Part shown: positions 1-28,609 of the stretch, piece after piece
Layout of the letters: the number at the start of each line of letters is the position of its first letter
Numbering within the stretch: position 1 is the stretch's first letter
IMG/VR virus record: IMGVR_UViG_3300043773_000810
Location: 1 to 28,609 of that record
Strand: one strand, 5' to 3'
Origin: a virus
Length of the DNA stretch: 28,609 nt
The notes under the pieces: generated by a model
Told to the model about the DNA's origin: nothing
Databases searched by the model: none
Seen by the model: only the letters and a program-made list of their open reading frames with translations
Program-made: the position numbers and the translations under genes

Positions 1-104
1 GCTGGCAGCACGCCCGGAACGCGGGTCGGAACGGTGATCTGCGTCAGATCGCCCGTGCGATTATGGTTTCCGACCATCGGGGCCATCTTGTTACTTGCAG
101 TCAC
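1..104 (-). CDS. Head-tail joining protein, partial (N-terminus only)
   Basis: The first 34 codons of a gene that runs off the left edge. It starts with GTG at 104-102, which overlaps the TGA of the upstream gene in a GTGA junction, and reads MTASNKMAPMVGNHNRTGDL and on. The frame is open to the edge. Too little is visible to assign a family. In L5-type phages the gene after the adaptor region is usually a head-tail stopper or another connector, so that is the likely role by position only. Confidence 0.6.
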   Translation of the reverse strand, partial: MTASNKMAPMVGNHNRTGDLTQITVPTRVPGVLP

Positions 105-943
105 GGTTTCACCCTCCCGTCGATTTCTATTCCAGTGGCTTCGATCAGCGCCATCACAACATCGTTAAGCAACCAGAACATCTCGGTGACGCTCTGCACC
201 GTGGCGTTAGGCCCGTTCATGGCATCCATCAGTTCCTGGTAAGCCCTCTTCGTCAGATAGTTGTTCAACACAAACTCGACCACATCGTTGATCGCTTGCT
301 CATGCTTATCGGACAGATCATCCAGAGCGGACTTCTCGGCCTTCTTCTCCAACGCCAGATCGGTGTACTGGATCACAGTGCCGACTTCCTGGTCGATGTA
401 CTGAGTCAGGATGCGTACCTGATTTTCCAGGCCGGCGATCTGGCTTTGCAGCGGAGCCAAAGCTGCTTCAACAGCAGCCGTATCCACACCAGCCGGGTCA
501 ATCGCATCATCCACCGTCAACACCCGTTTGCCGTTCACCGACAACCAGCCGTCAGGCAGGTCCATGTTCAGCGAGACAGGCTTATTGGGGCCGGAAATGT
601 CCAAACCCTCAATACCGACCTGGCCGTCATCGGTGTTCAACCGGATGGTCTTCGGCATCGCCTTGAACTGAGACTGGATCGCCTCTTGGATCATCGGGCC
701 GAACTCAGTCAGCTTCGCCTCAATGATCGCCTCAACAGCAACCTGATCCGTAGTCCCCGCAGGGATCGCCGCAATCGACGCATCAATCAGGGTTTGCACC
801 TGCGCCTGCGTCAAACCACCCGTGCCACCACCACTGATAGTCCCAAGGTTCCCGCCGCCAGACGGCTTCGGGACACCGTAGTCCCGCTCCAAAACCTCAT
901 AGATCAGGGCTGTGACACCCACAACCGTGATAACAGTTGCCAT
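101..943 (-). CDS. Unknown structural-region protein with coiled coil
   Basis: 280 residues. The N-terminus is hydrophobic (MATVITVVGVTALIYEVL), followed by a Gly-rich linker around residues 28-43 (SGGGNLGTISGGGTGG). The central and C-terminal parts are rich in Ala, Gln, Leu and Glu with heptad-like spacing (about residues 155-235), which suggests a coiled coil. Its ATG overlaps the upstream stop as TAATG, so it is translationally coupled to the adaptor gene. I do not recognise the family. Its place between adaptor and connector genes suggests a virion or assembly role. The hydrophobic N-terminus could be a membrane or packing segment. Confidence 0.75.
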   Translation of the reverse strand: MATVITVVGVTALIYEVLERDYGVPKPSGGGNLGTISGGGTGGLTQAQVQTLIDASIAAIPAGTTDQVAVEAIIEAKLTEFGPMIQEAIQSQFKAMPKTIRLNTDDGQVGIEGLDISGPNKPVSLNMDLPDGWLSVNGKRVLTVDDAIDPAGVDTAAVEAALAPLQSQIAGLENQVRILTQYIDQEVGTVIQYTDLALEKKAEKSALDDLSDKHEQAINDVVEFVLNNYLTKRAYQELMDAMNGPNATVQSVTEMFWLLNDVVMALIEATGIEIDGRVKP

Positions 944-1353
944 TACCGCGATACCTCCGACTCGCCAAGAACTGTGATGCCATCACCCAACACCAGGGAC
1001 GGAACCAACGTGGTCAACCGATTACGACGCACACCTAAAATCAGCCACTCATCAGAAGTAATCGACAACCTGCCCGTAGCAAGGTCTTTCGACAACTGGT
1101 AGGTGTAATTGCCATCAGTCTCACTGATGTAACCCTCCGGGTTACGGGCAAGACGAAGAACAGCATCGGCCTCAACCTGAACCAAGTCCTCAACATCAAC
1201 CTTGCCCAAGTCGATCTGCTCATCCAGATCAGGGATACGACGCCGGATCAGACGCTCAACATCTTCGAGGCGAACCCCGACAAGCGCCTTCTCCTCATCG
1301 CTCAACTCCCGTGACCAGCGCACCGCAACATCACAAACCGATGCGTAAGCCAT
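943..1353 (-). CDS. Head-to-tail adaptor
   Basis: 136 residues, start ATG preceded by GAGGAG six bases upstream. The sequence has the short helical pattern of gp6/gp15-type connector proteins: a first helix (ASVCDVAVRWSRELSDEEKA), a second containing VERLIRRRIPDLDE, then VEADAVLRLARNPEGYISETDG, and a C-terminal part with GRLSITSDEWLILG. The motif 'ARNPEGYxSE..G.Y.Y' followed by a weak beta segment is typical of phage adaptor proteins that bind below the portal. It lies two small genes after the capsid gene, the usual position. The function is inferred from pattern and order. Confidence 0.8.
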   Translation of the reverse strand: MAYASVCDVAVRWSRELSDEEKALVGVRLEDVERLIRRRIPDLDEQIDLGKVDVEDLVQVEADAVLRLARNPEGYISETDGNYTYQLSKDLATGRLSITSDEWLILGVRRNRLTTLVPSLVLGDGITVLGESEVSR

Positions 1354-1356
1354 GCG

Positions 1357-1533
1357 TCACTCCTCGTCGCTTACAGATTCCTCAACAGCGGCGGGCTTCT
1401 TCGCACGGCGGCGAACAGGCTTCTCAGGTGCTTCGTCTTCGACCTTCTCCCAACCGCCACCAGCGACAAGCACACCAGCCAACGTGTCACCAATCTCAGC
1501 CTCGACACCATTGGACTTATTTTTGATCTTCAC
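1357..1533 (-). CDS. Small protein following the capsid gene
   Basis: 58 residues from a GTG at 1533-1531, chosen because GGAGAGG lies just upstream (the frame is open further, to 1593, but that would overlap the capsid stop and a hairpin). It begins MKIKNKSNGVEAEIGDTLAGVLVAGGGWEKVE and ends in a basic then acidic tail (KPVRRRAKKPAAVEESVSDEE). Small proteins with a 'GWEKV' core are common immediately after capsid genes in actinophages. The function is unknown; a minor head role is possible. Confidence 0.7.
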   Translation of the reverse strand: MKIKNKSNGVEAEIGDTLAGVLVAGGGWEKVEDEAPEKPVRRRAKKPAAVEESVSDEE

Positions 1534-1555
1534 AAGAACCTCTCCGCATGGATGG

Positions 1556-1583
1556 GGGAGGGGCACCCGAAAGTGCCCCTCCC
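1556..1583 (-). terminator. Hairpin after the capsid gene
   Basis: A perfect 11-bp stem, GGGAGGGGCAC with GTGCCCCTCCC, around a six-base loop. It lies seven bases beyond the capsid stop codon and before the next Shine-Dalgarno. No U-tract follows on the minus strand, so it is more likely an mRNA 3'-end stabiliser or partial terminator that sets capsid above downstream genes. Confidence 0.45.
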
Positions 1584-1589
1584 GCAACA

Positions 1590-2525
1590 TCACTTGACCA
1601 GCTTGACGAACGCCTCGGGGTCGTTCACGAGGACACCGAACTCGGCCTCCACACGAATCGCCACAAGGTTGTTCTGCCAGAGGCTGACAAGGCCGGACCC
1701 GTCACCGTTCTCCGACAGGTCAAGAGTGGCCTGGTCCGAAACGTCGTAGCTCAGACCACCGATTTGACCCCAAACAACCTGGGTCCAGTCGCCCTGGAAA
1801 CCGAGAACCCCGGTGTCGTTGTTGGGCTTAGTCGGATCAGTGACGTGATCCGACAGGAACGTCGGACGGCCAAGAACCCGGCCCTGACGGAACGGGCTGT
1901 TGATATCCGTGTACGTCGATTCGATGAACAGCGGGCGATCAACCTTGTCCTTAGCCGCGTTCAGAACCGGCTCAGCGATATTATCGAACAGAGTGCCGTT
2001 CCACTTCTTGTTCTGAGCAACCAGAAGTGACAAACCCTCGTTCAGTTGATCGAACGCAGTCGAGCCGGCACCCCCAAGCTGAATGCTCTTGCTGGTGTCA
2101 GCCACACACTTACCAAACGGAGACTGGACACCGTGCAGAACCGCACCGTCGAACGCGATAGCGATAGCCTCAGCGACCTTGCGCCGCATCGTGTTCAGGT
2201 AGTTAGCGGGGTTCACACGCACAACCTCAGAGCTAGCCGCAAAGATCGTGGCGATCTTATGGGGCACGATGTCCTGCTTGGTCATGTCGCCCTTGGTGAC
2301 CGGCTTCTGCTCACCCTCACCAACCCACTTGGCCCGAACATCCCCGGTCCAGTGGGGGATACGCACACCGGTCGGTCCCAAAGGAATCTTCCGTGCGATC
2401 TGCTGCACAACAGACGACTTCTCAATTTCCTCGAAGTAGTCCTGCGCCATAATCGGGTCAAGGTAACCCTGGAACATGGTGTCGCCGGTAAGGGCGACAG
2501 TATTCGGAGTAACAAATCCTGCCAT
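1590..2525 (-). CDS. Major capsid protein (HK97 fold)
   Basis: 311 residues, start ATG with AGAAAG eight bases upstream. Features of the HK97-type actinophage capsid family: an N-arm with YLDPIMAQDYFEEIEKSSVVQQIARKI, then 'GPTGVRIPHWTGDVRAKWVGEGEQKP' where the E-loop begins, 'ATIFAASSEVVRVNPANYLNTMR' (spine helix) and 'AFDGAVLHG', and a P-domain ending in 'VAIRVEAEFGVLVNDPEAFVKL'. The last motif is typical of these proteins. It lies directly after the scaffold gene, as expected. It forms the icosahedral shell. Confidence 0.95.
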   Translation of the reverse strand: MAGFVTPNTVALTGDTMFQGYLDPIMAQDYFEEIEKSSVVQQIARKIPLGPTGVRIPHWTGDVRAKWVGEGEQKPVTKGDMTKQDIVPHKIATIFAASSEVVRVNPANYLNTMRRKVAEAIAIAFDGAVLHGVQSPFGKCVADTSKSIQLGGAGSTAFDQLNEGLSLLVAQNKKWNGTLFDNIAEPVLNAAKDKVDRPLFIESTYTDINSPFRQGRVLGRPTFLSDHVTDPTKPNNDTGVLGFQGDWTQVVWGQIGGLSYDVSDQATLDLSENGDGSGLVSLWQNNLVAIRVEAEFGVLVNDPEAFVKLVK

Positions 2526-2550
2526 TAAAGTAACTTTCTATTGAATCGGG

Positions 2551-3036
2551 TCAGACAGCGCCGACCATGCGCTTAACGGACTCCAACAAAGGGTCACCGT
2601 TAAGCGGAAGAACATTGCCTGTGCCCTGTGATGGGTCAACGGGACGCTCCCTCGCGGGAGCCTTGTCCAGAAGCGACTTCACCCGCTTCACACTCTCCGA
2701 AACCGTGGCCTCATCACTGCCCTGAATCAGAGCAGCAACATCAAGAACATCCTCAGATGGAATGCCCTCGGAGAGAACAGCCTTCAACTTCAACAGTTCC
2801 AAAGACCGTGCGGAACTCTCGCCCTGCAACTCGTTAAACGCAGCCTCACGCTCACTGATCTTGGACTCGTAATCCTTAATCACGTCAGCCTTGGCACGCT
2901 CCACAGCCTCGTTACGTTCAGTGCGATACTTAGCTGCCTCGTTACGAAGCTGCTGCACATAGTCAAGGCCGAAAGTTTCCTGCTGAGCCACCGGGGCTTC
3001 AACAGCGGTTTCAGGGGTAGCGGTATCGTCGGACAA
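2551..3036 (-). CDS. Capsid scaffolding protein
   Basis: 161 residues, TTG start with GGAGG upstream. Acidic, Ala/Glu-rich and strongly helical: residues 25-95 (LDYVQQLRNEAAKYRTERNEAVERAKADVIKDYESKISEREAAFNELQ) form a clear coiled coil. The C-terminal part is Pro/Gly-rich (RPVDPSQGTGNVLPLNGDPLLESVKRMVGAV). This is the standard layout of phage scaffold proteins, whose C-terminal helix binds capsid protein during procapsid assembly. It sits immediately before the capsid gene. Confidence 0.9.
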   Translation of the reverse strand: MSDDTATPETAVEAPVAQQETFGLDYVQQLRNEAAKYRTERNEAVERAKADVIKDYESKISEREAAFNELQGESSARSLELLKLKAVLSEGIPSEDVLDVAALIQGSDEATVSESVKRVKSLLDKAPARERPVDPSQGTGNVLPLNGDPLLESVKRMVGAV

Positions 3037-3091
3037 TTTAATTCGCCTCCTGGGCGTGTTGAGAGCCCATCAAGGGCTCACGGGTTGATGG

Positions 3092-4162
3092 TTAGGCGGC
3101 GTGCAACGCAGCCCAGTCAGTCGCATCGGCATCACCAGCCGCAATCATCTGACGCAACTGGTTGATAGCCTCGCGGTTCTTAGTGGTCGGTAACCACCGC
3201 TTCTCCTTGAAGGAGTAATACTTCTTGTCAGGCTCCTTCTCAAGAACCTCAGCCGCCTTCAAAGTCGCGGTCTTCCACAACTCCAAAGCTTTCTTCGACT
3301 CGTCACGGCCCACCCAGTTCTTCAAATCAAACACCGGGACAACCTTGCAGTCGCAGTTCGGATGCCACTCCTCGAAGAACTCCGAAATGTCCTCGAAGTA
3401 AGTGTTCAGATCAGACTTGTTGAACATCTGAACAACCTCACGGTCAGGCAAATCCAAGCCGGCAGCGTCAGCGCCGTAATACACTGGGCCACGGGAAATC
3501 AGCATCAAACACCAGGCGCACGTTTCCCGACCTGTAGCAACCCGCGCCCAACCCCGAACCTCGGAAACCTCCCGAACAACCTTCGGCGTGAACTCGACGG
3601 ACTGACCGCCCCACGTCTTACGCTTCTTCGGTTCCTCACCGCGAAGCAAAGCCTGGAACTCGGCCACCTGCTCATCAGTCAGCTTCGGAGTCTTACGCTG
3701 ATACCCCGTCTTCTCCGGTGCCTGGGCGGCGATCTTCTCCGCGAGAGGCTTATCGGCCTTCACCGCGTTGATAATCTGTTTCCTGCCCGCGTTCTCAACC
3801 TCACGAACCGACAACGAAGCAACCTGACCCAACACAGTGTTCGGGGACTGCTCCTGCTGCATCACCTTCCGAACCGGCTCCAAAGCATCAACGAAATACT
3901 GGAACTCGTAAGGCTCCAAATCGCGTGCCAGAACCGGCAACTCAGGGTGGGCGATAGCCCGCTGCTCGTCATAGAACCGGCGAGCCAACCCGGCAGACTG
4001 ATCCCGCTTAGCCTTAACCTCCGGGTACAACAACCGGAGGAACCCAAGCCAGTCAGTCAAAGTGAGCAGCGGGTTGATGAAGAACTTCCCGAACTGCACA
4101 ACGATCCGGGCCAGCGCAGCCGAAATCAACGCCTGCTGAAAGGCGTACTCCTCCGGAGTCAC
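3092..4162 (-). CDS. MuF-like minor capsid / capsid maturation protein
   Basis: 356 residues. Start GTG overlaps the portal stop (GTGA). The N-terminal half is helical and precedes the diagnostic MuF-like segment at about residues 205-275: ARVATGRETCAWCLMLISRGPVYYG, followed by EEWHPNCDCKVVPVF. The paired Cys motifs and the WHPNCDC signature are characteristic of this family in actinophages, where it is usually annotated as capsid maturation protease or MuF-like minor head protein. Position between portal and scaffold fits. I see no separate protease domain, so proteolytic activity is not shown. A C-terminal helical tail (EAINQLRQMIAAGDADATDW) is present. Confidence 0.9.
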   Translation of the reverse strand: MTPEEYAFQQALISAALARIVVQFGKFFINPLLTLTDWLGFLRLLYPEVKAKRDQSAGLARRFYDEQRAIAHPELPVLARDLEPYEFQYFVDALEPVRKVMQQEQSPNTVLGQVASLSVREVENAGRKQIINAVKADKPLAEKIAAQAPEKTGYQRKTPKLTDEQVAEFQALLRGEEPKKRKTWGGQSVEFTPKVVREVSEVRGWARVATGRETCAWCLMLISRGPVYYGADAAGLDLPDREVVQMFNKSDLNTYFEDISEFFEEWHPNCDCKVVPVFDLKNWVGRDESKKALELWKTATLKAAEVLEKEPDKKYYSFKEKRWLPTTKNREAINQLRQMIAAGDADATDWAALHAA

Positions 4163-5577
4163 GCCCCAACCACCGGAACCGTTGGGGGAGGGGGAGGATT
4201 AGTCGGCTGAGGGGCAGCCTGTGGGCTGACACCCCCATACAAACCTGCCAGTTGTCCCAGCGGGTTCTCCTCCTGATCCCACTGCCGCATCTCCTCACGC
4301 TCAGTGATGCTGTACCCCAGGTCAATCCGGGCACGTTCCTTCGGAATGATCCCGGCACCATTCGCATACAACTTCGCCGCAGCGTCAGCCTTAGCGGCAT
4401 ACGTCGGCGTTGACGGATCACGCCACACCGACTCCAAGCGAAACATCCCGGGGGGAATATCCCCACCCTTAGCCACCTTGTAGGCAACACGCATCGCTTG
4501 TTCCCACGCACCCCCAAACAACTTGTTCTTCCGCTCAGTCTTTTTGACCAGACGAGACTCGGAAGACTTTATAGCTTCAGCAGAAGCAGGGTTGTCGGAC
4601 GAGAAGGACAGGTATTGGGGCGGAAGACCTGTGTACGCAGCGGCCTTACGGTCCAGCGCATCCAAAGCATCAACAAAGTTACGCAACTCAGCAGCAGTGA
4701 ACTGCTGCGCCTTCGCATCAGGGTCTTCAAACGCCAAAATCCTTGCCATGTAAGCGTCGAACAGTTGCTTACCAGTCTCAGGGTCAACACCCAAATCCTC
4801 CGGTTTAACCCCAAACAACAGGCGTTGCGGAATCGCCATAATCTCCGCTGTGCCCTGCATATCCATCAGGATTCGGGCCGCAGCATCAGTCACCGACCGA
4901 AGCTCAGGGCTAATCTCCGAAGTGCCATAAGTGTCCGACAGCCGGGTACGGTTCGCCATCGGAATAACAGGCACCAAACCAAGCTTGTGGGTGACGATCT
5001 TCTGCTGCTTCCACACACCCTGCTCACGCACCCAAGGCACCGTCACATCAGGCAGATACAGTGTCGCAGCCACAATCGTGGAACGGTCATCGTCATACAC
5101 CGCACGGATCGCCCTAGTGACCTCACGGGTTCGCGGATCAATAACGGCGTGAAGGGAAGTCGGCGGTTCAACCCGGATCAATGGCACATCGGGATCGACA
5201 TTCACATCGACCTTCGGATCGGCGGCAGCAACCGTGATATACGACCTGCCGTAAATCAGGGCATCCGTATGCCCCAACGTCGCCTCAACATCAAGGTTGT
5301 TGGCCTGCCACCAATCCCACAGTTGAGCGTCAGCCTCATCGGCCCCACCCATGCGGAAACCCTCAAGTTCCTGACGCTCCGCAATCGCATCCACATACAA
5401 TCGTGGATAGCCCACATGGGCGAGAAGCTTCCGCATCTCCGGGGGGACCGACAAACCGATAGCGTCAGGCCGGCGCTCCGCATCGTAGTACGCCTTAGCG
5501 TCACGAAGTTTGTACTGGACGTTCTCGAAGGCGTTGATAAGTTCATCGCGGGTCTTGTCGTAATCTAAAGACGCCAT
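4159..5577 (-). CDS. Portal protein
   Basis: 472 residues, ATG overlapping the terminase stop (TAATG). It matches the SPP1 gp6-like portal family of actinophages: N-terminal 'AYYDAERRPDAIGLSVPPEMRKLLAHVGYPRLYVDAIAERQELEGFRMGG', then 'DALIYGRSYITV', the 'RVEPPTSLHAVIDPRTREVTRAIRAVYD' wing, and a C-terminal 'TAAYTGLPPQYLSFSSDNPASAEAIKSSESRLVKKTERKNKLFG' clip/crown segment. The C-terminus is Pro-rich (PNPPPPPTVPVV) and encoded by a G-run on the plus strand at 4182. It forms the dodecameric DNA entry ring. Confidence 0.95.
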   Translation of the reverse strand: MASLDYDKTRDELINAFENVQYKLRDAKAYYDAERRPDAIGLSVPPEMRKLLAHVGYPRLYVDAIAERQELEGFRMGGADEADAQLWDWWQANNLDVEATLGHTDALIYGRSYITVAAADPKVDVNVDPDVPLIRVEPPTSLHAVIDPRTREVTRAIRAVYDDDRSTIVAATLYLPDVTVPWVREQGVWKQQKIVTHKLGLVPVIPMANRTRLSDTYGTSEISPELRSVTDAAARILMDMQGTAEIMAIPQRLLFGVKPEDLGVDPETGKQLFDAYMARILAFEDPDAKAQQFTAAELRNFVDALDALDRKAAAYTGLPPQYLSFSSDNPASAEAIKSSESRLVKKTERKNKLFGGAWEQAMRVAYKVAKGGDIPPGMFRLESVWRDPSTPTYAAKADAAAKLYANGAGIIPKERARIDLGYSITEREEMRQWDQEENPLGQLAGLYGGVSPQAAPQPTNPPPPPTVPVVGA

Positions 5578-7244
5578 TATCTCAACACCACCGCCTTTCG
5601 ACTACGGTTCTTCTTCGACATGAGGAAGTCCTGACGGGCACCAAACGCCAACACAGCGCACACAGCCGCATCAATCTTCCTAGACGAATCCTTAGACGCT
5701 TTCCTGATGGAAATGGCGTCATAATTAGTGGGATACCTGCGGGCATTCAACACATGGGTACGCAAAGTCACATTGCCGTCATGCGACAACTCACGCTCCA
5801 AAACAGAGTCAAGGAACCGTTCGCAATCCATAGCGAACCGCTTCGTGTTACCCCGCATGTCGAACGCCACCGGATTATTCGGGCTGGCATTCACCTTCAA
5901 CCGGCGTTTGAAATCCCTCGACCACGCATCGACATACGCCTCGAACTCCTTCACATCGGCCCGGAAAGCAACAACGTCATACCGCTCAAACACCGAACGC
6001 ACCGTGGCATCCACATCCTCGCGGGGAACTTCCTCACTCGCATACTTCTTCGGATTCCACGCCTTAATCAGAAACAGGCAGCCATCCTCGACACGGCAGG
6101 CCACCAAAGCAGTCCAGTCATTCGACTTGGAACCGTCGAACCCCAACGTGATCCGATCACCAGGCTCAAGAACAGTCACGTCAGCGACCGCATCCCACTC
6201 ATACGGGGCGATCCAAGAATCCTCAGATGCGTTGACCTGATTCAAAAACTTTCTGCGCGACTCAGTGACCGGGTTCTTAACATCAAGAACCGACTCCAAG
6301 ATCGCATCGACCGGAAGCCACACCGAATCACCACGGGCAGCCTCAATACCATCCCGCAGCTTCGCCAAACCGACTGCATACCCGTCAGGGTCATCCCGCT
6401 CAGACGGTATCTCCGACACCGGAGTATCAGCGGGAGCCTCAAGGGCGTCATACAGGGTGCCGACATCGACAGCCTGACCGGACTGGACAGCCATCCAGGC
6501 GTCGTAGTCACGCTCAGCCACCGAATCATCACCCGGTATGTGTGCGTTACAGATCGACAGGGTGCGGGCACCCGGAATCTTGGTGACGTTACCTTCGATG
6601 ACGCCGGCCAAAGCGTGACCGTCGTTCGCCTCAACCCACCACTGGGTTTCGTTGCGGATCACCAAGGTTGGCCGGTTACCCTCCATCGAATGGGGGGAAC
6701 TGGTCACCGCCTCAATGCGGCCACCGGCCTCCGAATAGATGATCGTCTTATTGACCTCAAGGCCATAATCCTCTTTGAGCTTCGCGGACACCATCACCGG
6801 GAACAGGCTCATGGTGTTCTTCGTCTGCTCCTGGGAGACAGCCACAATCTGAATCCAGGCGGCGTGACGTGGTTTACCGACCGGTTCGCCTTGGGCGTCG
6901 AAGTGGCTGAAAGCGACAGGGCCACACAACTCCACCAACGCCAACGCGGCGGCGAGAGGGTCTTTACCCCACCCCTTCATCCTGCGCAGAACACCGCTGC
7001 GGTGGCAGTAACGCCCCTCGTCATCGACGGCGTACCACCACAACACCCAACGCGCCTGCTCAAGCGTCGGCATGAACGCCTCACCGGCATGATCGCCACC
7101 CGGCGTTTTCACATAGGAAGCCCACCAGTTCAGAACACCCCAACCAAGGGTCTTCTCAGGCAGAAACCATGCCCCGTCAACGGTTTTCCGCCACGTCGGG
7201 CCGATAAAGTGGGGGAGAGCAGGGAGCAGTGTTTCGTCTTCCAC
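5577..7244 (-). CDS. Terminase large subunit (TerL)
   Basis: 555 residues, GTG start with GGAGG seven bases upstream. ATPase domain: Walker A-like RRMKGWGKDP at residues 87-96, Walker B LVIRNE at 194-199. Nuclease domain begins at about 365 with GFDGSKSNDWTAL (metal-binding Asp370) and ends with KIDAAVCAVLAFGARQD. These are the hallmarks of the actinophage TerL family (Terminase_1 type). It pumps DNA through the portal and cuts at cos. The small subunit is encoded about 5 kb upstream, beyond the lysis genes, as in L5-type phages. Confidence 0.96.
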   Translation of the reverse strand: MEDETLLPALPHFIGPTWRKTVDGAWFLPEKTLGWGVLNWWASYVKTPGGDHAGEAFMPTLEQARWVLWWYAVDDEGRYCHRSGVLRRMKGWGKDPLAAALALVELCGPVAFSHFDAQGEPVGKPRHAAWIQIVAVSQEQTKNTMSLFPVMVSAKLKEDYGLEVNKTIIYSEAGGRIEAVTSSPHSMEGNRPTLVIRNETQWWVEANDGHALAGVIEGNVTKIPGARTLSICNAHIPGDDSVAERDYDAWMAVQSGQAVDVGTLYDALEAPADTPVSEIPSERDDPDGYAVGLAKLRDGIEAARGDSVWLPVDAILESVLDVKNPVTESRRKFLNQVNASEDSWIAPYEWDAVADVTVLEPGDRITLGFDGSKSNDWTALVACRVEDGCLFLIKAWNPKKYASEEVPREDVDATVRSVFERYDVVAFRADVKEFEAYVDAWSRDFKRRLKVNASPNNPVAFDMRGNTKRFAMDCERFLDSVLERELSHDGNVTLRTHVLNARRYPTNYDAISIRKASKDSSRKIDAAVCAVLAFGARQDFLMSKKNRSRKAVVLR

Positions 7245-7260
7245 TCCCTACCTCCTTCAC

Positions 7261-7959
7261 TCACATAATCGGCAACAGAAGCATCCTCACGAACGCAGAA
7301 AGCAACAAGAACAGAGCCAACGAACCCAACGCCAACTGAATCATCGGCCCAGAGAACTTCGTCGCCACACTTCCGAAGAACAACACCAACGCGAACATGA
7401 TCGTCAACAGCGTGTACTTCGAGGATGTAGCCCCGAACGTCGATGACTCGGCAACCAAAGCCTCTGCGCGACTAGACAACTCCTCCGACTTCCCCTGCCC
7501 CGGAGGGACATAAGAGTCCAACGCCATCGGTGTGCCCTTCGGCAACTGGCCGTTGATCGGGTTACCGTCCCCATCCCGCACCGCACGGCCAAACCAGGCG
7601 TCCTGGGCCTCATCCAACTCCGGGGAGAACCTGTCGTAGATGAACCCGGCGAAATCGTCCCTGCCCAGCAGGACAGCTTTCTGCCACTCAATCCACACCG
7701 AAGCATCGACCGACGTTTGCTCCGCACCCCTGGCAGCCCACCTGGCGGCATCAGCACGCAAAGCGTTCGCCTGCGAAACCAACCCGGAAGCTTTACCGCC
7801 CCACTGCGAAGCCTCAAACGATGCCCACGTCGCGGAGATAGCGGCAACCGCCATGATTACCGCCATGATGTTCTCGAACCATCGTTGCCGGCGCTCAGGG
7901 AGTGTTTCGGCATGATCCTTAGGTGCCGTGGCGAACAGGAACTCCCGAACCCCGGTCAC
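7261..7959 (-). CDS. Three-TM membrane protein in the lysis cassette
   Basis: 232 residues from GTG at 7959, overlapping the holin-like stop as GTGA (a longer reading to 8040 would lie inside the upstream gene). One TM helix near the N-terminus (NIMAVIMAVAAISATWASF) follows a charged segment (ETLPERRQRW); a soluble, Ala-rich middle (about residues 50-170) follows; two TM helices close the protein (YTLLTIMFALVLFFGSVATKF and MIQLALGSLALFLLLSAFVRMLLL). The layout resembles a family of bacterial inner-membrane proteins rather than a common phage gene. It occupies the slot where L5 carries lysin B. It may assist lysis or affect the host envelope; function unknown. Confidence 0.75.
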   Translation of the reverse strand: MTGVREFLFATAPKDHAETLPERRQRWFENIMAVIMAVAAISATWASFEASQWGGKASGLVSQANALRADAARWAARGAEQTSVDASVWIEWQKAVLLGRDDFAGFIYDRFSPELDEAQDAWFGRAVRDGDGNPINGQLPKGTPMALDSYVPPGQGKSEELSSRAEALVAESSTFGATSSKYTLLTIMFALVLFFGSVATKFSGPMIQLALGSLALFLLLSAFVRMLLLPIM

Positions 7960-8510
7960 TGCTGAACCTGAAGGCGCATCATGTACGACATGCCGGTCTG
8001 GATCATCGTCTTCAACATCATCGCCCCGACAAGCGTCCACAACTCCTTGTCGAACACGTCAGCACCGGGACCGATCACCGTCGCACCGGCAGCCATAGCG
8101 GCGAAACCGATATCTATAGCGGCACCCTGAACGAACGTCCTCGTAGTGACAACGCCACCAGAGAACGAATCCTCAAGGGCTTCGACCTGATCTTCAAGCT
8201 GGTCGGTTTTTTTATCGACCGCTTTCTCAATCGCCTTCTGAGTGTTCTGAACGAACTGCTGCTTATTCGATTGAACCGCTGTGTTCACAGCCTCTTTGAT
8301 GAGTGCGTTCAAGTCGAAAGCAGGTGCAGCCGGGGCAACCGGTTCCACCACAGGTGGCTGGTACGGCGGCACAGGTGCAGGTTGATAGGTGTACCCAGGC
8401 GGCAGATCGTATTGCATCTGCTGTGGTGCAGCCGGGGGAGCCACCGGCACGGGTGGCGGCGGGGCGGGCCGTGGGGGTGGCGGGCCTGGTTGGCTTTCCC
8501 ACGGCATCAT
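7956..8510 (-). CDS. Holin-like protein with proline-rich N-terminus
   Basis: 184 residues. Residues 8-72 are almost wholly Pro, Ala, Val and Gln (PGPPPPRPAPPPPVPVAPPA...). Residues 75-130 form a charged helix (ALIKEAVNTAVQSNKQQFVQNTQKAIEKAVDKKTDQLEDQVEALE), and the C-terminus has two hydrophobic stretches (GAAIDIGFAAMAAGATVIG and LWTLVGAMMLKTMIQTGMSYMM). It follows lysin A, the usual holin position. Two short hydrophobic segments fit a class II holin, but the long cytoplasmic-type N-terminus is atypical. AGGAGG lies 13 bases upstream of the first ATG. Confidence 0.65.
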   Translation of the reverse strand: MMPWESQPGPPPPRPAPPPPVPVAPPAAPQQMQYDLPPGYTYQPAPVPPYQPPVVEPVAPAAPAFDLNALIKEAVNTAVQSNKQQFVQNTQKAIEKAVDKKTDQLEDQVEALEDSFSGGVVTTRTFVQGAAIDIGFAAMAAGATVIGPGADVFDKELWTLVGAMMLKTMIQTGMSYMMRLQVQQ

Positions 8511-8527
8511 CGTCGGTTCAAATCCTC

Positions 8528-9946
8528 CTAAAAGCTGTTACGTGTCTCCTCATACAACCCACGCGCATCAATACCGGCACGCATAGCAATCTCAAACACC
8601 AGGCGTTGAGTCAACAAACCCTCAGCCCGAATGTTCAACAAAGCGCCCTCCACGTTCTCCGGGTTCGAGTGATGCCTGGGCAGCCCCGTCAGCGGAGTAT
8701 GCGGCCCAGGTGCGGGAGGAGCCACAGCGGCGGCAGGGGCGGGAGCAGGTTCTCCTCTAGGAACGAACTGATCCGCAACCTGAAGGGCTGTGCGGTACCG
8801 CTGAACCCGATCATCGAACCCGTGCAATCCACCGTTAATGAGGCGGCACACCTGTTCATGATCCTCACGATCCGCAGCATCATTGATCTGCGAACCGCGA
8901 GCAACCGTCCAATACCAGGCAGCGCCCAAAAACGCGAACGTGTCACCACCCAACTCATGCGGGTTATCCACGAAATAGGTGGGTGTGGGGACGTAGTTGT
9001 GTTGATACGCCCACTCACTGACCTGCCGGTGGTTCTCCCGCCCGGTGATCTGGATAGGACCGTGCCCCTTAAACCTAGGACCATCCCCAGGCTGGATATT
9101 GCCAAGATCAGCGCGACCCTCATACGCGGAACCATCAGCAATCTCCTCCATGTACCGAAGACCCGCCGACTCATGCCCGATCTGGGCGAACCACGCAGCC
9201 ACCCGGCGCGGGTTCGTGCAATCAGACTGCCGCAAAGCCTCTTTCACCGCCGGCACCAAAGCCCTATACCGCTCAACCGGAAGGCTGCCACCCATAGCGA
9301 TAGACAGAGCCTCAGCCTCATCCAACGCGGCGGCAGGACCAGGCAGAACCGGAACACCCACCGGCTCAGCAAAGCCGTAAACGTAACCCTTAGGCGGCAG
9401 AAGAGTTGCCAACTGATCTAACGTAATCCAGTAAACAGTCGGCTGGAATCCGGAATCAACAATCAGTACATGCTTTACGCCATTGTCATCCTCCGCAACC
9501 CCAAACCCGGTCGTATAGTGCCAGACCGTCCCACCGCCATACGAGGGATTCCGGACCTGCCCATCAACAGGACTCGGGCGCGAAGCGCGAGGGTAATTGC
9601 TCACTGGCGCAACAAAGTTGAACAAGCAAGGTGCGCCGGCGTCTACGATAGAGCCGCGAACATCATCCCAAAGCTTCTGCTTCTCAGCAGGAGAACATGG
9701 ATCATTCGGAAGCTCTTGAAGCCGCCAATCCATGTGATGCGCCCTCTGCTGCAACACATCCCGAATCTGGCCGATCCAATCCGTACCATTCTCAGTGGTA
9801 CGGCACGCCATCGCCAACTCCCACTCATCACTCGGAATCCCAAGTGAATTAAGGATATTCTCGGCGGAACCCGGACCACAATGGAAAATCGTCTGTTGCG
9901 AAATCTGGTCTAGCGGAGGTAGCGGCAGAACCTTCTCAAAAGCCAT
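8528..9946 (-). CDS. lysA: Endolysin (lysin A): C39-like peptidase plus GH19
   Basis: 472 residues, ATG overlapping the preceding stop (TGATG). Domain 1 (about 10-195) looks like a C39-type Cys peptidase: QQTIFHCGPGSAENIL with Cys23, then VWHYTTGFGV with His143. Domain 2 (about 210-395) is a GH19 chitinase/lysozyme-like fold: AAWFAQIGHESAGLRYMEEI with catalytic Glu259, then GHGPIQITGRENHRQVS. A Pro/Ala linker (400-415) leads to a C-terminal segment (SNPENVEGALLNIRAEGLLTQRLVFEIAMRAGI), probably wall-binding or holin-related. It cuts peptide bridges and the glycan of peptidoglycan. Confidence 0.93.
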   Translation of the reverse strand: MAFEKVLPLPPLDQISQQTIFHCGPGSAENILNSLGIPSDEWELAMACRTTENGTDWIGQIRDVLQQRAHHMDWRLQELPNDPCSPAEKQKLWDDVRGSIVDAGAPCLFNFVAPVSNYPRASRPSPVDGQVRNPSYGGGTVWHYTTGFGVAEDDNGVKHVLIVDSGFQPTVYWITLDQLATLLPPKGYVYGFAEPVGVPVLPGPAAALDEAEALSIAMGGSLPVERYRALVPAVKEALRQSDCTNPRRVAAWFAQIGHESAGLRYMEEIADGSAYEGRADLGNIQPGDGPRFKGHGPIQITGRENHRQVSEWAYQHNYVPTPTYFVDNPHELGGDTFAFLGAAWYWTVARGSQINDAADREDHEQVCRLINGGLHGFDDRVQRYRTALQVADQFVPRGEPAPAPAAAVAPPAPGPHTPLTGLPRHHSNPENVEGALLNIRAEGLLTQRLVFEIAMRAGIDARGLYEETRNSF

Positions 9947-10119
9947 CAGGGCAGAACTCCGCGATTGACCACTTCCCTGCTCACCAGCGAAACATCCACG
10001 AATTGGTCACTTGACATCAAGGCGTCAGCGAGGGTCCGTGCGACACTCTCCGGTACCCGAAGGAAAACGGAACCCGGATCGCCGCCAACCTCGGTCCAAG
10101 ACAACACATAATCATTCAT
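9946..10119 (-). CDS. Small protein upstream of lysin A
   Basis: 57 residues (MNDYVLSWTEVGGDPGSVFLRVPESVARTLADALMSSDQFVDVSLVSREVVNRGVLP). The ATG at 10119 is chosen because GAGG lies nine bases upstream and it avoids overlap with the tail gene; an ATG at 10161 in the same frame would overlap it by 31 bases. The stop overlaps the lysA start. A mixed beta/alpha pattern; no recognised family. It could be a small tail or lysis accessory. Confidence 0.6.
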   Translation of the reverse strand: MNDYVLSWTEVGGDPGSVFLRVPESVARTLADALMSSDQFVDVSLVSREVVNRGVLP

Positions 10120-10130
10120 CGCAAAAATCC

Positions 10131-11078
10131 TCACCAAGTCGAAAGCGGCGTACGTCGCCATGTGTTTGTGTCTGTGCAAACGTAGAAAAAGTTGCCGTCC
10201 TCTGCGACCTGCCCCACCACACCCGGAGAAGTCGCCGTCGCGGGCGCGGCGACCAACACCGCAACAGGGTTGCCCTTCACCAGCAACCGGCCCGTATTCT
10301 TTGGCCGCACATCCAGATCGACGTTGTTGTTGGCGAATGACTCGACCATCAACGGCAGCACACCATTGGCAGCGTTGTTGTACGTCTTGAAAATCACGCT
10401 TCCAGTCGCACCACCGGGCCGAAACTCCAAGTTCACATTTGCCGAAGACCCCAGCGCCTGGAGGATCACCACGCCCGTCGAAGGGCGGATCATCAGGTAG
10501 TCCCTGGCAGTACCGTCCGGCAGGAGCTTCAGGCCGAACGCGCCGCCCTCCACAACGATGTCGCGCATCACCGGGTTGACGAGCGTCTTGTTGTACAACG
10601 TCCTCGTCGCGTAGTCCAACCAGTTGATCAAAAAGTCCCGCAGCACCTGCCACGATATGTGCTTAGCGGGCCAGAGATTGACGACTGCCGGATCACCGTC
10701 GGCGTCAATGATCGTATCGGTGACTTGGGAGTCGAACAGAATCAACCTGTCCAGATTGACGGGTACTTTCTTCTCGTCGGTGTCAACGAAGTCGGCAAAC
10801 GCGACCGCGTCGATAGCGGCCCGCGCCGAAGCCTCGCTGGCGGCGCTCGCCAACGCAGTCCCGACAGCGGTGACATCCTCAAGCTCCGCGAACAGCGTGG
10901 TGCCTGGATCACCCTTGTCGCCCTTTTCGCCGGGAGCACCATCAGCGCCGGGATCGCCGGGAGGACCAGGCTCGCCGTCCTTACCGGGGCGACCAGGAAC
11001 ACCAGGCAAAGCCAAAATCAGACTCTTGTGTTCATCAAGGCAGCCAACGGCACTCACGTTGTTGCACTGGCACGTCAA
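10131..11078 (-). CDS. Minor tail protein with collagen-like stalk
   Basis: 315 residues. TTG start overlaps the upstream stop (TTGA) and has GAGGAG upstream; the unusual start is supported by that coupling. Residues 24-60 are Gly-X-Y repeats (LPGVPGRPGKDGEPGPPGD...), a collagen-like trimeric stalk. The remainder has beta-rich repeats (PSTGVVILQALGSSANVNLEFRPGG, LDVRPKNTGRLLVKG) and ends with 'ATSPGVVGQVAEDGNFFYVCTDTNTWRRTPLSTW', a C-terminal motif frequent in phage tail fibres. It probably contacts the host. The location near the packaging end, away from the main tail operon, is normal for L5-type phages. Confidence 0.85.
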   Translation of the reverse strand: MTCQCNNVSAVGCLDEHKSLILALPGVPGRPGKDGEPGPPGDPGADGAPGEKGDKGDPGTTLFAELEDVTAVGTALASAASEASARAAIDAVAFADFVDTDEKKVPVNLDRLILFDSQVTDTIIDADGDPAVVNLWPAKHISWQVLRDFLINWLDYATRTLYNKTLVNPVMRDIVVEGGAFGLKLLPDGTARDYLMIRPSTGVVILQALGSSANVNLEFRPGGATGSVIFKTYNNAANGVLPLMVESFANNNVDLDVRPKNTGRLLVKGNPVAVLVAAPATATSPGVVGQVAEDGNFFYVCTDTNTWRRTPLSTW

Positions 11079-11383
11079 CTCTGTCTCCTCACATACCCCA
11101 AGGCGACCGGCTGACCACCGTCACTCTCACCTTCCGGCAAGAACGCGATCTGCCACCGCAACCTCGACTTGAACTTCTCATCCACAATCTCGGAATCCAC
11201 CTGAAGCGACGCCACCGACTGCTGAGTCGAAAACGGCCACCGCTCACCAGCAAGCTCCAAAAACAACACGCCGGCAGGCCAATCCACCGGGGCCTGCTTC
11301 TCATCGACAAGCTGGAACACCAACTCCAAATCCCGGCCAGCCGTCACAAACAACGGCTGCGGGGACAACGGTTTACCAGGCAA
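11075..11383 (-). CDS. L5 gp6 / LtfC-like beta-sandwich protein
   Basis: 102 residues from TTG at 11383-11381, six bases after GGAGG. A longer reading in the same frame would run into the tRNA gene and is rejected. The pattern LFVTAGRDLELVFQLVDEKQAPVDWPAGVLFLELAGERWPF matches the small beta-sandwich proteins (LtfC/p132/Gp6 type) found beside minor tail genes of actinophages. It is coupled to the collagen-like gene by a TTGA overlap, so the two products probably act together in the tail. Family assignment is by pattern memory only. Confidence 0.75.
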   Translation of the reverse strand: MPGKPLSPQPLFVTAGRDLELVFQLVDEKQAPVDWPAGVLFLELAGERWPFSTQQSVASLQVDSEIVDEKFKSRLRWQIAFLPEGESDGGQPVALGYVRRQS

Positions 11384-11404
11384 CAGGAACCTCCAAAAAG
11401 AAAA

Positions 11405-11444
11405 TTGCAAAGGGCAACCCACAAAGCGGCTACCGCTTTGCAAT
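11405..11444 (-). terminator. Terminator/antiterminator-like element after tRNA-Trp
   Basis: On the minus strand, three bases past the tRNA 3' end, TTGCAAAG (11444-11437) can pair with CTTTGCAA (11412-11405), which is followed by TTTTCTTTTT, a rho-independent terminator. The overlapping segment CAAAGCGG (11440-11433) can instead pair with CCGCTTTG (11429-11422) in a perfect 8-bp hairpin. The two structures share CAAAG and exclude each other. GGAGG for the next gene follows directly. Confidence 0.5.
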
Positions 11445-11446
11445 AG

Positions 11447-11519
11447 CACTGACGGCAGGACTCGAACCTGCAACACACGGCTTTGGAAACCGTCGCTCTA
11501 CCAATTGAGATACGCCAGT
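11447..11519 (-). tRNA. tRNA-Trp (CCA anticodon)
   Basis: 73 nt cloverleaf. Acceptor stem ACTGGCG pairs with CGTCAGT (one G-U); D-arm TCTC...GAGC with the AATTGGTA loop; anticodon stem ACGGT/GCCGT with loop TTCCAAA giving anticodon CCA; T-arm GCAGG TTCGAGT CCTGC; discriminator G. The terminal CCA is not encoded. L5-type phages often carry tRNA-Trp in this place. Confidence 0.97.
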
Positions 11520-11609
11520 ACGCCCCGTTCGCAGGGGTCCAGCGGGCTGGGTTCTTAGGGGCACCGTCTAGAACAGTGCGAATAGAACTTCACCACAAGC
11601 CACAAATAG

Positions 11610-11638
11610 CCTGACCAGTCCCGTAGGACGATCAGGAA
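11610..11638 (-). other. Imperfect hairpin between 11639 gene and tRNA
   Basis: Minus strand: CCTGA...GTCC-TACG-GGAC...TCAGG folds into an interrupted stem three bases after the stop of the acidic membrane protein. There is no strong U-tract. It could mark mRNA 3'-end processing ahead of the tRNA. The remaining bases to the tRNA (11520-11609) hold only short GC hairpins. Confidence 0.3.
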
Positions 11639-12028
11639 CTAAACCTTCTCGGCAGCCTCAGCCTCGTCATCATCGACAAGCTCATCCTCAGCCGCCGCGA
11701 ACTCATCCAAACCCTCGTAAGCGACCTCAACCTCAGCCTCATCAACAGCATCCGGCACAATCGCATCCAAAGCATCAACGATCCGCTGCAAACCAGACAG
11801 ATCAACCTCGTCATCCACACGGGCGATATGAACCTCGGTAGCCACCTTCTCAAGCTCAGTCACAATCTCGTCACGCACCTTCACAAGCTGCGCCGTGATC
11901 GCATCCACCACATCCTGAACTTCCGACATAACCGACCTTTCAATCTGGACACCGAACCAACAAACCGCCGACACCATCACCAGCGGGAACACCACATAAA
12001 CCCACACCCACGCAGCAGAAACCACCAC
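11639..12028 (-). CDS. Membrane-anchored acidic helical protein
   Basis: 129 residues from GTG at 12028, six bases after GGAGG. Residues 1-27 are a TM helix (MVVSAAWVWVYVVFPLVMVSAVCWFGV). Residues 35-85 are a helix/coiled coil (SEVQDVVDAITAQLVKVRDEIVTELEKVATEV). The C-terminal 45 residues are very acidic (VDEAEVEVAYEGLDEFAAAEDELVDDDEAEAAEKV). A second possible start, ATG at 11929 with GAAAGG upstream, would yield a 96-residue soluble form, so two products are conceivable. Function unknown. Confidence 0.65.
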   Translation of the reverse strand: MVVSAAWVWVYVVFPLVMVSAVCWFGVQIERSVMSEVQDVVDAITAQLVKVRDEIVTELEKVATEVHIARVDDEVDLSGLQRIVDALDAIVPDAVDEAEVEVAYEGLDEFAAAEDELVDDDEAEAAEKV

Positions 12029-12096
12029 AAACAACCTCCAAGTAACGCCGGGGGAGGGGGAGCCGAAACTCAACCCCTCAACCCCGGCAGACGTAC

Positions 12097-12513
12097 CTAA
12101 CCCCCAGCCAACCGCTGACGAAACAAATCAGCGACATCCAGCACATCCCCACCTGACGGATTAGAACGCTCAACCTCAATCCGCACCCTGCGGCGGGCAC
12201 CTTCCGAAAACAGAAGCTCCGTCATCATGCTCTGCACCGAAGCAAGCAACTGAGACGAAGGGCGGGACGACTTGAGCAACACATCAGCGAAATGGAGAGC
12301 GAACCTGGCGTACTGCCAATCAGACGGCTCGTAATAACGAGCCTGAGCAGAATCAGCCAGAGACAGGTACAAATCAACAACCAGAGGATGAGGGTCATCC
12401 ATCCCCAGGGCCGGAACACGAACCGCACCCAACGCGGTCACCTTCTCAATCGGAACATCCGGCTTATTCCGACGAATACGCTTATCACTACGAGTAGGGA
12501 TCGGACCCGGCAC
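12097..12513 (-). CDS. Terminase small subunit
   Basis: 138 residues, GTG start with GGAGG upstream. The N-terminus MPGPIPTRSDKRIRRNK is the classic opening of actinophage small terminases, followed by helical segments (PHPLVVDLYLSLADSAQARYYEPSDWQYARFALHFADVLL and SSQLLASVQSMMTELLFSEGARRRVRIEVER). It recognises the packaging site and loads TerL. It sits about 1 kb from the candidate cos, next to an HNH endonuclease, which fits cos-type packaging where an HNH enzyme assists terminase. Confidence 0.85.
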   Translation of the reverse strand: MPGPIPTRSDKRIRRNKPDVPIEKVTALGAVRVPALGMDDPHPLVVDLYLSLADSAQARYYEPSDWQYARFALHFADVLLKSSRPSSQLLASVQSMMTELLFSEGARRRVRIEVERSNPSGGDVLDVADLFRQRLAGG

Positions 12514-12521
12514 AAAACCCT

Positions 12522-12545
12522 CCTGGGGCTAAGACAAGCCCCAGG
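12522..12545 (-). promoter_or_regulatory. Hairpin abutting the small-terminase ribosome site
   Basis: A perfect 9-bp stem (CCTGGGGCT with AGCCCCAGG, six-base loop). On the minus strand its 3' arm runs into the Shine-Dalgarno GGAGG of the terS gene (CCCCAGGAGGGTTTT). It may act as a weak terminator after the 90-residue gene or limit terS translation. Confidence 0.45.
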
Positions 12546-12554
12546 CTTGCCAAC

Positions 12555-12827
12555 TCACATTTTCTCCAACTCACCAAGCACATCCAACGCATAATCACGC
12601 ATCCGAACCTGCTCAGCCAACTGCTCAATAACCTCTTGCTGACGAGCCAACAAGAAAACCGACAACGCCATATTCCGGGCACCAGCACCGTGCGGCTGCA
12701 CCATCGCCGCACGAACGAACTGATCCCCCAAAATCTGAAGAAACTCCTCCGGAGTCCCATCGAACACCGAAAGATTGTGTCGAGTCCCAGCGATCATCTG
12801 ATCCATAGCCTCATAAAGATCACGCAA
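12555..12827 (-). CDS. Small helical protein between HNH and TerS
   Basis: 90 residues from TTG at 12827, preceded by GGGAGG which overlaps the last codons and stop of the HNH gene (GGGAGGTTTTGAG). This is a variant of the stop/Shine-Dalgarno module used in the right arm. The protein (MRDLYEAMDQMIAGTRHNLSVFDGTPEEFLQILGDQFVRAAMVQ...) is wholly helical with a leucine-rich C-terminal half (FLLARQQEVIEQLAEQVRMRDYALDVLGELEKM). Unknown family; by position it may be a packaging accessory. Confidence 0.7.
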   Translation of the reverse strand: MRDLYEAMDQMIAGTRHNLSVFDGTPEEFLQILGDQFVRAAMVQPHGAGARNMALSVFLLARQQEVIEQLAEQVRMRDYALDVLGELEKM

Positions 12828-12828
12828 C

Positions 12829-13113
12829 TCAAAACCTCCCAGGATGCCTAACATCCGGCCTCAACCGGAGCCGGCGTAACTCCCGGCGACGGGCATGACC
12901 CTCAGCCGAAGACTTACCCGCATGACACGACCGGTGAACCGGTCGAAGATTCGACACATCATCCGAACCACCGCGATAGCGGGGAACCACATGATCAACC
13001 TCATCAGCACCCGGCTGATGACACAACCAACACACATCCGACTGCCGCAAAACTTTGCGGCGAATCAGGTTCCAGTTACCCGGCAGCGGGGCTGCCGACT
13101 TCGACCAACTCAA
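12829..13113 (-). CDS. HNH endonuclease
   Basis: 94 residues. The HNH motif is intact: CWLCHQPGADEVDHVVPRYRGGSDDVSNLRPVHRSCHAGK, with zinc-binding CxxC, the DH pair, the central Asn and the final HxxC-H. The TTG start overlaps the stop of the upstream zinc-ribbon gene (TTGA). Small HNH enzymes beside terminase genes are known to be needed for cos cleavage in several phages, which is the likely role. The C-terminus is Arg-rich (HARRRELRRLRLRPDVRHPGRF). Confidence 0.9.
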   Translation of the reverse strand: MSWSKSAAPLPGNWNLIRRKVLRQSDVCWLCHQPGADEVDHVVPRYRGGSDDVSNLRPVHRSCHAGKSSAEGHARRRELRRLRLRPDVRHPGRF

Positions 13114-13421
13114 AAAACTTGCATGAGAGCGTTGTAACGCTCTCTATGGTTCGACTCGTTCTCTCTACCTTTTTTACCGATACACTTTGCACCGGCAGGT
13201 GCCCCACAGCCCGGACAAGGAATAGTCCGGGCTTGAGTCTTTGTCATAAAAGGCAATTTTAGTTACCCCTTTATATAGAGGCAGCCGCTAGCGGCTGCCG
13301 ACCTACAATCCCGAACGATGAGTGAGGGACTGGTTTTCTTTTGGTCTAAAGCAGCCGGCGAAACCCGGCTGCTAACAGATAAACCACTAACTATGAGTAA
13401 GGCGGCAGACAACCTGCCGCC
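13081..13421. repeat. Array of six perfect inverted repeats
   Basis: Perfect stems at 13081-13097 (CGGCAGC/GCTGCCG), 13125-13144 (GAGAGCGTT/AACGCTCTC), 13209-13232 (GCCCGGAC/GTCCGGGC), 13280-13299 (20-bp palindrome GGCAGCCGCTAGCGGCTGCC), 13350-13373 (AGCAGCCGG/CCGGCTGCT) and 13401-13421 (GGCGGCAG/CTGCCGCC). The first three lie in coding sequence, the last three in the intergenic region. None has a U-tract. Several share a GGCAGC or GCAGCC core, so they may be related sites for a terminase or other DNA-binding protein near cos. Confidence 0.6.
13110..13247 (-). CDS. Zinc-ribbon microprotein
   Basis: 45 residues from ATG at 13247: MTKTQARTIPCPGCGAPAGA, KC, then a basic segment and NHRERYNALMQVF. 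The pattern CPxCxAPAGxxC followed by a distant H..R is a well-known actinophage zinc-finger family. The stop overlaps the HNH start. No clear Shine-Dalgarno is seen; TAAAAT ends eight bases before the ATG, so the transcript may be leaderless, though the -35 is poor. This is probably the first gene of the left arm. Confidence 0.7.
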   Translation of the reverse strand: MTKTQARTIPCPGCGAPAGAKCIGKKGRENESNHRERYNALMQVF

Positions 13422-13686
13422 CTAAAACCCTTCTTACAAAGGTCGGGGTGCGGTCGTCGGTCGGTCGCTTCGCTCCCTCCCTCCTCCCTTACCCCTCCCC
13501 AAAGAAATACGTGCAGAAAACACAAAAACATGGATAAAAGTGACAAGAATCACACTACCCAATGTAAAACCCCAGCAAAAGCACCCAACCAAACAGTTGA
13601 TCAACATTCCAACCCGTACCAAACCAGCCACCCGCATAACCCGGCGGTCATGCGCCGGCGGGTGGGATGCCGGCCCGTGGGGCCTA

Positions 13687-13829
13687 GGGGTTTCGACGGG
13701 GGTACCGAGTAGGCAGGGATGCCTTGTAATGGGCTCTAGATTCAACGCTGAGCGACGATTGTGCCGAGTGTGGGTGATTGTGCCCGGATAGTCGAAACCC
13801 CCGCATCGTAGAGCCGATGCGGGGGTTTC
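13687..13829 (+). ncRNA. Possible structured RNA ending at a terminator
   Basis: GGGGTTTCGAC (13687-13697) is a perfect 11-bp complement of GTCGAAACCCC (13791-13801), enclosing 93 nt with an AGGCA/TGCCT hairpin and two copies of GATTGTGCC (from about 13757 and 13776). The 3' arm overlaps the 5' arm of the terminator at 13794-13829, so the two folds exclude each other. I find no convincing promoter, so a transcript is not shown. Confidence 0.25.
13794..13829 (-). terminator. Terminator of the 13843 gene
   Basis: GAAACCCCCGCATCG pairs with CGATGCGGGGGTTTC, a 15-bp perfect stem with a six-base loop, 13 bases past the stop of the minus-strand gene. It belongs to the family of four GAAACCCCCG hairpins in this block and is symmetric enough to act in both directions. 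Confidence 0.85.
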
Positions 13830-13842
13830 CTAGTAGGGACGG

Positions 13843-14088
13843 TTAGCGAGAGACTCGGTAGCTTTCCTCGCCTACGGACAGCCACGCGTGTCCGTTACGC
13901 GGGGAGTACCAGACGCCTATCTGATTAGGTTTGTCGGAACAATCCTCAACGTCGCAGATGGGGATTAGTCCGTTCGCGTACGTGTCGTATCCGGTGAACT
14001 CACCGCGTAGGGCTGCGGCACCGGTAAGCGCGACGATAGCGCCTGCGGTAGCGGAAGTGAGGGCGATGGTAATTCGGTTGGTTGTCAT
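13843..14088 (-). CDS. Small secreted or membrane-anchored protein
   Basis: 81 residues from ATG at 14088 (MTTNRITIALTSATAGAIVALTGAAALRGEF...). Residues 5-30 are hydrophobic and Ala/Thr-rich after a short basic start, like a signal peptide or anchor. The remainder (FTGYDTYANGLIPICDVEDCSDKPNQIGVWYSPRNGHAWLSVGEESYRVSR) has a CDVEDC pair that may form a disulfide outside the cell. It has its own promoter, seven bases upstream of the ATG, and its own terminator. A candidate surface or superinfection-related protein; function unknown. Confidence 0.7.
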   Translation of the reverse strand: MTTNRITIALTSATAGAIVALTGAAALRGEFTGYDTYANGLIPICDVEDCSDKPNQIGVWYSPRNGHAWLSVGEESYRVSR

Positions 14089-14095
14089 GGATTGC

Positions 14096-14125
14096 ACGGT
14101 ACCGGTTTGGGTTGCACATTGTCGA
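14096..14125 (-). promoter_or_regulatory. Promoter/operator for the 13843 gene
   Basis: Minus strand: TCGACA, 18-bp spacer, TACCGT, then seven bases to the ATG (leaderless). The -35 region reads CTCGACAATGTGCAAC, a variant of the repeated operator sequence. Confidence 0.65.
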
Positions 14126-14140
14126 GTCCCCGGATATGAG

Positions 14141-14170
14141 GAAACCCCCGGATTGTGGTCCGGGGGTTTC
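14141..14170 (-). terminator. Terminator of the 14185 gene
   Basis: GAAACCCCCGGA pairs with TCCGGGGGTTTC, a 12-bp perfect stem with a six-base loop, 15 bases past the stop codon. Near-identical to the terminators at 14374 and 14862. Confidence 0.85.
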
Positions 14171-14184
14171 GGTAGGTTGTCGGT

Positions 14185-14322
14185 TTATTTGTCGAGATAT
14201 GCGGGACGAACGTAGTTGGCGATTATTTGTTCGTTCACTGCCTGAACGACGTGAGGGTGTGCGTAGTCGTGTCCGATGTTGGTGTGGCAGTAGCGGCATT
14301 GCGAGTGCGTGTTGTTTGTCAT
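14185..14322 (-). CDS. Cys/His-rich microprotein
   Basis: 45 residues: MTNNTHSQCRYCHTNIGHDY, AHPHVVQAVNEQIIANYVRPAYLDK. CRYC followed by closely spaced His residues (H13, H18, H22, H24) suggests a small zinc-binding fold. It is flanked exactly by its own promoter (six bases upstream of the ATG) and its own terminator, which strongly supports a real gene despite its size. Function unknown; small zinc proteins in phages often bind host proteins. Confidence 0.7.
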   Translation of the reverse strand: MTNNTHSQCRYCHTNIGHDYAHPHVVQAVNEQIIANYVRPAYLDK

Positions 14323-14328
14323 GCGGCT

Positions 14329-14358
14329 AGCGTAACCCACAGTGACTCACACTGTCAA
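14329..14358 (-). promoter_or_regulatory. Promoter/operator for the 14185 gene
   Basis: Minus strand: TTGACA, 18-bp spacer, TACGCT, six bases to ATG (leaderless). The operator-like copy reads CTTGACAGTGTGAGT. Confidence 0.75.
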
Positions 14359-14373
14359 GTCGCCGGAAACGAC

Positions 14374-14404
14374 GAAACCCCCGGACGGTTTGCCCGGGGG
14401 TTTC
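14374..14404 (-). terminator. Terminator of the 14419 gene
   Basis: GAAACCCCCGG pairs with CCGGGGGTTTC, 11-bp stem with a nine-base loop, 14 bases past the stop. Confidence 0.85.
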
Positions 14405-14418
14405 GGTTCGGTAGTGGG

Positions 14419-14820
14419 TTAGACGTTAGCGGTTTCGCGTTGTGCTTCGAGTGCGCAGTCTGCTGATTCTTCTGCGATATCGGCTAGCCAAGCTAAGCCC
14501 AAAGCGCGGTCGTCGGCAATGCTGCCCGATGCCATAGCACTAGCTTGCCCTACTTGCTTGCGGATAGCGTCGGCGTGAGGTTCGTATCCGTGTGACTCTA
14601 TCTCTGCTGCTGCCTTAAGCGCGATCACGCCGTGATAGTTCGGCACCGTGTGGTAGTAGCCGATAACCGTGTTGTCGGCTGTGACGATGGTACCGCCGAA
14701 ATTGGCGTAGCCCTTACCGCTGTAGCGTGCAACACGGTTAAACAGCTCGTGTGCTTCGCTGTAGTCGCGAACGACAATAACGGTGGGTTGTCCGATGATG
14801 CTGCAAACGTTGTGTGTCAT
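14419..14820 (-). CDS. Unknown accessory protein
   Basis: 133 residues from ATG at 14820 (MTHNVCSIIGQPTVIVVRDYSEAHELFNRVARYSGKGYANFGGTIVTADNTVIGYYHTVPNYHGVIALKAAAEIESHG...). A beta-alpha N-terminal half (PTVIVVRDYSEAHELFNRVA) is followed by a helical, Ala-rich C-terminal half with DDRALGLAWLADIAEESADCALEAQRE. No TM segment or known motif. It is a single-gene unit with promoter and terminator. I do not recognise the family. Confidence 0.8.
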   Translation of the reverse strand: MTHNVCSIIGQPTVIVVRDYSEAHELFNRVARYSGKGYANFGGTIVTADNTVIGYYHTVPNYHGVIALKAAAEIESHGYEPHADAIRKQVGQASAMASGSIADDRALGLAWLADIAEESADCALEAQRETANV

Positions 14821-14826
14821 GCCGCT

Positions 14827-14856
14827 AGCCTAACCGGTAAGCGTGCCCATTGTCAA
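14827..14856 (-). promoter_or_regulatory. Promoter/operator for the 14419 gene
   Basis: Minus strand: TTGACA, 18-bp spacer, TAGGCT, six bases to ATG (leaderless). The operator-like copy reads CTTGACAATGGGCAC. Confidence 0.75.
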
Positions 14857-14861
14857 GCGAA

Positions 14862-14891
14862 GAAACCCCCGGACGGTTGCCCGGGGGTTTC
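14862..14891 (-). terminator. Terminator of the 15134-14906 pair
   Basis: GAAACCCCCGG pairs with CCGGGGGTTTC, 11-bp stem with an eight-base loop, 14 bases past the stop of the 14906 gene. Almost the same sequence as the 14374 terminator, so the two copies are likely duplicates. Confidence 0.85.
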
Positions 14892-14905
14892 GGTTCGGTA
14901 GACGG

Positions 14906-15130
14906 CTAGCGGGTACGGTCGTATGCTGCCCGGTTGGCGGCTAACCGGGCAGCTTTAGCGCGTAATAGTTGCGCTTTATTTTCGATTGACTCGGCATGTT
15001 CTAACAACCGTGGGACACGGTTCCGGAACACGTCACTGTCATCGGCCCGCATAGCCATCCTTAACACTTGCTCAAACCTAGCTTCTAACTCTGCTAGTTC
15101 GGCCCGTTCATCGGGGGTTAGATAGTTCAT
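14906..15130 (-). CDS. Small helical protein
   Basis: 74 residues: MNYLTPDERAELAELEARFE, then QVLRMAMRADDSDVFRNRVPRLLEHAESIENKAQLLRAKAARLAANRAAYDRTR. It is almost entirely charged alpha helix and could form a coiled-coil or helical hairpin. Three bases separate it from the stop of the upstream gene, so it is second in a two-gene unit. No known family. Confidence 0.75.
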   Translation of the reverse strand: MNYLTPDERAELAELEARFEQVLRMAMRADDSDVFRNRVPRLLEHAESIENKAQLLRAKAARLAANRAAYDRTR

Positions 15131-15133
15131 TGT

Positions 15134-15430
15134 TTACTCATCTTCCGTAGTGACGATGCGAACCGAGCCGATGACGTGCCCGCCGCATCGGGTGGAACCG
15201 TGCGAACGACGCCTAGCGGTCACGTAGCTGATATCCGGTAGCCCGATATGCGGAGTGCAGTAGCCGAGAATGTCGGTACCGTCGATATCGGAATCGTTGT
15301 ATCCGTACTCGGCAGCTAGTTCGGCAACGTAGTCGAGCACGTCATCAGCGTTAGCGAACGCGTATGACGTGATATCGCCGTCCGGTTCGGTGGGAGTGAC
15401 TCGGTAGTAGGCGGTGAGTGTGTTTGTCAT
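15134..15430 (-). CDS. Unknown accessory protein, first gene of a pair
   Basis: 98 residues from ATG at 15430 (MTNTLTAYYRVTPTEPDGDITSYAFANADDVLDYVAELAAEYGYNDSDIDGTDILGYCTPHIGLPDISYVTARRRSHGSTRCGGHVIGSVRIVTTEDE). The start is fixed by the promoter -10 seven bases upstream; the frame is open further but that would run through the promoter. The N-terminal half looks like an alpha/beta domain and the C-terminal half has a CGGH. Function unknown. It begins MTN like the 14185 protein, with a similar leaderless context. Confidence 0.75.
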   Translation of the reverse strand: MTNTLTAYYRVTPTEPDGDITSYAFANADDVLDYVAELAAEYGYNDSDIDGTDILGYCTPHIGLPDISYVTARRRSHGSTRCGGHVIGSVRIVTTEDE

Positions 15431-15437
15431 GGCGGCT

Positions 15438-15466
15438 AGGCTAGTTTGGGCGCCACACATTGTCAA
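15438..15466 (-). promoter_or_regulatory. Promoter/operator for the 15134 gene
   Basis: Minus strand: TTGACA, 17-bp spacer, TAGCCT, seven bases to ATG (leaderless). The operator-like copy reads TTTGACAATGTGTGG. It diverges from the plus-strand promoter at 15512. Confidence 0.75.
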
Positions 15467-15511
15467 ACCCGCAGGTAGGAGCCTCGCCGGCGCGGTACGG
15501 TAAATAAAAAA

Positions 15512-15540
15512 TTGACTCCCTGGACCGTAGGCTTTACTAT
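15512..15540 (+). promoter_or_regulatory. Early rightward promoter
   Basis: TTGACT, 17-bp spacer, TACTAT, the closest match to consensus in the window. It is preceded by an A/T run (TAAATAAAAAA) and lies 41 bases before the first right-arm gene, so it is the likely counterpart of the L5 early promoter. It lacks the full operator motif (TTGACTCCC rather than TTGACAATG). Confidence 0.75.
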
Positions 15541-15581
15541 GTGCACCGTACGAACCAACCAACGACGTTAGGACAAGATCA

Positions 15582-15788
15582 ATGTTTGTGCCCGGTACAC
15601 GTGTCTACGACCGAGTGACAGCCGAAACCTACGGCACTAGGTACTACGGCACGGTTGTAGCTGTGCAACAGCCGTCACGGTTTGCGCCTATGGTGGAGTC
15701 GGTAACGGTTGAATGGGATTGCGACGGTTGGACCGACTACCGTCCGACTGATGACGTCTATACTGACGTGCTCGGTATCGTGGCTTGA
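15582..15788 (+). CDS. Small beta-rich protein, first right-arm gene
   Basis: 68 residues (MFVPGTRVYDRVTAETYGTRYYGTVVAVQQ...). The opening 'PGTRVYDRV...YGTVV' and later 'VTVEWDCDGWTDYRPTDDV' resemble small SH3-like barrel proteins that begin with 'GTRV' and use short strands. AGGA precedes the ATG by about nine bases. The stop codon TGA is part of the next promoter's TTGACA. Function unknown. Confidence 0.75.
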   Translation: MFVPGTRVYDRVTAETYGTRYYGTVVAVQQPSRFAPMVESVTVEWDCDGWTDYRPTDDVYTDVLGIVA

Positions 15789-15814
15789 CAGTGTGTAGTC
15801 GTTGTCCGTATCCT
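15784..15814 (+). promoter_or_regulatory. Promoter/operator for the 15852 gene
   Basis: CTTGACAGTGTGTAG contains TTGACA (15785-15790); TATCCT lies 18 bp downstream (15809-15814). The stop TGA of the upstream gene is inside the -35. Leader of about 30 nt with TAGGAG. Confidence 0.75.
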
Positions 15815-15851
15815 GTCGTTACCAAACCAAACCTAGTTAGGAGTCAAACCT

Positions 15852-16049
15852 ATGTTTAAGTCGTTGGCGCGTATCGAAGTAACTGCCACTAATGGCAACG
15901 TCGTTAGGTTGGACGTTAGCCCGGATGGTGACGTTAAGGTTGCTGCCCGTAAGGGTACGCATAATCAGTCGGTGTCGGTTATCCCTGCGGATAACCCGCT
16001 AGCGTCGTTGCTTGCGTCGTTCATCATGGATAACTCGCAGACGGACTAG
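15852..16049 (+). CDS. Small protein of unknown function
   Basis: 65 residues (MFKSLARIEVTATNGNVVRLDVSPDGDVKVAARKGTHNQSVSVIPADNPLASLLASFIMDNSQTD). Alternating hydrophobic residues suggest a small beta sheet followed by a C-terminal helix. TAGGAG lies eight bases upstream of the ATG. The TAG stop is embedded in the following operator-like site (CTAGACATTG). Confidence 0.75.
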   Translation: MFKSLARIEVTATNGNVVRLDVSPDGDVKVAARKGTHNQSVSVIPADNPLASLLASFIMDNSQTD

Positions 16050-16060
16050 ACATTGTGTGC
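16046..16060 (+). promoter_or_regulatory. Operator-like site (TAG variant)
   Basis: CTAGACATTGTGTGC; the TAG is the stop codon of the upstream gene. A weak -10 (TACCCG) lies 17 bp downstream, so promoter activity is doubtful. Confidence 0.55.
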
Positions 16061-16150
16061 TAGTTGGCTTACCCGGTACCCGGTACTCGTGCCCGGTTAC
16101 CGGTTTGGGCAACTAACCCAACCGAGAACAAAACGATAGGAGTAGGGACT

Positions 16151-16846
16151 ATGGCACTAACGACTAACGCCCGGTTAGATGCAGCTATGCGCATATGCCG
16201 CGCGATTACCGGGGAGGAGTACGGGGAGGATTACGAACGGGTTACCGGTATCGGTATCGGTATCTCAGAACCGGGTTACGGGGATGCGGATACGGTTTGG
16301 GTTTTAGGTAATTGGAACGACCGAACCGACTACTCGACAGGTGAGCGTGTCGTTACCGATAACCGTATGTCCCGGTTGTTCGATGCGTTAGAGCGCATCG
16401 GGGTTGAGTGTCACTGGCTTGATGAATGGCAACGTTGTGACGGTTGCCGGAAGATTGTTCGTACCCAACCGGATAGCTACTGGTGGCAACCCTCGTTCGT
16501 TTGGGTATCTGATGAGTTGTTTTGTGTCGAGTGTGTTACCGGGGATTATCTTGACGAGACGATAGACGAGTACATAGGCGATAGCTCTAAGGCTATCTTT
16601 GCGTCGTTGGTATCCGCTACAGAGTTAGAGTCCCGTGGGTTTGTCCGGTACAACGTACCGCCTGCCGAGAACGGTTGGCATCCCGGGCAGGATGATACCC
16701 CGGACGCTATCGTGGATGCGTTTGAGGCAGAACACGGTAACGGTGCCCAGTGGCTGTTTTATCTTGACGAGACGTCTCAGTTCTATATCCGGTTCACGTT
16801 GTTCTACCGTCCGGTTGACAACGACGACGACGTTACGGGGGTTTGA
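16151..16846 (+). CDS. Unknown protein with CxxC zinc knuckle
   Basis: 231 residues from ATG at 16151, preceded by GGAGTAGGG (a GTG/TTG-type extension to 16064 has no ribosome site). The N-terminal region contains 'TGIGIGISEPGYGDADTVWVLGNWND'; at residues 93-150 there are two Cys pairs (QRCDGCRKIV and LFCVECVTGDY) separated by about 35 residues, a treble-clef or zinc-ribbon arrangement. The C-terminal part is acidic and aromatic. A GGTATC triplet repeat encodes GIGIGIS. The stop TGA sits in the next operator site. No family recognised. Confidence 0.75.
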   Translation: MALTTNARLDAAMRICRAITGEEYGEDYERVTGIGIGISEPGYGDADTVWVLGNWNDRTDYSTGERVVTDNRMSRLFDALERIGVECHWLDEWQRCDGCRKIVRTQPDSYWWQPSFVWVSDELFCVECVTGDYLDETIDEYIGDSSKAIFASLVSATELESRGFVRYNVPPAENGWHPGQDDTPDAIVDAFEAEHGNGAQWLFYLDETSQFYIRFTLFYRPVDNDDDVTGV

Positions 16847-16856
16847 CAATGGGTAG
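16842..16856 (+). promoter_or_regulatory. Operator-like site at a start codon
   Basis: TTTGACAATGGGTAG; it includes both the upstream stop (TGA) and the ATG of the next gene. No -10 is present at 16-18 bp, so it is likely a repressor site and not a promoter. Confidence 0.6.
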
Positions 16857-17193
16857 CACCGTGCGCCGTGTCGCTGATATCGCCGGTTCGTGGGACTGGG
16901 ATTATGACCCGTGGGGTACCGGATTAGGTTTGCAGTTCGCTATCTGCGCCGTTTTGGACGCTATCGGGGGTTACTCGGACGTTTTAGCGCGATGGGAGTA
17001 TAGCCGTGGAGCTATGCCGGTTAGGTCCATCGTTGCGCTTGCTAATGATGATGAGGAATTAGAAGATTACGAAACCTCAGCATTAGCTAGTGCCATATTA
17101 GATGGGTACCTAACCCCCGATGATTTAGTGCAGGCGGGAGACGTGCTAGCCCGATACGTTTCACTTGCACGGTTGGCCGGTAGGGACTACTAG
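16849..17193 (+). CDS. Unknown small protein
   Basis: 114 residues from ATG at 16849, seven bases after GGGGG. MGSTVRRVADIAGSWDWDYDPWGTGLGLQFAICAVLDAIGGYSDVL then a helical C-terminal half (EDYETSALASAILDGYLTPDDLVQAGDVLARYVSLARLAGRDY). An all-helical protein with no visible motif. Its start is inside an operator-like site, so repressor binding could block both transcription and the start region. TAG stop overlaps the next operator site. Confidence 0.7.
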   Translation: MGSTVRRVADIAGSWDWDYDPWGTGLGLQFAICAVLDAIGGYSDVLARWEYSRGAMPVRSIVALANDDEELEDYETSALASAILDGYLTPDDLVQAGDVLARYVSLARLAGRDY

Positions 17194-17204
17194 ACAGTGT
17201 GTAG
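17190..17204 (+). promoter_or_regulatory. Operator-like site (TAG variant)
   Basis: CTAGACAGTGTGTAG with the upstream TAG stop inside. No good -10 (TAGTCG at 18 bp). The 96-bp gap to the next gene holds nothing else. Confidence 0.55.
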
Positions 17205-17289
17205 CCGATGCCGCTAGTCGGTAGGTTAGCCCGGTTCGCTACCGGGCATCGGCACGTTCTAACGAACACTTCAATCAACGGATAAGGAT

Positions 17290-17775
17290 ATGGTTATGGC
17301 ATCGGATGGGGATACAGCGGAGTTGCGTCGCCAGTGTGAGTCTGTAGCGGACACGGTTCGGGCATATGCTCGGCAGATTGAAACCGGGGAGTATGGTGGC
17401 CGGTATTGGGTGTTCATCAACGATACTGACGACCTAGCGGTATCGGATACAGTTGACGCGGCTAACTTAGACGCGGCTATTGACGAGGTTTCGGATATGA
17501 CCGGTTTGCCGGCGGATAGCTTTTACGCGGAATTGGATGAGGCTTACGATGACCCGACGGTTAACGAAACGTCGATTTATGACTACCCGCTAGCAGTTGT
17601 TGACGAGCGTGGCCGTGAGTTCGCCGTGGTTATTTGTACCGGCGGCCCGCATATCGAAGTCGTTGCCGATGGTTTGAACCGGGCGCGTCTGGAGGGGTAC
17701 TGGTGGGGTAGTCGTTGCACACTTACCGGCGATTATTTCGATACGTTCCTAGACTGGTTCATCGAACGGGACTAG
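17290..17775 (+). CDS. Antirestriction-like acidic protein (tentative)
   Basis: 161 residues (from ATG 17290; ATG 17296 has better spacing to AAGG). Strongly acidic: 'TGEYGGRYWVFINDTDDLAVSDTVDAANLDAAIDEVSDMTGLPADSFYAELDEAYDDPTVNETSIYDYPLAVVDERG' and 'LDWFIERD'. The mix of acidic helices with aromatic residues recalls DNA-mimic antirestriction proteins, but no family motif is certain, so function should be treated as unknown. It lies in a block of early accessory genes. Confidence 0.65.
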   Translation: MVMASDGDTAELRRQCESVADTVRAYARQIETGEYGGRYWVFINDTDDLAVSDTVDAANLDAAIDEVSDMTGLPADSFYAELDEAYDDPTVNETSIYDYPLAVVDERGREFAVVICTGGPHIEVVADGLNRARLEGYWWGSRCTLTGDYFDTFLDWFIERD

Positions 17776-17790
17776 CTTGCCAGTGTGCCG
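17776..17790 (+). promoter_or_regulatory. Degenerate operator-like site
   Basis: CTTGCCAGTGTGCCG, one base after the TAG stop of the upstream gene. It keeps CTTG-CA-TGTG spacing but has C for A at a core position. Confidence 0.4.
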
Positions 17791-17840
17791 GTACCGTTTG
17801 GCAGATACTCGGACGGTACCGGGCAGGAATGGTTAGTCGG

Positions 17841-17948
17841 TAAGGTTTGATTCGTTTGGTCGGTTTAAGGCTTGATTCGCCGGCGGTCTAAGGTTTGAAA
17901 CGTCACAATGACAAAACGGTAAGGCATGATTTAGTGGGAGGTTTGGAT
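17841..17948 (+). repeat. Non-coding array of TAAGG-TTGA motifs
   Basis: TAAGGTTTGA at 17841, TAAGGCTTGA at 17866, TAAGGTTTGA at 17889, TAAGGCATGA at about 17921, then GGGAGGTTTGGATATG at the start of the next gene. The copies match the stop/ribosome-site module seen at later gene junctions but here have no genes between them. Confidence 0.6.
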
Positions 17949-18185
17949 ATGGTTACGGTTAAAGGTTTGAAGCGGTTTAACGGTATCGCGGGACAATACG
18001 GTTACCGGGCTACGGTGCAGTATGCCGGCGAACCGGATAGCGTGGTTTCGTTCATCGGTAGCGTTTACGGTGGCCCGGTTGTCATGGTTACAGATACTGG
18101 TATGCAGACGTTTGTTACAGAACCGGATAGGTTTGGTTCGTTTGGCCCGGATTGGGTTAGACGGTTTTTCGGTGATCTGGCTTGA
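17949..18185 (+). CDS. Small beta-rich protein
   Basis: 78 residues from ATG at 17949, preceded by GGGAGG (an upstream in-frame start at 17895 lacks a ribosome site). MVTVKGLKRFNGIAGQYGYRATVQYAGEPDSVVSFIGSVYGGPVVMVTDTGMQTFVTEPDRFGSFGPDWVRRFFGDLA. It appears to be a small barrel followed by a short helix. The final 'GPDWVRRFFGDLA' is amphipathic. The stop TGA is part of the next promoter. Function unknown. Confidence 0.75.
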   Translation: MVTVKGLKRFNGIAGQYGYRATVQYAGEPDSVVSFIGSVYGGPVVMVTDTGMQTFVTEPDRFGSFGPDWVRRFFGDLA

Positions 18186-18210
18186 CAATGGGTAGTGTTT
18201 CGCGTATCAT
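18181..18210 (+). promoter_or_regulatory. Promoter/operator for the nine-gene cluster
   Basis: CTTGACAATGGGTAG with TTGACA (18182-18187), 17-bp spacer, TATCAT (18205-18210). It lies 42 bases before the first of a run of tiny genes that share stop/Shine-Dalgarno modules, so it probably drives them all. Confidence 0.8.
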
Positions 18211-18252
18211 GAACAGGCACCGGCTACGGCAGCTATTAGAAAGGTTTGAAAA

Positions 18253-18369
18253 ATGATTATGTGTGAGGGCTGTAACAGGCCAATTGGAGAGCATCCGGGT
18301 CCGTGGCGTTGCGATAGCCCGCCATTGGCACATTGGGAAATTGAACTGTTGAATGATTGGGAGGTTTGA
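18253..18369 (+). CDS. Zinc-ribbon-like microprotein
   Basis: 38 residues: MIMCEGCNRPIGEHPGPWRC, DSPPLAHWEIELLNDWEV. CEGC, then H14 and C20, then H27 suggest a zinc knuckle. It follows AAAGGTTTGAAAA and itself ends in GAGGTTTGA (Glu-Val-stop), which forms the ribosome site for the next gene two bases later. The arrangement on both sides supports that it is real. Function unknown. Confidence 0.7.
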   Translation: MIMCEGCNRPIGEHPGPWRCDSPPLAHWEIELLNDWEV

Positions 18370-18371
18370 GG

Positions 18372-18569
18372 ATGTTTAACGAAAACAAAGGTATCGCAGA
18401 CGCCTTCCGGCTTGGGTTTGATGAGGGCTATGAATCCCCATTTGGTTGCGACGTAGGTATGACCTACGACGATGACCCTGACTCCCCTAGGAGTGTTGCT
18501 TATGATATGGGGCTAAATCATGGTGAGGCATCTTGGTTTAACGATAACAATTACTGGAAAGAGGTTTGA
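18372..18569 (+). CDS. Unknown small protein of the AGGTTTGA cluster
   Basis: 65 residues from ATG at 18372, seven bases after GGGAGG. MFNENKGIADAFRLGFDEGYESPFGCDVGMTYDDDPDSPRSVAYDMGLNHGEASWFNDNNYWKEV. The 'DAFRLGFDEGYE...AYDMGLNHGE' pattern (G-x-D/N-x-G-x-E twice) recalls small phage proteins with paired 'GY.xG' repeats. It ends Lys-Glu-Val-stop with the stop in GAGGTTTGA. Confidence 0.75.
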   Translation: MFNENKGIADAFRLGFDEGYESPFGCDVGMTYDDDPDSPRSVAYDMGLNHGEASWFNDNNYWKEV

Positions 18570-18570
18570 A

Positions 18571-18783
18571 GTGGACACTAAGCAAGCAAGAGAGTTAGCC
18601 GCCCAATACGCCGGCGACTACGTTCCAGATATCCGGGCGTTCGCATTAGGCGCTAGGGTTTCGTATGAGAGCTTTGTCGCGCAGCTTGACATTGTGGCAT
18701 CAGAGTATGGTTTCGATAGCTTTGATGATGTTGAGTCGTTGCGCGACTACGCCGGCGAAACGCTTGACGCGGTGTGGAAATAG
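18571..18783 (+). CDS. Unknown small acidic helical protein
   Basis: 70 residues from GTG at 18571, after GAGGTTTGAA. MDTKQARELAAQYAGDYVPDIRAFALGARVSYESFVAQLDIVASEYGFDSFDDVESLRDYAGETLDAVWK. All helical. It contains an internal operator-like sequence (CTTGACATTGTGGCA, 18685-18699). Unlike its neighbours it ends with TAG-type spacing: the stop precedes a new GGGAGGTTTGA instead of sharing it. Confidence 0.75.
   Translation: MDTKQARELAAQYAGDYVPDIRAFALGARVSYESFVAQLDIVASEYGFDSFDDVESLRDYAGETLDAVWK
18685..18699 (+). promoter_or_regulatory. Intragenic operator-like site
   Basis: CTTGACATTGTGGCA inside the 18571 gene, same orientation as the others. No -10 at 16-18 bp. It fits a stoperator but could be chance, since it encodes Leu-Asp-Ile-Val. 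Confidence 0.4.
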
Positions 18784-18799
18784 GGAGGTTTGAGCATTT

Positions 18800-19090
18800 A
18801 TGCGACGTTGCTCTAAGCGTTGGCTTGACGAGGATTGCCCGGAAGGTGTTGTCGCAATAATCGACAATCCAGCTTTTACCGATAGATACACCATTATTTA
18901 CAACTATGTAAACGATGGTCATGTTACATATCTGGGCACTAACTCTAGTGGCAGTTTTTCCGGGCACGGTTTCATGCAGACGCATGAGGTATCTGCATAT
19001 CGGTATCGGGAAAAGAATCGGTATATCCGATGGTCTGATTTACCGGATACGGTCAAAGCTATGGTTCGTTCTGATTTGGGAAAGGTTTGA
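18800..19090 (+). CDS. Unknown small protein
   Basis: 96 residues from ATG at 18800, after GGGAGGTTTGAGCATTT. MRRCSKRWLDEDCPEGVVAIIDNPAFTDRYTIIYNYVNDGHVTYLGTNSSGSFSGHGFMQTHEVSAYRYREKNRYIRWSDLPDTVKAMVRSDLGKV. The core 'DRYTIIYNY...GHVTYLGTNSSGSFSGHGFMQTHEVSAYRYR....IRWSDLP..V' is typical of small phage/plasmid-type proteins of unknown function that end in 'I.W.DLP..V'. It ends Gly-Lys-Val with stop inside AAAGGTTTGA. Confidence 0.8.
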   Translation: MRRCSKRWLDEDCPEGVVAIIDNPAFTDRYTIIYNYVNDGHVTYLGTNSSGSFSGHGFMQTHEVSAYRYREKNRYIRWSDLPDTVKAMVRSDLGKV

Positions 19091-19094
19091 ATCT

Positions 19095-19262
19095 ATGAGG
19101 CAATACCGTGGTGTGACCATCGACAGGGTACCTGGTAGTGGATACTACAAAGCTTTTCCGGAGTGTTCTACAGATCATCCTAGTCATTATGTGCCTCTAA
19201 TGGCAGACACGGAGGCTTTGACTACTGCTAAGCGTGAATTGTCCGAATTGGGAAAGGTTTGA
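19095..19262 (+). CDS. Unknown small protein
   Basis: 55 residues from ATG at 19095, after AAAGGTTTGAATCT (the open frame to the left overlaps the previous gene and is rejected). MRQYRGVTIDRVPGSGYYKAFPECSTDHPSHYVPLMADTEALTTAKRELSELGKV. It starts with a small beta unit ('YRGVTIDRVPGSGYYKA') and ends with a helix that repeats the same Gly-Lys-Val-stop as its neighbour. Similar short 'Y.G..I..V..SGYY.A' proteins occur in actinophages, usually assigned no function. Confidence 0.75.
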   Translation: MRQYRGVTIDRVPGSGYYKAFPECSTDHPSHYVPLMADTEALTTAKRELSELGKV

Positions 19263-19265
19263 GAA

Positions 19266-19538
19266 TTGAAAGACACAGCATTAGCAATCATCGGGCTTAA
19301 CTCACTCTCCGAGGAACTGTGGAGTGTTGACGACGACCGAGCATTTGAGTACGAGCTACAGCTTCAAGAGAAAGCTGTCCAGCTAGCTTTAGAGGTTATG
19401 GATTTTAACCCGCTAGAAGGGCACACAAGGCTTGGGGAGGTCCGGGCATACGCTCACCGTAACGGTATTTGTGTGCATGAGGCGATTATTCGTCTGGTTA
19501 ATTCCGCGTTGTCGCATCAGCTTGATAGAGAGGTTTGA
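19266..19538 (+). CDS. Unknown helical protein
   Basis: 90 residues from TTG at 19266, after AAAGGTTTGAGAA. MKDTALAIIGLNSLSEELWSVDDDRAFEYELQLQEKAVQLALEVMDFNPLEGHTRLGEVRAYAHRNGICVHEAIIRLVNSALSHQLDREV. Fully helical; the C-terminal third (GEVRAYAHRNGICVHEAIIRLVNSALSHQ) resembles a ribbon-helix-helix or small HTH, but this is not certain. Ends Glu-Val with stop inside GAGGTTTGA. Confidence 0.75.
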   Translation: MKDTALAIIGLNSLSEELWSVDDDRAFEYELQLQEKAVQLALEVMDFNPLEGHTRLGEVRAYAHRNGICVHEAIIRLVNSALSHQLDREV

Positions 19539-19540
19539 GA

Positions 19541-19825
19541 ATGTTTACAACAAAGCTTTGGGCTGAGGTAGGTATCTGGAATCATGGCGAGCCGGCGTTG
19601 CTCATCATGAAGGGGATTTACGACGACGAATACGAGAACCAGATAGACGATATCTCTGTTCTCCATGACGTAGATTTGGTGTTTCCTGACGGGTACGACC
19701 AGCAGCTTGACGACATGCTTGGTTTGCCTTGGGAGGAACCTTTAGCGGCGTTGGGTTACCGACGTGTGAGCAGCCGGCACGATTACACACCTTATTCCGC
19801 AGCTTTCGATATCAAGGAGGTTTGA
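19541..19825 (+). CDS. Unknown acidic protein
   Basis: 94 residues from ATG at 19541, after GAGGTTTGAGA. MFTTKLWAEVGIWNHGEPALLIMKGIYDDEYENQIDDISVLHDVDLVFPDGYDQQLDDMLGLPWEEPLAALGYRRVSSRHDYTPYSAAFDIKEV. Mixed alpha/beta with many Asp residues in the middle (residues 28-60). No recognised motif. Ends Lys-Glu-Val with stop inside GGAGGTTTGA. Confidence 0.75.
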   Translation: MFTTKLWAEVGIWNHGEPALLIMKGIYDDEYENQIDDISVLHDVDLVFPDGYDQQLDDMLGLPWEEPLAALGYRRVSSRHDYTPYSAAFDIKEV

Positions 19826-19829
19826 CACC

Positions 19830-19994
19830 TTGGCATTGCGCTACCGCATCGGGGATGACATCATCGACCCCGCATTCCTACCACACCACGTCAAAGGCAC
19901 CGTCACCGCTTTAGCGCACGGCATGGTCCGGGTACACTGGCACATGGCAGACGACTACGAATGGCTGCCAGTAACCGATATCACAAAGCTTTGA
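19830..19994 (+). CDS. Small barrel-like protein, last of the cluster
   Basis: 54 residues from TTG at 19830: MALRYRIGDDIIDPAFLPHH, VKGTVTALAHGMVRVHWHMADDYEWLPVTDITKL. The form 'RIGD.I.D......KGTVTAL..GMVRVHW....EWLPVTDI.K' is typical of small SH3-like/KOW-like barrels. GGAGGTTTGA of the previous gene provides its ribosome site. Here the stop TGA is followed directly by the promoter of the repressor gene (TGAATTGACA). Confidence 0.7.
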   Translation: MALRYRIGDDIIDPAFLPHHVKGTVTALAHGMVRVHWHMADDYEWLPVTDITKL

Positions 19995-19995
19995 A

Positions 19996-20025
19996 TTGAC
20001 ATAACAATGACAAGCCGTGTATCAT
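19996..20025 (+). promoter_or_regulatory. Repressor gene promoter
   Basis: TTGACA (19996-20001), 18-bp spacer, TATCAT (20020-20025), 44 bases before the repressor ATG. The bases after the -35 (TAACAATGA) depart from the operator consensus (ATGnGTAG), so this promoter may escape repression by the protein it makes. Confidence 0.75.
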
Positions 20026-20069
20026 GGCCTAGGTAAATTACCTGCCGGCTTTCTGGGGGATTAAGGCCA

Positions 20070-20567
20070 ATGATGGAACAGACACCTGAGTTATCACTAG
20101 CTCTAATAGAAGCCTTGAAGAACCAAGGATACACACAATCAGAGATTGCACGCATGTTCGGCAAGACACGACAAGCTGTCTCGTGGCACAAGCGCACCTA
20201 CGGTGGAAGTCTCACGCCTCGTGAGGAAGCTTTGAAACACTATCCGTGGCAGGTTTCCCACCCGCAAACCCAAACGACCGCCTACAGGGCATCTAGGGAC
20301 CACTGCGAGTACATGGCTACCGGCGGCAAAGGCATGACAGTCCGAGAACTAGGCCGGCTGCGGAACTTCTACCGCAAGATTCAAGAAGGTTTCGTGTTGG
20401 AACATGACCCGAACATTCCCCCGGAGCCGGGGGTCAACAAGTACGGAGGTTTCGCTTGGCGTAAACGCCGGAAGTCCGATGGAGACTTGATAATCCGGGT
20501 GAACCAGTACACGACGTTGACCGATGAGGGCCGCATGTTGTGGAGGCTGCCGCCCGATTTACCTTAA
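20070..20567 (+). CDS. Immunity repressor (L5 gp71 family)
   Basis: 165 residues. The N-terminal helix-turn-helix is YTQSEIARMFGKTRQAVSWHKRTYGG (residues 21-46). The C-terminal domain has the family signature: 'RDHCEYMATGGKGM' then 'LRNFYRKIQEGFVLEHDPNIPPEPGV..YGGFAWRKR' and 'DGDLIIRVNQYTTLTDEGRMLWRLPPD'. I recognise this as the cluster A immunity repressor family. Members bind one early operator and many scattered asymmetric 'stoperator' sites that halt transcription. It is monocistronic with its own promoter. The operator-like sites across this window are the probable targets. Confidence 0.93.
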   Translation: MMEQTPELSLALIEALKNQGYTQSEIARMFGKTRQAVSWHKRTYGGSLTPREEALKHYPWQVSHPQTQTTAYRASRDHCEYMATGGKGMTVRELGRLRNFYRKIQEGFVLEHDPNIPPEPGVNKYGGFAWRKRRKSDGDLIIRVNQYTTLTDEGRMLWRLPPDLP

Positions 20568-20620
20568 CTTTACATTGAGGATGTACCTTCCCAGGCCGAC
20601 CAACCAGGGAGGTACACGAT

Positions 20621-20872
20621 ATGACGGTGATAGCCATACCACAGGGACAGGGGCAAGGTTTGAATCATGAACACCCACAATGGATTTACTCAGCGCAGGT
20701 GAATGACACAGATGTGATTGTGTACCGCACCGTCCTCATGAGCGACGACGACAGCGAATACCGGCAGATAGTCGAAAGGCTTGATGGCTACCGGGAAGTC
20801 AGCCGACAAACCGTTCCAGACAACTCCATGATGTTCGGGCAAGCAGACCTCATCATTTTCAGAAAGGCATGA
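20621..20872 (+). CDS. Unknown small protein
   Basis: 83 residues from ATG at 20621, after GGGAGGTACACGAT. MTVIAIPQGQGQGLNHEHPQWIYSAQVNDTDVIVYRTVLMSDDDSEYRQIVERLDGYREVSRQTVPDNSMMFGQADLIIFRKA. An alpha/beta protein; no family recognised. The sequence AAGGTTTGAATCATG at 20654 within it copies the junction module exactly, including an ATG out of frame, and looks like a fossil gene boundary. The stop is four bases from the next start. Confidence 0.75.
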   Translation: MTVIAIPQGQGQGLNHEHPQWIYSAQVNDTDVIVYRTVLMSDDDSEYRQIVERLDGYREVSRQTVPDNSMMFGQADLIIFRKA

Positions 20873-20873
20873 A

Positions 20874-21659
20874 TTGACGGAGCCGCAACACAGGTCAGTC
20901 TCGCAACTCAAACTGTACGAACGCTGCCCACACGCCTGGTACCTCACCAAGATTGAGAAGGTTTGGCAGCGCCCAGCAGCATGGCTCGCGCAAGGCTCCG
21001 CAGTGCATGAGGCGGCGGAAGCCTACGAACGGTCAGGCCGAACCCTCACCCTTGAGGAAACCCAAGACGTGTTCAGGGATTCGTACTGCCGGCACATCGA
21101 CCAAGCTTGCGAGGGCGCACCGAACTTCGACTTCTGGTTCGCTTCCGGCCCTTACGGCGGCGAACTGGACATTGAGCGGCGATACCACATAGGTTTGGAG
21201 CAGTGCGAAAGATACATCCGATGGTATGAGAATCACCCACAGGAGGTCATCTGGATTGCCCCTGACGGTACACCCGGCATCGAACTAGGTTTCGACATTG
21301 ATCTGGATGGTGTGCTGGTGCGAGGTTTCATCGACGCCGTGATCGACACAGGGGAAGGTTTGATCGTCCGAGACAACAAAACCGGCAACAGCCCCGGCGA
21401 CGACTTCCAACTCGGCGTGTACGGTGTAGCACTCGCTGAAAGCTTTGACATTGTGCCCCCAACCGTGGGTGACTACTGGATGGGCAAGAGCGGGAAACCC
21501 ACTGTGCCATACCGGATCGGTGAGTGGACGAGGGGGAGGGTCAGGGAAGCATTTCTGAGGCTTGAGGAAAACATTCAGGCGGGAAGGTTTGAACCCGATC
21601 CCGAGCCGTCGAAGTGTAGGTTCTGCGACGTGTCATGGGCCTGTTCTTACTACACCTGA
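20874..21659 (+). CDS. Cas4/RecB-like PD-(D/E)XK exonuclease
   Basis: 261 residues from TTG at 20874 (AGAAAGG six bases upstream). SVSQLKLYERCP (Cys18), GSAVHEAAE (His45), GFIDAVID (Asp154), VRDNKTG (Asp167, Lys169), QLGVY (Q179-Y183 motif) and a C-terminal CRFCDVSWAC (Cys248, 251, 257) that with Cys18 would form an iron-sulfur cluster. All key residues of the Cas4-type nuclease are present. L5-type phages encode it for DNA recombination/replication; there is no CRISPR here. An operator-like sequence lies inside at 21444. Confidence 0.93.
   Translation: MTEPQHRSVSQLKLYERCPHAWYLTKIEKVWQRPAAWLAQGSAVHEAAEAYERSGRTLTLEETQDVFRDSYCRHIDQACEGAPNFDFWFASGPYGGELDIERRYHIGLEQCERYIRWYENHPQEVIWIAPDGTPGIELGFDIDLDGVLVRGFIDAVIDTGEGLIVRDNKTGNSPGDDFQLGVYGVALAESFDIVPPTVGDYWMGKSGKPTVPYRIGEWTRGRVREAFLRLEENIQAGRFEPDPEPSKCRFCDVSWACSYYT
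21444..21458 (+). promoter_or_regulatory. Intragenic operator-like site
   Basis: TTTGACATTGTGCCC inside the nuclease gene, in the same orientation as the others, and close to the 18685 copy in sequence. Encodes Phe-Asp-Ile-Val-Pro, so chance is possible. Confidence 0.35.
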
Positions 21660-21674
21660 CTAGACAATGAGCAG
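21660..21674 (+). promoter_or_regulatory. Operator-like site after the Cas4-like gene
   Basis: CTAGACAATGAGCAG directly after the TGA stop. No -10 at the right distance. GAAGGAGAGGG for the next gene follows. Confidence 0.6.
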
Positions 21675-21686
21675 TGAAGGAGAGGG

Positions 21687-21869
21687 ATGAACGAGTGCGG
21701 GTGTGGGGAACCGCTGCACGGCAGGCAGCAGAAATGCCCGCTGTGCGCCATGAAAGAACACCAGGGGTCATCCCAATGCCCGTTCTGCCTCGAATGGTAT
21801 TGGACACACCTGGCAGCGAAAGTCAACCAGAAGACATTGGAACTGCATCAAGGAAGGAAGTGCCGCTAG
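21687..21869 (+). CDS. Double zinc-ribbon protein
   Basis: 60 residues from ATG at 21687, after GGAGAGGG. MNECGCGEPLHGRQQKCPLCAMKEHQGSSQCPFCLEWYWTHLAAKVNQKTLELHQGRKCR. Three Cys pairs (CGC, CPLC, CPFC) plus H45-type residues and a final HQGRKC give a two-knuckle zinc fold. It lies between a nuclease and a RecA-like ATPase, so a DNA-binding accessory role is plausible. An overlapping +2 frame is open but has no codon support. Confidence 0.75.
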   Translation: MNECGCGEPLHGRQQKCPLCAMKEHQGSSQCPFCLEWYWTHLAAKVNQKTLELHQGRKCR

Positions 21870-21873
21870 CGGA

Positions 21874-22674
21874 ATGTTCACACTCACCCAATCACTACAC
21901 GTCAAAGGACACGCAGGTGACCCACTACCGGTGGTGTGGGAAAGCTTGGATGAGAAAGGAACCCGGTTCCTGCGCGGTCAGTTCGCGTTGATCTGCGCTG
22001 GCCCCGGAGTCGGCAAATCAGCGTTCATCCTCAACTACGCCCTGAAAGCTAAGGTGCCGGCGCTGTACTTCAGCGCCGACTCCGACGCTTTCACCCAACT
22101 ATCCCGAAGCCTGTCAGTGTTGACCGGATGGGACATGGGGAAAACAACCCGGCTGGTGAGGGAAGGAAGCTTAGGGGGTGCGGAGAAAGCGTTGGAAGAC
22201 ATACCGATCAGGTTCACCTACGACGCATCACCGGACCTTGACAGGCTGAGGATCGTTCTGCTCGCTTACTGGGAGCTACAGGGCGACTACCCGGAGTTGG
22301 TGGTGGTCGACAACATCACCAACGTCCGAACCGGCGGGGTTGAGAACGACGAGAATCCGTTCGCAGGGTTGGAGTCGTTAACAGATTATCTGCACGGTAT
22401 GGCGAGGGATACAGGTGCGTTTATCGCTGGGCTGCACCATGTTACGGGCAAGTACAACGATGCTTGTGAGCCGATTCCGTTGTCGGGTGTTAAGGGGCAG
22501 ATTGCTCGTGTGCCGGAAATGGTGTTGACGTTGCACAAGATTAATGAGGAGTTCGGTCCTTCGTCGTTGAGGGTTTCGACGGTGAAGAACCGTGCTGGTA
22601 AGGCTGACCCGTCAGGTTATGACTGGGTTGGTTTGGATTTTTGGGGCGACACTATGCAGATTAAGGATGCTTGA
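21874..22674 (+). CDS. RecA/DnaB-like AAA ATPase (replicative helicase or recombinase)
   Basis: 266 residues from ATG at 21874. Walker A GPGVGKSA (43-50), 'ALYFSADSDAFTQLSRSLSVLTG' (typical of DnaB/RAD55-like phage ATPases), Walker B ELVVVDNI (Asp146), and 'GAFIAGLHHVTGKYND..EPIPLSGVKGQIARVPEMVLTL' containing the conserved helical signature and arginine. L5-type phages carry this as a DnaB-like dsDNA helicase/recombinase. The GC skew changes in its second half to GT-rich codons. Acts in replication with the primase downstream. Confidence 0.9.
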   Translation: MFTLTQSLHVKGHAGDPLPVVWESLDEKGTRFLRGQFALICAGPGVGKSAFILNYALKAKVPALYFSADSDAFTQLSRSLSVLTGWDMGKTTRLVREGSLGGAEKALEDIPIRFTYDASPDLDRLRIVLLAYWELQGDYPELVVVDNITNVRTGGVENDENPFAGLESLTDYLHGMARDTGAFIAGLHHVTGKYNDACEPIPLSGVKGQIARVPEMVLTLHKINEEFGPSSLRVSTVKNRAGKADPSGYDWVGLDFWGDTMQIKDA

Positions 22675-22675
22675 T

Positions 22676-22933
22676 ATGGATGTTGATATGGATGCACGCG
22701 AGGCAGTCGTACGGATACTGCGCGAGCGTTATCCGCTGCACTCAAACGGGTTCAACGATGAAACCGCCGACGACGTTCTCACCCGCCTGCGTCCCATCAT
22801 CGCCGCTGAGATACGCGACTACACCAAAGCGGCGAAGGTCAGTTGGACTATCGGCAAGCACACTTACGCGCTTGACGAGTTCGCCCGCGACGCTGACGCT
22901 ATCGCTTCCCGCATCTGCGGAGGAAGCCAATGA
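22676..22933 (+). CDS. Unknown small protein
   Basis: 85 residues from ATG at 22676 one base after the ATPase stop: MDVDMDAREAVVRILRERYPLHSNGFNDETADDVLTRLRPIIAAEIRDYTKAAKVSWTIGKHTYALDEFARDADAIASRICGGSQ. All helical. A beginning 'AREAV..ILRE.YP' is shared by small phage proteins of unknown role. Its stop overlaps the next start (ATGA). Confidence 0.75.
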   Translation: MDVDMDAREAVVRILRERYPLHSNGFNDETADDVLTRLRPIIAAEIRDYTKAAKVSWTIGKHTYALDEFARDADAIASRICGGSQ

Positions 22934-23019
22934 CAACCTTTGATGCTTTCTTCACCCTGCTCATCATCATCCAATGCGTTGTCCTACTAGGGTTTTGGGC
23001 AGTCAGCAGATGGCGGTGA
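22930..23019 (+). CDS. Single-TM microprotein
   Basis: 29 residues: MTTFDAFFTLLIIIQCVVLL then GFWAVSRWR. One TM helix with a basic C-terminal end (R-W-R), coupled by ATGA overlap to the upstream gene. Codon content and coupling suggest it is real, but it is too short for certainty. The 49 bases that follow include a GACGG/CCGTC hairpin and GGGAG for the next gene. Confidence 0.55.
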   Translation: MTTFDAFFTLLIIIQCVVLLGFWAVSRWR

Positions 23020-23068
23020 CCAACGGGCGTGGCCCGCTTGGTCTAAAGGCCAGAGACGGGAGTCCGTC

Positions 23069-23539
23069 TTGGCCGTGAAACGCCGGCGCTACCCACCCAA
23101 CAACGTCAAAGCCACCAGGAAAGGATGTATCGACTGCCGTGACGAAGGAATCACAACCGGGCGGAAAGCACCACACCCCGGACCTAGATGCGCCACCCAC
23201 CATCGTGCGAAGCGTCGAGCACGCAGCACAACTACTTGGGCACAACGCATCTGGGAAACCTACCGAATTACAGAGGAAGAATACTGGGCGATCTACGAAC
23301 ACCAAGAAAGTAGTTGCTTCATTTGTCGTAGAGCTAACGGACGACGGAAGCGCCTATCCGTCGATCACTGTCACGCAACAGGACTTGTCCGTGGACTCCT
23401 CTGTACCGCTTGCAACCGAAACGTATTGGGGCATCTACGAGATGACCCAGCAGCTTTACTCCGGGCTGCTGCTTATCTGGAGCACCCGCCTGCTGTCCAA
23501 ACGATAGGTGTACGGATCACACCAGACAAACACACTTGA
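23069..23539 (+). CDS. Endonuclease VII-like Holliday junction resolvase
   Basis: 156 residues from TTG at 23069, six bases after GGGAG. The core matches the family: CFICRRANGRRKRLSVDHCHATGLVRGLLCTACNRNVLGHLRDDPAALLRAAAYL, with zinc Cys83, 86, 112, 115 and catalytic DHCH at 99-102. A second Cys/His set at the N-terminus (Cys20, Cys23, Cys41, His44) suggests an extra zinc site. It resolves branched DNA before packaging. The TGA stop lies inside the promoter of the methylase gene. Confidence 0.93.
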   Translation: MAVKRRRYPPNNVKATRKGCIDCRDEGITTGRKAPHPGPRCATHHRAKRRARSTTTWAQRIWETYRITEEEYWAIYEHQESSCFICRRANGRRKRLSVDHCHATGLVRGLLCTACNRNVLGHLRDDPAALLRAAAYLEHPPAVQTIGVRITPDKHT

Positions 23540-23564
23540 CAATGAGCAGCCGAGAGAGGATAAT
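23535..23564 (+). promoter_or_regulatory. Promoter/operator for the methylase
   Basis: CTTGACAATGAGCAG with TTGACA (23536-23541), 17-bp spacer, GATAAT (23559-23564), then eight bases to the GTG: a strong, leaderless promoter with an operator-like -35. Confidence 0.8.
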
Positions 23565-23572
23565 GAATAGCT

Positions 23573-24193
23573 GTGCGGTTACTTGATCTTTACTGCGGAG
23601 CAGGCGGGGCATCAATGGGATACCACCAGGCAGGATTCACGGTTACAGGCGTCGATATCAAACCGCAAAAGAACTATCCGTTCGGGTTTTTTCAGCGCGA
23701 AGCCCTTGACTTTGTTAACTTACACGGCAAGCGTTTCGACGTTATCCACGCGCCCTGCCAGAGACACTCCGCTATGTCTAACTGCCGGCCAGGGCTAGCA
23801 GATGAATACCCCGATCTGATCGACGCCACCCGCGAAGCCCTAGAAGCCACAGGTAAACCGTGGATCATTGAGAACGTCCCAGGATCACCGCTTCGTGACC
23901 CAATCACGCTCTGCGGGCAGATGTTTGGATTGGAGTTGTACCGTCACCGCCTGTTCGAGACAAACTTCCCGATTAAGGAACCCGAACATCCCAAGCATGT
24001 GATACCGGCTTCCAAAGCAGGTCACTGGAAGCCGGGAACGATCATGTCGGTGTCAGGGCACATCGCCCCAATCAAAGTGGCGAGGGACGCTATGGGTATT
24101 CACTGGACAAACCGTGAGGAACTAGCTGAGGCTATCCCCCCGGCGTACACCCGCTACATCGGCCAGCAACTCATCGACACACTCAGGACTTGA
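23573..24193 (+). CDS. DNA cytosine C5 methyltransferase
   Basis: 206 residues from GTG at 23573, eight bases after GATAAT. Motif I DLYCGAGGASMGYHQAGF, SAM-site GVDIKP, motif IV FDVIHAPCQRHS with catalytic Cys, and IIENV (motif VI). It lacks a long target-recognition domain, as other short actinophage methylases do. Motif IV reads IHA-PCQ where relatives usually have IHASPPCQ, so two residues appear missing before the catalytic Cys; activity should be tested. Likely protects phage DNA or marks it against host enzymes. Its leaderless promoter lies in an operator-like site, so it should be silent in lysogens. Confidence 0.88.
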   Translation: MRLLDLYCGAGGASMGYHQAGFTVTGVDIKPQKNYPFGFFQREALDFVNLHGKRFDVIHAPCQRHSAMSNCRPGLADEYPDLIDATREALEATGKPWIIENVPGSPLRDPITLCGQMFGLELYRHRLFETNFPIKEPEHPKHVIPASKAGHWKPGTIMSVSGHIAPIKVARDAMGIHWTNREELAEAIPPAYTRYIGQQLIDTLRT

Positions 24194-24203
24194 CAATGAG
24201 CAT
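24189..24203 (+). promoter_or_regulatory. Operator-like site at the primase start
   Basis: CTTGACAATGAGCAT contains the methylase stop (TGA) and the primase ATG. No usable -10 downstream. Confidence 0.6.
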
Positions 24204-24510
24204 CGTTGAGGCAATCCAATACCTAGAACCCAGCTTCCAGCCACCGCCAGACAACGGACGCACATGGGTCCACGTCCTCTGCCCGTTCCACGGAGACAGC
24301 ATCAAATCAGCGGCCATCTCCTACAAACTCGACGCCTTCAACTGTCTCGGCTGCGGCATCAAAGGCAACCCCGTCACCTTGATCGCCAAGCAGAAAGGGA
24401 TCAGCTATTCATCAGCTAAGCAAATCGCAGAGGGACTTCCTGCTGGAAGCCACCAAGCGGTACCACGGAAGCCTCGAAGGAAGCCCAGCAGCAGAGTATT
24501 TGAAATCTAG
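24196..24510 (+). CDS. DNA primase, N-terminal zinc-binding part (frame 1)
   Basis: 104 residues from ATG at 24196 (AGGA seven bases upstream). MSIVEAIQYLEPSFQPPPDN, then CPFH (residues 29-32) and CLGC (50-53) form a CHC2-type zinc ribbon, followed by 'GNPVTLIAKQKGISYSSAKQIAEGLPAG'. After about 'IAE' the protein-like sequence continues in the +1 frame, and the remaining 26 residues here are low-complexity and Pro/Arg-rich, unlike a conserved domain. It is the N-terminal half of the split primase known in L5-type phages. Confidence 0.85.
   Translation: MSIVEAIQYLEPSFQPPPDNGRTWVHVLCPFHGDSIKSAAISYKLDAFNCLGCGIKGNPVTLIAKQKGISYSSAKQIAEGLPAGSHQAVPRKPRRKPSSRVFEI
24383..24510 (+). promoter_or_regulatory. 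Probable programmed frameshift zone in primase
   Basis: Frame 1 ends at 24510; frame 2 is open from 24383. The coding signal moves from frame 1 (AKQIAE) to frame 2 (DFLLEATKRYHG) at about 24427-24440 (GCAGAGGGACTTCC). A +1 slip at GAG-GGA is the simplest fit; the exact site is not proven. Confidence 0.55.
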
Positions 24511-25051
24511 AGGACTGCAACACCCCGGCATCAAACATCGGGTTGACACCTTCAAGTTCGGGTACGTCGCGCAACCTCTACCGGGGCACGAAATGTTTCG
24601 CGGATACCTCGCCATCCCCTACCTGCGACCCGCAGGGGTTATCTCCATCCGGTTCCGGTGCATCAAACACCACGAACACGCAGGGCACGGCAAGTACATG
24701 ACCGTTGCTGGGGATTCCCCGCATCTGTTCAACACGCAGGCGTTGATGAAACCCTCACCGGTAGTGGCGGTTACGGAGGGGGAGTTAGATGCTGTGACGG
24801 CTCAACTGTGTGGTGTGCCGGCGGTAGGTGTGCCGGGGGCACATGCTTGGCAACCCCACTTCCGTGAACTGTTCCTCGGATACAAAGACGTGTTCGTTGT
24901 CACGGACGGGGATTCGGCTGGCGGTCAGTTCGGGGCTGCGATAGCAGGGCAGTTACCGAACGCGAAGGTGATCCCGATGCCGCCGGGTGAGGACGTTAAC
25001 TCGCTCGTGGTGAAGCACGGGCCGCAAGCCCTGATGGAAAGGATGAAATGA
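24500..25051 (+). CDS. DNA primase, TOPRIM part (frame 2)
   Basis: 183 residues as a separate reading from TTG at 24500, but no ribosome site is seen. The frame is open from 24383 and its coding pattern begins near 24434 (DFLLEATKRYHGSLEGSPAAEYLKSRGL), so it is probably made as a fusion with the upstream part by a +1 (or -2) frameshift. TOPRIM motifs: VAVTEGELDAVTAQ (Glu) and VFVVTDGDSAGG (Asp-x-Asp). C-terminal 'PPGEDVNSLVVKHGPQAL' is standard for phage primases. Together with the zinc domain it makes primers at the fork. Confidence 0.88.
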   Translation: MKSRGLQHPGIKHRVDTFKFGYVAQPLPGHEMFRGYLAIPYLRPAGVISIRFRCIKHHEHAGHGKYMTVAGDSPHLFNTQALMKPSPVVAVTEGELDAVTAQLCGVPAVGVPGAHAWQPHFRELFLGYKDVFVVTDGDSAGGQFGAAIAGQLPNAKVIPMPPGEDVNSLVVKHGPQALMERMK

Positions 25052-25125
25052 CAGTCACGGTGTACACGCAGCCGGATTGCCTGCCGTGCAAGGCGGCAAG
25101 TACATGGCCGAAGGGGTGTACCTGA
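25048..25125 (+). pseudogene. nrdH: NrdH-like glutaredoxin, N-terminal fragment
   Basis: 25 codons: MTVTVYTQPDCLPCKAASTW and on to a TGA. The first 17 residues are the beta strand and CLPC redox site of NrdH (Cys11, Cys14). It overlaps the primase stop by four bases. The remainder of NrdH resumes at 25303, 204 bp later, in the same frame, after a small zinc-ribbon gene. Joining GCA (25096) to AAG (25303) restores CKAAKRVIRKMTEA, the normal NrdH sequence. As it stands the fragment has the active site but no fold. Confidence 0.75.
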
Positions 25126-25126
25126 A

Positions 25127-25312
25127 TTGAGTCGCATACGCGAATATCAGTGCCAGGGCTGCGGGCGAACCTTCACGGTCACCGACTGCCAGTTGTCAGG
25201 GCGCGTCTTCTGTGGCCAATGCCCCCCGCCGATGAGTGAGCCCATCATGTTCATGGTCGACATCGAACGCCACAACGACGGCGAGGAGGGCATCTACGGC
25301 CCAAGCGGGTGA
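25127..25312 (+). CDS. Zinc-ribbon protein inserted in nrdH
   Basis: 61 residues from TTG at 25127 (MSRIREYQCQGCGRTFTVTDCQLSGRVFCGQCPPPMSEPIMFMVDIERHNDGEEGIYGPSG). Two pairs, CQGC and CGQC (with an additional Cys between), form an FmdB/zinc-ribbon-like fold. The gene fills the 204-bp interval that separates the two NrdH halves. Its stop overlaps the GTG of the C-terminal half (GTGA), so the downstream half could be translated by coupling. Function unknown. Confidence 0.7.
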   Translation: MSRIREYQCQGCGRTFTVTDCQLSGRVFCGQCPPPMSEPIMFMVDIERHNDGEEGIYGPSG

Positions 25313-25503
25313 TCCGAAAGATGACGGAAGCTTCTATCCCGCACGAGGTTATTGACATCACACGGGACCGGGTGTCAGCGGACTACCTGAAGCGTGTTCT
25401 GCGGGCGAAGTCGGTGCCCGTGATTGAGGCACCTGGGTTCGAGCCGGTGCTGGGTTACCAGCCCGACAAGTTGAAGGAGATTCTCGATGCGTTTGGAAGT
25501 TAA
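25309..25503 (+). pseudogene. nrdH: NrdH-like glutaredoxin, C-terminal fragment
   Basis: 64 codons from GTG at 25309; the coding pattern extends back to AAG at 25303. MIRKMTEASIPHEVIDITRDRVSADYLKRVLRAKSVPVIEAPGFEPVLGYQPDKLKEILDAFGS carries the conserved cis-Pro (SVPVIEA), the 'GFEPVLGYQPDKLKEIL' helix and everything except the CLPC strand. The downstream class II reductase would need a thioredoxin-type partner, so loss of NrdH would matter unless the halves reassemble or a host protein substitutes. Confidence 0.75.
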
Positions 25504-25582
25504 CTGGTCTGTCGATGTTGAGTTCCCGAAATGGGTTGAGCGGATTCACGATTACGTATGGCAGGAGGATGAGGATGACTGA
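25487..25582 (+). CDS. Acidic microprotein
   Basis: 31 residues from ATG at 25487, seven bases after AAGGAG: MRLEVNWSVDVEFPKWVERI then HDYVWQEDEDD. It overlaps the end of the NrdH fragment by 17 bases. The ideal ribosome site, and its coding of the next gene's GGAGG, support it. An acidic tail with several aromatic residues; no known family. Confidence 0.6.
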   Translation: MRLEVNWSVDVEFPKWVERIHDYVWQEDEDD

Positions 25583-25694
25583 AACCTTTGCGGAGAAGCT
25601 GGACAACGCCCGGAACGGGCAGGAGTTCCAGTCCGGTTTGGAGGGGTTGTTTAGGGCGTTGGAGAAAGCTATGTGGGAGGACGACGATGAGTGA
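25575..25694 (+). CDS. Acidic microprotein
   Basis: 39 residues from ATG at 25575, six bases after GGAGG: MTETFAEKLDNARNGQEFQS, GLEGLFRALEKAMWEDDDE. It overlaps both neighbours by eight bases, so the three genes are translationally coupled. A single amphipathic helix followed by an acidic end. Function unknown. Confidence 0.65.
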   Translation: MTETFAEKLDNARNGQEFQSGLEGLFRALEKAMWEDDDE

Positions 25695-25884
25695 CCCGAT
25701 CAGCCCCGACCACTACCAATACCCCGGCTTCGAGGTCATCGACCTGACCGAACAGTTGAACTTCTGCCGTGGAAACGTCGTGAAATACGTTGCCAGAGCA
25801 GGCCGTAAAACCGACGAGTTAGAAGACCTGTATAAAGCCCGGTGGTATCTGGACCGCGAAATTGATCGGCTGGAAAATGAGTAA
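25687..25884 (+). CDS. DUF3310 protein (nucleotide-kinase-like)
   Basis: 65 residues from ATG at 25687 (GGAGG six bases upstream). DHYQYPGFEVIDLTEQLNFCRGNVVKYVARAGRKTDELEDLYKARWYLDREIDRLENE matches the DUF3310 pattern 'HY..P..E.ID......F..GN..KY..R...K....DL.KA..YL..E'. The family is common in phages near nucleotide metabolism genes and is often called nucleotide kinase-like without proof. Context with NrdH and reductase agrees. Confidence 0.88.
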   Translation: MSDPISPDHYQYPGFEVIDLTEQLNFCRGNVVKYVARAGRKTDELEDLYKARWYLDREIDRLENE

Positions 25885-26644
25885 ACGCATCGTCATCATC
25901 CCCGACACCCAACTGCCCTACGAGGACAAGCGTGCCCTCAAGGCGGTCATCAAGTTCATCGGTGACACTCAGCCGGATGAGGTCATCCATATCGGTGACG
26001 TGATGGACTACCCGCAGCCGTCCCGCTGGAACAAAGGCACAGCAGGCGAGTTTGAAGGGTCTGTGTTCAGGGACAGCGAATACGCAAAAAAGTCGCTCCT
26101 AGAGCCTCTCAGGGCTGTTTACGACGGCCCTGTGAAAGTACACGAAGGGAACCACGATCTACGTCCAAGGGAATACCTCGCCAAATACGCCCCGGCGTTG
26201 GCGGAAAGCAGCAGCTTTGACATTGATCGTCTTCTCGACTTCGACGGCTTCGGTGTCACACTCCTACCCGACTTCCACGACGTTGCACCCAGGTGGATCA
26301 CCACACACGGGCACAAAGGCGGTATCAGCCTTTCACGTCACGCCGGTCACACAGCCCTCGGGGCGGCTAACAAGTTCGGCAAGTCGGTCATCATGGGGCA
26401 CACCCACCGGATGGGTTTGATAGCCCAATCCAACGGCTACGCCGGCAAAGTTCACAGGGAGATACACGGGTTTGAGGTTGGAAACCTGATGGACATGAAG
26501 AAAGCGCACTACCTGAAAGGCGCTGCCGGGAACTGGCAGCACGGGTTCGGTGTGTTGACCGTTGACGGTCAGCACGTCAGCCCGCAGGCGGTGTTCATCA
26601 ACAAAGGGAAGTTCACGGTTAACGGCGAAACCTGGGAGGTCTAA
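25877..26644 (+). CDS. Metallophosphoesterase
   Basis: 255 residues from ATG at 25877, overlapping the DUF3310 stop by eight bases. Calcineurin-like motifs: PDTQLP (Asp10, Gln12 where most families have His), HIGDVMDY (Asp41), GNHD (Asn92, His93), THGHKGG (His144/146) and MGHTHRMG (His175, His177). The D-x-Q variant is usual in this phage family. It may act on nucleotides or DNA ends. It ends Trp-Glu-Val in GGGAGGTCTAA, a variant of the stop/Shine-Dalgarno module. Confidence 0.9.
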   Translation: MSKRIVIIPDTQLPYEDKRALKAVIKFIGDTQPDEVIHIGDVMDYPQPSRWNKGTAGEFEGSVFRDSEYAKKSLLEPLRAVYDGPVKVHEGNHDLRPREYLAKYAPALAESSSFDIDRLLDFDGFGVTLLPDFHDVAPRWITTHGHKGGISLSRHAGHTALGAANKFGKSVIMGHTHRMGLIAQSNGYAGKVHREIHGFEVGNLMDMKKAHYLKGAAGNWQHGFGVLTVDGQHVSPQAVFINKGKFTVNGETWEV

Positions 26645-26646
26645 CA

Positions 26647-26676
26647 CTTGACAATGTGTAACCGTATCGGTAGCAT
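26647..26676 (+). promoter_or_regulatory. Operator-like site with possible promoter
   Basis: CTTGACAATGTGTAA, TTGACA (26648-26653) with TAGCAT 17 bp later (26671-26676). It overlaps the start of the next gene, so a transcript from here would lack the first codons; it may act mainly as a repressor site. Confidence 0.55.
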
Positions 26677-27322
26677 GAAACACGATGTTCGCAAAGCAGC
26701 CCGGATCGTCGCATACCAGTGGCCCACCATCGTTGAAGCTGAAGATGTCGAACAGGAGATTTATGTTCGGCTGCTTTCCAGCCCAGCGTCGGTGGACAAA
26801 CTGTTGGACGACTTCGACGCCAAAAACCGGGTCAGCGCACTCATCAGCATGGGGCACCAAATAGCTGCTAAGGAACGCACCGACTACGAAGTGTTTTCCG
26901 GCAACTTCCGCTACTCGGTCAACGAAGTGAAAAAGCTGCTGACAAACCGGAAGAACGGGATCGGCAAGTCAACAACAGGTGCCGATCTTGAAGCCGGCAT
27001 GGAACGGCTAAGACAGAAAAACAACACCTACCACGAACTGATCCAACGCCGATATGTGTTGGGTGAGCGAATCGAAGGATCGGAGAGTTCAGCATTGAGC
27101 CGCGCATTAACAGCCCTCGCAACGCACATGAACCACTACCACAAAAAGCAGCACGCGGAACGGAGTGACGGCCCAGGCACCAGAAAAGCTATTTCATCAG
27201 AAAGAGCTAGGTGGATTTCCAATAACCAGTACAACGGTCAGCCAACCAATCCTGGCCCCGGATCAAGGCAAAACTACCAGGACTTCAAACCCTTCTCCTT
27301 CGTCAACGGCGAGAGACTGTAA
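26648..27322 (+). CDS. Sigma-factor-like HTH DNA-binding protein
   Basis: 224 residues if it starts at TTG 26648 (GGAGG eight bases upstream); ATG at 26654 or 26675 is also possible. Residues 20-60 (AYQWPTIVEAEDVEQEIYVRLLSSPASVDKLL) match sigma-70 region 2-like helices with the 'DVEQEIYVRLL' signature. Residues about 125-165 (NNTYHELIQRRYVLGERIEGSESSALSRALTALATHMN) resemble region 4. The C-terminal 50 residues are polar (GQPTNPGPGSRQNY). Homologues are annotated as sigma- or HTH-type proteins in L5 relatives; regulatory targets unknown. Confidence 0.78.
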   Translation: MTMCNRIGSMKHDVRKAARIVAYQWPTIVEAEDVEQEIYVRLLSSPASVDKLLDDFDAKNRVSALISMGHQIAAKERTDYEVFSGNFRYSVNEVKKLLTNRKNGIGKSTTGADLEAGMERLRQKNNTYHELIQRRYVLGERIEGSESSALSRALTALATHMNHYHKKQHAERSDGPGTRKAISSERARWISNNQYNGQPTNPGPGSRQNYQDFKPFSFVNGERL

Positions 27323-27582
27323 TGGACCCGGTTTCATACCTCGAAAACGGTTCCATGTCGGTAGAAACCTGTATGAAAGACCTGGCGTGGGCATCTTTCG
27401 CAGGTGGAACCATCAGAAGCATTTTCGACCTGGCTTTCAACGGATCACCCCGGTCGGAAATGTATAGGGCGCAGGTGGTTCCTAGCCTTTTTCCGCACGA
27501 ACGTCGGATGATGGTTGAGAACTGGTCTGCGGAAGATAGAGAAATGTATTGCGGCGGAGAATATGTGAAAGGAAATGTGTGA
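27322..27582 (+). CDS. Unknown small protein before the reductase
   Basis: 86 residues, ATG overlapping the upstream stop (TAATG). [86 protein letters not shown]. Helical, with two Cys; no family recognised. It is coupled to the reductase start, so a role with it is possible. Confidence 0.75.
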
Positions 27583-28609
27583 CTGACATTAACTGGGGTC
27601 CGACAGGTGAACTCGTTTACAACCGAACCTACTCCCGAACCAAGCCGGATGGTTCTAAAGAAAGTTGGCCTGAGACTGTCGAACGGGTGGTGGACGGCAA
27701 CCTTGCCCTTGTGGATTCCCGATACCAACTCCACGGAGAGCGGCAATCCCTCATCGACATGATGCTGGACTTCAAAATCCTGCCTGCTGGACGGCACCTG
27801 TGGGCGTCCGGGGTGAAGAACGCCGAGCATCTGTTCAACTGCTGGGTGTCCGGGTGGACCGAAAAGCCAAGTGAGCATTTCGAGTTCACGTTCATGCGGT
27901 TGATGGAGGGTGGCGGGGTTGGGGCTAACTACTCCAACTACAACCTGACCTGCTACTCGCCTGTGCAGCACGCCTTGAAGGTTCACATCGTCTGTGACCC
28001 TGAGCATCCCGACTACGCGGAAATGTACGAGGCTGGTGTCCTTTCAACGGAGTTCGCCTACGACTGGGATGGTTCGTTCCCGATTGAGGACAGCCGGGAA
28101 GGTTGGGCTTCAGCCCTGGTCGATCTGATCGACACCTACTACCGGCCAGAGGATGTACACCGGGATCGCGTGTACGACGTGTCCCGTGTACGACACGCAG
28201 GGGCGCGGCTGAAGACGTTCGGTGGTAGGGCTTCCGGGCCGCTGCCGTTGGCGAAGATGCTGCACGAAGTCAGCACTGTGTTCAACAGCCGTATGAACGA
28301 GTACCTCGACGGTATCGGTGCTATGGAAATCGACCACGCCATCGCGCAATGCGTAGTCGCCGGCGGTGTCCGACGAAGCGCCCGCATGGCAATGATCCAC
28401 TGGGCAGACCCACAAATCTTCGAGTTCATCAACGTCAAAGCCAAATCCGGTTCCCACTGGACAACGAACATCAGCGTCGAGGTCGATGACGAGTTCTGGC
28501 ACCACGCCAAACAAGGGGATGCGTGGCACGCCAAGAAGGTGTTGCAGGAGTTGGCTTACGGTGCCGTCCACAACGGTGAACCGGGTATGTGGGATTCGTC
28601 GCTGTCGAA
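27579..28609 (+). CDS. Class II (B12-dependent) ribonucleotide reductase, partial
   Basis: 343 codons to the window edge, no stop. GTG at 27579 overlaps the preceding stop (GTGTGA). Matches the NrdJ/RTPR-type family: '[22 protein letters not shown]' with the redox Cys88, 'GGGVGANYS' at 111-119, '[22 protein letters not shown]', '[20 protein letters not shown]' and '[15 protein letters not shown]'. It reduces ribonucleotides with adenosylcobalamin and needs an external thioredoxin/NrdH. L5-type phages carry this gene here. The C-terminal half is outside the window. Confidence 0.95.

Follow-up and report, generated by a model that had tools for sequence, protein, structure and literature searches.

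How are genes controlled that lie between the end of a phage genome and its early promoters and point away from the early right arm? This question is raised by a 28,609-base virus record, analyzed here over its full length (the window), for which four repressor-controlled leaderless promoters had been predicted on the minus strand. The DNA matches the terminase and the DnaB-like helicase of Cluster A mycobacteriophages at approximately 70–73%, and from its sequence the window is assigned to a temperate, Cluster A-type actinophage. Left-arm genes occupy the minus strand below about 13.4 kb and right-arm genes the plus strand above 15.5 kb, and the window spans the junction between them. Between the left-arm genes and the right end, positions 13600–13700 resemble sequence in three related loci (L116, L122, and L124), and this segment is therefore read as the probable joined genome end (cos) region. 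No match to the DNA of 13580–15600 was found among known phages.

The window contains a homolog of the L5-type immunity repressor, encoded by a 165-aa gene at 20070–20567 on the plus strand and related to the solved repressor 7R6R (E = 2.8e-38). A tblastn search with this ORF matched 1,082 phage records, the best identity among the matches listed being 62% (Noelle). According to our reading of the alignment, R45, Q46, and R108, described in passages of PMC9283540, appear to correspond to R34, Q35, and R96 here. These three residues are invariant across a five-sequence repressor alignment, and K81 is not conserved. A strong promoter match at 19996–20025 (TTGACA, 18 bp, TATCAT) precedes the repressor gene and is absent from the high-scoring operator sites; it is a candidate promoter for this gene.

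Four minus-strand units near the probable genome end

Four minus-strand promoters, three with TTGACA and one with TCGACA, lie in the interval from the probable genome end to the early promoter region. In unit 1 (15467–15134), TTGACA at 15466–15461 is followed after 17 bp by TAGCCT (15443–15438) and, 7 nt further, by the ATG at 15430, which opens a 98-aa ORF (15430–15134). A second gene of 74 aa (15130–14906) starts 3 nt past the stop of the first; no promoter or Shine-Dalgarno sequence was seen for it, and it is probably translationally coupled to the first gene. In unit 2 (14857–14419), TTGACA at 14856–14851, an 18 bp spacer, TAGGCT at 14832–14827, and 6 nt lead to the ATG at 14820 of a 133-aa ORF. 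Unit 3 (14359–14185) has the same spacings, with TTGACA at 14358–14353, TACGCT at 14334–14329, and the ATG of a 45-aa ORF at 14322. Unit 4 (14126–13843) combines TCGACA at 14125–14120, 18 bp, TACCGT at 14101–14096, and 7 nt with the ATG at 14088 of an 81-aa ORF belonging to the PHROG 3718 family.

Each unit ends in a hairpin that is probably a terminator, a feature that had escaped the first reading of the sequence. These hairpins lie at 14862–14891 (−28.3 kcal/mol, z −4.9), 14373–14405 (−29.3 kcal/mol, z −4.9), 14141–14170 (−23.5 kcal/mol, z −5.9), and 13794–13829 (−32.1 kcal/mol, z −5.9) after units 1 to 4, respectively. The proposal that each gene is a self-contained unit is thus supported by a promoter and a hairpin in every unit, but not in the sense of one gene each, as unit 1 contains two. 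The stretch separating the probable genome end from the unit 4 terminator contains a perfect 11-bp stem (13687–13697 with 13791–13801) around 93 nt; neither ARAGORN nor Rfam made a call at 13687–13801.

The promoter arrangement was evaluated with a composite pattern consisting of a −35 with at most one mismatch, 17–18 bp, TANNNT, 6–7 nt, and ATG. It occurs four times in 13400–15600, whereas 2,000 dinucleotide-shuffled versions of this region contain it 0.0075 times on average and at most once; 150 shuffles of the whole window gave a mean of 0.133 and a maximum of 2. A similar scan, demanding an ORF of at least 30 codons, returned four matches in 83 repressor-homology loci (1,238,553 bp), with at most one per locus. 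All four predicted promoters are present as described, and the composite is far above the level of the shuffled sequences. A sigma-70 scan, which needs at least a 4/6 match to TATAAT, missed all the minus-strand promoters.

The ATG follows the −10 element by 6–7 nt at all four promoters, in agreement with the original prediction that the mRNAs should be leaderless. TANNNT at this distance from the start codon, combined with the lack of a Shine-Dalgarno sequence, is the arrangement of leaderless SigA promoters. Shine-Dalgarno-like tetramers precede none of the five minus-strand starts versus 8 of the 12 plus-strand start positions listed, some of which are approximate. In M. smegmatis, whose pattern may not be that of the host, passages of PMC6448022 give about one quarter of transcripts as leaderless and TANNNT as the preferred −10 element.

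All four leaderless proteins begin with Met-Thr, as had been pointed out. In the fetched loci, ATGAC occurs at 17 of 66 leaderless-type starts versus 157 of 971 Shine-Dalgarno-type starts (Fisher p = 0.059), after 92 matches fitting the retrieval patterns were taken out. At this base rate of 16–26%, Met-Thr was dropped as a special signal and constitutes weak evidence; its sharing could be explained by common cassette ancestry.

Repressor-type sites and proposed control of the units

An operator matrix was trained on nine plus-strand repressor-type sites only, with the four minus-strand sites held out. The held-out sites rank 6, 7, 12, and 14 of 57,192 positions, and down to rank 14 the remainder are training sites, except for a plus-strand site at 21444 (rank 13). 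With the TTGACA hexamer excluded, they rank 3, 11, 12, and 18 of 291 TTGACA-like positions. Shuffled windows contain a mean of 0.21 and a maximum of 2 sites scoring at least 15.5 (200 shuffles). The claim that each −35 element lies within the repeated operator sequence is thus confirmed, since the matrix trained on one strand recovers all four sites on the other. The minus-strand 13-mers are located at 15467–15455, 14857–14845, 14359–14347, and 14126–14114 in units 1 to 4; the last carries a C at a position that is T or A in all nine training sites.

The nine training sites and the four minus-strand sites are 13-bp asymmetric sequences sharing the TGTCAAG core. They are oriented with transcription, on the minus strand in the minus-strand units and on the plus strand in the right arm, with the flip at approximately 15.5 kb. 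A candidate divergent early promoter (TTGACT, 17 bp, TACTAT) lies at 15512–15540 on the plus strand, with a weak operator-like match (score 11.5) overlapping its −10 element at 15532. Two plus-strand operator-promoters have leaders, at 15784–15814 (TTGACA, 18 bp, TATCCT; a Shine-Dalgarno sequence precedes the ATG at 15852) and 18181–18210 (TTGACA, 17 bp, TATCAT).

Additional sites were observed elsewhere in the window. A minus-strand repressor-type site at 2967 (CTTGACTATGTG, score 15.6) is positioned inside a left-arm ORF and may be a chance match or a left-arm stoperator. The plus-strand sites at 16046, 16842, 17190, 21660, 23535, and 24189 overlap the stop codon of the preceding gene, TAG or TGA inside CTAGACA or TTTGACA/CTTGACA; therefore, the site variant may track the stop codon used.

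Taken together, passages of PMC6550527, PMC9283540, PMC5712189, PMC3029335, PMC4351075, PMC6448022, and PMC4626039 establish the repressor, its asymmetric, oriented sites, and the frequent occurrence of leaderless mRNA in mycobacteria. The window shares with the Cluster A repressor/stoperator system (L5 gp71, Bxb1 gp69, and the TipsytheTRex repressor) a homologous repressor, many asymmetric, transcription-oriented sites with the L5 core TGTCAAG (reverse complement CTTGACA), and an operator over the −35 of an early promoter. It differs in the extension of the site, which is ATGNG (CTTGACAATGTG), and in having four opposite-strand sites in leaderless units. The arrangement is a variant of the known Cluster A control system and not a new kind of system.

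We consider it likely that the four units form a counter-directional row of leaderless cassettes that are gated by the repressor and blocked by it in the lysogen. Each of these units, which are directed away from the early right arm and proposed to be early, has a 13-bp asymmetric repressor-type site whose TTGACA supplies the −35, a TANNNT −10, an ATG at or next to the expected RNA start, a probable hairpin terminator, and between these either one small gene or two. In the lysogen, the repressor would cover the −35 and block initiation at every unit. Upon infection or induction, when the repressor is absent, the host SigA polymerase would fire all four units at once, and ribosomes would start on the leaderless AUG. 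The hairpins would stop the RNAs before they reach the genome end and the late left-arm genes on the same strand. The arrangement suggests that, in this phage group, repressor sites can be attached to individual genes to give complete on/off cassettes, and early genes of unknown function under such control would be good candidates for host takeover or counter-defence.

Morons are autonomous phage cargo genes with their own promoter and terminator, and they are typically expressed from the prophage. At the sequence level, each unit in the window likewise has its own promoter and probable terminator; the units are compact and vary between relatives in one slot. They differ from morons in being predicted, from the operator overlap, to be silenced by the phage repressor. 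The possibility that they are ordinary morons, also expressed in the lysogen, whose sites merely resemble strong −35 elements to which the repressor does not bind, draws on the presence of TTGACA in both the operator and the promoter motifs and on leaderless composites without a visible operator in other phages, such as the phage contig L029. We regard it as unlikely, however, because the minus-strand sites match the plus-strand motif outside the hexamer too. Moreover, most of the nine training sites have no −10 at 17–18 bp, so that the shared extension is not a promoter feature. Nothing of use came from a literature search on morons with leaderless promoters.

The promoters might instead produce short regulatory RNAs, similar to the abundant small RNAs of the L5 early promoter, and not proteins. 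The units are short and terminated, most of their ORFs have no relatives, and small non-coding RNAs arise from that genome end according to passages of PMC5712189. Against this, an ATG is located at the predicted RNA start in all four units, and codon log-odds rank the annotated frame best of six in five of five genes, with a slightly negative value for unit 3. The unit 4 protein, furthermore, has protein-level relatives in 277 phage records; those listed (e.g., in Steamy, Odin, and Trixie) are on the minus strand in the right part of Cluster A genomes, where they sit among leftward early genes. Production of regulatory RNAs alone is accordingly judged quite improbable. For the minus-strand proteins other than that of unit 4, no credible family match was obtained, tblastn against known phages gave no match for the 98-aa unit 1 protein or the unit 2 protein, and no homologs of the latter were found among viral contigs. 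Single-sequence structure models are poor for both of these proteins (mean pLDDT 43.7 and 41.6). A weak match of the second unit 1 gene to LmuB (E = 7.5e-4) was judged to be noise from a helical stretch, and suggested functions of the small proteins were abandoned for too little support.

Repressor-gated initiation is also preferred over the very improbable reading that the sites serve chiefly to block elongation (classical stoperators) of a transcript from upstream of unit 1, with incidental −10 elements: most Cluster A sites do lie away from promoters (passages of PMC6550527), but the strong hairpins before units 2–4 should stop a long transcript first, and all four minus-strand sites have a −10 and an ATG in register, far above chance.

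Operator-promoters in related loci

The related loci comprise 83 repressor-homology loci and four annotated right arms (87 in total), of which 58 were used; the other 29 were left out, their own site motifs having fewer than six supporting copies. Only sites with at most one mismatch were retained, and those sharing an identical 45-nt sequence entered the count once; related genomes are non-independent. Among the 590 distinct sites in the 58 loci, 89 are followed by TANNNT after 17 bp and 25 after 18 bp (114 in total), compared with 0–8 sites at each other spacing from 8 to 34. This sharp peak indicates that operator-promoters are common in the relatives, where several per genome are usual: the median is 3 per locus, and of the 58 loci, 31 contain three or more and 28 contain four or more. 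The contrast drawn earlier with L5, in which only the early promoter was said to overlap an operator, is thereby weakened and was overdrawn. According to passages of PMC6550527, some Cluster A sites serve as operators within promoters, but the majority do not. With about one fifth of the distinct sites in the 58 loci carrying a −10 at 17–18 bp, this spacing offers a simple sequence test that separates operators from pure stoperators.

The unusual features of the window are the leaderless layout and the opposite direction. Only three of the 114 operator-promoters of the relatives are leaderless (in L102, L138, and L113), and those in L102 and L138 look like the same gene. Eight of the 590 sites are anti-oriented, and none of these is a promoter. 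The window has four sites that combine the leaderless layout with the reversed direction. Close to the early promoter, anti-oriented sites are also present in L112, L122, and the L176 group. In L176 (3140–3182; also L177, L179, and L184), plus- and minus-oriented sites face each other 42 bp apart and flank a promoter with a leaderless-type ATG (16 bp, TAGAGT, 6 nt); no such inverted pair was seen in the window.

Arturo and Puppy contain four operator-promoters in tandem near the right end, in which the TTGACA of the site likewise forms the −35 and TANNNT follows at 17–18 bp. Their tandem points into the right arm and has no start codon 6–7 nt downstream, whereas the promoters in the window have the opposite direction and each faces its own gene directly. 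At that genome end, Belenaria has a rightward gene, gp71, which was dropped as a parallel, as no TTGACA site was seen on its strand before the gene. Published passages on the Cluster O leaderless SigA promoters (Corndog PL1 and PR2) describe no overlap with a repressor site, unlike the arrangement in the window.

The slot at the probable genome end and leaderless promoters elsewhere

The distance from the genome end to the first plus-strand site is a few hundred bases in complete relatives, which leaves little room, and in the window the same slot holds approximately 1.6 kb of counter-directional genes. The L116 slot contains one 120-residue Met-Thr gene with a hairpin of −28.5 kcal/mol, and tblastn found no match between this gene and any unit of the window. 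A one-mismatch anti-oriented site at 1432 of L116 is not at promoter spacing, with 27 bp (counted by hand) separating it from CATCAT, a possible −10; therefore, L116 supports the slot more than the exact mechanism. Reading the slot by eye in L122 and L124 revealed no comparable gene.

The units resemble cargo that has accumulated at a single position. We tentatively propose, as a possibility short of an expectation, that this slot is an accretion site for portable control cassettes and that counter-directional immediate-early genes form an unrecognised layer of the Cluster A lytic switch. Terminator, repressor-type site, promoter, and leaderless start together occupy about 80 bp. If the proposal is true, any small ORF landing behind such a cassette would immediately be silent in lysogens, switched on at the very start of infection, independent of a ribosome-binding site for its translation, and shielded from the late operon.

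Leaderless promoters were also surveyed beyond the Cluster A relatives. In L029, a 74.7-kb phage contig fetched for its ATGAC pattern, one strand carries 12 leaderless-type promoters within 12.3 kb; the leaderless array as such is therefore not unique to the window, but the operator overlap and the Cluster A location are. The promoters at L029:2861–9680 are mostly TTGACA-17-TANNNT-6-ATG, with no shared extension after TTGACA and no visible operator. A collection scan for the operator with ATGAC gave 95 stretches, all single leaderless-type promoters in scattered phages, two of them in L029, and two module scans gave 10 and 62 stretches, each with a single match. Among the fetched loci, no other array sharing an operator was found. 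A full-text search for stoperators together with leaderless transcripts returned only PMC4351075, whose passages do not join the two, and this search, covering few subscription journals, located no published leaderless operator-promoter array.

In 121 genomes, the family of the Mycolicibacterium rhodesiae genome holding L106, the exact leaderless consensus has 94 matches in 59 genomes versus 14 for the reversed control, counted by hand from rows, and is therefore rare in likely hosts. Many of these host matches carry a second element, GTCAAC-N-TAA-NN-TGAC, just before the ATG, and may belong to a host regulon whose own repressor site overlies leaderless promoters.

What the first reader, a model, noticed from the sequence alone, without database searches (positions are those of the whole stretch)
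18240..19830. Repeated stop/Shine-Dalgarno module (GGAGGTTTGA) links nine tiny genes
Seen: consecutive genes from 18253 to 19830 start 1-10 bases after (G/A)(A/G)AGGTTTGA. In most, GAGGTTTGA or AAGGTTTGA is also the last codons and stop of the upstream gene, so unrelated proteins all end Glu-Val or Lys-Val. A variant precedes the 12555 gene (GGGAGGTTTTGA), the 17949 gene and ends the 25877 gene. This recalls the start-associated sequences of other mycobacteriophage groups but has a different sequence and contains the stop. Inference: a conserved boundary that keeps translation coupled while letting genes be swapped.
Basis: partly seen in the sequence, partly recalled or inferred. Interest (0 to 1): 0.78.

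Follow-up and report, generated by a model that had tools for sequence, protein, structure and literature searches.

The report
Stop-plus-ribosome-site seams between swappable phage genes
In a family of uncultivated relatives of well-known mycobacteriophages, a run of tiny early genes is joined by the same eight-letter seam, which holds the stop signal of one gene and the ribosome-binding site of the next, and comparison of close relatives shows single genes gained, lost and exchanged at these seams.

Summary
AGGTTTGA occurs 16 times in the window against 0.87 expected. It ends 1-6 nt before all eight consecutive small genes from 18253 to 19830 and does not recur upstream of 23 other early genes. 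In six of the eight its TGA is the upstream gene's stop. The window is a fragment of an uncultivated cluster-A-like phage. Uncultivated relatives (53-58% G+C) carry up to 14 copies; cultured cluster A relatives carry 0-1 on the coding strand. Among close relatives, genes are gained, lost and replaced with crossovers at the motif: one 230-bp single-gene cassette is present or absent between GGAGGTTTGATTGTG repeats, each form in two contigs. Of 19 distinct content-switch junctions in the arrays, 9 lie within 12 nt of an exact copy (2.3 expected). However, junctions fall at gene boundaries elsewhere too, and given a boundary the motif adds no measurable excess. The motif is shown to mark exchange points, not to cause exchange. 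Best reading: a start-associated sequence (SAS-like) with a built-in stop, serving coupled translation and giving interchangeable seams. It is a new variant of a known kind; coupling and recombination are inferred.

The parts
18182..18210 (+). Promoter-like site TTGACA-17-TATCAT heading the array (Pleft-like by position)
   Evidence: 11 of 12 consensus matches; position upstream of the small-gene operon; function not tested
18242..18249 (+). Motif copy 1 (GAAAGGTTTGA), upstream of gene 18253; no gene ends here
18253..18369 (+). Small gene 1, 38 aa, no relative found
18362..18369 (+). Motif copy 2 (GGGAGGTTTGA), stop of gene 18253 and SD of gene 18372
18372..18569 (+). Small gene 2, 65 aa, no relative found
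18562..18569 (+). Motif copy 3 (AGAGGTTTGA), stop of gene 18372 and SD of gene 18571
18571..18783 (+). Small gene 3, 70 aa, GTG start, ends in TAG just before motif copy 4
18786..18793 (+). Motif copy 4 (GGGAGGTTTGA), SD of gene 18800; stop not used by the upstream gene
18800..19090 (+). Small gene 4, 96 aa, phrog_4496 (unknown function, E 3e-24)
19083..19090 (+). Motif copy 5 (GAAAGGTTTGA), stop of 18800 and SD of 19095
19095..19262 (+). Small gene 5, 55 aa; the ORF containing it clusters with one in relative L004
19255..19262 (+). Motif copy 6 (GAAAGGTTTGA), stop of 19095 and SD of 19266
19266..19538 (+). Small gene 6 ('KD' family), TTG start, 90 aa; relatives in L004, L010, L015, L017 with different downstream neighbours
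19531..19538 (+). Motif copy 7 (GAGAGGTTTGA), stop of 19266 and SD of 19541
19541..19825 (+). Small gene 7 ('F7' family), 94 aa; in five lineages with five different upstream neighbours
19818..19825 (+). Motif copy 8 (AAGGAGGTTTGA), stop of 19541 and SD of 19830
19830..19994 (+). Small gene 8, 54 aa, TTG start; its family usually precedes the repressor in relatives
17939..17946 (+). One-base variant AGGTTTGG upstream of gene 17949
17843..17970 (+). Cluster of further copies (17843, 17891, 17963) and variants (AGGCTTGA at 17868, AAGGCATGA near 17923), mostly outside genes; possible scars of lost cassettes
20070..20567 (+). Cluster-A-type immunity repressor, end of the array (landmark)

Best explanation
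AGGTTTGA is a start-associated boundary element of the early operon upstream of the repressor in a clade of uncultivated cluster-A-like actinobacteriophages. Its RRAGG part is the Shine-Dalgarno sequence of the next gene and its in-frame TGA is usually the stop of the previous gene, so a terminating ribosome is left on the SD a few bases before the next start (inferred coupling). Because every seam carries the same 8-15 bp, joining any two cassettes at the motif restores both the upstream stop and the downstream RBS. Content switches among relatives fall at these seams (shown). Whether the shared sequence also guides the crossover as short homology is inferred and not separable from selection for intact genes.
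For: Enrichment. Upstream of 8 of 8 array genes and not a recurrent 8-mer upstream of 23 other early genes of the same genome, so not simply this phage's general SD. In relatives 70% of distinct copies have a start codon opening an ORF of 28 or more codons within 16 nt (32% for other TGAs), and 45% have both that and an open upstream frame (9%). Clade-specific, early coding strand. Cassette gain/loss and replacement at the motif. 9 of 19 distinct junctions at exact copies versus 2.3 expected; with a colinearity filter 8 of 16 versus 2.1 (p 5e-4), and 7 of 13 versus 1.7 with matches of at least 100 bp. The F7 gene keeps exact upstream motif copies in 4 of 5 lineages and downstream copies in 5 of 5, although its neighbours differ. 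Motif identity at aligned boundaries 0.93 versus 0.83 in flanks.
Against: Junctions cluster at gene boundaries everywhere, including boundaries without the motif (41 of 56 after the repressor). Within arrays roughly 6 of 10 boundaries carry an exact copy and 9 of 16 boundary junctions do, so there is no excess given a boundary. One 497-bp deletion used a gene-internal GCGCAGAGAT repeat. Gene-internal copies, and the copy before the conserved exonuclease gene, were not seen as switch points. If either of the two compared sequences may carry the motif, the null is weaker (9 of 16 versus 4.0, p 8e-3). No expression data; the clade is uncultivated and its host unknown.
Confidence: 0.66

Rival explanations
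1. It is only a strong SD followed by a convenient stop; small early genes happen to share it by common ancestry and drift, and exchanges land there merely because gene boundaries are the tolerated places.
For: RRAGG fits anti-SD pairing in two registers (GGAGG and GAAAGG) with normal spacing; boundary junctions are equally common without the motif.
Against: TTTGA cannot pair with the anti-SD yet is invariant at eight non-homologous seams and conserved above flanks in relatives; the same genome does not use it before its other early genes.
Confidence: 0.2
2. It is a binding site for a phage or host RNA- or DNA-binding protein that regulates early genes, with the SD overlap incidental, as was considered for cluster K SAS/ESAS.
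For: Strict sequence, one orientation, confined mainly to one operon.
Against: Very short, asymmetric, positioned exactly as an RBS with an in-frame stop; no linked inverted-repeat element was noticed.
Confidence: 0.08
3. The array arose by duplication of one ancestral gene with its upstream region, so the motif is shared by descent.
For: All copies are close together and in one orientation.
Against: Neighbouring proteins did not fall into one family; flanks of the motif differ in length and sequence.
Confidence: 0.04
4. The gene-content differences are metagenome assembly errors at short repeats.
For: All relatives with dense copies are metagenomic contigs.
Against: The main alternative structures appear in at least two contigs from different metagenomes (F4-F10 in L017 and L021; F4-F5-F10 in L023 and L024; F5-F7 in L009, L010 and L013), and repeats of 8-15 bp are shorter than usual assembly k-mers (general knowledge).
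Confidence: 0.02

Closest known systems
Start-Associated Sequences (SAS) of cluster K mycobacteriophages, GGGATAGGAGCCC (PMC3203893)
   Same: Short, asymmetric, one orientation, 10-20 copies, only among non-structural genes, at the RBS position within a few nt of starts, more conserved than an SD needs, in front of unrelated genes; an upstream stop codon sometimes lies inside.
   Different: Different sequence; no ESAS inverted repeats noticed; here the stop is used at six of eight seams; copies sit at every seam of one dense array; junction association is clear here (7 of 13 versus 1.7 expected with matches of at least 100 bp) but not significant for SAS under a strict filter (4 of 113 versus 2.1).
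SAS of cluster EF Microbacterium phages, GGGAAAGGACCCC (PMC7302621)
   Same: Same kind of position and over-conservation.
   Different: Different sequence and host group; linked to ESAS; no link to gene exchange reported in the passages read.
Promoter early stem-loops (PeSLs) of T4-type phages (Arbiol 2010, Comeau 2014, as cited in PMC4503421)
   Same: A repeated regulatory element between small early genes associated with shuffling of those genes.
   Different: PeSLs are promoter plus terminator hairpin acting on transcription; this element is an 8-bp stop plus SD acting on translation.
Short conserved boundary sequences proposed for phage mosaicism (discussed in PMC3029335)
   Same: Homology limited to gene boundaries joins unrelated modules.
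   [quoted passage not shown] here they can.
Cluster A stoperators
   Same: Repeated short sites in the same phage group, often near gene starts.
   Different: Stoperators (TTGACA-containing, repressor-bound) are a separate repeat in the same genomes, concerned with transcription.

Membership tests
Start-Associated Sequences (as a kind) | Many near-identical copies, one orientation, in the non-structural region | tested here: met
   14 + strand copies, 2 on the other strand
Start-Associated Sequences (as a kind) | Located a few nt upstream of start codons at the RBS position | tested here: met
   1-6 nt from the motif end to the start at eight genes
Start-Associated Sequences (as a kind) | Conservation beyond what 16S pairing needs | tested here: met
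   TTTGA invariant at eight seams
Cluster K SAS proper | Consensus GGGATAGGAGCCC within two mismatches | tested here: not met
   The consensus here is RRAGGTTTGA
Cluster K SAS proper | About half of sites with 17-bp ESAS inverted repeats upstream | not tested
   No systematic inverted-repeat search was run; none was noticed in the sequences read
Recombination boundary sequence | Module junctions fall at the sequence more often than chance | tested here: met
Recombination boundary sequence | Excess over other gene boundaries | tested here: inconclusive
   no excess once position at a gene boundary is conditioned on; few motif-free boundaries in arrays
Translational coupling element | Downstream translation depends on upstream termination | not testable with these tools
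   anatomy only

The most novel reading that the evidence does not exclude
The motif is itself the exchange substrate: phage recombination (an exonuclease of the phrog_69 type lies just downstream) joins single-gene cassettes through 8-15 bp of seam homology, making an array of interchangeable genes whose seam repairs stop and RBS automatically, comparable to a gene-cassette array without an integrase.
Probability: 0.27. Interest if true: 0.78.

Novelty: new variant of a known kind. Interest (0 to 1): 0.6.

Why it matters
Phage genomes are mosaic, but shared sequences at mosaic joints are usually not found (PMC3029335). Here a defined seam recurs between unrelated small genes, and close relatives show clean one-gene gains, losses and swaps at it. 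It gives start-associated sequences, whose role is unknown, a testable second role, and supplies natural pairs for measuring whether short RBS-stop homology drives gene shuffling.

Tried and rejected
An SD-only reading was weakened by 8 of 8 array genes versus no recurrence upstream of 23 other genes. Paralogous amplification was rejected. Cluster K SAS as a comparison for junction use: the apparent excess (20 of 141) partly came from repeat-to-repeat alignments and was not significant after colinearity and length filters. The two cassette proteins tested (window 19541, L010 4093) had no tblastn match in 50,697 phage records. Host search via the helicase found only distant prophage-like loci in Mycolicibacterium, Nocardia, Amycolatopsis, Streptomyces and others; the host stays unknown. 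A window-repressor scan of viral contigs found nothing.

Full report
What the window is. The record is a 28,609-bp IMG/VR fragment. Capsid, scaffold, protease, portal, terminase and lysin genes lie on the minus strand, and a cluster-A-type repressor (phrog_357, up to 62% identical to cultured cluster A repressors), exonuclease, DnaB-like helicase, endonuclease VII, primase and metallophosphoesterase on the plus strand. DNA similarity of the 17-25 kb region to cultured phages is, among the records listed, limited to a stretch of the helicase at about 72%.

The observation. AGGTTTGA is 18-fold over-represented (16 versus 0.87) and ends 1-6 nt before eight consecutive small genes (18253 to 19830). 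It is in 8 of 8 of these upstream regions; no 8-mer recurs more than twice upstream of the other 23 early genes of the same genome that were tested. In six cases its TGA is the upstream stop, in the frame GAG/AAG-GTT-TGA, which explains the Glu-Val and Lys-Val endings. Eight, not nine, genes follow an exact copy; 17949 follows AGGTTTGG. A promoter-like site, TTGACA-17-TATCAT, precedes the array.

Distribution. Uncultivated relatives found through the helicase and through the F7 gene (window 19541) carry up to 14 copies in 5-15 kb, nearly all on the early coding strand, where about 0.2 is expected. Cultured cluster A phages of 60-65% G+C carry 0 or 1 on the coding strand in about 20 kb. In ten representative relatives (the window included), 66 distinct copies were scored: 70% have a start codon opening an ORF of at least 28 codons within 16 nt and 45% have both this and an open upstream frame, against 32% and 9% for other TGAs of the same regions. 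Some copies are inside genes, for example in a LNKGLRD-encoding stretch and in the exonuclease.

Gene gain, loss and exchange. Splitting the arrays at the motif gives cassettes whose order differs between close relatives. L023 and L024 have F4-F5-F10 while L017 and L021 have F4-F10: a 230-bp, one-gene difference between GGAGGTTTGATTGTG repeats with the flanks otherwise nearly identical (one mismatch over the compared stretch). L009, L010 and L013 have F5 followed by F7 instead of F10, identical up to the last base of the motif and unrelated after it. L023 has two motif copies 14 bp apart where L010 and L017 carry two or three genes. At the protein level F7 occurs in five lineages with five different upstream neighbours; an exact motif precedes it in four and follows it in all five. 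The window's KD gene (19266) family is followed by F7, F4, F4b or another gene, with a motif in between.

Statistics and their limit. Nineteen distinct content-switch junctions were found within arrays; nine lie within 12 nt of an exact AGGT[T/A]TGA versus 2.3 expected (p about 2e-4). With colinear matches only it is 8 of 16 versus 2.1. The motif is also better conserved (0.93) than its flanks (0.83) at 42 non-independent aligned boundaries. But junctions favour gene boundaries in general: 16 of 19 in arrays, and 41 of 56 after the repressor where none of them is at the motif. About 6 of 10 array boundaries carry an exact copy (read), so given a boundary there is no visible excess. One array deletion joined GCGCAGAGAT repeats inside genes. 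The data therefore show that the motif marks where genes are exchanged; they do not show that it causes exchange.

Mechanism. Shown: position, stop usage, enrichment, clade restriction, and exchange at the seams. Inferred from established translation biology: GGAGG or GAAAGG pairs with the 16S 3' end in two registers, TTTGA fills the spacer, and a ribosome that terminates at TGA is placed to reinitiate 1-6 nt downstream. Inferred: short identity between seams can seed recombination, and any product joined within the seam is automatically a working gene pair.

Comparison with known systems. In kind it matches the Start-Associated Sequences of cluster K (PMC3203893) and cluster EF (PMC7302621), but not in sequence, so it is filed as SAS-like, not as a cluster K SAS. 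Applying the same junction test to nine cluster K phages gave no significant association under a strict filter (4 of 113 versus 2.1). T4 PeSLs are the nearest parallel for shuffling by a repeated regulatory element (cited in PMC4503421). PMC3029335 notes that boundary sequences are usually missing at mosaic joints.

Verdict. A real, unusual and well-bounded feature: a new variant of start-associated sequence, with exchange of single genes at it documented by comparison, and its causal roles open.

Noticed in passing
relatives after the repressor gene, e.g. L010:8153-8166, L019:2471-2481, L017:5406, L015:3512: 19 of 56 distinct gene-content junctions downstream of the repressor lie at TTGACA stoperator-like repeats (1.3 expected), e.g. 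ACTTGACAAT; several are at the same two places, so they are not all independent. Repressor-binding repeats may also be exchange points.
   Followed up: partly
window 17843-17970; L023:2941-2962; L035:1880-1913: Closely spaced or degenerate motif copies with no gene between them, resembling scars left by lost cassettes.
   Followed up: no
window about 15563-15582: Left-arm genes (minus strand) and right-arm genes (plus strand) diverge here, in the order expected if the two ends of a cluster-A-like genome are joined; the contig probably spans the joined ends.
   Followed up: no
L004 and L002, upstream of the repressor: A sister variant, AAAGGTATGAG (9 AGGTATGA copies in L004), is used beside AGGTTTGA.
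   Followed up: partly
L031, L032, L045, L056 (e.g. L031:3307-3330): In another related group some exchanges occur at GCTAACAGGAGGT, a TAA stop followed by an SD, suggesting a different stop-plus-SD seam; only 1-2 copies per contig.
   Followed up: partly
L007 (phage Phranny) right arm: Stoperators CTTGACAGAGAAC lie directly before several gene starts in this cultured cluster A phage.
   Followed up: no
L010:3493/3981 versus L014:5302-5312: A 497-bp deletion between GCGCAGAGAT repeats inside genes: array deletions also occur without the motif.
   Followed up: yes
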